The position numbers and the translations under genes were made by a program. Shown here piece after piece: positions 1 to 64,000 of a stretch of DNA of 64,000 nucleotides (positions within the stretch are counted from its first letter, which is position 1; the number at the start of each line of letters is the position of its first letter). The notes below the pieces were generated by a model. The model saw nothing but the letters and a program-made list of their open reading frames with translations. It did not search any database and was not told where the DNA came from. Origin of the DNA: Lobosporangium transversale (Eukaryota; Mortierellomycota; Mortierellomycetes; Mortierellales; Mortierellaceae); NCBI RefSeq assembly GCF_002105155.1, contig NW_019028995.1, positions 310,001 through 374,000 on the forward strand. Reading direction: 5' to 3'.

Positions 1-174
1 GTGCAATGCTTTGCTTGTGCAGTGTTTTATTTTTACGTTCAATGCGCCTATTAAGTTATCTAATTCATGTGTCCTATTGTTCTCGTTTGAATGGGATAGA
101 ATGTTCTTTTTGCTTTCTGCTTCGCCAATGAGCTCTTTTTTGTGGTTTTGTATCTCCTCTCATTCGGATTCCAG

Positions 175-333
175 ACTTCAACCCTTGGCAAGATTGTTCT
201 CTACACATTGGCTGCCTTGACAGGACCTGTCTGTGCTGGAAAGCAAATCATTAACTGTATCCAGTTTGCCAATGCAGCTAAAAACCTAGCTCAGATTGAC
301 ATTGAGGAGCGCAAGCAAGCCAAGAAGAATTAG
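175..333 (+). CDS. Last exon of an unidentified small membrane protein gene (5' part outside the window)
   Basis: An acceptor (cattcggattccag) precedes an open frame that starts TSTLGKIVLYTLAALTG and ends in a basic tail, IEERKQAKKN, before a TAG. The exon holds one hydrophobic stretch (about residues 5-20) followed by an amphipathic, charged tail, which suggests a small integral membrane protein with a cytosolic or matrix-facing lysine-rich end. The ATG-started frames nearby begin inside the presumed intron and are not real starts. I do not recognise the family. The upstream exons lie left of the window, so start, length and targeting cannot be judged. Confidence 0.55.
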   Translation, partial: TSTLGKIVLYTLAALTGPVCAGKQIINCIQFANAAKNLAQIDIEERKQAKKN

Positions 334-584
334 ACATCCCAACGTTTTTTTTTTAATGTGTATTTATATGAAAATAAATATTTCTTTTTTGATCAAGTGC
401 ACGTGATCACATCATGCAGTTCCTTTCTACCCTGACAGCTTGCCTTTTGTGTCTCTGCTCTTTGTTTGAATAATAAAAAACAGTGCTTTATTAACCCACT
501 CACTCTCGCCCACACATTTGCTCGTTATACTATTCTCTTTGCTTCCATTTATTCAGGCGAATTCATTTCTTTGCCTCTGTCCTC

Positions 585-2615
585 ATGCGTCGAACGGTAT
601 CGCCTGCGCAGCTCCCTAGTCAAGTTTATACCAGCTCTACCTTAGCCCACCAACATTCATTTCATGCAATGCCCTCAAACCATGGCTCCTCGCCCTCCAC
701 CAGTCATTTGCTGCAGAATGCAACCCCTAGCTATGGTCCATATAACTTTCAAGCCCACAGTAGCTCAACTCTCGATACATCAATCGTTCCTCGACCAACA
801 CAGGGCGATCGCATGACCTGCATCGTTAATGCGTCTATTACTTGCATCAGTGCTTCTGTGACCGTTTCACGCCAGGATAACTTTTACGCCAGCACTGGCC
901 AGGAGGGCAATGATAGATCGAACACAGTAAGTAACCCGACCATCAAAGGACAGACTGGCAGTAACCAGGGTCATTATCGTAGCCAGAGTCGTCAAGACGA
1001 ACAAGACCGTTTACGACTTTACGTTTTTGGAGGATTTCACCAATACACAGATGCGGTCAATAATGATCTCTATCGTCTAGACATCGATACGATGTCATGG
1101 GAGAAATTAATCTATACCAAAGGTGAACCTCCTTCGAAACGAAACGACCACTCTGCTATTCTTTGGGGTGATGATCGCATCGTGATCTTTGGAGGCAGCG
1201 ACGAGCGCAACCAGTTCTGTAATGATGTTCATGTCCTTCACGTAAGGACACTCACATGGGAAACACCTGTTACGAGTGGCTCCATCCCTGTTGGGAGGGC
1301 AAAGCATGCGGCAACCATCATGGACAACAAACTCTATATTTCCGGTGGTTGCCTAGAAGAGGGAGTGTCACAGGAGCTACTTTGTCTGAATCTTTTGACA
1401 TGGGAATGGGAGGAACCCATTGATTTTGTCCCGAGGCACACGCATACTCTGTTTGTTTATCGACAGAAGCTGTTTGCATATGGTGGATACAATGAAGAGA
1501 TGGATCGTACAGGAGTGATTGCTTATATGGATCTGGAAACAAATCAAGTCACAAAGATTAATGTATCAAATGAAATTGCGCCCAATGTTGCTGCTCAGCA
1601 ATATTCACAGGTGTGCGGCAATTACCTCGTTGTCGTCATATCTCAAGGTGTGCGCTACGAGCTTCAGAAATTCACAGGGGGGATTTGGACATTGAACCTA
1701 GATTGTTTTCAATGGACAAAGCATGATGACTGGAAGGTTTTGGGCGAAAATCACACATGGCATTACTTTTCGATGGCAAGGGATGGGGAACAGTTCTATC
1801 TCATTGGCGACGTCAATGACTCTGATGAATATTTCAAGCAAGTGCTTACAATTGACTTAAGAGAATATGGATCCTTTCTGGAGCCGCCTGTGACGATAGG
1901 AAATGAACTTGGACGGCTATTGCACGATCAAATGTCGCTGGCCGACTTTCGAATCATCTGCACAGGCACAGATGCCCAATCAAATGCAGCGATACACAGT
2001 GTCGGCTCCTTTAACGGATACTATGCCCCTTCAGACAGCAGCGGCGATCATGACATGATGATTGATAGCCATCCTATGATTTCGCACCAAAGAACCCGGT
2101 CACAGCGTCAGACACCATCTTCCAGTCGTGCAACAAGTCCAATGCAGGAGCCCATCATGTGTCATAAGCTGATCTTGATGGCTAGGTGGCCTCATTTTGC
2201 CAGCATGGTTCAGTCGGGTATGCTGGAGGCTCAAACAAGCACATTGACCCTTCCAGAACCATATGAAACTGTCAAGGCATTTGTTGACTATCTATATACA
2301 GATTCGATTGAAGGCGTGCCAACGGACACGATCGCCGACCTTCTAGTGATGGGAAGCATGTATGTAATGAAGCGTCTCGTCCAGCTCTGTAGCTCGGCTC
2401 TTCATCAGCAGATTGACATCGGGACAGTATCAAGGATTTATCATCGAGCGGGGCTGAGTGGTCAGATCGGCCTACGACAGCGAGCGCTTAAATTCATGTT
2501 CAGGAACTATGGCCCTGTCAGCAAGACGATCGGATTCCGATCTCTACCCAAAGAAGCACTTTTTGATTTCTGGGACTCGACTCCCGAAGGTGCTGTCATT
2601 AACATTGCAGTGTAA
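585..2615 (+). CDS. Kelch-repeat and BTB domain protein, 676 aa
   Basis: This is a single-exon gene. After a Ser/Gln-rich, low-complexity N-terminus (about residues 1-140) come at least four kelch-type blades (about 143-330), each with the usual hydrophobic-Gly-Gly end: LYVFGGF, IVIFGGS, LYISGGC and LFAYGGY. Trp-containing strands (MSWEKL, LTWETP) sit at the expected spacing. A BTB/POZ domain follows (about 440-610), with SLADFRI at its start and CHKLILMARWPHFASM in its core. It is interrupted by a Ser-rich insertion of about 60 residues between the first strand and the CHK helix. Kelch-BTB proteins often act as substrate adaptors for CUL3 ubiquitin ligases, but fungal members are poorly characterised, so that role is inference. 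The start is the first in-frame ATG and follows a pyrimidine-rich leader. A T18A9 tract lies just past the stop. Confidence 0.88.
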   Translation: MRRTVSPAQLPSQVYTSSTLAHQHSFHAMPSNHGSSPSTSHLLQNATPSYGPYNFQAHSSSTLDTSIVPRPTQGDRMTCIVNASITCISASVTVSRQDNFYASTGQEGNDRSNTVSNPTIKGQTGSNQGHYRSQSRQDEQDRLRLYVFGGFHQYTDAVNNDLYRLDIDTMSWEKLIYTKGEPPSKRNDHSAILWGDDRIVIFGGSDERNQFCNDVHVLHVRTLTWETPVTSGSIPVGRAKHAATIMDNKLYISGGCLEEGVSQELLCLNLLTWEWEEPIDFVPRHTHTLFVYRQKLFAYGGYNEEMDRTGVIAYMDLETNQVTKINVSNEIAPNVAAQQYSQVCGNYLVVVISQGVRYELQKFTGGIWTLNLDCFQWTKHDDWKVLGENHTWHYFSMARDGEQFYLIGDVNDSDEYFKQVLTIDLREYGSFLEPPVTIGNELGRLLHDQMSLADFRIICTGTDAQSNAAIHSVGSFNGYYAPSDSSGDHDMMIDSHPMISHQRTRSQRQTPSSSRATSPMQEPIMCHKLILMARWPHFASMVQSGMLEAQTSTLTLPEPYETVKAFVDYLYTDSIEGVPTDTIADLLVMGSMYVMKRLVQLCSSALHQQIDIGTVSRIYHRAGLSGQIGLRQRALKFMFRNYGPVSKTIGFRSLPKEALFDFWDSTPEGAVINIAV

Positions 2616-3067
2616 TCTGCATAGTTTGCATAATTTGATATTCTTACCCTTTTTTTTTTTTTTTTTTAAAAAAAAAGTTACTTCTTTCTTCTTTTTGTTT
2701 ATGTTGTTGCATTGCTATTGTTGTTGCTGTACTATTCATATTTATTACCCTCCTTTACCTAATTACCCTCCTTCATCTCCATCCCTCTACCCATTTACAG
2801 CAATTAACGCTAGCGGCGCTTGATTTCCTCGGCATCCTCTTGTGCGGTAGATAGCTGAAGTACATATTGGAATATTGTAGAAAGTAGAAAAATAAATAAA
2901 AAAATCAATAAAAGCACAGCCCATGGATGAAGGCAAAGTAGAAGTATGGCAACGCCATCGTGGCTTACAAACATGGTCTGCCATATCCGAGAGTGTTAAA
3001 GAGCACTAAAGACAGCCTTTTCTTTTAAAAGCATGTGTACCATTGAATCACTTACGCTTACGCTTTA

Positions 3068-3104
<37 letters not shown>

Positions 3105-3303
3105 CGTCTTACTGAACTATTTCTGAGGGTCTACTACATACCAAAAGTTTAGAAAAGATAGAGCACTGATCAAAGAGAAGCCGACAGCATATGTCACTGT
3201 GGAAGCGAAGGCTCAGCTTCGTAAAAGATAAATTGTAATGAAAGCTTGCTCCAGTGAGGAGTAAACGGCCTGCTAAATTGACTTTTTTTTAATTCTATTT
3301 CAA
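2616..3303. other. Gene-free spacer with homopolymer tracts
   Basis: It holds a T18A9 junction at about 2650-2676 and a run of 32 T at 3073-3104. No coding signal is evident. Confidence 0.6.
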
Positions 3304-3585
3304 AGCATTGAATTAGAAAATGAAGAAGTCAAGGATGGGGAGAAGATTGATGGTAATAGAGGGGACAACCAGCATTTTGCACAGCTTTTTATCCAGCTCT
3401 ATAAGGATGCAGATGACGATGCTAAACACACGGTGATGAAGGGTTTTACGGAGAACAATGGTACATGTTTATCAACGAACTAAAAGGAAGTTGGCGATGA
3501 AACTCGTCCTCCAGAAGGCATGGTTGCAAAAAAGATAGGCTTCATAGAAAGCATCTTTCAATATTTCAGCATATCTATACCATAG
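3304..3585 (+). pseudogene. Decayed SGT1 SGS-domain fragment
   Basis: One frame reads through a clear SGT1-specific (SGS) domain: an acidic linker, then GDNQHFAQLFIQLYKDADDD, then KGFTENNGTCLSTN, and after a stop KEVGDETRPPEGM. In intact SGT1 proteins the matching stretch is a GD..LN.LFQ..Y block, then a GGTVLSTNW block, then a PP[ED][GD]M block. The invariant Trp after STN is replaced by TAA at 3481-3483, and the terminal WKK-type end has become an unrelated tail that stops at 3583-3585. The CS and TPR domains expected upstream are not visible. SGT1 is an HSP90/SKP1 co-chaperone. This is a non-functional remnant of it, presumably a partial duplicate of an intact copy elsewhere. The family call is firm; the origin is inferred. 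Confidence 0.75.
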
Positions 3586-4730
3586 TTTGGTATTGCTAAC
3601 TCATTCACACCTATTCGTTTGTATTTTGTACTTCAACTACCATATTGGTAATAAAGTACATAAAATCTTTGAAGGCTCCCTAGAGTTGATAGAGTGTGTG
3701 TGAATTACAATGTTAAAAGGAAAATGAAGGAAAAGGTTCCTTATCCGACTGTTATGCTTAGTTTCAGCCCCTCCACATGAGTACATGTAGTGGCATGCTT
3801 AGTGCACCTCAAACCTTGATAATTCATTTGTACCTGTCTGTGTGCCTCGCTGCTTTTTTTTTTTTTTTTTTGAGAGCTATTCAACCCGACAAACAAATAA
3901 GCAAGTAAGTAAGCACACAGTGCGATTTGTCCTTTCTTCTAACCATCCAGCGGGTAAATAAGACAGCATATTCATTTGGGCGTTCATTCAAGGCATACCC
4001 TTTTTCTTTGGGATAAAAAAAAGAAAAAAGAAAAAAAGAGCAGGAGTTGGTTGGTTTTTTACATACAAAGTTGGCCTTAGTCTATGAGTAACAATGGACA
4101 AAACAAAGGGACCCTGGTCGGTTGTCTACCCAGATATTTCTCAGAGCACGAGCAAACCGGGAATAGTATAAATGAACCTTCGAACAAAAAAGATCCATGC
4201 GATAAACGAGAACGACAAATGCGATTGATCAAGGCCAGAGAGCAGGAAGAAGTTGAGAAGTTGTGTAACCAAGAGCTGTGGATGAACTCGTTCGGACAGG
4301 TCTGGCCCAAGTTGCTCTTTGCCATTTTTCTTTTTTTTTTTTTTTCCTCTTTTCCTTCTTTACTCTTTCGAGCCCTCTTCCCCTCCCCACGCCCTGTCCT
4401 TCCTTCTACCATCCTATCCTTCCTTCTACCTAGACCTTCCTCCTTCCCTTCCTCCTCTACCGCCCGTCATTTGTTGCTGCTCTTCTGCCTTCCAGCCTGC
4501 AAATTTCCTTGTGACATACTCTCTCCATCGCTCCAGTATATCTTCATCTCTTTCCCGTTAACGATTTCCCCCTGTTTACTTTAACCTTGTCATCATCTCA
4601 TTGTCATATTTCGATTCATTACTTCAGCAAAAAAAGAAAAGAATCGTCTCATCTGCATCACCTCTGTCTTACCACACTTGACGTCTAATTTTATTGAAGC
4701 ATAAAAAAAAAAGAGGACTGACATTCGACT
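3586..4730. other. Spacer and probable promoter of the next gene, with one doubtful ORF
   Basis: It contains a T18 run near 3855 and, from about 4315 to 4560, a long CT-rich stretch typical of a fungal promoter or 5' leader. An ATG frame at 4084 encodes about 75 polar residues (with CDKRERQMRLIKARE) before it runs into the CT tract. It has no recognisable domain and no convincing donor, so I do not call it a gene. Confidence 0.45.
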
Positions 4731-5882
4731 ATGAAGTTGTCAAAAGCAACCACGTTTCTGACCTTATATGCTGCGTTCCTCTTGGCTGCGCTGCCGTCTG
4801 ATGTCCATGGTCAAAGTATCTCTTCCCTTTTACCTTCTTCTAACCACCCTGCTACCACGACATCAGCCAGAGCGACCACAACCACGACAACCGTACCTGT
4901 CACCAACAATCCTCCTACGCAAACCCATACGACTCCTGCTCAAAAGACGACGACTGTAGCCAGCTCGGCGAATCGATTGTCCACAAACACTCAAAGCGCA
5001 CTCCCAACCACAACAACAAGTTTACCCATCCCAAGCAACAGTGATACCTGCGTAAACTCTTCTACATGTGCTGAAGGCCTTGTGTGTGCAGCGACAAATG
5101 GCACAGCGGGTACGTGCCAGCAGTTTGCTTATGTCTGCCAATCTAGTCCAGCTCTGACTTGTGTGACCAGCGCAGATTGCCCCCTGGCATTCTCACTCTG
5201 CACCGATGTAGAGGGCCAAAGAATTTGCGCAGGACGGGGCATCCCCGGCACTACTAACGAGTGTAAAGACCCCAAGGATAGTAGTTTGCAAAATACGCTC
5301 AAATATGCAGGCATTGCCGTTGGATCAGTTGCTGCATTTGCAGTCGTATTTGCTCTAGTTCGTTGGAAGAGACGTCGTCAACGCAGTGGTGTACCTGCAG
5401 AGATGTTTGGGGAGGTTGATTATGGCATGGCCGACCGTAATGGCTCGTCAAAGCCTGTAGAAAACTATCCATTCTCTAGCCGACCCAATGCCCATGGAAG
5501 TGATTATGCTCCTTCGCCGTTTGATTACAATGGTGGAGGTGGAGGTGGAGGTGGAGGTGGCCGTGGGTATGATGACCAATACTATGCAGAGCCTGTTGGA
5601 TATAACAACATGCATTCTGGCAAGGTGCGACAAGATCAATACTATGGTCATAATCAGTATGATAATAATCAGTACAGTGGCGGCTATGATCACCGCAATG
5701 ATGGTTTCTATGACCACGGTGGATACGATGGCTATCAACACCATCCAACTTCGCCAGCGCCTGTCGCACGGACCACTTCATCTCGCCATCAAAACTCCAA
5801 TACAATGGATAACTATGGTGCTGAGCCTTCAGAGCTGGACTTTGGTGGGCATGGCAGATATGGTGGTGGTGGCCGTTACTAG
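4731..5882 (+). CDS. Secreted-type single-pass membrane protein with Thr-rich stalk, Cys-rich domain and Gly/Tyr-rich tail, 383 aa
   Basis: The start ATG opens a signal peptide (MKLSKATTFLTLYAAFLLAA, about residues 1-27). Next comes a Thr/Ser/Pro-rich, probably O-mannosylated stalk (about 30-100) and a Cys-rich extracellular segment with at least eight cysteines (about 105-185). One membrane helix follows (AGIAVGSVAAFAVVFALV, about 196-213), with a basic stop-transfer WKRRRQR. The cytosolic tail is rich in Gly, Tyr, Asp and Asn, including a run of Gly encoded by a GGTGGA repeat. The arrangement resembles fungal wall-stress sensor or plasma-membrane mucin-like proteins, but no named family is identifiable from the sequence. 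It is a single exon with no close operon-like partners. Confidence 0.8.
   Translation: MKLSKATTFLTLYAAFLLAALPSDVHGQSISSLLPSSNHPATTTSARATTTTTTVPVTNNPPTQTHTTPAQKTTTVASSANRLSTNTQSALPTTTTSLPIPSNSDTCVNSSTCAEGLVCAATNGTAGTCQQFAYVCQSSPALTCVTSADCPLAFSLCTDVEGQRICAGRGIPGTTNECKDPKDSSLQNTLKYAGIAVGSVAAFAVVFALVRWKRRRQRSGVPAEMFGEVDYGMADRNGSSKPVENYPFSSRPNAHGSDYAPSPFDYNGGGGGGGGGGRGYDDQYYAEPVGYNNMHSGKVRQDQYYGHNQYDNNQYSGGYDHRNDGFYDHGGYDGYQHHPTSPAPVARTTSSRHQNSNTMDNYGAEPSELDFGGHGRYGGGGRY
5532..5560 (+). repeat. GGTGGA microsatellite coding for poly-Gly
   Basis: About five uninterrupted GGTGGA units lie in frame inside the cytosolic tail of the preceding membrane protein gene. Length polymorphism here would change the tail by two Gly per unit. 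Confidence 0.85.
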
Positions 5883-6167
5883 AAATATTTTGTTGGAATA
5901 AAAAAAGGCCTGTGTTGCCATTGCACGTGACTTGTATACATCAAATGTGCAAATATAATCGTTGATCACAATGCGAGCATCATTGAGGTTTCTCATACAG
6001 GAATTCTGCTGTTAATGGTGTTAATGGTGTAGGGTCCGATTGTTTTTGGTGATGTAATGTTTTAAATATTTAATGTAATATCCATTGTTTGTTTTATCAA
6101 GGGGAAAAGGCTTTTGCAGGCAGGAAACATTTTTATTTTTTATCTGCACCATCAAAATCATTTAGTT

Positions 6168-6202
<35 letters not shown>

Positions 6203-6336
6203 CAGGACAGTCTTGCATCGCTTCACAGCTCATTTACTAAAGCCATCGAATTGCATCACCCGCCTATTATTTGTTATATTCTACCGTCTAAAAAAGAGTG
6301 CTTAGAACATTGATTTAATTTTACAAGGCTCGCTCA
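5883..6336. other. Spacer between two + strand genes
   Basis: It holds the 3' end of the upstream gene and the promoter of UNC-50. A T9-A30 tract at about 6163-6200 is the only notable structure. Confidence 0.6.
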
Positions 6337-6809
6337 ATGACTATTCTACCGCTCAACTCCACGCCTGGAAGGAACACACCAACACAACAGAATGCATCCT
6401 ATTTTCCTACACAAGGAGGGCCAACGATTGGCATACCAAGTGCATACGATGCTTACGGTGGAAGGAAAGCAGATGCAGGAAGTGGATATGGATTTGGTGG
6501 CATGAGTAGCGCTAGCAACAGTTCCAGCAGCGGAAGAATTCACCACGGAGGACGACCCCATGGATCTGGAGGTATTTCAGGTTTTGTACCTTTGTTCCTA
6601 AGGAGATTGTTTCGTTTTCCACATATGGATTTTCAGGTAAAATGGGATCAGATATGAGCTTTTTGGTTCCGGACGGAAGAAAGAATAACTAATCTCTTTA
6701 CTTTCTTGCCATTCTGCTGACTCAATTGATAATTCTTGTAGTTTGCATTATGGCAAATGGTTTATCTCTGTATATCACCAAGGATAGTGTAAGTTACTGC
6801 TTTGTAGTT

Positions 6810-6865
<56 letters not shown>

Positions 6866-7964
6866 GTTGAATTGACAATATATTCCTTACCATCAAATTG
6901 ATCTGTTGTTTTTACGATAATAGATATCGCAATATTCATTATCACAAACGTAGGGCAATAGTTTGTTTTTTTATATCCTTGATTCTATATGTTATTTGGA
7001 GACAGCAGTTGCGTAGCGCAGGATCATCATTGAACTAAGGATTTTATCAATATTTATTTGTTTTCATGCAGAAACTAAGAATCAATGGGCACGGGATGAT
7101 CCAGCATTCATGGTGATTCTTTCAGGGATATTGGGATGTAAGTTGCGCTGCATGAAGCTAAAGATGATTATATCGATAAACTTGAAGGATATTTACGTGG
7201 TAGCGTTAGAAAATTGGTCTAACGAGTGTTTCATAGGCTCCGCTATCGCATGGGGTTTAGTTTATGGACACGGAATGATGGGTATCCTTCGCATGATGCT
7301 TTATATGGTCTTTGTAGATTTCGTGGTCATCGGACTTATTGTTGCAACGATTTGCTGGTAAGTATTATTTTCAACTTATTAGCCCAATTTGTAGGTATAC
7401 TTTGTTAAATTTTATAGAAAGATCCTAAACTTCAATATATCTTCTAATAACAACCATTATTGTTTTCTCCTTGCAATATCTGTTCATAAAGGACAATCGC
7501 CAACCGCTTCCTCACACGAGTAAGCGTTTACTCAACTGACCAAACGGTTGAATGGCAATATGCCTTCGATATTCATTGCAATGCGTTCATGCCTGTGATT
7601 GCACTCTTGTACATCATCCAAATGGTGTTCATGAAAGTTCTGCTCAAGGATTTCTGGATATGTAGTTTACTTGGCAATACTCTTTATCTGACCGCGATTG
7701 TTTACTACTGCTATATTACATTCTTGGGCTATAATGGTAAGATAACGGACAGAAATGTATTATTATTATTGGCTGATTTCGTTTTTATATGGAGTATGAA
7801 TGCCGTGATACTGACTTTTATGTATATATATTATAGCTCTTCCATTTGTTAGGCACCCGGAGATGTTCTTATACCCCATTACGATCTTTGTTATCTTTTA
7901 TGTTATAGTATTGATCCTTGGCGTCAATATCAGCGCCAAAGTTTTGACATTATACTTTGGATAG
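6337..7964 (+). CDS. GMH1: UNC-50 / GMH1 family Golgi membrane protein, 310 aa
   Basis: The model has seven exons: 6337-6636, 6742-6788, 6924-6949, 7072-7137, 7237-7357, 7492-7736 and 7837-7964. All have GT..AG ends and the phases sum to 311 codons. The join recovers family landmarks: FLRRLFRFPHMDFQ then FALWQMVYLCISPR then VYRNIHYHKQTKNQWARDDP, followed by several hydrophobic spans and the end ISAKVLTLYFG. UNC-50 proteins are polytopic membrane proteins of the Golgi. Yeast Gmh1 interacts with the Arf-GEF Gea1, and the animal protein is needed for trafficking of some receptors. The N-terminal 85 residues are Gly/Ser-rich and not conserved. Exon 3 is only 26 nt, and the intron before it contains a T22A32 tract. 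Family assignment is firm. Confidence 0.93.
6808..6861. repeat. T22A32 homopolymer switch inside an intron
   Basis: A run of 22 T passes directly into 32 A. It lies within the intron between exons 2 and 3 of the UNC-50 gene and can fold back on itself. Confidence 0.9.
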
Positions 7965-9789
7965 CTATCGAGAGGGGGGGGGGGGGTTTTTTTTTTTATT
8001 TCTCACCAGAAACGCATGTCGCCAGGGGTTGGAAAGGTGGTAAATATAGCCGTGTACATCAAGACAATTACATTAGGGAATAAAAGCAATTATTGTACGC
8101 TTTTTTATTTTTTTTATTTTATTTTTCTCGTCTGGTGTCTCGACTTTAGGCTTGTCAAATATGAAATGTCCTCAAGCACATATGCGAGTGTAATTATTGG
8201 GCAGAATTCGCTCCAAGGATTCAATAACCTTGTTGTCAACTAGCTTTTCTCAGTCAATTCAAACAGCGTTTGGCGGCTTCTTTACCGATAAACAGTGTGT
8301 ACCATTATGTTATGTTGTATGTCTGTGCGTATTTTGTCGCAGTATGGTCCACAAAACTCCTTCCCTATTTCCATGAGTACGTACACAGTACATGTTCAAG
8401 CAGTGAGAGGAATAGAGCCACTAGTTGTTCTTATCTGGAGGCCACCAAACTTTCCCCTTTCTACTCTTCATACTGCATTGTCTTTCCTCCTAACCATCTT
8501 CCTTCCTTGCTGCATGTCTCTTGACTGTCTCTTGGTCTACAAGCAGAAGCTTCATAAGCTTCATTTGTAACGCTCATCACACAGATTAAAACCTAATAGT
8601 AGACCTGGGGTTTATAAAAAATATGTCGATACAATTTACCAAGACACAGCGTGCTGTCCCGTGTGCTCTTCATGTGCAGACTAGCTTTTAATGCTCTGAG
8701 CATGACATAAGCATGGAGGAAGGAAGATGCTCCGTTCAAGCTAATACTTAATATTGGCTCCAAGGGAGAATAAAAACTATATATCATGAAGCCATACAAT
8801 CATCGTCCCCATCATCGCCATCGATTCAAAATGGCTCAGCAATCCTCAAATCCCAGTTTCCAAAGAGTGAAAGCTTGTGAAAGATGTAGATACCCATCCA
8901 AAGACAAGACGTTCAAACCCAGTTTTAGAAATGCATGGTTAATGATTCTGGTTGGCAGAGTAGGAGCACAACGTGATAGTGAGAGCATTATTGAATGTGC
9001 ATGGGCATTCAGATTGTCATGAATTTTTGGAGTTGTCAAAAAGCTTTTTTTTGAGTTTTCAGCCCAAAATAAATAATTGACACAGCCATTGACATTTGGA
9101 AAAAAAACGTGCCGAGCTGAGAAAGGCACAATAGCCCCGCCTCCCCTGCGTTTTTTTCTTTTTTCCTTCTTCCTTCCTCTATTCTACTGTTATTCTTTCT
9201 TTTCCTTTTTCTTTTTTTTTTTTTTTTTTTTTTTTTTTCTTTCTTCATCTCTTGAAATCAACCAAGATCCAACAGGTTCGTGACGCCAAAACAAAATAAA
9301 AAAGAAACTTGTGCAACCAACCAAATCCAGTGTCCAAAAAAAAAAAAGAGGGCGGATGATAATGGCCAAAGTCAAGACAATTGGCATTCATTCATTCACT
9401 CATTCATTTATTCACTCATTATTATTTTTTTTTTGTTCATCTCTTTCTTAGCTAATTTAGAACAAGCAAGGTGAGTGGATTATTCATAAATATCATCAAT
9501 CTATTCAACTGTTAAAAGTCTTTTCGCGGCATGGCCAACCTACAACAGCAGTAGTTTTTAAAGCAAAAAGAAATAGTGAATGCTTTCGAGGCAACACGGA
9601 AGGTTCACAGGCAGCACAAGCTTGGAACCAATAGTAAAACTCATTCTTCGTATCCCCTGTTTCTTCCTAACAGTCGAACGAGCAATAACGGTAATAAGCT
9701 CATACATGGTTCCTTTTTTTTTTTTTTTTTTTTTTTTTTGATTCCTAGGCCTTAATCATTAAACTGAAAGAATAATAATCTCCCTCAAG
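7965..9789. other. Gene-free spacer of 1.8 kb
   Basis: Directly after the UNC-50 stop lies G13T11 (7974-7997). A T27 run lies at 9212-9238 within a CT-rich tract, and a T-rich tract lies just before the kinase gene. A 78-codon frame at 8786-9022 contains RVKACERCR, like the start of a Zn2Cys6 cluster, but lacks the remaining cysteines. I see no supported gene. Confidence 0.55.
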
Positions 9790-11302
9790 ATGATGAAAAT
9801 TATCGACAAGATCAAGAACCATGGCCATGAGCATGACAACGCGGCTGTCGAGAAGGCAGCAGCAGAAGCAGCAGCGCAGCAGAGGCGCGAGCAGGAGCAA
9901 AAAGGACCCAAAATGCATCCCGAGCTTTTGGAGCTCTACACCGTCTCAGACAAGGTCTTGGGTGTAGGCACTTTTGCCACGGTGAAGGAGATTGTAGAGA
10001 AATCGACTGGTAACTGCCTCAATTTCAATATTTCTTTTTTTTTTTTTTATTTGTCATGCAATTTTAGTTTGTGTTCCTGTGTGCAATGGACCATTCATTT
10101 CCTTTTGATTTTGTGTAAAAAAAAAAAAAAAAAAAATAGGTAAAAAGTTCGCACTGAAGATTATCCTCAAGAAGACACTTCAGGGAAAAGCCGCTATGCT
10201 GGAGACTGAGATCTCAATCTTGTCCAAAGTTCGTCATCCCAATTGCGTTTCCTTGCTCGAGTTATTTGAGACTGATGATGCCGTCTATTTGATCACAGAT
10301 CTTGCGGAGGGTGGAGAGCTCTTTGATCAACTTTTGCAGAAGGGTTTCTACACTGAAGGAGATGCTGCTCGCTTAGTTTACGAAATTCTATCAGGTGTGG
10401 AATACTTGCACAAAATGGGTATTGTCCACAGAGACTTGAAACCCGAGAACTTGTTGTTCGCAGACAAGTCCGAGAATGCGCGTTTAATGATTACGGATTT
10501 TGGATTGAGTAAGGTTCTGACGGGAGGCAACGACGTGTTGATGACTGCTTGTGGTACGCCCGGATATGTAGCTCCCGAGGTTCTGGAACAAATTGGACAC
10601 GGCAAGCCAGTTGATATGTGGAGTATTGGAGTCATTGCTTATACACTGCTTTGCGGATACACCCCATTCTGGGGAGATGGTAAGCTACCTTTTCGTTATA
10701 TTTTTACTTCAGTCTTAAATAATACAGCATTGTGCTAAAAGCAGCCTTCTCATCCATAATTAGATCAACCTTCATTGTTCGAAAACATTATTTCGGGACA
10801 ATACGAGTATGAAGAGGAATATTGGAAGGATATTTCCGATCTTGCCAAAAACTTTATCGATTCACTTTTGGTCCCTGCTGATAAGAGGCCAACAGCCACT
10901 CTCGCTCTGAGCCATCCCTGGTTCCGTACCGTGTTGGAGCAGGACATGGTGACACCTGTCTCGCCTACCGACAGCGTCAATCTTATGCCTGGAATGCGCA
11001 AGAACTTCAATGCTCGCTCTACTTTCAAGAAGGCTGTTCGTGCAGTGGGTTTGATTCGAAAGATCAACGCCAACTCTTCAGACTCATCGTTTGGTTCGGG
11101 TGAGGATATGGCAAGCCAGCAAGAAGTCACTATGATTGGCGGTAAGGGTCGCCCTTCAAGTACATTGAGCTTCCATGATATCGTGAATGTTGCAGTTCTG
11201 TCTAGTAAGGGTCTTGGCTTGAGTACGACTGAGGAAGACGAGGATGGCGAAACAGAAGGTCTTGAAAAAGCCACAGCAAACTTGGATATTAAGGATTCGT
11301 AA
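9790..11302 (+). CDS. Calcium/calmodulin-dependent protein kinase (CaMK1-like), 432 aa
   Basis: Exons are 9790-10009, 10140-10679 and 10764-11302. After a charged, Ala-rich N-terminus the kinase domain begins with the glycine loop LGVGTFATV (about 57-65). The ATP-binding Lys is in KFALKII (K80), the catalytic loop is VHRDLKPENLL (D172), and the metal-binding site is ITDFGLSK (D193). CGTPGYVAPE and the C-lobe end SHPWFR follow. Past the domain, ARSTFKKAVRAVGLIRK is a basic amphipathic stretch of the kind that forms the autoinhibitory/calmodulin-binding segment of CaMKs. Such kinases phosphorylate Ser/Thr in response to Ca2+. The Ser-rich C-terminal tail is not conserved. Intron 1 has a T-run near its start and a long A-run directly before the TAG acceptor, instead of a pyrimidine tract. 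Confidence 0.93.
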
Positions 11303-11629
11303 AAAATGCAAATAGCCTCCTATTATTTCGTCGTTTTAGTTTAGGATACCCTCACATGCCAGTTACAAAAAAAAAAAAAAAAAAAAAAAACCAGCAACAA
11401 CAACAACATATATATAATTCTGGTTGGATAAAGGTTCAATAATATATATATTACACGAGCTTTATTGCATGCTCTCTAAAAAGATGCCAAATTGTTGTAC
11501 TGCATTGTCGATTGACCCATAAATCCCACACTTCCTTGGCGTACTCTGACTCGACATGTCCTCAGGTATGATACGAAATGTCTCCAGCCCCAAACAATGA
11601 TGACAAGGACAGGGCGATACTCCAATTGA
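11303..11629. other. Convergent 3' spacer
   Basis: It lies between the kinase stop and the mL54 stop. It contains an A-run at about 11367-11390 and short TA repeats (atatatata). Probable 3' untranslated regions of both genes overlap here. Confidence 0.5.
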
Positions 11630-12290
11630 TTACGTTTTCCTGTCACGAATGAAGTTGTCAGCCTTGATTTTCTGTCTCCTGACTTCTTTATGATGCTTCT
11701 TGTCCAGGGGATCAGCGAGTCTGGCGGCCCGAACTTCAGGATCGATAATGTCCCACAGCCACTCAGGATAGGCACTGTCTGCAAGAGCGGTTGGATCCTT
11801 GCCATCCTTCATGTAGTTAATGCCCTTGAGCACCGCGCCTTCGGGCGCACTGGAGATAACGGTGCGCTTAGCTAAGTACAGATTGAGGTGTTGAAAATTG
11901 GTTGAAAATATTAACTGACTGTCTCTTGGATTAAATCAATTGATATGATCAAAACTGAACAGTGTCAGTCTGAAAGAGTATTAGGCAAAGTCCTTGAGAG
12001 CTTTTGAAAAGAGACAAAAATCCTGCGCTGAAATAGACCTGATATTTGTACACTACAACACTATAGCTATTGAGAGGCTGATTACGAACAAAAAGAAACA
12101 AAAAAAAAAAAAAAAAAAAAAAAAAAAGATCAATTTTTTTTGCTTGGGGGTCAATACCTTTTGGTGCAGCAGAACTGGATTCTCCCTTGACATTGAGCGC
12201 ACGATCCGAAACCTGAATCCAACGGACTTGACATTGTTTTGATGCAGTTCTGATGGCTGATGAGGCCATCGTTGACATGGACAAGAGCAT
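11630..12290 (-). CDS. MRPL54: Mitochondrial large ribosomal subunit protein mL54 (yeast MRPL37 type), 124 aa
   Basis: There are two exons on the minus strand, 12290-12158 and 11871-11630, joined G|CT across an intron that holds a long homopolymer. The N-terminus is a basic, Ser/Ala-rich mitochondrial presequence (about residues 1-30). The conserved part has SAPEGAVLKGINYMKDGKDP and YPEWLWDII, diagnostic of mL54, then a highly basic tail, HHKEVRRQKIKADNFIRDRKT. The protein is a structural component of the mitoribosome large subunit. Three in-frame Met codons lie within the first eight residues, so the exact start is uncertain by a few residues. It is divergently transcribed from uL24m, 235 bases away. 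Confidence 0.9.
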
Positions 12291-12525
12291 AGCGTGTTTT
12301 TTTATGAGGGAATCAGTGAGAAAGTGGAGATTGTGAGATGAGCGGGAAGGTTGGTTTGCCTGCTTCGTGTGGCTTGGTGAACAGCAGATGAAAACAAACC
12401 CTCTGCCTTTACAGGCTCAGTCGTGTGAGTTTCGGGGTGGAAGGGAGAAACTGTTGGTTGTCCGTCCTTTTTTTCCTCCATCCATTCAATCCGTCTAGAC
12501 TAGGCTCTGACAACAAATCGCCACC
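12291..12525. promoter_or_regulatory. Divergent promoter shared by mL54 and uL24m
   Basis: Only 235 bases separate the two start codons, so one intergenic region must hold the promoters of both mitoribosomal genes. It includes a CT-rich patch (cctttttttcctccatcc) just before the uL24m start. I cannot name a specific factor site. Confidence 0.5.
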
Positions 12526-13689
12526 ATGCAGCCTTCACTAGTCTCTAATATGCGTCGTCTGATCAACACTAAGCTCCAGCCCACCAGAGCCAAATATGTG
12601 GCACCAAAGGATCAGATCAAGATGTGGAGAATCGTCCGAGGAGACGAGGTAAATGAATATTCAGGACAAGGGAGGGGACCAAAGAAGGCCTTGCAAATTT
12701 TACTTGGTGTACAACCCTGTTTAATTAGAGAGACAGACAGCAACATACTCTCTTTCCTATGCCTTGAAGTTTTTTTTTTTTTTTTTTTTTTGAGCAACGG
12801 GATCAACATATTGACATTGAGTCCTAATGCGTGAGACTGTGGTATGAAAACATACTATCACAAATCCATTGATCTCATTATTAACTATATTATTCATTTC
12901 GATAATGATACTTTCTATACGACTGTTAGGTCTTCATCACCAACGGAAAAGAAAAGGGCAAAACTGGAGTTGTTAAGAAAGTTCTCAGGAGTTTGAACTC
13001 GTTATTGATCACGGAAAAAAACATGGTACGGAAGGAGCATTAAAAAAAAAAAAAAAAAAAAAAAACAACAACAGATTTGCCTAGATATAGAGAGCGAAGG
13101 GTTAAGAACGCCGATTGGATGCATTTTCAGAAAAACTGACCAAGGTCATCGACACAATTGCTCCTGAATCCTACTGGTTATATATATATATACATATATA
13201 GGTTACAAAGCATATTCGTCCCCAGCCCGGAGATCCTACAAAGACGACAAGGGTTCAATTGGAGGCACCTATCCATGTTTCAAACGTATCATTGATTGAC
13301 CCTCAAACAAGGTAAATTCACATCACGTTTTCTTTTAACATCCATGTAACTAAAAAATAAATAAAAAAAATCATTGTGGTCCGACTCTTACAACACTTTT
13401 TTTTTTTATGATGATAAATAGACAACCTGTCAGAACCCATTATCGCGCAGTTATTGATCCTATCAGTGGAAAGTCGGAGCGTAAGCGCTTTGTGGTTGGC
13501 ACGGAGCTGGAGATTCCAAAGCCAAAAGCTGATATTGCTAAATACAAGTTGGAGCGCGTAGAAAGTCCAAAGGATACATCTCCTCAGCTCGCTAGAGAAG
13601 TGACCTTTATTCCTGACATTAATATTCCACCGTTCCCTAGTAGTAGTATCCTCGATGAGCTCAGGAACCCATATTCCAAGCATCGTTAA
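12526..13689 (+). CDS. MRPL24: Mitochondrial ribosomal protein uL24m, 198 aa
   Basis: There are four exons, 12526-12648, 12930-13025, 13202-13311 and 13422-13689, and the phases sum to 199 codons. The KOW-type uL24 signature appears across exons 1-3: WRIVRGDEV, FITNGKEKGKTGVVKKVLR and VTKHIRPQPGDPTKTTRVQ, then EAPIHVSNVSLIDP. The C-terminal extension is typical of the mitochondrial form. The first 25 residues are basic and lack acidic residues, as expected for import. uL24 binds 23S-type rRNA early in large-subunit assembly. The intron after exon 1 has a T-run, and the one after exon 2 has an A-run near the donor. In-frame reading through intron 1 gives a false 102-residue ORF. Confidence 0.93.
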
Positions 13690-14480
13690 AAAAGAATAGA
13701 AAAAAAAAAAAAAAAAGAACCAAGACTTTAAAAAATTTAGAAGTAATTCACGGTATAACATATTAGGAGGAAGGGATTTAGAGCATTTATTATTTCACGA
13801 TTGAGACAACAGGCGAAGACAACAGGTATTTGGCGACTGGTGATAGAGAACAGACAACTGGAATGTTGATTTGGTCGTCTATAAAAAAAAAAAAGATTTT
13901 TCATATTTGTACACAAGCACAAAAATTAACCGGTTGAGAATAAATAAATAAATAAAAAAAGAACACAGAGATCGTGTAGAGTTAGATCTGTGAATAACTC
14001 GCTTCAACTGCTGCACGGAATGTTAGTGAGCATGCAGTGAGCATGCATGGGAGAACAAAAAAGAGATGGATATTGCTCCATAAGCATGAACATAAGCATG
14101 TGCAGGTGTGACACTTAATAGGGTAATTCTCTGCACATGTCTACATGACATTCGTGAGTCACTAGAAAAAAAAAAAAAAAATTGTGACACCTGCATTTAA
14201 GGCTTTTTTTAATGTCTTCTATGTGTATAATGTGAATACTCTAAACTGAACGTTATGGGCAAAATACTATGATCCAGGGCAATAAAGGATACTATGCAAT
14301 GAAGTGTTTGAACAATAAAAATGCTTCCATGAACAAGAAAAAGAAAAAAAGTGACAGCACGGAGTGAAAAAGAGAGAAAAGAGGGGGTATAGGCACAATT
14401 GTCCATTGTGCTGATCAGCCTTGAAAAATGGCTCGGAAATCCTGCTTGATTTGATCGATCAGTCCGACAATCGATTTGCT
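13690..14480. other. Convergent spacer of 0.8 kb
   Basis: It lies downstream of uL24m and of the small minus-strand gene that ends at 14481. It has short A-runs and AATA repeats. No coding signal is supported. Confidence 0.5.
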
Positions 14481-14723
14481 TTACTTGCGGACATTTGGGG
14501 TCCAGTAGACGACCTCGTCCTTCAAGAGAACAGCAGCACCTGCAACGACGATACCGCCTCCGAGAACGGTATAGGCAGCGGCCTTGGCAGTCCTTGAGCC
14601 ATTAGCAGTTGCGGGCATGGCATTCTGTGCGATCGAAGCAGCGGCATTTGCCTTTGAGGACTGAGAGATGAATCGACGGGCAACAAAGGCCTTGGGAGTA
14701 ACAGCGCGGATTGAAGGCAACAT
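14481..14723 (-). CDS. Small probable mitochondrial inner-membrane protein, 80 aa
   Basis: The frame opens with MLPSIRAVTPKAFVARRFIS, a classic mitochondrial presequence: Arg/Lys-rich, no acidic residues, and an RRFIS end that fits processing. An Ala-rich linker and one hydrophobic helix follow (YTVLGGGIVVAGAAVLL, about residues 50-66). The short C-terminus is KDEVVYWTPNVRK. The layout fits the small single-pass accessory subunits of respiratory complexes, but I cannot assign a specific one. The gene is unspliced, and its codons, sharp start context and clean end support a real gene. Confidence 0.65.
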   Translation of the reverse strand: MLPSIRAVTPKAFVARRFISQSSKANAAASIAQNAMPATANGSRTAKAAAYTVLGGGIVVAGAAVLLKDEVVYWTPNVRK

Positions 14724-15813
14724 GGCTATGTATTTGATTTTAATGTAAGGATGAGAGGGAAGAGGATAATAGAGAAAGGATGTGGTTGTTATAGATCTTT
14801 TCAGAAACCGAGTAAATCGTCAGAAGGAAAGAGAAGAGATGCGCTGCTTTTTATAGCCCTTCAAGATTTTTTTTTTTTTTTTTTTTTTTTTTAGCGGAGA
14901 TATATTTTCAACATGATAACGCAACGCAAAAAGGAATTTACACCAGTAGTCATAATCCATGAACAAGATTTTCATGTACGGCTCTGCGCATCGAGTCTTC
15001 GCGTACATGCTCTATAATATTCCATAAATAGCGCCAAGCAAATCAAACAACATCGCAGGCCACTCCATTCGTTGATGTGGAAGGCCAGTGATGAGCAAGT
15101 CGTTCCACAATTAAATCGGCTCTTGTTCTGCCCACGTTGTTATGTAAGTGGTCCAAGACAGTAAGTGGTCGACGGACTTTTTATTTTATTTTTATGATGA
15201 TAAGGAGGAAGAGAGAGGGGGAAAGGAGAGAAAGAGAAAGGAGAAAAAGGAAATCACCCTGCCTATATCAACTACAAGGGTTCGCTTTTGCAATTGCATT
15301 CTTGGAGATGTGAATGATTGTCTTATCAATTTTATGTGAACAGACAGACAATAAAGAAAGTGGGTCCAAAAAGACTTTGAGGATGGGGCACAGGCGGAAA
15401 TGTGGGGAATGGAGAAAATACGTTGATCTGTGGGGACAGCCTTCAAACGTTCAAGGATATTTTATAGCCCCGACTTATCACATCTACTACAAATATATAT
15501 ATACGTATAATATCAATGCGGTTCAACTTAAGCCATAACAATAACAATAACAATAGCAATATTAATAACGCCATCAACCCCAACAATGACAACGATAGCA
15601 ACAATATTATATAACACAGCAGAAGCAGTCGACATTAATAACCAGCCCTGTTGTCATCATTCGATCGACAGACCCCCTGTGCTCCGCATAGGATACAGAT
15701 ACAGAATACAAAAAATTGTTGTGTCAATCACGAATCTACAGTATAAACGCGACCTTCATATTTATACATTTTCTACATGTATTTTTGTTTTTTTAAACAG
15801 GACAACAAGCAAA
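14724..15813. other. Divergent spacer of 1.1 kb
   Basis: It contains the promoters of the small minus-strand gene and of tilS. There is a T-run at 14868-14892. A purine-rich stretch lies near 15200-15260, with TA-rich sequence near 15490-15560. In-frame upstream codons precede the chosen tilS start, but the protein they would add looks non-coding. Confidence 0.5.
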
Positions 15814-18231
15814 ATGACACTGTCCAAAAGCACAGCACTAGCCATCACTGCCAAAGAGTTTGCAAGATGGCTCTCCCCATTATACAGTCGACAAAACAGC
15901 ATTGCTTCATGCTTGGAGCAAGGTCTACCAAACAATGAAAGACATAAAAGTCATTCCATGGATCAGAATCCCACTGACATTCATCAATCTCGTCTAGAGT
16001 CCAAGGACCACAACATTGCTATAGCTGTCTCTGGTGGTGTTGATAGTATGGCTCTTGTAACACTGTTGGCAAAACATTATTATCCTACACAAGATAGAAC
16101 TAAACAACAACAGCTTCATACTGTCCCTACAAAGCTACATGCCTTAATTGTCGACCACAAACTAAGAGATGGCAGTTCTGAAGAGGCTGCCTTTGTTGCA
16201 CAACAGGTGCAAAGACTGAGTATGTTGTTATGGTACACTGGATTTGACCAGAAAGGAAATCTGTGAACCTATTGTTGTTACTATGACTATTGTTATAATT
16301 ACTATTATTATTATTTTATACTGAAAGCTAAACTGTTGAACGATATCCAGATGTCACCCCGCATGTACTTACGTTGGATTGGATTGCCAAAGACAAAAAC
16401 AGTGGCCAGAACCAAAACCATCAGAATGATGATAATGATGAGATTTACCAGCTTAATAGACCTAGTAAAGTTCACCTCGAGACTAGAGCGCGCGAGGAAC
16501 GATATAGGGTCATTGCTCAAAAGTGTCACGAACTTGGAGTCAGAGATTTGTTTGTGGGTCACCATTCTGGTGATCAGGTTGAGACTGTCATCTTTCGGTT
16601 CGCAAGAGCTAGTGGCATTGATGGCCTTGCAGGGATCCAAGAAGATACCCCTTTAAGCGTTGTAAACGTACCAGAAGGTTTAAATATCCAAATCATCAGA
16701 CCACTTTTAAAAGCTACGAAAGTAATTAATTGAAAACAAAGGAATGACCGTTGAATAGACGGAAAAGACAGGAATCAACCATCATAGGACTAGAGTTTCT
16801 AATTTATATCATTTTATATCATTTATATCTTTCAGGACCGCCTGAAGGCAACATGTAATGAAGCAGGAACCCGATGGGTTGAGGACCCTTCGAACAAGTC
16901 ATTGGATTATCAACGGAATGTCATCCGGCATTTTCAGCAGGACATAGATGCGTGTGTCGAGAAGGACCCAAACTCGGAGCTGAGTCCTTTATCATCGAAG
17001 GCTTGGTTGGAATTCCGTGCAAGGATGGATCAACATCGGCGAGCGGCCTGGGATCAAGGTAACATCTATGTGATTCCAGAGTAATTATTTATTACTATTA
17101 TTATTATTTCATTATCATAATTACCATATCATCATTATAATAGAAAATGACCTAGTCATATTTTCTGCTCTATCAATATTAGTGAGACCATGGTTACGGA
17201 ACATCTTCTTTGATTCTGCAAATGGTGTCTGCTATGTAAAATTGCAGGCGACCAGCACTTCAGAGGATGCTATAAGAAGTACATCGATTCCTACAAAAGT
17301 GGAATGGTTGGAGAGATCCCAGAATCATGTGGCCATGCGCCTTGTCTCCTATTTAATACACTGGGTGAACTGTAAAGACCACGCTCCCCGTTCCGAAGAT
17401 GTGCAGATGTTGTTGAAGCAACTGAAAAAACCTTATTCTGTTATTGGCTCTTATTTTGAAGCAACTCGTATGAAAAGCGTCTGTGATAGCTCAACAAAGT
17501 CTATACAGAAAAAGAAGCGCGCTTCCAATCGTTCATCTGCTGCCCGACAACAAGATATATCATCAAAGTTCGCCATAGCCATGACTGACAGTCATTCTGA
17601 AGCAATGTCACTTCCGCCCATCAATTTAGCAGGCGTGCAATTCTCCCCACCAAGAAGCACAAAGGGCCTCCCTGATTACTGGACCCTTGCTCGGCAACCA
17701 ATGTCCCGTGCCGATCGAAAAGCCGTTACGATAGCATTTTCGATAGGGGGCGATAATGAAGAAGCTAAGAGAGACATTTTCTTTGATGAGAGTAAACAGA
17801 GCAATGAAGTTAACCTGCTTTGGGATCAACGTTTTTTCCTCAAGATACAAAGCAGTAGCTTTAGAAGCGTTCCCAATGCTCCATCAAGGGGTCGGATATA
17901 CATAAAGCCGATGCGTCAGGAGGATGCATCAATTATTCAAAAACTAGAAGCATCCGGCCAGCTGGAGCAATCAAAGACGATAGATCTCCATACATGGATG
18001 ACGGCTGTACCAGGCAGCTGTCGGTTTACTGTCCCTGTTGTTTACCTAGAAGGCAACAGCGGCGATACCGGGGCTGAGCCAAGAAGCCAGATGTTTTTGT
18101 CCTTACCCACCCTGGGCCTTCATATGAAGGCTTCGCCATTTGCCATCCAAAGTTACTTCAAATCCAAGCACCCAGTGGACGGACCAGATATGGCTTGTTT
18201 AAAAGAGGCATTCAGTAAAATGTTGAAGTAG
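15814..18231 (+). CDS. tRNA(Ile)-lysidine synthase, TilS/MesJ family, 682 aa
   Basis: There are four exons, 15814-16219, 16351-16721, 16836-17058 and 17183-18231, and the phases sum to 683 codons. The PP-loop ATPase signature SGGVDS is at residues 73-78. Further family blocks are HALIVDHKLR, PHVLTLDW, GHHSGDQVET and, in exon 3, TRWVEDPSNKSLDYQRN (the conserved EDPSN-type motif). The enzyme uses ATP and lysine to turn C34 of a tRNA(Ile) anticodon into lysidine, so that AUA is read as Ile. In a fungal nuclear gene the likely site of action is the mitochondrion, though the N-terminus is only weakly presequence-like. The C-terminal 340 residues (exon 4) are far longer than in bacterial enzymes and largely unrecognised. 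The gene converges on the GH17 gene, 121 bases away. Confidence 0.9.
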
Positions 18232-18352
18232 ATGTAGACAAAAAGAAACACCTTTATTTGAAAACAATATTAATAATGAATGAAAGAGGGAGTAAGAGTG
18301 CATATATAGTATATAGAGGAGAGTATAGGGGATCGGACGGTATTTATTAACT

Positions 18353-21185
18353 TTATGGAGCTATACAGTCGGGTATCTTGATCTTGAGGTTCCCGTCCTT
18401 GTCAAAAAGACCCCAATAGGGTTCGACAGGAACCTTGGGATCGTTCTTCCATGGCTCATCCTTATATTCGAACCAATAATCTAAAATGTCAATAAAAAAA
18501 TAAAAAAAAAGCATCATAAAGTCAAGAGAGTTATTAGACCGTATCGACAAGTTGTACCAAAAGATAAGAGAGAATAAACAATAAGACTTACATGGAATGC
18601 CTTGTTGGTTGGCTTCACAAATAAATGTGTCGATCATGGTTTGCAGATTGGCCACGCCAGGGACAGCATAAGTTTCTAGAAGGAGGGTATAGAAAGAAAG
18701 AAAAGTGTGCTGTCAGTATGAACCTTATGATTAGGGACCAAAAAAAAAAAAAAAAAAAAAAGAATTCTTACGGTATATTGCGCTGGCAGGTGCGGAAGGC
18801 CAACCAACCTCCGAGATAGCACCTTTGAGGCCAGTCTTTGTTGGGTTCCCTAGTATAACATCGTTATATTGCTGGATGGTCCAGTTGGCAGCTTCCGAGA
18901 CAGCAGTGCCTGCAAAGTAAGGATGCAAGTTACCAGAAAGCTCGTCGGAGACTGCTGCCAACTCCGAGTTCAAATTGTTTCCAATCTCAGATGTAAAGAT
19001 TGGGATGGACTTGCCATAGCGGCTCTTGACAGTGTTGCGAACATCAGTCATCAGATTTGATAGTGCGGTCAGATCCATATCCTTTCGGAACAATACCTCA
19101 TTCCCCACACTGATACCCTGGACCATGTCAGTACCATAAGTATCCAGAACCTTGAAAAGGGTATTGTATTGACGTTCCACCGTTCCAGTATTGTTGTCAA
19201 CCCAGAGTGTCAAAACTACTTTCATGGTCTTATTGAGGTTTAATGCGTTGATGGCCTGGAAGGTCAAATCAGCTTGCTGACAGTCCATACCATATAGGCG
19301 AATGCGGTTTGTCAACTGCGACATGATGATTATGTCATCAACTACATTCTGGAGCGTGACACCGCACCAGGGCATGAGTGATTTTGCGGGATTGTAATCA
19401 AGGCCATAGAACGACTTGCGCAAGTTCGGATTGGGTGTAAACTGTGTAATAGGAGGCATTGTATTCGTGGGCCTGTCCGGATCCCTAGATGCCAAGGCCG
19501 AAACAAAAAACATTGTCAGTATATCTCCTTTTATTTTGAAAAAAAAAAAAAAAAAAAAAAAAAAGAAAAAGAAACATAACGGAAACAAGACATAGGACGA
19601 GGTTCACATACAATGGGGGAGCTAGACCATCGACTTTGCCCTTTCGTGTGATAAATCCAAGAACAATACCTGCAATGACAGCGATGAAGGCTAGGAGTCC
19701 AACCACACAGCAGATGCCGCGCCATTTACGACTTGCCCTGTTCTTGCGCTTAAGCCACTCGCTCTTCTCAAAGAGTATGGATGAGGAAGGATTTGAAAAT
19801 TCTGTTTCAGCAGAGTTATAGCTCTCCTTGTTGTGCTCTTTTGTAACCATTGCAGCTGATACCAATTCCATCTTCTTTGAGCTGCGGATGGATCCATCAT
19901 GAGCTTTGACCTGCATAGGCCGTGGCGAAGAAGCAGCTAAGAGTCGCTCGCCTTTGGCATTCAGCTCAATATCGAGGGCACTACTACTACTCGCAAATGA
20001 TGAAGTGTTGGAGTTTCGACGTGACGACTTTAGGGAACGACGACCTGGTTGAATAAATACGGGCTTGGGCTTCTCTAGATGCTTAGTGTCGGTAGTAGTA
20101 TTGATTTCGTCTTCATCGTCCCCATTCAAGACATCGTACAACTGCTCGCGGCTGGTGATCCCTTCTGAACTTTGCAGGACAGATAAATGAGTCAAAACTG
20201 GCGCAACACTAGAGGCCCTTGAGCCCCTTCCAGAGCCATTGTTATGCGACGTTGTTGCGCTTTCCAACTGTTGCTGCGAACTTTCCAACTGTTGCTGCGA
20301 ACGTGGTTGGCGTAGTGAAGGAGCAGAGGATCGCTGAGTTAAGGATTGTTGACTTGAAGACGCCCTTAACCTTGCATCGACTGCCGCAAGGACATTGGGT
20401 GCCATGACAGGGGAACTGTCGGGATAAAAACACACCGAATCTGGCCGGAGGGTCCCTGGGGTTGAGTATCGAGGAGTGAGTTGATGCTGAGATAAGGGAT
20501 TGTTAGGACCTAAAGGCGGGAGATACTGCTGTTGCTGTTGTGAGGACATAGCAGAGGCTTGCGTGGTCGCAGAAGCGTTTGGTGGTGAGGACCTTGATGG
20601 GGAGAGATGTGAAGAGGCTAGCGATGCAGAGATTGGATGTATAGCTGAAGAATGATGGGTATTGGACATAAAGATTGGTGCCGAACGAAATTCGCGTGGG
20701 TCTCCTCCACTTCCTCGCTCTGCCACAACTGCTGCTGGCGCTTCTGAGATATTCTTTTCGGCCATGTTCACTACCGTTGATAGTCCTGGTTCTGAAGCGT
20801 CCTGGCTGAGTGGTGCCAACGACGGTATTGGCGCGCTCGAAATAACGTTGATAGAGTCTGATCGGGTTGATGGTCGATGACGTGACGTGAACAGTAAGCC
20901 CCTATCAAACACCATCTCTTCCTCTGGTGTTGTAGGTACAACATTTCTTCTATGGCTTCCTTCTTCAAAACGTGAATAATGATCCGAGGAATCAAGTGAA
21001 TTATTGAAAGCAGGTACTTTTAATTGTCCGCTATTTTTTGGTAATGATGATGGATCTCTAGGGTTGTCGCTTGAACTGGAGGAAGATACATTATCTATGG
21101 GCAATGTGGATGATGTAGGCTTTGAGATTGCTTTTAGGCTAGACGAGGGTTTTCTCAGAGATGTGTCAACTTCTGTTGGTTTCAT
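18353..21185 (-). CDS. Membrane-anchored GH17 beta-1,3-glucanase-like protein, 832 aa
   Basis: Exons on the minus strand are 21185-19612, 19484-18772, 18675-18592 and 18480-18353 (833 codons). Residues 1-485 are a Ser/Gln-rich, presumably cytosolic region. One helix (CCVVGLLAFIAVIAGIVLGF, about 490-510) follows RKWRG, so the enzyme is a type II membrane protein with the catalytic domain outside. The GH17 domain starts at SFYGLDYNPAKS. It carries the acid/base Glu in ISVGNEVLFR (about E654) and the nucleophile Glu in SEVGWPS (about E750). The end WFEYKDEPWK...WGLFDKDG is typical of fungal wall glucanases such as BtgC/Scw types. The expected role is remodelling wall beta-1,3-glucan. Intron 1 and intron 2 carry A/T homopolymers. 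Confidence 0.92.
20260..20301 (-). repeat. Perfect 21-base tandem duplication in the cytosolic Gln-rich region
   Basis: Two identical in-frame 21-base units (20260-20280 and 20281-20301) encode a repeated Ser-Gln-Gln-Gln-Leu-Glu-Ser type heptad inside the GH17 gene. The exact identity suggests a recent slip. Confidence 0.9.
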
Positions 21186-22827
21186 GACTAAAGGAGAAAG
21201 ATTGGGAAGGGAAATAGATGAGCACGTCCCTTGGTTTATTAATTAATGATGCACAGAAAAAAAGGAGATGTTATTAGGAAGAAATGTTCAGCGACGATAT
21301 GAGGACAGAATGCTAGAGAATGAAGGCATAAAGGTCAATGGACAAGTAAGGTGAGAAGAAATGGTAAAGAAAATACCTTAGGAAAGGCAGGAGATGAGAA
21401 AGAATGATAAAGAATTGTCGAAAGAAAATAATGATGACTAAATTAAGAGAAAAAGATGTCTGAAAATGTGTAACATGCGACGTAGAAACAGGGACAGCCA
21501 TCCAAATGAACTAAATAAAATATTGTTGAAGCTCACTTTTTTGTTCTCAGAAAAGGTGAGAGGCCAGATTGATTAATAAATCTTGGCTTGCAAGATAGTA
21601 CCGACATCAATAAGAAAAGCTGAGGCTTTTGATTGTTTGTTCAATGATTCCATTTCTTGTCCATTAGCAGGCATCGTTAGGATCTCATCCATAACATCGA
21701 CGACATGGTGAAAAGCATTACCAAAAACAAGATAAACAAGGCTGCACATTTAGACTCATGAACAAGCTGCATACGCAGCAAATCAGAACAAACGTGCCTT
21801 AATCTTATGCAGGAACTGGACAAATTAATGAGCGTCACTCGCAAATGAACGATGTAATGCATATTTTGCTTGTCAACGATTAGCAACTTTAGAAATATCT
21901 ATAATTTTTATCTAAATATTTCACCTCACATCAACATCCCGTCACTTTATACATCGATGCTCTCTCTCGCTGTTTCGTCATTAACACTTTTGAAAACACA
22001 ATAAACAATTACCTCTAAAAAATAGCTGATTCAAATGTTTTGCAAATACAAATGTGTCAAATTTGTACTTGTGTTATCTTGACAGTGTGCCACAATTTTG
22101 TTGGACCCATTTTTATCTGAGGTTGAACTCAACACAATGTTGTCATGATGATGAGAATATATTTGTAAGTTCAAATCTCCAAAATGTCAAGAGACAAAGT
22201 GATGTTCAAGACTTATCGTTGTCTTTATCAACTTTTAAGACTCTTGATCTTTCTTTTTTCCTTTTTTTTCTTTATCTACGCTAATGTCTATCAATAATTG
22301 TGAGCCAATAAGATTTGGATGGCAAAACGTTGTCCGGCTCATTGGGGTGCTGCGTGGGGACAAAAGATTCCTTGAGGGCTCACCTCTTTAATCTAACAGT
22401 TTGTGCTTCCCCATATGATTCTTTGATTCACATTTTTTAATTGTAACTGGGATAAATATGGGGGCTCATTTTGCTATAGAGAAGCCCATGTCCAACAGAC
22501 ATCGCAAGGACCCAATGCTTGCCTTTTTCTTTTTGTTCAGCGTTACCAATGGCTGTGCTGACGCTATTGTTTCTTCCCTGGGAACTTTGATCATGGGCAA
22601 TTGGTTCGAGTATTAGAGATCCTGCATAACAATTAAGATTAAACAAAATGTAGGCACAGCACAACATGTCACTCACATTAACACGTGCTAAAATTAAAGC
22701 CCAAAGTGTCTTTCATCTCGACAGCTACGGATACATTTCGCGCATCTGAAGGTGAGGATCTTGCTACTCGTTTCCACTCCATTTTTTTTACCTGGCTCTC
22801 ACCATCTCTAATAGATTCTCTAAATCA
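21186..22827. other. Gene-free spacer of 1.6 kb
   Basis: The left end is the GH17 promoter and leader. Only short, weak frames are present and no RNA gene was recognised. Confidence 0.5.
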
Positions 22828-23144
22828 ATGCTACGCCACGATGATGGAAGCGCTTTTGAAGCCATCACATTCCTCTATCGAGCTTTCATACCTTTTCATA
22901 GCAAACTGTCCATCAACCCTATGGAGGCGAATTTTTCCCTTTACAGAATATCAATCGAAGATGCCCAGGGCATAGAGTTTCTGTACTCTTCTAGATGAGA
23001 AGCATAGGTCTACAAGAAGTATATAATATTGGACGAAGCGCTCGCTTCTTCTCCTTGGACTGCGTTGCTGTTACGCCCAAGCGTGCTTGCAATTTCCGAA
23101 ACGATATACGTTGGAATAAACTCGGTCAAGATAAGAACACCTGA
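22828..23144 (+). pseudogene. Possible decayed coding remnant with a frameshift
   Basis: A 56-codon frame (starts MLRHDDGSAFEAITFLYRAF) ends at a TGA that overlaps, as ATGA, a second frame. That frame starts MRSIGLQEVYNIGRSARFFS and stays open for 49 codons. Both have protein-like composition (balanced hydrophobics, few low-complexity runs) and would be continuous after a single frameshift. I do not recognise the family and there is no ordinary gene structure around it, so a relic is the simplest reading. It could also be two exons of an unrecognised gene, or chance. Confidence 0.3.
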
Positions 23145-23239
23145 TATTGAAAGATACAAGTATTTAAACAATTCAACGCGTTCTTGCATTTCATTGAATT
23201 CATTGGATTCATAATATTATGGATGTCGCATTATCATTG

Positions 23240-23284
<45 letters not shown>
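23240..23284. repeat. T14A31 homopolymer switch
   Basis: A T-run passes directly into an A-run, downstream of the LPMO-like gene on the opposite strand. Confidence 0.85.
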
Positions 23285-23285
<1 letters not shown>

Positions 23286-23456
23286 CGTAGAAGATGGGTT
23301 GTCAAACCGCCATCTTATTTTACTTTGCTATCTTTAAACATAACGCACAGACAAATGAATCCATTTCTAGTTTTTATTTATTTATTTATAATTCTAATTC
23401 TATTTTAGTAATGAGGACAGGCAATCCATTCTTGGCAAAGGACAATGTACGAGTTT

Positions 23457-24158
23457 TTACTGGATCTGGATATCAGCGCAAGAAGTGTACCATTCATTCT
23501 TGTTCAACATCCAGCGCCATTGCAACTGATAGATACCAGGACGGCGCTTAGGAACATCGAAGCATCCACCGCAAGTACGACGATCCTCGTTCCTACCGGG
23601 ATTGCAGTTCTTGTAAGGCAAGAGAGCAACAGTGTTCTTAAGCAATTCCTGCTGGTTCAGCTCCAGACCAGCTCTGGGCGCCAAGTTAATCTGGACCATA
23701 TTGTTAGGTTCATTCTTCTTGGCGTGGTTCTTAGAAGGCCAGCGGACACACAGCCTCTTGCCGACGGAGGTCACGGTCATACGACCGTATCTACCACCGT
23801 AGGCATCCTGAGGGCGGCGAGCACGGGTCTCATCCGAACCCACCTCGACACCGTGCTTCCTGTCAGAGCAGGCAATAGCCCTGTTGGGGGCGGGGTTACT
23901 GTGGGTTTGCTGGTAGTGGCGTGAAGGCCAGGCGACATCCAGGGAGCCAAATTCCTTGTCTTTAGGGAAACGGCGGGGATATCCCATGCAGTAGCCTCGA
24001 CTGCTGGAAAAGTCCAATTTCTTGGATCTGGGGTTCTGGTTCTTAAACCTCCAGTCAATGCAGTCAGCCCAAGAATGGGCCTCGGCCTGAGGAGTATAGG
24101 AAGAGAAAACCGCCATAGTGGCGACAAGAAGGAAGGTGAAGGAAGACTTGAGGACCAT
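23457..24158 (-). CDS. Secreted LPMO-like protein with mature N-terminal His, copy 1, 233 aa
   Basis: A signal peptide (MVLKSSFTFLLVATMAVFSS..) ends AEA and leaves His28 as the first mature residue (HSWADCIDW). That is the arrangement required for the copper His-brace of lytic polysaccharide monooxygenases. A candidate second ligand is H81 in PSRHYQQ. The end, QWRWMLNKNEWYTSCADIQIQ minus its last residues, closely resembles the terminal aromatic-Cys-Ala-Asp-Ile strand of AA10/AA11/AA15/AA16 LPMOs. About ten cysteines suggest several disulfides, and the mature protein is basic. I cannot place it in a named AA family. It is paralogous to the gene at 26742-27571 but has no intron. Copper oxidase activity on chitin or glucan is inference. 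Confidence 0.75.
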   Translation of the reverse strand: MVLKSSFTFLLVATMAVFSSYTPQAEAHSWADCIDWRFKNQNPRSKKLDFSSSRGYCMGYPRRFPKDKEFGSLDVAWPSRHYQQTHSNPAPNRAIACSDRKHGVEVGSDETRARRPQDAYGGRYGRMTVTSVGKRLCVRWPSKNHAKKNEPNNMVQINLAPRAGLELNQQELLKNTVALLPYKNCNPGRNEDRRTCGGCFDVPKRRPGIYQLQWRWMLNKNEWYTSCADIQIQ

Positions 24159-26741
24159 GATGAAAATGATTAAATGAAAATGAAAGCTGTTTTACACGGG
24201 GTATAGAGAAGGTTTGAGTAAGGAAGGAAGGATAGGGGTTAGATGCTAGGTAGTGTAGCGTGGGGGGAGTAAACAATGCAGAAGCAAGTTGAGAAGAGGA
24301 AAAGACGAGGAGCAAGAGAAAAAAAAAAAAAAAAAAAAAAAAAAGTCTTAGGGTGGAGGAAGTCTTCAATATTTATAATAAAGTCTACAATACTGATAAT
24401 CCTGGGGGATAAATGTGAATATCTTTTTTTCTGGTGGTCTTGTGGTTGACAAAAATAACGCTTAAAAGCTGTTATGAATTGACCGGTTCAGCATTATGGC
24501 ACTAGGGTACAACACATGTACACATACACCTATCTGATCTGGAATGTTCAACAAACCTTGTAAGTTTTTCGAATAGTCTTTTGTGCTTTTGTTTTTTACT
24601 TCCTCCCTTTCTTTTGCTCATATGGAAGGTAGTCTCATTTTAGGTCGCATGCATTGACAGGCAGTATAATATGAGCCACTGGGAGTAGCTGTCTCCTGAA
24701 CCAAGATTAAGTGAGCTTTGGCGCCTTAGGCTTTCTATTTCCATTTTGGCAAGAAATGAAATCGTCGTGACTTCCGCAAAAAAGCTGTTTATTTTTACTT
24801 TTTCGGTTTGTAGTTTTTTGTTTCTTCAGAATGAGCACTAGGAGTTGCCGACCTTGATTGGAACATATTACGATTATACTGACTTTTATTAGCAAAAAGC
24901 AAGGACTGAATATATAACACTTCCTTTCACTCGCATAAAACTCTACTTGAATGTACATGTAGCATAGGTTTACAGCTCATAGATTAAAAACCCATGGCAT
25001 TTGTGGGATAAATGGCAATGTGTCTGTGTATGCTACAACATCCATGATGTTCCTTGCTGTGCAGTTCCGTTTCATCATCCAGATTTTTAATCGTGTCACC
25101 AATTCAATCTTGATTTTCATCCCTTGCCCTCTCTACAATAATCTCTGTCCATTTCTGTCAACTCTGGGACAGCTGATCAATTCTAATCTAGCAGTCTAGG
25201 CCTTTTTTGTTATCATTTACAGGTGCTCAAACAAGATATGCTTTATTTGAGCACAAGTTGCTTACAGAAACCGTTTTATGCAAACAAACAAGCAAAATAA
25301 AAAACTCTATCCCTCCAACGAGTTTGTGAACTTCTTTCTTTTCCAGAACACCAATGATGGGAATTCATTTTATTCATATACTTGCTTTCTATAAGACCGT
25401 ATGACGGAACCTATGAATGCTGGTAGGATTTTTGTCTTTTTTCCTCTCAAGACAGTAGTCATTTATGTACTGTATAGCAATGGAAGCAAGATACATCTGC
25501 CTTTATTAAAAACAACTCCAATTTTGATTTTGCAGTCTATTCATGCATTCCTACGAGTTTTTTTTTTCTCGTCCTATCGTGTTTACAATGTATATATATA
25601 TTTTATAGTATGGAGGAAGAACACGAAGCGGAAATAACAGCCAAAGCGTTCATTAATTAATTAAAGTATGTCATGATTCGGCCCATCTAGAAGAACACCC
25701 TTTTTTTTCTTTTTCTTTTTCTTAGATAAAATAAACAATGAGGCTCATTTCAACATTGCAGCGAATATGTTGGATGAAGTGGGAAACAAAGAGGTGGAAG
25801 AACATGGCGATTTGCCTAGACTTTGTAGACTTGTTTCTGGGAGGACATGATAAAACTTTACATTGAATAAAGTAACAGCGGGAGCTTAATTCGCACTCCC
25901 ACATGGATTAAGAATATATATAATTAGGGTGCTGTATTTTGAAGCTCGAACAAAGCTCCAGGCAAAGGAAATAAGGAGCTGCAATGGTAATGCATTTCGG
26001 CATATAAAATGTATAGCAACTTTACATCTCTATATATATATACTATCTGTGGCCTTTTATATATATTTATAGATTCAGATTCATGCTTTCACCCTTGTTG
26101 TAGTCAATAACGTCGGGGCCGATACGCGCGCATGCATTTCACAGCAAAGTGAACTAAAAATAAAAATCTGATTCTATTGAGCAGTGATCGAACCTACCAA
26201 ACGGTCACAATAACTCATCTTCCTTCGTGCTCCTTGTGAAACAGAGGATCATCTCTGACGCGTTATAGTTCTAGAAATCCTAGGACCCTTGGTTTAATTT
26301 CATTACCCATCGAGTCAGGACCATAAAGGTAGTCTTCTCTTATTGCCAAATAATGCGACAATCCAGAAACTACCCTTAATAATAGAAGTGAATAAAATAA
26401 AATCTGCTCTGCTACCAAATGGATCTGCATCTTCTTGATAGTGAGCCAGGACGTGAAGAAAGAAAGTGTGGGAACAGAGGATGGGACATGTATGGCCCTG
26501 GCTCTAAGATAATAAGCCAAAGTTGTCATGTTATTCAACTTGGCTAACTACTTCCTTTCATTATTAGTCTATGATAGTGTGATTGAACACCCATGCTTCT
26601 ACTTTACTTCTTCATTGGCTACCTTTGGAACAACAATGGTGGTCAGATAAGATGATATTGTATTTATTCTTAGATTGAAGTTTTTTTTTTTTTTTTTTTT
26701 TTTTTTTCATTGTTACTTCAGTTTATGTTCTTCAGCCAGGT
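24159..26741. other. Spacer of 2.6 kb between the two LPMO-like paralogues
   Basis: It contains the promoter of copy 1 with an A-run at 24320-24344, and a T-run (about 26681-26707) just before the copy 2 stop. A frame at 26263-26538 on the minus strand has no domain or codon support. I see no gene. Confidence 0.5.
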
Positions 26742-27571
26742 TCAGAGGCGACGCTTATTTCCACGTTTGTCATCCTCAATTTGGATGTCCTAAAATGAAA
26801 AAAGAAAATATCGCGTAAGTATCAATAACGACATATTAGGAATAAGAACCATCCAAAACAACCAGCATTAATAACCATTATCATATTATAGCTTACAGCA
26901 CAACTAGTGTACCATTCACCAGGATTAAGCATCCACCTCCATTGAAGGAGGTATAGCCCTGGTGAACGCGCCGGCATCTTGAAGCATCCCCCACAGGGCT
27001 TTTTATCCGTGCCGGATCCACGACTACAGTTCTTGTACGGCAATCTGGCAATAGTATTTCGGAGCAACTCTGCCTGCGTCGCGTCTTGGCTGTTGCGAGA
27101 CTTGATCAAGTTGATCTGAACAATTGTATTGTCTTCGTTGCCTTCTGCGTGGTTTTTAGCCGGCCAGCGGACGCAGAGTGTCTCTCCAGATCGTATCGTT
27201 GCCATTTCTCCATATTTGCCGCCATAGGCACTCGAGACTGGGTCTCCCATTGTTTCATCCGAGCCTATATCTTTACCATGTCTGCGATCCGAGCAAGGCA
27301 AAGCGGTATTGGGATTACCAGCTTGTTGATAGTGGCGCGAAGGACTGGCATCGTCCAACGTGCCAAAGTTTAGGTCCTTTGGGTATCTACGGGCATAGCC
27401 ACGACAGTATCCTCCTTTATCCGAAAAGTCGGGATTGGTTCGACTGTGGAACTTCCAGTTGACACAGTCCATCCAAGAGTGTGCCTCGGCTGCTGGGGTC
27501 AAGTTCGATGAAGCGAAGAGGACCAACGCTGAAGCTAGGATAGTGGTATAGGTTGCGGTAGAGACGAGCAT
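26742..27571 (-). CDS. Secreted LPMO-like protein with mature N-terminal His, copy 2, 240 aa
   Basis: Exon 1 is 27571-26897 and exon 2 is 26789-26742. The splice falls exactly between YTSCA and DIQIEDDKRG, which restores the CADIQI end seen in copy 1. The signal peptide ends PAAEA, leaving His31 (HSWMDCVNW). A second candidate copper ligand is H80 in SPSRHYQQ. Shared blocks with copy 1 include YPKD or FPKD, ACSDRKHG or PCSDRRHG, GSDET, AYGGKYG, LCVRWPAKNHA, LPYKNC and CGGCF. Without the intron, an ORF caller extends the frame into non-coding sequence. The tail after DIQI is polar and basic. The same functional inference as copy 1 applies: an oxidative polysaccharide-active or copper-binding secreted protein. 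Confidence 0.75.
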
Positions 27572-29266
27572 GATCTAGACAAGTACTTGCGTGCTATAAT
27601 AAGATGAAGCGTAGTAGACGAGCAGGAAATCCAGGCAGTGATCACAAAGAAACGGTAAGGATGAAATATAAAAACTTTCCTTTCCTTTTTATACCTTTTT
27701 CTTGTTGCTGTTGGCATCAAACTAATGTATTAATTTTTGCGAAATGGGAGAGCCAATCACAAATATTATGTGAATCGGTTTTCTCCTCGTTGTTATCCCT
27801 GCTGTCTTAATTGCAATCCAGCAAACAAGGGTGAGCGAAAGTAAGAGTCGGAGGAGGAGGGGGAGGCTCAAGAAAGATGGGTAGGGAAGGTAGAAGGGGC
27901 CAAAAAGAAAAAAAAAAAAAAAAAAAAAAAAAGGAAATCCAAAAGTAGGAGTCTCATCATAAGTGTAGATCGAGTTTGAACATGACTTTTTTTTTATAGA
28001 CAGGCGAAATATCCAAATGTATCCGAGCGAAACTAACGTTCTTTTTAACATATTCGTCTAGTTACAAACGACAATAGGCATAACTTTCCTGGAATGGGCA
28101 AACAATGATTCGTCTTTTCTCGTTTCCTGTGCTTTCCATCCCTATAATCCTAAAACTGAGACCTAAATATAATCCAGCCCATTTCTTCAAAAACGTTTGA
28201 GAAGAAAGGAGAAAATGCAAAAAAAAGGAGACAAGGAGTAAAAGGAGCCAAATGAGGATCTAGAGAAAATAAGTAGCGAACAAGGGCTGTTCCAAAGACA
28301 AAAAACTGAGAGAAAGAGAGGCAGATATAATAGAGTATTACTCATTCATCATAATAGGCCACGGTGTAACAAATGCAACGATGCAACGAGTTTTTTCTTT
28401 TCTCATTCTAGGATCAGGAGGCAGGCTCTATGAGGTCTTCAGATTGGAAGAAAGGAGAATCATGGTGGCATGGCCGACAGTGTTTTCCTGTATAAGGTCT
28501 AAGGAAATAATATACTTGTGGGACCGCGTACTTGCCAGTATTCAGTCTCTTATGGCTTTGGACATGAAAAAGGCGCCGTGCTTCACTGCAATTGATGCTT
28601 TTTGAGAAGCACAACTACCTCTCGCTTCCTTATTTGAAACACGGCAATAGTGCATCTAATACTGCTCAATTAGGTGTACCTAGCATGGCAAGCAATGATC
28701 GTTGTCTTCATCCTTCTGGTTATCTCCCATTGCATTGACAGCGCCTCATTTCCCAACCCGTAGTTGCTACCTTGCTAGCAGCTGTGAATTGTTCTTTATT
28801 GCATGCTATGTATATTATATACTTTTACTTAGCAAGGAGACTGCCCTTAAAATCCTTACCATGGCGAGTATTAAGTGAACAAAATCTAGCGCTGGATCTC
28901 TCATCCTCCGGAACTGGAATAGTATCGCTTCCAACGTTGCACTGCTGCAAGTGAAGCAGCACTTTCCACTTTCGACAATGATTGCATGCATCCGTTTTAT
29001 TAGCCAGCATGATACATGTTCAGCTATTCCTACACATTATGCTGATTTCCAGTATTCATAGTGACTGAATGGAGGCTCTTATTAATACATCCATCTTATT
29101 CATTGCATAATAGATGTTTGTCTGTTTTTATTATTATTGCTGTTCCTCAAAAAGGGCTGGTACCAATAGCGGCCTTGGCCACAACGGCCCTGGTGACAGT
29201 AATGACTGCAACAGTAGCTAAAGTTCGATTGTTCTTATTCTCATCCACTTGCAAGGTAGCTCACAC
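27572..29266. other. Spacer of 1.7 kb
   Basis: It holds the promoter of LPMO-like copy 2 and the 3' flank of the PP2A B'' gene. An A-run lies at 27909-27932. Short frames at 28381-28614 and 28772-29010 overlap on both strands and show no domain. Confidence 0.5.
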
Positions 29267-32200
29267 CTAGTCTCCTCTACTTGTAGATTCAATCGAGATC
29301 CGCTCAAGCTCCTCCTCAGTCTCAAACCCAGAGACCATCATCCCATATTTGAGACTGTACTGCATCTCCACCTCTATCTCCATCTGCTGGTGCTGGCTCT
29401 GGAGCTGCTGAATATACCCCGACTGTAATTGTGATTGTCGCTGTTGGATTTGTTGGATATGCTGGAATTGCTGAAACTGTTGAAATTGTCGAAGTAGCTG
29501 GACTTGTTGGATATATCCGGCCTGATGAATTTGTTGTATTCGGGTACCCTCTGCTGCAGCTGCTGCAGCAATCTCGTTGGTATTGACAATAAGTTCATGG
29601 CTCTCTTTCATCACTACATCCTCCTCCACATCTTCTTCGTCATCATCTATCTCTTCGTCATCATCTATCTCTTCGTCGTCATCTATCTCTTCGTCGTCAT
29701 CATCTTCCTCTTCCGATCGCTCCCAACCTATCCTTCTCTGTGGCTTCTCAATGGTAACAAGCTTTTCATATTCCAGTTCAACATAGGCAATCCATGGCGA
29801 CTCTCTATTTATGTGATCCAGCGTTGCGCATGAGAAATGAAAGGCAGATTAGTGCTACTATTATAATTTTCAATATGGGGATCATCTGATGAATGAAGTA
29901 GATCCATTATTCATAACAAACCTAATGGTCGCTAATAACGCCTTCTCCTTGCGTTCTTCCTCGGTCAAAGCGTTGTGCATCATTGCTTGCTGCCTTTTGC
30001 GACGTTTCTGCTTTGTTCGTTTCCTGATATGCGCTGCCTCGATAGCTACTTCAGTTATCTCAACAGCGCCTCCTAGGTCAATATGAGTGTTAGAGATCAT
30101 TGGCTCCATTTCTCCTCTACCAGCAGCTATATGGATATTCATGTTGGCGCTCGTACTTCCATCAAAATGGCTTCCAGACTGACCGGTATAATTAGAATTA
30201 TTTAGGGTCGTGGTAGCATCAGCTACTACTTGAACGGCAAGACTGACGTCGAGACCAAGACCAATGTTACCTCTACTATCAGAACTCATATCCAGCGAGC
30301 TAAAACTCAATCCTTTTTCGGATGCAAGCGTGGCTACTCGTGGTGTCCTGGTAAAGCTTCCAATATTTATACTATCGCTGTTACTATCATCCTCCCCTTC
30401 CTCCTCTTCCTCCTCCTCCTCCTCCCCCTCGCTATATTCATTATCTAGATCGGCGTATATGTCGTCATCACCTTCACCTTCATCACCATCATTATATAGA
30501 TCCTCGCCAAGCGCTGCTCCTTCCCATGCAGAATCCGCGGCCCGCTGCATAGCAATCTGCTGCTGTTTCATCCTGATTTGATGTTGATGTGCCTCAAAAG
30601 ACCTCCATCTTACAACGTTGCAAAATAGGTCGATGAAAGGCCCAGCTTGTCCACACCGCTTAAGGTCTAATAGTCGAACCAGTCCCGCCTCCTTCGGATT
30701 GACTAGATCCTGCATTTGGCAGATGGCATCCTCGAAGCCAAACGGCTCCATGCCTAATATGTCCATCCTGGCGACTTGCTCTTGAAAGAGTTGTTCGAGC
30801 TCAAAAACGGTAAGAATGCCATCTCCGTCAATATCCATACACCGAAACCAATACTCGATGGATGTAACTGTTTGTTTGTCAGTTTCGGCTAGAAGAAACC
30901 AGATGAAGCCTTTGTAGGTCATGCGATAACCTTGGGGTTGGCATTGGCTCCCAGGGCCTGTAAGCATTGTTCGTTGCGGGTTCATCATAGCTGCCTTTGA
31001 CGCTATGGCTGTTGAGGCGTTTTCGAGCGGTGGTCCGCTACTAGACACTGCTTGAGGTTCTTTGGATGAGGCTGTGCCGACAATGGCTAATACTTCTGTT
31101 GTATCCATAAGCTTAATAGAAGATAGATCCATAGATATAGATCGCTTCAAAGCTTTAGGCTCACTATCTTGGAAATCAACAAAATCTACTTCTACATCTA
31201 CATCGAACACTACAGTGGGGACTGCGCTGTCCAAACTCGGAGTAATTACATCCTCTAAATCTCCTTCGGGGGCCTGTTGCTCTTTTTGTAGAGCTTCATG
31301 CTGAGCTATCTGCTGTTGGTCCTGATTCTGCTGCTGTTGCTGCCGCAGTAGTAGACCTTGTTGGTCATTCACCATAAATATTCCCATCTCATTTCCATAC
31401 CCTTGCATGACTCTACGGATTATCTTTGAAGATATAGCACCTCCCGAATACCCCATTAGGTCCTGTTCATCTAAAACCAAATCGTGGTCTTGATCCAGCT
31501 CCCAAAACTTGCAATAGATTACGTAAAAATGCTTATATGAAAAGCAATCTTCCGTTTGGTTCAAATCACTGCTCTCGAGCTTTCGCAACGTTTTGTCAAA
31601 ATTTGAGCGGCGTAAGTCGAAGAGTGACATTTTACCATGTCGACGGTTGGCGTCGTAAAATATACGAGTGATGACCGTTTCCACTAAAATGAGTATGAAG
31701 CAAATGTGAATAACAGCTGTTGGGAGCATTGACAAAAAAGAGGAGGGAGGGGGAAGAGTGTGTCTACATACGATAGCGTTCCTGGAAAACAGTATTCCCA
31801 GAAAGAAACTCAAGCCCAGGATGGTACAAAATTAGATCCTGAAGTACCACCTCAAAATCAGTAGGGGTTAAAAACTTGACATTGGACTGCTTTAAGATCA
31901 TGAAAATCTAGACATTTCATAAGCAGGTAGCAAGGAGTTTGTTAAACGCGTTCCCGTTTTTAAGAGGCCCAGGCAAATGACGCCAAAAATAAAGAAAATA
32001 TACCATCGATGTCTCGTCGGGACATGTTTCCGCGAGCGATTCCCAGACACGCTCAAATTCGCGGAAGTGAACATAACCACTACCTGTTAGGTCGACTCTA
32101 CGGAACAAGGCTCGATTCAGATAGCGCGGTAGTCCACAACACTGCACAGTGATGGTCACAAAAGCCTCTTCTGCCAATGATTCATCCTCAGATGCAATGA

Positions 32201-35200
32201 AAATTTCTTTTGCCTTATTCTACGGGAAGAAAAATGATGTTATCTACAAAATACTGTCTACTTTTACTACCGTCATTCATGCAATGAACTTCTAACACAA
32301 TGCCACACTTTACTCACCACAGCATTGTGAATTCGCTGGCGGCGCTTGGCAGCAGCTAGAGGCTTTCCCATTGGAAAGTAAAATGGAGGAATAACGTAGC
32401 TTAAAGAGCCTTCCGAGACCATTGTAGCTATAATGTTAGTATGAGACTTAATACTCTTTGCCAGCAGCTGGAGTGAAGAGGCTTGAGATAACTGTTGCTG
32501 CTGAGGACTATTATCGAGGCTGTGCAAGCTGGCCGCATTAAACCCAAGCTTCTTGCCGCCAGAGCTATTGACTCGTTTCCTGCGTGATTTAAATGCTCCT
32601 ACGATCCTGCTTTGTATGCTTTCACTACCGTTTTGCTCTTGGCCATGGATATGGCTATGTTCTGGCTGCTCCTGGGATGTGAACTTTTCTCGAAATCTAA
32701 ACCCAGAAGTAGGCCCAGCTTGATCAAGTATTGACGGTATCTCTTCTTCCAGCTCCGTCGTACTCCTTACTATATCGCCATCACTAATTCTATCCACACC
32801 AATACGTATATTGTAGGACACAGAAGCCTCACAAGTCGGTGAATGAGATATTCTAGAGTCAGAGCTAGAGCTCGTCAGTGAGCCCGAATGCACCTCTGGC
32901 GCCGGACCCAACTCAGGCTGCAGTCTTGGCATACCCAATGAAGCGATATTCTGTGAAATGGCTCCCAAGTTCGGTAATAATATCGGCTCTCCAGCCTCCC
33001 CAATGGCCTTTAGGCGTAATGGCGACATCTCAGGTATATCGCCTCCATGGCCAACAGCCGATTCAGCGGAGCTACCTGCTATTACAGACATCATGCCCTC
33101 ACGCTTCCGGTCGAATATTTCATTGCTGGTAATTACCAAATCGTTTCGCATCGGGATGTCGAGAAGGTCAGTTTGATCCAATTTTGCGACCAAGTCATCA
33201 CATTTCTGATCACCTGATAGTGGTGCGGCCCTCGAGCCCTTGGATATCTCTTCGTCCGTGCTAGTTTCCGTAGCTGAACCACCAGCATTGAGTGACGGTG
33301 AGAGAGATTTCATAGTCTCCGACATGCTGTTTCCATCTACCTTAACTTGCAGGTTGCTCTCGCTCTTGCTGCTCAACAGACTGCGTTGTTTAAGTGATTT
33401 CATGGACCGACTAGAGGTAAGGAGCATGACTGACTTTACGTTGTGGTCAGCTTCATCTGTTATCACTCTACTACAGAACGAGCCGCGCATTGATGGCGAA
33501 GAAGATGAAACTGGTGAAGTTGGCTGGTGAATGCTAGTCGTAGCAGTCATGATTGACGGTGTGGCTATGTTACCTATGGCGGATACGGGTGGGGCCGGGG
33601 TTGCCTTGGTAGGCGCTTTCAGTACATCAGCATCTAAAGACCTCAACCATTATGAAACAGTTCAACAGCTTGCTGTTAGTGCTGGGCACCTAGTAATTAA
33701 TTTTAAAGCCCAAATTCTTTTGCCACAGTAACTTACAAGAAAGTTGGCCAAAGTTTAAAATTGGTGCTGATCGACTGCGCCGCAAAACAAGCCCTGAAAC
33801 ACCGTCTATTTTTGCTGTTCCTCGGGTATTAACAATGTTTTCAGCATCACTTTCATCCTCTGTGTGATTGGTACTAGGCACCTCTCTATTAATAAACCTT
33901 CCGCTGGTAAATGCCCCATGCCTTTGCCAGTGTCGCCATTTATTACTATCCGACACTAATAATGAGGCGCTTTGTAGATGTTGACTTGAAGCAGACGATG
34001 ATGGCAAGCTTTGTGGTGTGTCTCTTTGAGGCTCTTCAGACAATTGAGTGGATGCATACTGTAATGTCGAGAAAGCTCGAATAACGTGACCCTGGATTTC
34101 ATCATTAATTGCCCATATTTCGAATTCTATATGTTGGTGGCAAAATAACACATCAGTTCTCAGAAATACATCGTTGACGCCAATCAGAATACTATTTTGA
34201 TTATGGATAGTTACCATTTTCCTCAAGACTGGAAAGCATAGAGCGGTGAGAACTATCTTTTTCACGCGATGGACTCAGGGGAAGGGTTGCGGCAGTATCA
34301 AGCTGACTTCCGACTGAGAGCGGCTGCTGCTCGGATGATCCTGAAGAGGGAGAGAAGCTGAAAGAAGCCGCTGTAAACGATGAAGACGACATACTGGTGG
34401 TTGGTGGTGAAATGAGAATAGGGGAGAGTAAACATGGGCTGCTGCTAGCTTGCTGATGTGTTGTCCTTGCTGGGACTTCAGCTATGGCTCTAAGCGACTC
34501 CATAGTAGGTGACTCTATAAGGACAGCAGGTGGCGCTAGGCGAGGGAAGTCTGTGTTGGAGATACGCGAGCTAAGGGAGAGCTCTACCGAGCTATTAATG
34601 GTGCTCTGATGTAGCCTTTGGTGAGTATGTAAGGTGCCAGGCCGCATGGGCGGTGAAGCAGAGGCTGATGCGCCAGATGGTGACGTCTGCTTGGGTGGGC
34701 TAAAAGAATGTTTGCTGAAGAGAAATGGTGAGAGAGACGGCGAGGTATCCTTGTCAGATTTTGACCGAAAGATTGATTCTGGATATAATGGCGGGTATGG
34801 CGGGGAGGAAGGAGACGGAGGAGAGGTGAATAAAGGCGCTTGAGTATGAAAATGAAAAGGTGTCATCGATGTCATTGTCGTTGTTGTTGCTGTTGTTGTG
34901 GCCATGGTTGTGTTAGTTCGAGATAAACTTTTTTTATAGCCACTCTCTCCGGGATCGTGTACTTGGCATTGGAACCCTGTAATAATAGGATGAGCGCAAG
35001 GTGAACTTATACTTGTACTCCCATCCTGAGACGATGGCTTTAACCTAGGCATGCCATCATGTAGGTTCTTCCGCGCGGATTTAGCTCTTGTACCAGGCGA
35101 TCTATTGGAAGAGTCGGGTGAGATGGATAATAGTGAATAGTAGTCCATGACCAAAAACGATGGGTTACTTGGCGAGCTAATGGGCGATAGGCCACTCATC

Positions 35201-35979
35201 GCCATATGGGTACATGATCGTCCTGAAGTTGGAGGAGAGGGAGCAGGGGATGGAACATCATCACTTAGTCCCAAGGATCCTGTATAAATGGGCATAGGTT
35301 CACTACTCCCGCTTCGGTTGCTGCCAGATTGCTCATAGCGATGAGGCTGTATTGAAGCTGTTGTGGCAGTGACAGGTTTCTCCTGTTGTTGATATAAGGA
35401 ACAATGGCAAGGAGCTTTCATCAATTCAGGTGCTGAAGCACTATATCGCTGATATTGACCAGCACTATTTTCAGTCAGCGAGATCGTACGATTGCTATAA
35501 GAGGCAGAAGCAGGTGATACTGACAAGCCCAGTTTGTGGTGCTGTTCTCCCTCTGCTGACTTGGCTGTCATCTCTTTGAACCGACTTGTCTTAGACGTGC
35601 GCGATGAAAGCAAGGTCTGTCCCGAAGAGGAAGGTCTATGTTTTGTCTGCTCCCCACAAGAGTGCTCCGACTCTGCACGCTGAGCATGCCCCTTCAAATA
35701 ACCAATATATAATCCCCTATTAGAAAGTGTCATCGATGATGATAGTGCTGGTGTTGGTGTCGACATTGACACTGGTGATGATTCCGGCTCTGCTCCTTGG
35801 GTGCCACCTTGCAATAGTAAGCTAGGCCCTGGTCCAGGCTTAACATCCAGGACCGACTCGACTAATGAAGCTCCGCACCGCTGTGGCTGAAGACGATGCT
35901 GGCCGTCAATCTGCTGCTGCATCTGTAGCTCCTGATATTTTGAAAGCTCTTCGGTCGTACCTTCTCTTGACCAGGCCAT
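29267..35979 (-). CDS. PP2A regulatory subunit B'' (PR72/PR130 type, EF-hand), about 2040 aa
   Basis: The minus-strand exons are 35979-34215, 34126-33737, 33633-32318, 32219-32004, 31907-31772, 31683-29922 and 29804-29267 (2041 codons, phases consistent). The conserved core starts near residue 1131 with IPPFYFPMGKP. It continues with HPGLEFL, ETVITRIFYDANR, HFYVIYCKFWELDQDHDL (first EF-hand), TSIEYWFRCMDIDGDG (second EF-hand, near D1558) and ESPWIAYVELEYEKL. B'' subunits direct PP2A to substrates in a Ca2+-dependent way. About 1130 Ser/Thr/Pro-rich residues precede the core. Inside it are a Gln-rich insertion (about 1372-1526) and a long acidic one before the last exon. The last intron has a GTTTGT donor. 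The frame stays open upstream of the chosen ATG to a TGA near 36104, so an extra 5' exon is possible. Confidence 0.9.
29635..29700 (-). repeat. 18-base minisatellite coding for an acidic repeat
   Basis: About 3.7 copies of an 18-base unit encode EEIDDD repeats in the last exon of the PP2A B'' gene. Units differ only by synonymous A/G changes. Confidence 0.9.
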
Positions 35980-37719
35980 GGGTGGGGAGTGTGGTGAATC
36001 CTCGTCAGCGTCTGACTGGACAGATTTTGTGAAAGATCTTGCAGCAGACCCTGGCTTGAATACATTTGTTATGTCAGCAAGAGCAATGTAATAACATGTT
36101 CAGTGTCCAGAAATTTCAAAGAACAAAGCAAGCGCAGCAGTGTAGACAAAGAAAGGGGAGACAAAAATCAGGGGCCAAAAAAAAAAAAGGAGCACAAGGA
36201 ACACAGAACACAGAACACAGAACACAGGCCACAAAAAAAAAGGGATCAACTTAGTAAGTTAGATGGATGAAATGGGAATGTTTGTGGGAAATGCTGACAG
36301 AAGAAAACCCATTCCTTTCAATGATCATTCATTGTTAATGCTCATGGCAAACAATTTTGCTAAAGAACGGAGAGAGGAGAGAGACAGAGAGAAAGAGAAA
36401 CGTAGTATCTCTCTTCAGAAATGGCTGGCAAAAAAGTAAAGCAAGCACACGAAAATATGGAAGCGCTTACATCCCACTTCAGCGCATTCACATTCAAAGA
36501 CAGTTGGGGATTGGTCTACAAAGAAATAAAAAAGCAGAGCATTGAGTATTAAGACAGCAATGCGAAAAGGATGATCATTTTTTTGTAGAAATGCGATTAT
36601 TCAATGCTTGCAGAGCAAGTAGATGTAGTAGATGGCAAGATAATCTTTACATGTAAGCGTTGTGCTGTCTTTTTTTACTCTTTCACTATCCTTTGTTCCT
36701 TCCTTTGTTCATGTAGACAACTACTTGACATATTCCTGAGGCATGTTTCCAGTAACACATTTTATTTAAGAGTCGCGTGTCGCGTATCGCGTAGATCATA
36801 AAGAAACTCAGTAATGTGGATTGACACAAGATGAGATACGACAAACATTCGCGTATATTTCTTTTCTTTTACCTTAGCAAGGCTGATGGGAATCAATATC
36901 GGTTCCTGGAAGGACTGCCTCAAGGCTAAGCTATTATGTGCAACATCCGTTCTATAGCGCGTTTCTGAATCATCAGATCCCATTACTATCGAACTGTTCT
37001 TACGTCGATGGCTTTATTTTTCCACAGGTTCTCGTGTCTGCTACTCGTAGAAAAATGTTGCCACCAGGTCAATTTACTGATGATGAAACAAATTTTGAAG
37101 AGTTGAGGCTAGATCGTACGCCGTGTTCGAGCTTGGGTTATGGATATGGGCACTGTCTTTCTTAAATAGCCGTGAATAGAAGCAATAAAAAAATAAAAAA
37201 ATAAAAAAAAAAAAAAAAAAAAAAAGCTTGACTAAATATCCGCCTTGAGCAATTATAGGACTTTTGATCGTAATGAAGAGAGAGTATAATGACTTAAACT
37301 TGGTCAAGTTTGCATAAAGTAAAAGGATGGAGTTAAAAAGAAGGAAAGAAAGCACAAAATAAATGAAAGGAGGGATATTTGAAGGCACTGAATGGGATTG
37401 TGGACTATGTTTATGAAGTTATTGACGTTGTAGGTGTTAGTATGTTAGGGTTTGAAACAAGTATGCAGACCCAAGTGTCTTCACCCCTGCTATTGATGTG
37501 GGAATTAGAGGCTGTTACTGAAGGACGAGCAAGTCCATGCAATATGTGGATGTAAAGGAATATGTGGAAGCAGGATTGAAAGGGCGGAGGAGGGGAGGTA
37601 GAAGAGAAAGAGATAAGTACCAGCCAAAGAAGGAACTCTAGACAAAAAAAAAAAAGAGAGAGTGAGAAAAGAAACAGAGGGGTAGATGGTCCAGCCTCAA
37701 AACCAGGGACGCTACGCAG

Positions 37720-37752
<33 letters not shown>

Positions 37753-38251
37753 CGGCAATCATCCTTTCAAGAACAAGGAAAGGGGTGAGTGTTTGTAGGA
37801 GAGCAAGGGTATTCTAGGAGGAGCATTTTTATGTAAAATAAAATATGGCCAACATGAGTTTGTGCGAAAGTGCTCCACAAAAGACTGGAGCTTTCTTTTA
37901 CATTATAAACATGCTGACACATGGTGGCAATCGCAATACACGTTGGATGAGCTAGTCTATAATGCCAAGGGATGCGATGCTAAGGAGAAACATGAGTAAA
38001 ATAAGATGAAGACAATAAGGTGTCAAGAGAGTCAGACAAGAATAGAAAGGACATATAATTAAGTGCTACATAAACCAGCCAAACTGCAGTAGTAGGAGAA
38101 AAAGAGAAAGACATCTTTTGTGGTTAGTTCCATCCGTCAAAAGCAAAAGGATGAGGATTTTATTCTTCAGCTTGTGTACAAGAATAGCATGAGAGAAAGG
38201 TTTGTGCGCAGAGACCAATACAGTTTTTTTTGTCTTTTTTGTTTACTTTAT
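35980..38251. other. Spacer of 2.3 kb between two minus-strand genes
   Basis: The right part is the 3' flank of the phosphatase gene and the left part the promoter or 5' exon region of PP2A B''. It holds A-runs at about 37205-37225 and 37720-37751, and a 7-base tandem repeat near 36200. No gene is supported. Confidence 0.5.
36199..36226 (+). repeat. Four copies of a 7-base GAACACA repeat
   Basis: Exact tandem units lie upstream of the PP2A B'' start. Confidence 0.85.
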
Positions 38252-40738
38252 TCAGCTAAAGTATGATGTTGTTGGTGAATATGTATCTTCTTTAGAGAAC
38301 TTGGCAGGGCCCGACGACATGGATCGTAATGACGAAGAACATGGTGCCTGAGACACAATGGCACCTTTGGAAGGCGACACCAACGTTTCCCCACAACCAT
38401 CACGCTCAATCACCAATTGCCAAACAATAGCCTCATAGCAGAACACATATTGACGCAAACACTGAACCATCGAAAGTCGCTGCTCTCGGAACCTGTTTAC
38501 GGTCGCATAAACTGCATCAATTGTCGAGCCCCCCAGCCACTCACTCTGCGTAGGGGCTCGTCCGATGGTATTTAAAGCGTAAGCATTGTTGTGAATACCA
38601 CGGGGATGAGATAAGTCTGATGAAGTTCGCGCAATACCAAGCACTTCGGAGGACTGTTGCTTGAATCCAGAAAGTACAGAGTCAATAGTGCAAAAGGCTC
38701 CAGTCCTTCCACACCCCGCGGAACAATGTATCACCATCGGGCCCGCCAATGCTTGGACATCATTGTTGTAGCTGTTCGCAAGGTAAATCACCCTGAGTAC
38801 ATCCATTGGCGTCTCCGGGACGCCAAAATCTGGCCAGCCAGTGTATTGAATCTGGGTGATTATCCGCGTTGACGACCTTGCCTTCTCTTCCTGAGTATGG
38901 TCGCGATTGCGATGTCTCAAACACATCTGACGTACCAAGATTGTGTCATTGAAGCCATCGAGACGACGCTCGTTAATAAATTTGACCTCCAAGAGGCCAA
39001 GATCCATGATCGGATGCTCTGATGATGGCCAGTACTGATGACACTTAATCCTGCCCATCTCGAATTCGCGTGTGAGCATGACAACAACTTGTGACCCTTG
39101 CTCCCAGACTATCTTCCAAAAGTCTTGAAATGTCGATGGTAATGGTGCTTGAGTTGCAATGTATGATTTGTTTCCGAAGGGAGAGTTTAGGAACGAGGCA
39201 TTAATATAATCATCTTCCTCGTCCTGGCACTCCTTGATCTTAACTCGTGTCTGATCAAAGGGCCAGATATGGTTATACCGGTTCTTCAACCCTTTCTCCA
39301 ATCCGGCAGAAATACTGAGTTTTGTCTCCTTATTAGATGTCATTTCCTGGGGCGCCATCAGCAGAGCAAGCCTCTTCTTCTCACTACCCTCGATTTTCTA
39401 AACAGAGAAATCGCCGTCATGGTGGTTGCACGAGAGAAGATGTGAATACAACCATTCTTTGAGTTCCTTTGAGGTAGATTGATTTAATAAAACTATCATC
39501 TAAACTTTATATAGTCTTCTGTAGTCTTACCTGAAAGCATTTGGCCAATCTAGACTTGCCTTTGTCAGGATGAATGGCCTCATCTAGCCAAGAGGGGAGT
39601 TGGCCTTGAAGACTGTCGGCTGTAAATCCAAGTGGGAGGCGGACAGCAACTTCTTCCGTGATGCTTGTATTGAGGCCCATTGCTAGACGGACACTCTCAA
39701 AAAGGGGGTTGATATTGGGATTCTCCATCATGGGTGTCTGGCACACGGAGGTCTCACCGGTATTTGGCTTGGCCATAATCTCGGGCAGTGAACCAAGATG
39801 TAGGCGACTGCGTACGTTAGTTGAGGATTTTTTTGTCTCGCTGACTGAATTCGGGTTGGATCCCTCCTGTTCTTGACCTTTGTTTGATACATCAAGCATC
39901 CCTTGTTGGTTTGCACCATAGCACAGAGATGCATGGCTATGAGCAAATGCATTATATCCTCCTATACGAATAGAATGATCATAAGGATATGTCAGTCCAG
40001 TTGTAATAAATAAAAGGAACTTGATACCCTTGAATAGAAATCAGTGCTCATAGTAAGAAGTGAAATCATGATATATATTTACTCTATATAGAATACTATC
40101 ACCTCTTGCCTATTACTTGTTGCTTATTGCTTACCATGAATAAAGGCCATTTTGGCTGAACAGCCTTCCTGGCGAAACTTCTGAATAATGCAAAAAATGG
40201 GCGATCCCTTGACGGGTAGTGTCCCCGTAGCATCAAATACCACAATGTTGGAGAACTTTCTCCAATTCGAGAAAGCTTCAACCTCCCTCTCCGTCCTTAA
40301 CTGCTCCATCACCATCTTAAGAGAGTACATGGGACGCTTCAATAACACATTGGGCACACTCACATTGATGGCAGATTTGATAGTGGACGTAGCATAGCAG
40401 GTAAGCGGTCGCATGTCCAGTAGCAGAACAATGTTCCTATCACCATTACGACTATTGATGGACCTTTTAACTAGCTCTGAGACCCTATCGGTGCTCATCT
40501 CTTCGATCTCAAGATCTTCAAGAGTGGGCGGTTTTGTTGACGCTGATGGTGTGGATGGGAGAGATGATGTTGAAGCCAGTGGCAGTCTGAGAGACGAGAG
40601 AGGGGAAGAGTTGAATTGGATATTTTGAGATTGAGTGGATTTGTGCCACGAACCTCTGCGCTCCATAGTTGATCCTTTGGGATATGGCTCCCAAAGCGGA
40701 CCAGACGTGATGTTATTGATTTGTGTCACTGGTGGCAT
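38252..40738 (-). CDS. Rhodanese-like/tyrosine phosphatase (PTP) fusion, MAPK-phosphatase type, 726 aa
   Basis: Exons are 40738-40135, 39961-39531 and 39397-38252 (727 codons). Residues about 75-205 form a rhodanese-like domain: LLLDMRPLTCYATSTIKSAINV, less its final residues, and FIHGGYNAFAHS. The usual catalytic Cys position reads VVFDATG, so this part is probably a non-catalytic docking module. The classical PTP domain has NRYNHIWPFD, DDYINASF, YTGWPDFGVPE (D535) and the P-loop VIHCSAGCGRTG (C570, R576). All catalytic residues are present. Fungal proteins with this order (Pyp1/Pyp2, Ptp2/Ptp3) dephosphorylate stress MAP kinases, and that role is inferred here. An insertion of about 45 residues lies after the P-loop helix. 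A CTCTAG acceptor just upstream of the chosen ATG, followed by open frame, hints at an additional 5' exon. Confidence 0.92.
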
Positions 40739-43700
40739 ATTTGAGTAGCTAGATGTAACTGACTTCGGTACTTGGTTGAATAATCCCTAGAGCCACAAGG
40801 TATTGTCACAGCTGCAGATGAAGTTGAAGGAAGGCGAGGTACTACGAGAAAAAGCTTTCAATTTTCAAACGAGAATAATCTATGCAGAGTGTTGACTGAT
40901 TATTCAAGAGGGAGTGTGGTGATGGTATGAATTGTCGATCTGGATGGATGGTGCGATGTAGTCTGCTCGATATTTGGTTGTGGTTTGGTTTAGGTAGGCA
41001 AGATCAGGAATGTAATTAGGAGATACTGAACAGGTGGTAATGACGCTGTTGTTAAGGGAGAGAAGCTGCAGCTAATAATTGTTGCTCTTAAGACCGAGAA
41101 TAAGGGTGATCTCGACCCTGTTGATACCAATGTTGATGTTTGAAATTGATACTGAAATGTGGCAATGATAATGATAATGAAAAAGAAAATGACTGCACAG
41201 TGTGTAAAAAAGGAGATTGGGTGTCAGTGTAAGGAAATTTGCAGGCGAAGTAGGAGTGGATTCAACACAGATATGGATAAAGATATAGACAAGGGTGCAG
41301 ACAAATGAAAGGCGGAGTGTCGCAGATCAACTGTGGACACAAGGTTCACTCAGCAAGTGACACAAGCAATAAAAGATATCCCAGATGGAGATCTTTAATT
41401 GTCTAATTGTTTAATTATTTAATTATTCAATTGTCTAATTGTGCCTTTTAAAGAAAAAATAAAATAAAATTATAAAATTAAAAAAGATGAAGCTGGTGAT
41501 GACTTATTTGGTAAAATGTATAACAGCAACTGTTCACTTGAGAATGAAAAAGAGAATTCTCTTTCAAAAGGAAGGATAAGAAATATTTATATGTTGAGAG
41601 GAAAGAAAAAAGAGTAGGCACATGAGTCAAAAAACTAAGAATGAATTTGCGACGTTCTTGATGTACGTCATTGCACATGTTGCATTTGTATTTTTGGCAC
41701 TGCTAAGTCTGAAATGATTGAGGCCGTTCATTTTGAGGATAAAAAGAAGTTCCATACATCACAGAAAATACATGCGGAAATAAATAATATCCGGATTGGT
41801 TGGTTTACTACAGATTGAGCTTGCTAGTGAAGACAACAGCTGTGTTTATTAATCTTTTTAGCCTTCGACCATGTGCTGTACGCGATTTCGCATTAGGATC
41901 GTGAGACTAGTGTGATTTGATTAGACTAAAGATGGATCTTGATACTCTTTTACTTTTTTTGTTGGAAGAAAACAGGGATCCAGAAAAGGGAACATTATAT
42001 TCCTAAAGAAAACTTTTGTTAAATGGGTCAATGCGTCATGGATGCATAACCTCAGGACACTTAAAAAGTTAGACTAGTCAACACACATATTTCATAGTCG
42101 TCATAAACATTATATGTGTATATGTACTTGTTTATTAGACATAAAGTTCCAGATCCATTGATGATTATTTTTTTTCAGACATTTTAGCGCTAAGTACACA
42201 GGAAATGATGCACAAATCAGCAAAACTCGTCAAAGTTGGAATTATTCAATAGGGCAAAATCGCAACAAGGGGCCGACAATTGACATCATGCCCGAAGTCG
42301 CTGCCATAAAACCTGATTGCTAGAATTTAGATAGTTACTTGACTAGTCTCCCTTCATATGTGATACGGACATAATAATATATATATATATATATATATAC
42401 ATGTCTTTTTTTTTTTACTTTTTTTAGGTTTCACCACATTACTTTTCATAATCTAGGGCTCTGCATCTGTCATCATGCCCTCCTCTCTCTTCTCTCCTCG
42501 CTCCTCTCTCCTATTACGCGTTCCTTTTTCTTCTGAACAGGAAGGCGTCATCTCTAGCGCAATTTTCTTTTCCTTAGATTGAATTAACTCCGGTGCACGA
42601 TCAAGGCATGATGACGCCGATTGCGCTTGATCAAAAGAATATCACTACCCTGGCCTGACATTAACATCAAATGCTTTCTCTAATTAGTCTACATATTCAT
42701 ATCTCACGAGAATCATAATCAGTAGACTACTCATATTCCCATTCGCTAGTTTCCACTTCATCATCCTCCTTTGATCTGCATGTGCTGTAGCATATCTATC
42801 ATATTAAGCTAGTAGTGCTTCAGCCAGAGAGCGATATCCTTACAATACACTATTTTCGATTCAACATTGCATGAAAAATTCATTTTTCTGACATATTGCG
42901 TTAATACAATCTTGCCAAAGCGGATTAAATCATAAAATATTTCAACCAAGCTGTGAACGCCCCTGACCATACAATAATGTAGTTATTTATTTCTCGGAAT
43001 TTTTCAGTGCATCAAAGGCTATGCGAAAGCTGCAAGTGCTAAATATATCGTATTCCTGAATTTTATTACCGAAAAAAAAAAAAAAAAAAAAAAAGTAAAA
43101 AAAAGTGGTAATGCAGATTATAAAGTATATCTTCTTTTCTTTCACTCACGGAAATGGTGTCCTTGTTTATAGCGTACTACTAAGTCATGCCGTCCACTTG
43201 TGTTAGTGAATACTCCTCTTTTTCATTCCACTAACACTCGACCAAATAGATATTGCTCTTATGGCTAGGTCCCTCCTGCGTAAGCCAAGTGCGTCTGGAT
43301 AGCACCTAGCTGTGGAATCTAATAGGTTGGTATCCGCATTTTGCATACTATATTAGCTTCTGTTTCGAGGTGATTAATACTGGTGCTCCTACCATGGATA
43401 GATCTGTGGAGTGATATTGCCCCAGGAAACTGCGAGAGGGCGCCTGATAAAAATTTCTCATACGAGCTAATCTGCGTTGTTACTTTAAACTACCTTTGTT
43501 CTTGATCGACCTTCAGCACAAGTCTTCTCCATGACCCTCAAACATAGACGATATTTTAATTTTTCTTGCCACTCGTTGAGCATATGTACCGCCTCAGGAT
43601 GTCGTGGACTCGTTAGAGACAACTCCATGGAGTTCTTCTTTATAGGCTTCAGTAAATAACACCCTTGCCAGCGAGGGATCCCGTGAAAGGCGGAATTAAT

Positions 43701-45147
43701 AAACGTGAAGATGGTGCTATTAGTAATAAGGCTGTGCCTATTGTGACACTATTTGTTGAGGTACTTGGGCCACGCGAAGGCACTATTGTCATTAAACTGG
43801 AAGGATCGAATGGGTGATGGAGCAAAGTAGGGTAAGGTGGGATAGGAATGGAAATGAGCGTTATTATATTTCAAAGACAAGACAAATCAAGGCGTAGATA
43901 GGGTGAGGTGGAGCGATGCAACGCGATGGAGTGCTGGTAGCCAGCCCTAATAGAGGAGAATGAGTCTACGATATGTGGCGCTGAAGAGTGAAGAAGGAGA
44001 TAGAGTAGAAAGGGGTAGAGAGAGCAAAAAGGAAACCAAGAATTAGAAGAAAAGAGCATAGTAAGCAAAGAGAGTGACAAAGAATAGAGGCGATCATCCA
44101 CAAGAATGCGTTAGTGAGCATTTGTATACGATCAAAAAAAAAAAAAAAAAAAAAAAGGAGCGAGCATGCAACAGGGGCGAGAATTCGTTTTTATCGTTGT
44201 TTGTTATTCGTAAGGACGAAATGTAGATGTCTATATTTCACGCGTCTGATACTAGGCCAATGAGAATAACCAAAAGAGCAAACTTGTGGCAACCGTCGAC
44301 AATAATGTGTAGTGGTGAGTATATGACACAGCTGTAGACTATGCTTTGCCAAGAGCCTACTTTTACCCCTTACTCTTTTTCCTGGCCAAAGTCATATCCC
44401 ATCCTAATGAAATTGTAATAAAAACTATTCGTACGATACTCATCAATATTTATACACACGATTCACAAGTGTAGCCATGGCTTAATTGGTCCAAGGCATT
44501 CTAACCAATAAACAAAAAACCCTCTGGTACAGCTTTCTCGGTGCCTTGTCTCGGTGAGTATGACTCGCAAAATTGAAAACCATATTGGAACAAGTTCCGA
44601 AGTCTTGTGAAATACGCCATGCTTACAAAAACCTTGAGCAGAACAAACTAATCTTATGCAGACTCTTTCTTTACCTCATAAGTTCGCAGTAAAAAGCAAT
44701 AAACAGCGTGTACCAAACACAACATTCCACAAGGGGCTACAAACACAGCAAGAAAGAGAATCCACGCAGATGAAATTTCTCTCAGGAACGCTGAATACTT
44801 TTCTATGCCAAATACAAACATAAAAAAGTAAGAAGCAAGAAAGAGAAACAGTCTGCGATGTGCGTAATGGATGAATAGCCTTTTTCTTTCTATTTTTATT
44901 GAGACTGATTTATAAAACTATAGTCGGTGCTGTTCCAGTAAGTGCCAAGTTCAAATCGCGATTTAAGACCAGGGCCACACGACTTGAACAACACAAGGAC
45001 ATTACTATCTTTTACTAACATCTCTTTATCCTGTTGCTGCCATGCTTACTTTCATCCAAAGTCACAGCAAGGTAGATCATATTAATTCCTTGATTGTGAT
45101 GGAGCATTAGATCTCTTTATTCATTTCAACTCATTCTCTGATTCAAC
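40739..45147. other. Gene-poor stretch of 4.4 kb
   Basis: This is the longest gap in the window. It contains AT-rich sequence, TTTAATTAT-type repeats near 41400, an AT microsatellite near 42376-42399, A-runs near 43073-43094 and 44133-44156, and only short frames on either strand. I looked for tRNA T-arms, snRNA-like boxes and domain-bearing frames and found none I could support. It may hold non-coding RNA or decayed repeats that cannot be recognised by eye. Confidence 0.5.
42376..42399. repeat. AT dinucleotide microsatellite
   Basis: About 12 AT units. Confidence 0.85.
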
Positions 45148-45992
45148 ATGGTCGGCTACTACTGCTACACTCATTACATCTTTAATATTATTGCCTTTTT
45201 ATATCTGATTGTTACAGGCATAAGAGCCTTTCCTCTCCAAAGTATGCCACTGTCTATGCAGCGTTGTGCTATGTCAAATAATTTAATGGTATTCATGCTG
45301 GATACAATCTTCTTTCTAGTGTTGTAAAGCTCATGAAATTATATTTCCTGTGCTTGAACCATGTCCTTATTTTTGTCTCAGAAGAGGACTTTTGCCCAGT
45401 AGACCACATCTCCGCATGTAGATACATCGTCATGATGCACTCCTCTGCGCCAGATACCATTCTCTCAAAGGATAGTCTTACCTCCAGTCCGGTCCCAGGC
45501 CCTCTTCCTGAAGCACACCCTTATCCTTCTTCTGCTATTTCCAGGGGTAAATGTGACTACAATGCAGACCACAGTGTAATAAAAAAAGGGTCCGCTGTGA
45601 ACTCGCAGCAACATCCAGCATGGTTCAGGGCCATTGTCGATATCAAGGACAATAGAGATCGAGCTGAACGCGATGCATACACCAGACTGAAGATCAAACC
45701 TGCTTCTGTGGGCAACTTGGTGTGGTATTCAACGACGTTAGATCCAAAGACAGCAGTACGTATCCATAAACAAAGGCACGTGCATCATATCAAATACGTA
45801 ATACCAGACTTATCTGTTCAAATGTATGGACGAGTACAAAAGTATCCTCCGAACTGGGGATTAGACAGGATTGATCAGAGAAATGACAGGCTCGATGGCC
45901 TCTATCATTATCCTGCCAGTGCCGGACAGAATGTCACTATCTATATCATTGATACGTAAAGAAATTTTTCAATCCTCATTGTTTATTTTTAT

Positions 45993-46030
<38 letters not shown>

Positions 46031-47181
46031 AACATATTTTACAATATTATTCTTTCTTTACTGATGCAAAAGCGGGGTCAATATTGAGCACAAGGATTTC
46101 GAGGGACGAGCACAGCATGGACCAACCTTCGTACCAGGCACAGACGACCAATCAGACAGGAATGGGCACGGAACCTTTGTCGCCGCAGTTGCCGCAGGAA
46201 CAACATTTGGCGTGGCTAAAAAGGCTCGAGTTGTGTCCTTGAAGGCTTTAGATAATGCTGGCTCTGGGAGGCTTTCAAACGTTCTTTCTGCGATTGAATG
46301 GGTTGTCAAACAGCATCTATCACAAGGAGCAAGTGCTCGATCAGTCATAAAGTATGCCTATTCGATCGAATCCTTTTGTATCCCTATACTCACTATTCAT
46401 TCTATAATAACAACAAAAATGTAGCTCTTCTTCTCTACCCAAATCATCTATTAATCATCCTTGCTTCCTTTCAAAATGTTTGAAAAGCCTGTCATTAGGC
46501 GCCGAATATAATGAACTTACCAATATAGCCATTCAAGAAGCTATGAAGCTTGGTATACATTTCTCAATCGCAGCCGGAAATGATAGTAAGGACGCATGCC
46601 AATTCTCACCAGCATCTACACCTGGGGCTGTAACAGTTGGTGCAACGGACCAAGATGACACAGTTGCTCATTTTTCTAATTGGGGCCCATGTGTTGCTAT
46701 TTATGCACCGGGTACGAATATTCTCTCGGCCTGGACTGGGTCTAATTCTGCCAATCATGTTCAAAGTGGAACATCAATGGCCTCTCCTCATGTCGCTGGT
46801 TTGATGGCTTTACTCCTTTCAGAATCACCTAAGGATAACATCCCCGTTAGGACACTGGCAAAAATGATTTTGAAGTCAGGGACAAGTTTCAGCCTAAACG
46901 GTCAATCGACTGTTGCTGGCACGAGACTCTCTCACAATTCGTCTTTGTCACCATCAATTTTATCAGAGATTACAGAATATGATACTCTGAAATTCCATGG
47001 GAAAGTCCTTGCAAGGAAACTTCTATATGTTGACTCAATGACTCCTAATGGAAGCAATAGCACGGATATTGAGGACCCACCAATGACCATTGTTTCTTTT
47101 GCACCAACAAAGTTAGCAAGTCATCAGTTATTCAAAAATATACTCTTAGGACTAATTTGCTTATTCATCTGTGCTCTCTGA
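45148..47181 (+). CDS. Subtilisin-like serine protease (S8, proteinase K-type), 546 aa
   Basis: There are four exons, 45148-45241, 45382-45955, 46073-46351 and 46488-47181 (547 codons). Exon 1 supplies a signal peptide (MVGYYCYTHYIFNIIAFLYL..). The propeptide (I9-like, ACRYIVMMHS) follows in exon 2. The catalytic triad is Asp in IYIIDTG (D222), His in RNGHGTFVA (H255) and Ser in SGTSMASPHVAGL (S412). The oxyanion Asn lies in AAGND (N347). The mature enzyme would cut proteins outside the cell or in the secretory pathway. Unusually, the protein ends in a hydrophobic stretch (NILLGLICLFICAL) right at the C-terminus. That fits a GPI-anchor signal or tail anchor, so it may be surface-bound rather than freely secreted. 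Intron 2 contains a T/A homopolymer switch. An alternative ATG at 45333 lies in the first intron. Confidence 0.92.
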
Positions 47182-48634
47182 TTATAGGCCCTTCTTACTT
47201 CTTTCTATTTCTTGTAATCATTTATATATTTAATAAATACAGTAGAAACCCCTGTAAGAATATTTTTCATATCTGGCACACTTGTAAAAATATTAGTATG
47301 CATATGAACAACTTCATTACAACAACAAAAAAGAGAGAGAGCAGGAGCAAGTTATTTGATTCCTTTTCCTTAAAAAATCTCCAATTTACGTGATATAGCA
47401 ACTGGTGGAGGCTGTACATGTTTAACATGATGGTACGTGTTCAAAAAAAAAAAAAAAAAAAAAAAAACTTGGTATGCTCACCTTTGAGTTATAGGAAGAG
47501 GAAAGTAGATAAAGATGTTAATGAGACGAGTTTTTGGAAGACAACAAAAATAGGAAACAAGTCATGGCTTTTTATGCACGCTTCCAAACATAAAATATAG
47601 AGATAAAATGAGCTTCCTATTCGCTTCCCTGTGAAAGCAATTACCTATCTGCTTGGCGTTTTCGCTCCACACCATGGAGGAAGGAGTCCTCTTTTTTTCC
47701 CTACTATTTGCTGAGTGGACAGAAGTACAAGCATTTATTCACAATACAAATGATGAATGGACTGTTAGAGACAGATGTTGATACAGCATTACTGTTTGTT
47801 CTACTTGTACCGCGATCCTTATATAAGTTACAGCACTTTGCTGACGCGCCAAAGTAAGAGTTTTATTGGAACTTAACAAAGAGTGTCGTCTAGCTATTCA
47901 ACAAGACACAAGCACGGGAGCAAATTGAGCATAACAATAACATTTATTACAGCATACACTGTCTTGCTATTTTAAGATATGCTTCATCATACCCTGTCCC
48001 TCACTAGGGTTTTGAGTATGCTCATAACGAAGCCCTATTCACTATCTAGGCTTCTACTTCTTTTTCTATATTCAGCAACCTTGAAAAGTAAACCTAGTTT
48101 AGCAAGAGACTCTAGCATTTTACCACATGAAGGAAGAAGGAAGAGAGGAAGGCTTGCCGCGGTCCTCTTCGTATTTGTATAAAAGGCTGCCTATTTCTTT
48201 ATCTTTTTTTTTTTTTTATCACTTTAGACTCCAGTTATTCTTGAGCTTACTACTACCAATGACAAAGACCTGTCCTCTTATGCTAACAGTCTACCATCAT
48301 CACCAAGCACCGTTGAGCCTACAATGCTTTTTTTCCAAAATGATCATATCTGTTAATTTACAATTTACATCAAAGTTTAATTATGATAAAAGATAAAAAA
48401 TAAGATGATTAGTGAAAGCGACGACACGTCAAAGTTAGTGCTCTATGTAAATTTGCTCTATTCATTTGGAGTACATAATGCGCGTAAGCCAAAACAGGCT
48501 ATACTCTTTATCAAACAATGACAGTAGTAACTGTGCGAATATATATATATATATTGCTTATTTGTCTGATTGTTCGTCTGTTTGTCCATGCGCTTCTTTT
48601 ATTCTGCTATAATCACTACAGCATTAAGTGAATG
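47182..48634. other. Convergent spacer of 1.45 kb
   Basis: It lies between the protease stop and the dymeclin stop. It has an A-run at about 47442-47467, a T-run near 48206-48218 and TA repeats near 48540. Short frames have no domain support. Confidence 0.5.
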
Positions 48635-51600
48635 CTATGCCTGGTTCCCGATGAGCATGCCATCAAAAGCATGCTCGTCGCCCACCGCCTAAGAAAAATA
48701 AGGCAAAGCAATAGTAAATAACGTACAGATGTTCCTAGTGTAGCAGAAGTACTAATAAATATAAACGAACTTACTGTTCTATATTCATGTAAAATCCTAG
48801 CTTTTTCCTCGTCCCAATGTACAAACATGTTCCTGTATAGGAGCGACCATACATAAGGACAGAAGAAATCGTTTGACTGTTCTTGTTCCTCATACTCAAA
48901 CTTAATGTCTGGATATACCTTCATAAGATTAGGTGGCCACGTCCTAGAAGCCGTATGAATCACCTGAGCCACCTCCTCAGGCGTTGGTGCTTTGATATTT
49001 GCCTCGGATACCTTTTGTTGAAAGTAATTAACAGCTTGTTCAATGTTGTAAATGAGGTCTTTAAACTTCAAATCATTTCGGAAATACGTAAACATCTCCT
49101 GCTTGTGAAGCAATGAATAAACAAGCTGAGGATTTGCCTTGAGCTTGTGCGTCAGAGTAGAATTTATGATTTCGAGGACGAGTGTGACCATGTCCCCATA
49201 GATAATTACATCGGCGTTCTGTACGTGAGCAAGTAAGCAATGAAAATTAGGAACAACACTCCAAACGAGACCATTCAACCTTCAATAGCTTGTATAATAG
49301 TGTCGACATACCTTGTCGATGTTCTCATCTAATAGCGTTTGCTTGGTTGCCAGCTTTTGGTATCTTCGTGCGATCATGTCAAATAAAGTTACAAGTCTCT
49401 GAGAGACGTATGGATGCATGTCCTGTAATGAGTTGGACATATTGGCTAAGATTGCTAATGAATTAGTATGAAAGTAAACATCCTAGAGTAAAAAAAAGGA
49501 GAGATAACGAGGATAATGTAAGCAATAAAGCCCTCTTTCCTTTCATACATTCAAAAGAGGAGCATGGATTGGAACCACATAGGATGATTGGTACCTTGTG
49601 CTGCGCTAGGTTGTACTGGATAGTTCGAATGACGATAGCAACAGCTAGGCCACCAAGCGAGATAGACTTTAGCAACCTTTCAGTAAACCAAGGCTGGTAC
49701 GTCATTGTCTAGAAAACAGGATGGTATAAGAGCTATAGCAAGCAAAATATGGCCTATATCATTTTATCGTTTCATACAGCCTCATACACTCGGCTTACGA
49801 TTTTTTGGATATTGTCGTTAAAGACTTCATCTTGGCTGAACAAAAGCATGATAACTAACAGAACATAGACTTGAGAATAGTTTGTTCTGCCTTCGACACC
49901 CTCATAAACCATACGTAAGATGGGAAGATACTGTACTCATCCGGAAGAAAGACAACTGGTGTTAAAATCCGGATTATGCATTCGGTGATAACACAACGGT
50001 CTGGTCGTCCCCAACCCACTTACGAGCGTTTCTGGATCTGTTCGTGACAAGACGTATGTCCTAAAATACGTGCTCTCAACAAGCAACACATGCAATAATA
50101 AACAGACTTCTTCACAATGAATTTGTCTACAGATTAGATAAAGTATGGCAACACTCATGTTAATAGTGTTAATAGTTTAAAAAATAGCAAATGAAGTCTA
50201 AAAGGGAGTATCCAAGCAGGAAAGGGGGCGCATGTTTAATTGGAACAAAACCATACTGGCATATGATATGAAAAATCTTGCGGAATGAAATAAATATACT
50301 GGAGTCCTTCGAATCATCCGTCATTGACCCTAAAAAAAAAAAAAAAAAAAAAAAATCAACCAACGAACAAAATATTATTTATATTAAAAAAGAACGACTT
50401 TCTTATCTCAGAACCTCGCAATCACCTCGTTCATCCCGAATATTCTGAATCGATCTTTTAAATGCTTCCCAACCAGGATGGCCTTTTGCTTGAGAGTGCA
50501 AAAGCAGCAGAAGTAGGACACTCCTGTCTGCGATCGGATGTGCCTCTGATGATGGCGATGTTCCTGTCTTCGAAAATAAATAATTGTATGCATTATATAC
50601 AAGACTTCCTGTCAAAGGCGGGCTTGGTCTCTGGTCAGTGAAATTCCACAATAACCTTAAAGTTAATTGGTCCGCTAGGTGGCTGAATGCATCGGGGAAA
50701 AAAGGATGAAGTCTGTCAGTCTTCCTCTTCACTAACGCGGTAGTAAGCCTCTGAATAACTCCCACAGACATGTGCTGACCTAAAGTTCTGGAGTACGAGG
50801 TTCAAAAAATAGTTTTTCTCATTTGGCTCTGCACTAGTCAATTGAAGTTGGGTTGATGACATCACAATCATCAAATTGAGCGTCTCCTCGTAGAATTCAT
50901 ATGCAGATGAGGTAGACCTAATTTGTGGGAAATGTTGCATATTTAGCCCATGCACGGTTTATTTACAAAGCCTTTTTTCTTTCGTCTATTGATATTTCAT
51001 GTTAACTTACCCCGCATCTAAATTCAGAATAATTCCTAGAACTTCTTGAATTAATTGCTCCGCATACGATCTAGGATCGGAAACCAAAGTCTGGTCCACT
51101 CCGATTTTACATCCTTTGAAAGAAACTATGCCCAATGCCTCCTGCTGGGCTTCAACTGAAAGATTTGATCCTAATGACAACATGCTATGTTGTTTAGTTA
51201 TCTGAATAGGGATTCAAATATCCAAAGTTGATAAGTAACTACATCCTGCTAACCTTCAAAGAAAGCGACCATTTCCGTTGATGACAAATGCGAAATGAAG
51301 TGATTTAAAAAGATCCGCGTCAAAAACAAGGCGTTGTAGGCATGATTGGGTATATCACTGCAATAAAGTATGAAGCACATGAGAGTGGTAAATAAAACTA
51401 GGCATGACTCTATATGCAATGCAAATGGATAAGAGTGGAAATTCACACTTGAAATATGTGCAATTGGCCTCTGGCCCTTAGTCAATACCCTTTGTAGTCC
51501 TGATCTTTGATAAGCTTTAGTTGCGAAATTAGTTGCAATACAAGTGTATTGAAGTTTTGGGTCTGTGGATTGTTGGAACCAAACTCAATTGCTGCATACG

Positions 51601-52631
51601 TAGTTGCCATCTCGATATCGTATGCGTCCTGACTATAGTTAGTTTCAAATACGACAATGGCTGTTACCAAATTTTAAGCTCATTGTAGTCAATTGACATC
51701 ATGACTGATCGTGGTCATATTTTTTTTTTTTTTTTTTTTTTTTTGCTTACCTAGAATTGATTGTGGGAAATTTCTGCGCACCAAGTATGGAATACCAGCC
51801 AATGGTGTCAATCCTGCTCAAAATCCTTGGTGAGCAAAGTGTTTTGATGGCGACCTGTTGTGCTGGTCCTAGAATAAGGATATTCTCAAACTCCTTGATA
51901 GTGATCGGATGTTTGTGCTCTAATGCCGGGGGCTTTGTCTGTGCAGTGCTAGCGATGCTGGATATAGATGCCGAGCCTGGGATAATCCCAGATAAGGACG
52001 AGATCGAATATGCAGGTGAATGTGGCCCTGAGCCAAATGCTCCGTGGCTGCTTTGAGGGTGTGGGTGATGCTGAAAATCTTGATCGAATGACGAATGAAA
52101 ATCGGCCGCAGCTGCGTTTATACTGCTATTCGAATTCCTAATAGCTGAGGAAGCTGGGGTCTCGAGTGTTGGTGCAAGTGTTGGTATCTGTCCACCAAGT
52201 TTGGCTTGTCGCCTGCTTGCAATAGTAGCAGATCCCTCAATGAATGGGCTTGGATGAATGCTGCCTTGTCCGCTGGAATAACGACGACTAGAGTCAAGGA
52301 CAGGTCGTCCGGTATAAGTATTATTGTCACTGGCTGGCAAATCCGATACGAATGGACTGTTGTAGCCTGCGCGATATTCAACACTGTTACGATGGTGAAC
52401 AAGAGCAATATCGTATCCTGATGTATGAGTCCCAACGGTAGAAGTTGCAGTCGTGTTTGGCTTTTGAGTTGAAGATAAAAGGATACCACTGCTGCTTTCG
52501 AGGCGATGAAGTGGGAGTGCGGCGTGTTCTTGGCTGTGCTGATGTATCTGAGCGATGGGTGCAAGTGCAGCAGCAGACTCAAAAGCCGATGAGGGTGAAG
52601 ATGACCGAGCAAGGCCAGAAGTCGTAGTCAT
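48635..52631 (-). CDS. DYM: Dymeclin, 941 aa
   Basis: The model has thirteen exons: 52631-51751, 51632-51489, 51357-51254, 51170-51011, 50917-50797, 50750-50426, 50329-50257, 50126-50024, 49930-49799, 49708-49595, 49482-49312, 49218-48775 and 48688-48635 (942 codons). Dymeclin landmarks run through it: [89 protein letters not shown] and [13 protein letters not shown]. Dymeclin is a peripheral protein that cycles between cytosol and Golgi. In animals its loss disturbs Golgi organisation and protein secretion. The first 235 residues are a Ser-rich extension absent from animal dymeclin. The intron between exons 5 and 6 is only 46 nt in this model (GTACTC donor); a 31-nt alternative also keeps the frame, so that junction is the least certain. 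Confidence 0.92.
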
Positions 52632-52956
52632 TCCGACGCATTAACCGTACCAGCAGAATATGCGCGATCGTCGATGTTTATATTGTTTGAAGGAAAGGAG
52701 AATGGGTGAAGAAAAAAAAAAAAAAAAAAAAAAATGAAACGAAATGCATGACTCCTCTCATTGACACATTCTCTGGTTCTCCCACACACCTCCACGTCTC
52801 TTTCGTGTCTGTCTGTTACGTGTCTATTCATAGAATTTAATTTGATTAAAAATGCATGTACAACAAACACTTATTGTGTGGAACAGACGTACTATTTACT
52901 CACTCTTGTGCTGCCTCCACTTATTTGTCCCATATCCTTCCAATTATACTCTTCAT

Positions 52957-55434
52957 TTATTTTGAAGTGACAGAGGCGTCCATGTCTTCCAACAAGAGAT
53001 CAGTGCTCATTCTATGCGTATCTGACGAATCTATCTCTATTGCCTCATCTGCTAGGAGATTACTGCTCGATTCTCCTACCATTTCTATTGCTGCTTCATC
53101 ATCCAAGAGGACCTCTCCACCAATAGGCCGGTCTAGCTTGGACTTACCGCGATGATGCATGCCTTTAGACTGCCGCTTCCTACGACGGCTATGGACTGCC
53201 GCCAGATCAGCTCCACCTCCATTCAAACTATTTACAGAAGTGGCAATGTTTAGGCTCGCGATTTCCTTGGCGGTTTTTCTGGCTTTTGCTTTGAGTTCGC
53301 GCAATTTCATAAAGTGATAGAATCCAATTCCTGAAAGTGTAATGAAAAGTCCAAGAATGTTGACAACCGTGAGTTTATCATCAAACACCAAAGAAGATAT
53401 GATGATTGTTATGACCTCCTATTAGCCCACATGAAAATATATACAAAGCTTTAATGATTAATATCAAAGAAAGCCCATATAGCAGCCATTTTAAAAAGGT
53501 TTAAATCAATGGCATCTATTTACCTTGATAATCCCTAGCACAGATAATGACACTACGCTTGTCCGGGCAATTAAGTTGAACTCTGCCAATACCATGCTGA
53601 ACGCAAATATGCCTCCTAAGAGCAATAAGCCTAATGTCCTTAAGCCTGAATCAACAGTTTGGAAAAACTCGGAACTGAATATGTTGGTATAGCCCTCAAA
53701 TACCCCAGCCACGATGAAAAGGCATATTCCCATGATTGGTGATAGGAAAAAGATGGTTGAAATTGGATTGGCTAAACTTCCAGATTTCGTGTTTGTTCGC
53801 TCCAACAATAGCTGTGTTAAAGACCACCTTAATCCACCCAAGACTGAAGCCAGCATGACTTGGATGAATCTAAAGCAAGAAAAAGAAGCCATGATCAATA
53901 TAGCATATGTATTTAAGCATAAAAGCCATGACTTGAGATATAAACTTACCCGGCAAGCACGAAATTCACCTCGGACATAACCATCATGAAAAGCCCAATG
54001 GATATAACGCCAATGACTCCTGCTAGGGCCCAAGTTGGCCTCTCAAGCTTAAATAAAAATGCAAACAACAGTACGAAAGCAAGCGATGAAGATTTGCACA
54101 TGGCTAACACAAGAAAAAAGTTAGGTTTCCCTATTATCGTCGTTATCTTGAAGAACTTCTGTCATCAGTTGCATACATACTATAAAAGGCAAGAGTAATC
54201 GACTTTAAGCTATTGTTGCTGAGCCCAATGTCTAGCCCAGATGCCAAAGCACATGGCATGATCTTTGTTCTAGAGTTGAATGAGGAAAAAAGCAAGAGAG
54301 GACCAATTATCATGCCAGTTTCAGTTGTCAGTTTTTAAACTGCTTCCCTTTTTTAAAAAATAAAAATAAAAACACTTATAAATACACGCAGGAATGCGTT
54401 ACCCAAAGTCTTTCGCTGATGGTGCTGCTTGCGGCCGTAGAGACGGTATCATTGATAATGTGATAGAAGATAACAAAAATTGCGTCACCATGTGCAGGCA
54501 CGTTGTAAAGAGTGGAAATCGGAAACTGTAGTGGTTGGGTGAGAACAACCATTTGTTGTAGAATGATAGAGAAGTCGAGCAGCCATACCTAGTCAAAACC
54601 AGTAAGCGCAAAGCATGTTAGCATGACAGAATGTAATGAAGCGACATATGTTATTTTTCCCAAAAATATCATCGCCTAAAAAAAGGAAACATACCATGCA
54701 ACAATATAGAAAGCGCTCCAGAACAGCTTGATCCTAAGCTGCTTCTTTGCTATCAATTTCTCCTGCTCTGTTAGCATCATCACTGGTACCGCGGTATGCA
54801 TTAACCCGCGACTTCGATTCCGGTGGCTTTTCTTCCTTAGTCTTTTCCCTGCTTGTTGTCTTTCAGACTCACTTCTACTGGTCCTTGACTGCCGTGGATC
54901 GTTACTAACTCTTGTCAAAGGCAGTACATCATAATCGTCGTCGTCTCCGCCACTCATATTCTTACCCGAACGATAATGTTGTCGATAATCACACTCAAGA
55001 TCGAGACCAATCGTGGTTCCTGTACCGGTCTCGCCCACACGCATCCCCATACCCATCCCTCCTAGGCAAGCGTTTTTTGAAGTAGCCAAAAGATGTCGAG
55101 TGTCTTGATCCTCATATGTGCTCTCTCGATCATCATCCCCTGCGTCAGTACTATAGCCATCATACCCACCACTGTCCTGTTCAGAATCGTGTTCGGACGA
55201 ATAGTATGCCGAAGTGTCCCATTCGATCCCATCGTCGCTGCTATGACTTTCTGAATTAGATAAGCTGTTTCTGCGGAGTCGCTCATGCTCTTGTATAAAC
55301 CCCGTAGTTGTACGGGCTGATAACTTTGGTCTATTAGGAGCATCCTGTCCTGGAGAACTACCTTCTATACGAGTTGCTGTGGTTTCAGTGTTGTAGCCTG
55401 TCTGAGCTATTAGATTTATACTCGAATCTGTCAT
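52957..55434 (-). CDS. Triose-phosphate/nucleotide-sugar transporter family protein (SLC35C2-like), 658 aa
   Basis: Exons are 55434-54695, 54588-54403, 54269-54181, 54103-53950, 53869-53524 and 53418-52957 (659 codons). A 230-residue, Ser/Asp-rich cytosolic N-terminus precedes about ten membrane helices. Family blocks are WYGCSTSLSFYNKWLF, LDIGLSNNSLKSITLAFY, TMCKSSSLAFVLLFAF, MASVLGGLRWSLTQLLL-like (here MLASVLGGLRWSLTQLL), NPISTIFFLSP and SVLGIIKEVITI. These fit the TPT/EamA-like clade with SLC35C2 and yeast YMD8. Such proteins sit in the Golgi or ER-Golgi membrane; their exact sugar-nucleotide substrate is often unknown. The C-terminal tail is long and polar. It lies in tandem with dymeclin, 325 bases upstream of it, another Golgi protein. 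Confidence 0.9.
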
Positions 55435-55723
55435 GATGTCAAAAGGGTGTTCGCCCTCATAAGCTAATTATTCCTCAATAACTGAGGGTTGTGGACATTA
55501 AAGTAAACTGATCTACACAAATGATGTCACGAAGATGCGATGCGATGTATCTGGTGTGATGGATGAAAACAAGAGAAAAGGCAAGTAAGCAGAGGAAGGA
55601 TACACAACAAGTGACAAGCAATCACATAAACAAAATGATCTATTAAACGCGCTTTTATGATGTGTATCAACTGTTGGTACATTTTTATTACTCTTTTCAT
55701 GCACTGACTATCCCTTTCCTTCT

Positions 55724-57293
55724 CTAGAACTTGAAGACATGGTCATTAGTTAATCCAAGCTCCTTCAAGGCACCATCAACATCACCTTGGGTGAAGTTAG
55801 GGCCTTTAGGTCCACTGACAGACTTCATCATAGCTAATAACAGACATGTCGAAATTAATTAACACGCAAATCCTAGTTTTGCTAACAGTTTAAACAAGGA
55901 AGGATCAAACTTACGTGGTGGTCCACAGACAAACACCTTGGTGTTGCCCTGTCCGATCTCAGGGTTGTACTTCTTGATTAGCTCAGCAGTAACGTATCCA
56001 GTAGGGCCAGTCCATCCCTCTACGGGTTTATCAACGACGTAGGTAACCTTGAAGCGGTCTGGATGGGCCTTAGCAAAGGCATCAATCTCATCCTTGAGAA
56101 TAATGTCTTCTGGAGTGACATTAGCGAAGATAAGGTTAATCTTAGTTTTATCTGCCTTATCTTTGAGGAGTCCACCGATGATCTGAATCATGGGTGTGAT
56201 ACCGGAACCACCAGCGATCAAGGTGACAGTCTCATGCTGGTTAGCTTTGAGAGGATACTTGCTGATAGGACCTAGCGTCGCACGCACAAGTTACGTATAC
56301 ACAAATCTACTCAATATGGCGCCAACATAATAACAAAAAAAAAAGATTCTTAAAAGTAATAATCGATACTGACCCTTGACAGACAGGGTGTCACCGGGTT
56401 TCATGCTATGGATGTGAGATGACATTGGACCTCCTGTTACATGTAGCATTTACGACATGAAGAAATTTTTAGTTTGTGTCATGACAGACAGGTACCAATT
56501 AAGTCAGACTGATATTTTCCGTGAGAAACATTTCTATCAAAAAAACACATACCTTCATAACGCTTGATGACAAAGTCGAATGAACCAGTACGATCAGAAT
56601 CAGAGGTAGGAGTGTAAGGACGAATAATAGGCTTGCCATCTTCTTTGATAAACTTGGTAACAACACAGGATGCTACATCCAAACCCAACTTCTGGTTCTC
56701 CTCCAGCTCAAATGTAAAGCGACTGGTGTTTGGAGTCAACTTTTGCACACTCTTCAACTTGAAGTCAACAAAGGCGTTAGGATCCAAAGCAGAGGAAACA
56801 GGGCCCTTCTTTGTAGCCTCATCTTCTACTGTGGGAGCGGTAGTAGATGCGCCTCCCAACTTGTCACCATAATACATATACGCGGCTACATTGGAAATTA
56901 TGTTAAAAAATCATGATAACAAGTAGAACTAAGATCTTCGCTATTTGTCATCTTGATGAATAGTCATGGTGGGAAGAGAGAGTCATATGGATATAAAAAA
57001 AAGAGAGAAAGAGGAAGGAGACAGACGACCTACCTGCAGCAGCGACACCAAGAGGAAGGCCAACAGTCAGCAACTTGCTGGAACCGCCCGCTGGCTTACT
57101 AGAAGTCGAGTAAGATTGCCTCTACAGGAAAGCATAGCAAAGGATAATTGTTTTAATTGAATCTCTCCAATCATTGTATCTGAATTCCCTTTGAACATTG
57201 GCCATAAGGAAGCTCATATGCAAGCAAATAGAAATATTAACATACTGAAAAGGCACGAATACTAGATTTGAAAGGGCTGATCAATCGGAACAT
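55724..57293 (-). CDS. MCR1: NADH-cytochrome b5 reductase, mitochondrial MCR1 type, 331 aa
   Basis: Exons are 57293-57246, 57121-57034, 56885-56553, 56433-56374, 56271-55915 and 55833-55724 (332 codons). The short first exon gives a basic presequence, MFRLISPFKSSIRAFS. A membrane helix follows, LLTVGLPLGVAAAAYMYYG (about 30-48), as in Mcr1 of the mitochondrial outer membrane and intermembrane space. The FAD-binding motif is IRPYTPTSDSD with GPMSSHIHSMKPGD. The NADH-binding part has AGGSGITPMIQI and VFVCGPPPMMKSVSG, and the end VFKF is typical. The enzyme passes electrons from NADH to cytochrome b5 or related acceptors, feeding sterol and fatty-acid desaturation or reduction of D-erythroascorbyl radical. 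All motifs are intact. Confidence 0.93.
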
Positions 57294-57605
57294 CGTGAAC
57301 GCGAATGCAGAACAGAGTGGAGGAATGAGTCTGAAATAGAAACATTGCAAGGTGCGTGAATTCCAATTAAAAAACCAACTCTCAAATACGCCACATCCAT
57401 TAAATCCCACGCACGCCATGCAAATTTAATATTTCTCTTTTTTCACATATAAAGCATTAATTGCCACTCTTTCGCACTGTACTTTATTTTATTTTTTTAA
57501 TAACAGGGATCTCCAGGGATTAAGAAATACCTATGACTTATTGAGTCATTAAGCGCCTTTCATTATCGAGTATAGACAATATTGTCTGTAGACTTTTTTT
57601 TAATT
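57294..57605. other. Spacer between b5 reductase and the Fanzor-like gene's 3' flank
   Basis: It contains the promoter of the b5 reductase. A perfect 14-base palindrome, AGACAATATTGTCT, lies at 57574-57587, followed by a short T-run next to the 25-base motif. No gene is seen. Confidence 0.5.
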
Positions 57606-57630
57606 ACAAGGACCCTCAGAGTCATGGGAT
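57606..57630 (-). repeat. 25-base conserved 3' motif, copy 1 (near-palindromic core)
   Basis: On the minus strand the core reads ATCCCATGACTCTGAGGGTC followed by CTTGT. It lies about 140 bases downstream of the stop of the Fanzor-like gene and is flanked by a homopolymer tract. The copy at 63602-63626 differs at one base. It is a candidate element end or structured RNA part. Confidence 0.7.
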
Positions 57631-57770
57631 GATGTTATCTGTTGATCTGTACGGTTTTTAAAGTTAGTCCAGAAATTCAAGGGCAAAAGATTAGGTAGAA
57701 AGGATACAGACGAAAATAAACAGAACTTACAAATTTTTTTGTGGGTGTGCCGGCACCCAAATACTTGTGT

Positions 57771-60063
57771 CTAGCGTCGTGCGCGCTTTGCACCCGGAGC
57801 AGACGACTCTTCCGAGGGTTTGCACTTTGCAGGTCTCTCTTGCCTCTCAATTTGAGCAAGACCGATTCTTGCGATGTTTTCCGCCCCTACTGCGTCACGG
57901 TCGAAGAATACCTTACATGCGCGGCAATATTTAGAGCAAGGGTACACAGCCTCTAAAAAGCTATCGCAGAGGGGTCGGGGACAGCGGGCGCTGGTGTAAA
58001 ATTCGTGCGCCCCTACAGTGAAGTGTCCTCGTGCTTTGACCTAAGCGTTTCAAATGGCAGTCGTTTATTAGCAAAGGTTCTATGGCTTTCCAGCTTTTTT
58101 TACTTTTTTAAAAAAGTCATACCTGTGTGACAAGGTGTCTCGTTATAGTAGTGTGCTTGCTGGGAACTCCCTTACTACTTTCAAAGGACCCTAAGCCGAC
58201 GACAAGCACTCCTTTTTCCCCGAGCATCTTCAATACTCGCTGCACCGCATAGTCGAACGTAGCTCGTTGAGCCTTTCGTAAGTCCCATTTTTTTTTTTTA
58301 GGTGCCATCTGGACTCGTAGAACTCTTGAAGCACATCCAAATTCTTTGATCCTGTCTGTGTCTGGGATTCTTCGTTCATCCATTGAAAGTACTCGTTGTA
58401 CGCATCCCTTCCAAACACAGGGGATGGCGCTCTCAACCTCAATCATTCCTTTTTCACGCTTCCTTTTGTTCAACAGGTGATTGAAGCGGAGGACGGGGAG
58501 GTACAAGAACCTGCTTCTTACCTTCACCGTTTGCCGCAAGTTAGGGTTGTGAGGGTCCAGCGAGGAAAACGTAAGGGCGTTAACAATACCAGGATCACAT
58601 CCGACGATAGTTGTGGTGTTTGCGGATGGGCATCGCCCTGGCTTGTTGAATGTGAGCTCAACGTTTTCAAGCAGCTTGGAGCTCCTCTTCCAGTTTATGT
58701 TTGCATAGTCTTCATCTGTCAGGTCTTCACCGGCTGCCTTTGAACACGTCGTGTTGAGAAATCCCTGAGAAAACTCCAGTTCTTGGCTGGGGTCTTCTTC
58801 ATCTACGTCAGACTGCTGCTGTCTCTTCGTCTGGGTTGTGTCATAGGCAAGTAGATTCAGAACTAGACCGTTGGTAGAAATCGTTTCTTTGAGTTTGAAC
58901 CGAGTTATATCTTTGTCTTGTGACTGTAGGAATACTTTGTCTCGATATCCATGAACCATGCGATCACCTCCAATGTCACAAAAGAGAGCCTGTATCAAAA
59001 CCCCTTTTGTTCCCTGTACACACTCATACATTGCAGTCTTGGAAGCATTATTGAGAGGCAGAATGCGCTCCAGCAGCTGCTTGGTATCTTCGTTCGCCCA
59101 GAGGACGTCAACTAGGGCGTGTTCAGACAGATACACATACCTGGGTGACCAGGGGGGCGTAGGAAAGTCTGAGTATTTTTTCACTTTTTTGTTCTCCCGC
59201 AAAAAAAACTCAATGTCGCTCATATCTTCGTTTGTTTTCTGGACATCAAACTAGAAAAAAATAAAAGAGTCTGAATATAGAGCATTTGATTGCAGAATAT
59301 GCATGAAAATAACCTACACAAGGTTATACCATTGCGTTCCTGTAGTGCTGCCTTAATGATGTCTGTACTTGGCCCATTAGTAGCTCTGACGCTCTTGGAA
59401 ATGAGATCTTTTTGGGATCAAGCCTTGCACGTCCCCCAATGTGATGTCTATTTCCTTTATTGGGGAAAGTTCAGTGGTGGCCTTGAAATGTTCATAAGCG
59501 AGGATATAGTGGGCGTTTCTACCGCCCTTCCTTGTTTTTCTGCCCTCGCGTAAGCTGAATAGGGGGCCACCTTGGCCACTTAAAAGAAGGGTGGCGAGAC
59601 AGAAGGAATAGTTAGTGCTATCCAAGACCTCGTCCAGTGCCTTTTTCCTCGACCTTGCTACCCCTGGTAGCCGCATGATCCTCTCAATGTCCAAGGCAAT
59701 CGCCGAGTATGCATAGCGGCGTAGTCGGCTGCGGACAGCAACTGCCCCTCGGATCTGGCTTGCAATATTATCCCTTTCATCTGCGTCCAGTCTGCCTTTC
59801 CTTGCCATGGAAGCCTTGAGGGGTCCAATTGTTAAGGCCTTGATAGGATGCTTACTACTGTAGCTGTGATCAACCTTCGTAGCATCCTTCAAGTTCCTAA
59901 TTGGTGCACCTTCTTTTTTTACCCCTGTGGAGCTTCTTGCCTTTGTGCTTCCGCTTTTGTTTTTTCTGTTGCTCTTTTTTGCCTTTTTCCGACGTGGTGG
60001 ATGCCTAAGGCCCGGCCTATCGTGCTGACGGCAGTTACTGATATCAACTGTGCGCTCATTCAA
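57771..60063 (-). CDS. Fanzor/TnpB-like RuvC nuclease (possibly the C-terminal half of a larger fusion)
   Basis: Minus-strand exons are (from) 60063-59523, 59454-59330, 59250-58123 and 58040-57771. Splicing at 59522/59455 joins RKTRKG to GNRHHIGGRARLDPKK and avoids stops in the unspliced frame. The RuvC-I motif is IVGCDPGIVNALTFS (catalytic Asp at 58596-58594). A VVGLGSFESSKG block sits where RuvC-II is expected. The last exon has the TnpB-type zinc finger EFYTSARCPRPLC..YPCSKYCRAC, and RuvC-III is FFDRDAVGAENIARI. Fanzors are eukaryotic relatives of TnpB, and some have been shown to be RNA-guided DNA endonucleases. No canonical Glu is obvious at RuvC-II, which fits the displaced Glu described for Fanzors. 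The tail is basic (KRARR). The first exon's start is uncertain, because a TGA directly precedes the ATG and acceptors at 60016 and 60004 could join it to the upstream PIN nuclease exon. Confidence 0.85.
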
Positions 60064-60220
60064 TATGCTCGGCTTGTCAGAAAAGATGGGCCGGTACTGG
60101 TTTCTATGTGACCCTTTCGCTATATAGAATGATGGTGCGTCTCTACACTATCCAAGAAAGGGACTAACGATTAGTATTGGGGACGTTTGGTTTCAGACCA
60201 AAACTATAGCTTGAGCTTTC

Positions 60221-61186
60221 TTACGTTCTGCGGCGCTGCGTTCGCCTTTGCTGAGCCATTCTATGACGAAGTTCCTTTCCTTTGAGTAGACACTGCTTGA
60301 AGTTATCGAACTCATTGTTCGATGGTAACGCTCGGGCCGACGTTTGATGGCCGGAAGTAAAAACACGGAGAGCTACTCTGAAACGGCCTTCTTCAGAGGC
60401 TGCGTTCCTTCCCAACATCTTACTAGCTTCCCTTAGGTAATCTCGAAGCATCTTATTGTAGTTTCTGCTCCACGCAACCTTTTGAATTAATTGAGGATTA
60501 TTAATCGGGCCCAACGTCTCGAGGTTCCTTGAGTAATCATTGCCTGCGATGGCACAGAATAACACCAGATATTCGTGTGATGGCAGGCTTAGTGCTTGGA
60601 TAACGTTATCTACATCGTAAACCCCAAACTTCTGTCTACGGTGTGGAGGGGGTCGCACTAGGATGCAGACTCGTTCGTACGCAAAAAAATCAGAGTCTTG
60701 GGATATCACGATCCTATCATTCTCCTCATTATGGCACCCTATGCATGGGTCCGCTTCATATGTACACAGACAGACATCGAAGACAGAGCCAAGGCCTATT
60801 GCCAGCTGATCCTTGAGGGTGTGGACTTCTCGAAGACCCTTCTGGATGCGCCTTATGACTTGAGGACGAGTCCATACCCCACTCTGAGAATTTCTCCCGA
60901 AGGCGTTCATATCGTTCTCCAAAGCATCCATATTTTTTTGTCTTATGGCTTGCCGTTCTGTTCTTGCTTTTTCTTTCTCATTACAAGGCCTCCCATCAAT
61001 ATGTATAGTCAGATTGTCCGTTTTAAAAAGATCCTTTATCTCGAGCGTCAGGGACCTTCCTACATCAATGATGGATTTGCTTTTCATCTTTGCATGGACG
61101 TCTCTACGGTGGATGTTGTAATAGAACGTACCGAGGAGATCTACATGAACAGAATGGTCAGGATTTGCCGCCAAGAAAGTGCCCAC
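60221..61186 (-). CDS. FEN1/XPG-type PIN-domain nuclease, upstream of and probably spliced to the Fanzor-like part
   Basis: The frame carries the full set of flap-nuclease acidic motifs: VHVDLLGTFYYN (D16, counting from the GTG at 61186), IHIDGRPCNEKEKARTE (D64), TYEADPCIG (E144, D146), IVISQDSDFFAY (D164, D166) and AIAGNDYSRNL (D217). These residues bind the two metal ions in FEN1, XPG, Asteroid and related nucleases. The reading frame ends at RRRT-stop, but the stop is formed by AAC|GTAAGA, a consensus donor at 60225/60224. Splicing to an acceptor before 60016 or 60004 continues in phase into the Fanzor-like frame. No ATG suits the start. The frame is open upstream to an acceptor near 61261, and an ATG at 61248 in another frame reads MGLKFFFKLVADRG, like an XPG N-terminus. 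A frameshift or a missing exon is possible. Confidence 0.75.
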   Translation of the reverse strand: MGTFLAANPDHSVHVDLLGTFYYNIHRRDVHAKMKSKSIIDVGRSLTLEIKDLFKTDNLTIHIDGRPCNEKEKARTERQAIRQKNMDALENDMNAFGRNSQSGVWTRPQVIRRIQKGLREVHTLKDQLAIGLGSVFDVCLCTYEADPCIGCHNEENDRIVISQDSDFFAYERVCILVRPPPHRRQKFGVYDVDNVIQALSLPSHEYLVLFCAIAGNDYSRNLETLGPINNPQLIQKVAWSRNYNKMLRDYLREASKMLGRNAASEEGRFRVALRVFTSGHQTSARALPSNNEFDNFKQCLLKGKELRHRMAQQRRTQRRRT

Positions 61187-61248
61187 GTCAGTTTCCGAAG
61201 GTAAACCCCGCGATCCGCAACCAGTTTGAAGAAGAACTTCAGCCCCAT

Positions 61249-63565
61249 GATCAATATCTAAGCGAAGGAGAAAGAAAAAAGGAAAGATGGTGGTGATGAA
61301 AAGAAATGAAAAAGAAAAAAAAAGAGCGACAAAGGTATAAATGGATGAGCTTTTTTATGGTTTAAAGATCCAAAGTGAATAGATAAAGAATATTGAGGAA
61401 AAGATACAGGAACAAGTAGCAGTGGTAAAAGGGATGGGACTTTGGAGCGAGCGAGTGGGAAAGGAGGAAGACAATGATCCCTTTTTATATCCTGGATTGA
61501 TGATGAGTTTTATCATTGTCTCATATAGTTTTGATATCGATCCTTTGCTTCACAGGCCACATCAATTTTTATTCAGTTCCTTTGTTTGGATTGGGGTTTT
61601 GTCCAAGTCAATAGTAGAGATCGACAAATAAATACAAGCTCTCGCATGAATGGCAGATCGGAAACAATAGCACTGAGATACCAAAGTGAGCATTCAAAAA
61701 AATTATCTCCATATACAGCATACAGTGTTGATGTCGATCCTTTGTTATACAATTTTTTTTCAGTTTCTTTTTGCATTGGCCCTTGCTTTGTGAGGAATTT
61801 AATGAATAAAAAAAAAAATTATAGTATTAAACAAGGGTAGTAAATACGTTGACAGATTTGACTCGGTGTGTAGGAACTGGTTTTGAAACAGGTGATTACA
61901 TCCTTGTCAAAGGTAACAACAAGAGAAAAAAAAGTCTTTTTTATCAAAGAATGGGTTCAGATGTCGCTCTTTGCTCCAACAGCCCCAGTACTATTGTGTT
62001 AAAGCAGAGATATTCGTTGGCTCTCAGGTTTCGGCATCAATGGCGGAGATAGGAGTGATGTAGTTGCATGCGCTTATTGCTTGGAGTAAAAGCTATCTAA
62101 GCACCCTTTCTTACTGGACGATGCCTTGTTAATGGTGATATTGCGCAGCGCCTTGTGGATGGAGGGAGAGCAGAAGCGAGAGTGGTGGTTTTTGGCGGTC
62201 GTTTGGTGTGTGTATGTGCGAATTTGATGGTTGATACCAATCGCCAAATTATATGAATATAGAATTACAGAAGCGAGATTAATACCGACGCGTTTGAGTT
62301 TCTTTCCTTGAGATTGTTATAACCATGGGATGATTGCGGAGTGGCCACCAAAATAGTTTGTTTATTTCTTCTGGAGGCTCCATTGGAAAGCGCTTGTGTT
62401 TTGAAGTTGCCTAGAAAACAAAAAAAAAACGCCGCGATGCAAAATGTGTTTCTATGCGTGCAAAAACCAAAGAGATGCTTTAGCTGTTTATTCAATAGCC
62501 TGGTGCATGTTCATGTACACACGACTGATAGTGATTGATTAACAAAAGGAAACTCTCGTCTCATCCCATGCATGTACCGCCAAATATTTTCGAAACAATA
62601 AAAGGCATGTACAGACAACAAAGAAGCACGTCAACTGTTTGATTGCTTGATCAGTATCCTCCAGTTTACTCACGTATAATATTTTTTTCTATTCACTCTT
62701 GGCGTGCTTGTACGTCTATTAAGTTTTCTGTCTGGTCGTATAACACTAGGAACCCCCCACGCCAGAAAAAAAATACTTCCCATGGTTGGTGCCAGGTCTG
62801 AAAACAATAATAATAATGCACATGCCGTGCATGGAAGATAGGGCCTTGACACTATGACCATTGTTATGCAGACTCACCGAAATCAACTTGTGATCACAAC
62901 TGCTACTCATGCTCTGTTGCCAAGGGCTTGAAAAGGGACACAAACCTCTTCTTCCTTGTTCTCATAATCCCTCACATCCTTTCAATACTTTCGCCGTAAA
63001 TGTCCATTACATTTGAATCACACATAGGCACTTCACCATTACATATATCACCTTGGGTATGATACGTTGGTGTGGTTCCCTCCAGTTTCAACAGGCCCAA
63101 CAAACTCTATTAGCAGTGCTTACCAACCCAGATATATCAAAGGAACGCAAGAAGACGAGGAAGCAAACGATGTGAAAAATCAGGTCTCGCCGAGTTGTAC
63201 AGGAAAAGATCAAGTTAGTCAAGCTTCATGGTGCGGTAGAATGAATCAACTCAGATTGCACTGCTTTCAAGTCGAGACTACGGCGGCGAATATTACCATT
63301 GCTATATTACACCAGTCAATAAATAAACGATACAATGGGCTCCCAAGCGGATGCTAGAGTCATGCGAAAGTTTTCATGAGTTTTTTTATTTGCACAAATA
63401 AAGAAGCCAGGATAGTTCCTGGATTTTAAGCCCATTTATAATGGTAAATTTGCCCTTGTTATGGATGAAGGGATAATACTAACGTAGATGGTGGGGATTT
63501 ATGTCTGTTTCGTCCAGCGTTCAGCCGTTCTTTCAGGATCGTCCCGCGCAGCTATCGCTCGACTT

Positions 63566-63598
<33 letters not shown>

Positions 63599-63601
63599 AT
63601 A
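61249..63601. other. Spacer of 2.35 kb between the nuclease gene and the right-edge gene
   Basis: The first 300 bases (purine-rich on the + strand, CT-rich on the minus strand) look like the promoter and leader of the PIN/Fanzor gene. A diverged duplication lies at 61.53 and 61.73 kb. A T29 run at about 63569-63597 abuts the second 25-base motif. ORFs such as 63067-63357 show no domain. Confidence 0.5.
61528..61782. repeat. Diverged direct duplication of about 60-70 bases
   Basis: The units at about 61528-61594 and 61727-61782 share TTGAT.TCGATCCTTTG, then TTTTATTCAGTT.CTTT-type sequence and ATTGG, with small gaps between these blocks. Confidence 0.55.
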
Positions 63602-63626
63602 ACAAGGACCCTCAGGGTCATGGGAT
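63602..63626 (-). repeat. 25-base conserved 3' motif, copy 2 (perfect 13-base palindromic core)
   Basis: 24 of 25 bases match copy 1. Here the core GACCCTGAGGGTC (63607-63619) is a perfect palindrome around its central base. It lies about 170 bases downstream of the stop of the truncated minus-strand frame at the right edge and is likewise followed by ATCAAAAAA on that strand. Confidence 0.7.
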
Positions 63627-63795
63627 TTATTTTCTACACTCTATGAACAAAATGCTCCAGAAACTATAGTCAATAAACAGCTATTACTGCACAAACGACA
63701 AGAGCCGCTGTATCCATGATTTCATAAACCCTGACCGCCGTGGTTGGTACTCAAAGTCCACCTTTCCGACGTGGCCTGTTGCGCAACGCGACAAA

Positions 63796-64000
63796 TTATC
63801 CGCTATCCATAGTCATCAAAAACTTCATTCCACCTAGCCGCTCCATCACGTCCAGTTTGGTTTTCCCAAGGTAACTGTCCCGGACTCGGTCATCCGCGAT
63901 CTTGTAGATCTCTTTTACATTCAGCTTCTGTCTTTGTCTGAGGGAAGGGACAAGGAAATCATTGCTACTACGTCTGTGCTCCCCAACACAGTTGCGTCCT
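63796..64000 (-). CDS. C-terminal part of an unidentified gene running off the right edge
   Basis: A 67-residue open frame enters from the window edge without an ATG and ends at TAA. It includes GEHRRSSNDFLVPSLRQRQK, then NVKEIYKIADDRVRDSYLGK and MERLGGMKFLMTMDSG. The composition is protein-like, basic and low in complexity bias, so it is probably a real gene end. The 3' flank carries the same 25-base motif as the Fanzor-like gene, which suggests it belongs to a related element or the same family of units. The conserved zinc finger and DRD of a Fanzor are not in this stretch. I cannot name the family. Confidence 0.5.
   Translation of the reverse strand, partial: GRNCVGEHRRSSNDFLVPSLRQRQKLNVKEIYKIADDRVRDSYLGKTKLDVMERLGGMKFLMTMDSG

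Follow-up and report, generated by a model that had tools for sequence, protein, structure and literature searches.

The window, the whole 64,000-nucleotide stretch of Lobosporangium transversale DNA analyzed here, contains what is, judging from related copies in the same genome, one decayed member of a fungal mobile element present in many copies (Table 1). Its ends, TATCCCTT at about 63475 (+/-3) on the 5' side and ...AACAGATA at about 57636 on the 3' side, recur in other copies. The single recognized gene of the element lies on the minus strand and has four exons and three introns. Its predicted spliced product is one protein of approximately 1,080 to 1,260 residues (1,502 in one gene model), with an N-terminal XPG/FEN1-type PIN domain, a linker, and a Fanzor-type RuvC nuclease with a zinc finger. 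FEN1 is a DNA-repair nuclease, and FEN1, RAD2 (XPG), and EXO1 are structure-specific nucleases. Fanzors, relatives of the TnpB proteins of transposons, cut DNA under RNA guidance in eukaryotes.

Table 1. Features of the element copy (coordinates within the window).
Feature	Position	Strand	Remarks
Family-1 mobile element copy	57636..63475	minus	~5.84 kb; copy homology ends there, flanks differ
5' region, no recognized gene	61249..63475	minus	2.2 kb
Exon 1, XPG/FEN1-type PIN nuclease domain	60225..61248	minus	ATG 61248
Intron 1	60143..60224	minus	82 nt, phase 2, GTAAGA...TGTAG, branch TACTAAT from 60176
Exon 2, linker FYIAKGSHRNQYRPIF and N-terminal Fanzor half	59330..60142	minus	frame of window copy broken near 3' end
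Intron 2	59251..59329	minus	79 nt, phase 0; position common to family 2
Exon 3, RuvC-I with VGCDPG	58123..59250	minus	catalytic Asp codon 58596-58594
Intron 3	58041..58122	minus	82 nt, phase 0; position common to family 2
Exon 4, relocated Glu, C4 zinc finger, DRD	57771..58040	minus	stop 57773-57771
3' noncoding right end	57636..57770	minus	first place for a guide RNA by analogy with TnpB

A preceding sequence-only reading of the locus had described a minus-strand frame (61186-60225) carrying the acidic motifs expected in flap nucleases, and HVDLLGT, IHIDG, EAD, DSD, and NDY are indeed present. The stop codon of this frame, TAA (60223-60221), sits inside the GTAAGA donor, as had been noticed, and the downstream frames contain DPG, EFYTSARC..C, CSKYCRAC, and DRDAVGAENI. 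The proposed start and acceptors had to be replaced. Instead of the GTG at 61186, the C66 copy starts at an ATG equivalent to window position 61248 (MGLKSFF...). In the window copy this ATG is out of frame with the remainder, the frame being broken between 61248 and 61186. For intron 1, the acceptors at 60016 and 60004 give way to a likely acceptor at 60143/60142, ending in TGTAG, with exon 2 starting from 60142. The predicted join reads ...RRRT-DAPSFYIAKGSHRNQYRPIF, and similar forms of this linker are found in homologous proteins; the match to the linker of P0004 and P0005 is the reason for preferring this acceptor. An earlier candidate ending in TCACATAG was dropped on the same grounds. The frame of the window copy is broken near the start and again in exon 2, and part of exon 3 reads unlike its relatives; by these signs the window copy is a pseudogene. 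Since the copy is broken and both the start and the acceptor differ, the previous count of 989 joined codons falls.

The PIN half resembles FEN1, RAD2 (XPG), and EXO1 in the MG[ILVT] start of most members, in the acidic set, and in structure-profile matches. A profile of eight sequences (A4) compared with the PDB matched FEN1 1a76 (E 2.5e-6), RAD2 (1.1e-5), another FEN1 chain (5.2e-4), and EXO1 (0.0026). In Pfam, however, XPG_I stays under the cut-off of 24.9 bits in the window (15.2) and in P0004 (13.0), and XPG_I_2 does so in P0008 (17.5 vs. 24.2). Because of the XPG_I score we term this half XPG/FEN1-type, a distant relative. Its residues were labeled by us according to the conserved acidic active-site set of FEN1. 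With conservative variants allowed, the five acidic places are also found in L049, P0003, P0004, P0007 (ESD), and P0008; the variants NSD and NDH stand in P0005 and DSN in the C66 copy, and P0009 is without parts of the PIN core. Unlike the known enzymes, the PIN half consists of the nuclease domain only and, as part of a mobile element, is joined to a Fanzor-type nuclease.

For Fanzors, DPG and a Glu six residues before the zinc finger are molecular fingerprints, as given in excerpts of PMC10711439. Both are observed in the window, as VGCDPG in exon 3 and EFYTSARC in exon 4 (relocated Glu at codon 58004-58002), and also in P0004, P0007, and P0008. Family 2 has IDPG and HEYYTSAKC; family 3 departs from the fingerprint, with DLG in place of DPG. 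A longer Fanzor/TnpB motif, D-X(125,275)-[TS]-[TS]-X-X-[C4 zinc finger]-X(5,50)-RD, is given in excerpts of PMC3627910. The window fits this motif: the Asp of VGCDPG is residue 219 of the 376 of exon 3, exon 4 reads TSAR-C...C...C..C-KVFFD-RD, and approximately 172 residues separate Asp from TS (counted by hand across an exon 3 that is partly out of frame with its length unchanged). In Pfam, PF07282 (cut-off 26.3) scores 33.2 in P0004, 29.2 in P0007, and 33.4 in P0008. Window exon 4 alone gives 25.7, just under the cut-off, and counts as reaching 26.3 with its frame neighbors. The score is below the cut-off in P0002 (13.8), and there is no match in P0003, P0005, P0006, P0009, or P0010, several of which do not contain that part of the protein. 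The sequence profile of the Fanzor half matched no Fanzor or TnpB chain in the PDB.

Evidence for the proposal that the two frames form one spliced protein comes from further copies in the genome, from a diverged family, and from gene models of other Mortierellaceae with both halves in a single protein. The genome gives 120 matches to the PIN exon and 139 to the RuvC exon, fragments counted, so the pairing of the exons is not due to chance. A PIN match lies upstream on the same strand in 33 of the 38 top-ranked among the 139 RuvC-exon matches, but upstream in only 38 of 69 zinc-finger loci with the family-1 query, which speaks against the fusion reading. In our own reading, PIN pieces are present at two further zinc-finger loci (C55:225708 and C69:237577), and only a 41-residue PIN tail at C2:422306 and C79:188457. 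None of the ten sequences with all four exons mapped has intact exon lengths throughout, and C64 is internally deleted with both ends kept. In family 2 the PIN exon is 30-32% identical to that of family 1, and the three intron positions and phases are equal. Both halves occur in one gene model, in some cases partial, in Podila, Mortierella alpina, M. antarctica, Mortierella sp. GBA43, and Benniella; the M. alpina protein, P0007, is 1,186 residues long.

Whether the two halves always travel together had also been raised. They are fused in the single proteins P0003 to P0009 (several partial), but a family-2-type derivative in which no PIN was detected exists in many copies. A search with the Fanzor half alone gave three matches (P0004, P0006, and P0010), all PIN-bearing and already known; each of the three protein searches scored the best 8000 candidates by number of common words. 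No relatives outside fungi were confirmed in viral and genome contigs with two short peptide patterns each, a weak test. Trees of the PIN and Fanzor halves (nine sequences) have four well-supported sister pairs in common. Because the fusion is found in several diverged families and under three more genus names (Podila, Mortierella, and Benniella), and given the common sister pairs, it is by these comparisons old. As far as its sequences tell, PIN-Fanzor is a real and conserved new domain architecture.

Coding constraint differs along the gene. Among family-1 copies it is strongest in the RuvC exon, with pN/pS of 0.29 vs. 0.81-0.90 in shifted frames. The PIN exon is weakly constrained (0.62 vs. 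0.74-0.81 in shifted frames; 0.52 counting only the in-frame stretches of 13 copies), and no constraint is seen in exon 2 (0.59 vs. 0.58-0.68).

In the C66 copy, the 5' region contains 15 stop-to-stop frames of 60-100 aa each and none longer; the 10 of these scanned with Pfam gave zero matches over the cut-off. This region may contain a spliced gene. Neither a transposase nor a RepHel protein or tyrosine recombinase was recognized in the element, as judged from the C66 frames, 10 of 15 of which were scanned with Pfam. Family-1 copy ends have no terminal inverted repeats (TIRs) and no evident target-site duplications (TSDs), inverted repeats at the ends are not above shuffles, and the 5' and 3' flanks of the copies, inspected by eye, have no common motif and no duplication. 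The first base of the element is T, and a CCATT-ATA-AATGG hairpin is close by. The ends of family 2 form short inverted repeats that pair imperfectly, at 14 of 16 bases as read from the ends.

The gene resembles Fanzors, especially Fanzor1, in the DPG of RuvC, the Glu six residues before the C4 zinc finger, the final RD, and, compared with excerpts of PMC3627910, its multi-exon structure in a multi-copy fungal element without a recognized transposase. It differs from them in the approximately 340-residue XPG/FEN1-type PIN nuclease at its N-terminus. According to the same excerpts, Fanzor1 genes are found in Helitron2 elements, which have a 5' T, a RepHel protein, a 5' hairpin, asymmetric inverted repeats, and a 3' hairpin. 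The unclassified Mucor circinelloides Fanzor elements MCi-2 and MCi-5 are likewise multi-copy, fungal, and without recognizable TIRs, but MCi-2 has 11-12-bp TSDs and MCi-5 putative 6-bp TSDs, unlike family 1. Some of them carry Crypton or Harbinger transposase sequence, and the excerpts mention no PIN domain (PMC3627910). SPu-1, a Fanzor1 element of Spizellomyces punctatus, also has a single Fanzor gene, and family 2 may resemble it in having inverted ends with a putative TA target. SPu-1 differs in its 633-residue Fanzor encoded in one open reading frame and in its 33-bp TIRs; again no PIN is mentioned in the excerpts (PMC3627910). No description of an XPG/PIN-Fanzor protein was found in the open-licence papers searched, and the papers listed there on Academ, XPG, and transposons look unrelated, judged by title.

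We favor the reading that the window contains a decayed copy of an element with a PIN-Fanzor fusion gene, whose product would have an RNA-guided cutting and flap-trimming role. Taken whole, this reading has a probability of roughly 0.62. That the fusion protein exists is nearly certain from the comparison of copies and families; the flap-trimming role of the PIN half is tentative. In the proposed mechanism, the RuvC half would cut DNA under RNA guidance, as other Fanzors do, and the PIN half would trim 5' flaps or displaced strands, either where RuvC has cut or on intermediates of repair. Such trimming would bias break repair toward re-copying the element at the cut, and so toward its retention or homing. 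To reach new sites, the element would depend on the repair pathway itself or on a transposase or recombinase acting in trans. That a relative of flap nucleases is part of an old natural fusion suggests one particular step, the processing of cut ends or displaced strands, which could be tested with two catalytic mutants of one protein. PIN-Fanzor would be a natural precedent for an RNA-guided nuclease coupled to an end-processing enzyme.

A different view of the locus is that two separate proteins are made, from one transcript or from adjacent genes, the PIN protein ending at the TAA of the donor and the Fanzor half starting alone. The PIN frame does have its own stop, so intron retention would give a PIN-only product, and P0002, a Lobosporangium gene model, begins within the final 19 residues of the PIN exon. 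However, even the P0002 model splices the tail of exon 1 onto exon 2 at the expected position, and P0003 to P0009 are single models with both halves. In seven of eight proteins the Fanzor half has no initiation codon close to its beginning, and the first Met lies 55 to 149 residues past the linker start; the exception, P0003, has a Met inside the linker. The intron-1 donor was matched in 23 of 28 family-1 sequences, and C56, among the other five, also shows one. In all 23, the frame is restored despite intron lengths that range from 82 to 84 nt, and the TACTAAT branch is present; the 39-codon join is stop-free in 21. Separate proteins are thus very improbable. The chance that unrelated adjacent frames were joined by an annotation or assembly artefact is negligible: the joined frame of the decayed window copy does contain breaks, but the arrangement recurs in many copies, diverged families, and other genera.

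Other alternatives accept the fusion and concern its role. The elements may be moved by a DDE transposase in trans, with PIN-Fanzor having no part in mobility and serving selfish retention or fighting rivals. Such an arrangement fits the internally deleted C64 and the derivative with no detected PIN, whose many copies suggest that copying can do without PIN in cis, as well as the inverted ends of family 2, which are somewhat like those of the TA-flanked SPu-1 in excerpts of PMC3627910. We nevertheless consider it rather unlikely, because the clear constraint on the RuvC exon and the persistence of the fusion across genera would be difficult to account for if the protein did nothing for the element. 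Slightly less probable is that PIN is a resolvase or end-processing nuclease of an unrecognized single-stranded-DNA or recombinase-type element, Helitron2- or Crypton-like, with Fanzor serving retention only. The lack of TIRs and evident TSDs in family 1, the 5' T with its nearby hairpin, and the occurrence of Fanzor1 in Helitron2 (PMC3627910, excerpts) agree with it. The absence of a recognized RepHel or tyrosine recombinase in the scanned frames, the family-1 ends, which lack a marked 3' fold and whose inverted repeats do not exceed shuffles, and the short inverted ends of family 2 speak against it. A self-sufficient two-nuclease machine, in which RNA-guided cutting and flap trimming lead to homing without a transposase, would account for the lack of any observed TIR, TSD, or transposase in family 1; we regard it as improbable.

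RNA guidance of the Fanzor half is itself probable, although the family-1 right end gives no guide-RNA signal. Rfam gave no match at E<=0.1 in window positions 57400-63800, and the family-1 right end has no unusual RNA fold (z +0.65 and +0.58). The family-2 right end shows a weak fold signal, with z of -2.30 (6 of 200 shuffles), internal controls giving -1.08 and +0.78. Identity to C66 among copies is 96-98% in the exons, 97% in the whole 3' noncoding part, and 99% in the last 60 nt of the right end.

The deciding evidence for a joined PIN-Fanzor protein, as predicted from sequence, is provided by intron 1, which would connect the PIN exon to the Fanzor half. The window copy has four exons separated by introns of 82, 79, and 82 nt. 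Family 2 (locus L049 and relatives, a diverged family of the same genome) has its three introns at the same places as family 1, to which the window copy belongs, with phases 2, 0, and 0 in both. The intron-1 donor was matched by script in 23 of the 28 family-1 sequences, and a TACTAAT branch and a TGTAG-type acceptor follow in all 23. The intron is 82, 83, or 84 nt long, and the reading frame is restored in every one of the 23 regardless of this length. The 39-codon join is stop-free in 21 of them, with one stop each in the copies at C42:438386 and on contig C69. It yields PSFYIAxGSHRNQFRPIF, close variants of which occur at the junction of the related fungal proteins P0004 to P0009, P0003 being more diverged. 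In seven of eight proteins, at least the first 55 residues of the Fanzor half, counted from the linker start, contain no Met; the exception is P0003, with a Met inside the linker.

Protein searches returned at least nine distinct proteins, P0002 to P0010, all automatic gene models (see table). Both PIN and Fanzor sequence are found in a single protein in P0003 to P0009. The C-terminal zinc-finger part is absent from P0003, P0005, P0006, and P0009; in addition, P0006 lacks the N-terminal start, the PIN part of P0009 is gapped, and P0008 has 181 additional residues upstream of the MGI start. P0002 matches the window exon by exon, and its pieces at C1:66-2896 show 93-100% identity, save one short piece at 82%; the host is therefore probably L. 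transversale or a near relative within the Mortierellaceae.

Trees were built separately for the PIN and Fanzor halves of nine sequences. Four pairs are supported in both trees: the two M. alpina sequences (a and b), Benniella a with Lobosporangium family 2, Podila with M. antarctica, and GBA43 with Lobosporangium family 1. Therefore, the two halves have probably travelled together over a long time. Deeper branches are discordant or weak. Pairwise identities of the PIN and Fanzor halves correlate with r 0.87, in part due to one close pair.

The PIN profile matched FEN1, RAD2/XPG, and EXO1 structures, and Pfam scores on this half were below cut-offs. The Fanzor half contains the DPG motif and the relocated Glu, described as the Fanzor fingerprint in PMC10711439. 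PF07282 scored over its cut-off in the Fanzor half of three relatives; NCBIfam guided_TnpB matched the C-terminal part only (E 9e-6 to 8e-5, far below cut-off), and the profile of the whole Fanzor half found no PDB Fanzor. Among family-1 copies, pN/pS is 0.29 for the RuvC exon (0.90 and 0.81 in shifted frames), 0.62 for the PIN exon (0.81 and 0.74), and 0.59 for exon 2 (0.68 and 0.58). Thus, in this comparison, the RuvC exon shows clear coding constraint and the PIN exon a slight one, and none is seen in exon 2. Restricted to in-frame stretches, the values are 0.52 for PIN (13 copies) and 0.30 for RuvC (15 copies). The support for the putative PIN nuclease is its acidic residues, kept between genera at 28-40% identity in most pairs.

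The stretch under study belongs to a repeated element. In the 42.7-Mb genome (127 contigs), we observed 120 matches to the PIN exon, at least 139 to the RuvC exon (111 of 312 candidates scored), and 69 to PF07282, fragments included. For 33 of the best 38 of the 139 RuvC-exon matches, a same-strand PIN exon lies no more than 3.5 kb upstream. The family-1 query gives a PIN match within 7.5 kb upstream of 38 of the 69 zinc-finger loci. By our reading, 16 of the other 31 match the family-2-type P0002; these are probably a multiplied deletion derivative. Four further loci of the 31, each read through, are family-3-like remnants, one of which shows PIN traces. By eye, PIN also lies upstream of TnpB in the diverged families 3 and 5 and in family 4, of which remnants exist.

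Element ends, loci of the probable deletion derivative, and related proteins (G000, the genome; C-numbers, its contigs)
Feature	Position or organism	Remarks
Family-1 5' end	~63475 (+/-3)	reads TATCCCTT; alignment of copies
Family-1 3' end	~57636	reads ...AACAGATA; alignment of copies
Family-2-like TnpB loci with only a 41-residue PIN tail	G000 C2:422306, C79:188457	
Family-2-like TnpB loci, no PIN match listed (1)	G000 C24:585399, C33:636183, C36:8433, C42:321163, C53:389013, C53:484668, C59:3065	
Family-2-like TnpB loci, no PIN match listed (2)	G000 C85:108972, C87:229190, C94:53403, C102:114212, C117:744223, C51:1513239, C51:1526053	
P0002	Lobosporangium transversale	PIN exon: last 19 residues only
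P0003 and P0009	Benniella	a MAG
P0004	Podila verticillata	1,260 aa
P0005	Mortierella sp. GBA43	
P0006	M. antarctica	partial
P0007 and P0008	M. alpina	
P0010	Podila horticola	partial; pieces of PIN and of Fanzor half

As genome queries, the family-1 5' and 3' ends each gave at least 40 matches (40 of 58 and 40 of 65 candidates scored, respectively). The flanks differ from copy to copy, and no duplication or common motif was seen in them when compared by eye. Three inverted and three direct 7-mers are common to both ends, versus 1.4 expected from shuffles; all are low-complexity except AAACCGT (direct), and they are not counted as repeat structure. At least two types of 5' end occur in family 1, TATCCCTTAAACCG and TATCCCTTCGTCCG; the sequence near 63475 is TATCCCTTCATCC in the window, and that in the copy at C39:398 kb is TATCCCTTTCATCC. 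Of the stop-to-stop frames in the 2.2-kb 5' region of the copy on C66, 15 measure 60-100 aa and no other is longer; no Pfam match over cut-off was found in the ten of these 15 that were scanned. At C37:47443 (locus L075), a family-1 copy directly abuts a family-2 copy at the latter's 3' end, and the left flank of the family-1 copy resembles the family-2 right end.

In the family-2 copy at L049 1979-8083, inverted pieces lie at 2553-2651, 2866-2894, and 2961-3589. In the left part of family 2, sequence of the family's 3' region recurs in inverted orientation (43 bp at 93%), and a RuvC exon resembling that of family 1 is inverted as well (85% over 553 bp). From sequence, this left part looks like a degenerate 3' half of a related element in reverse orientation, which would explain the short inverted ends of family 2, TATAGCCCGTTCCATT and TATAGTCCGTCCCATT.

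The copy in the window has decayed: the ATG at 61248 lies in a frame different from the rest of the gene, exon 2 ends prematurely in another frame, and one stretch of exon 3 reads unlike its relatives. Family 1 appears old, because by our own reading none of the ten sequences with four exons mapped keeps all exon lengths intact. Family-2 copies are 95-99% identical across long stretches, and in 14 of them the 341-residue PIN exon is open over its full length; L049 has a stop in exon 3.

In Cas12-type enzymes, both strands are cleaved by one RuvC site, with a displaced strand left behind, and FEN1-type domains cut 5' flaps. In the simplest model, the PIN domain would trim ends or displaced strands left by the RuvC cut, which would favour repair in which the element is retained or copied. 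No transposase was recognised in the element and copies without some parts exist in number; hence, movement likely needs a factor in trans. Other Fanzors are RNA-guided, according to PMC10432273 and PMC11423790. The open-licence literature searched contained no Fanzor tied to XPG, a PIN domain, Mucoromycota, or Mortierella; by title, only unrelated work combined Fanzor with flap endonuclease or TnpB with XPG, and none of the matches listed had TnpB and a PIN domain together.

At the window end, an open frame at 63796-63999 (minus strand) recurs within a 373-codon frame of locus L108, close to the 5' fragment of another element copy (both on C53). Because it recurs near another copy, this frame is probably another host repeat. 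The frames at 55859-56877 (minus strand), adjoining the element, look by eye like what is presumably a host gene of the cytochrome-b5-reductase type.
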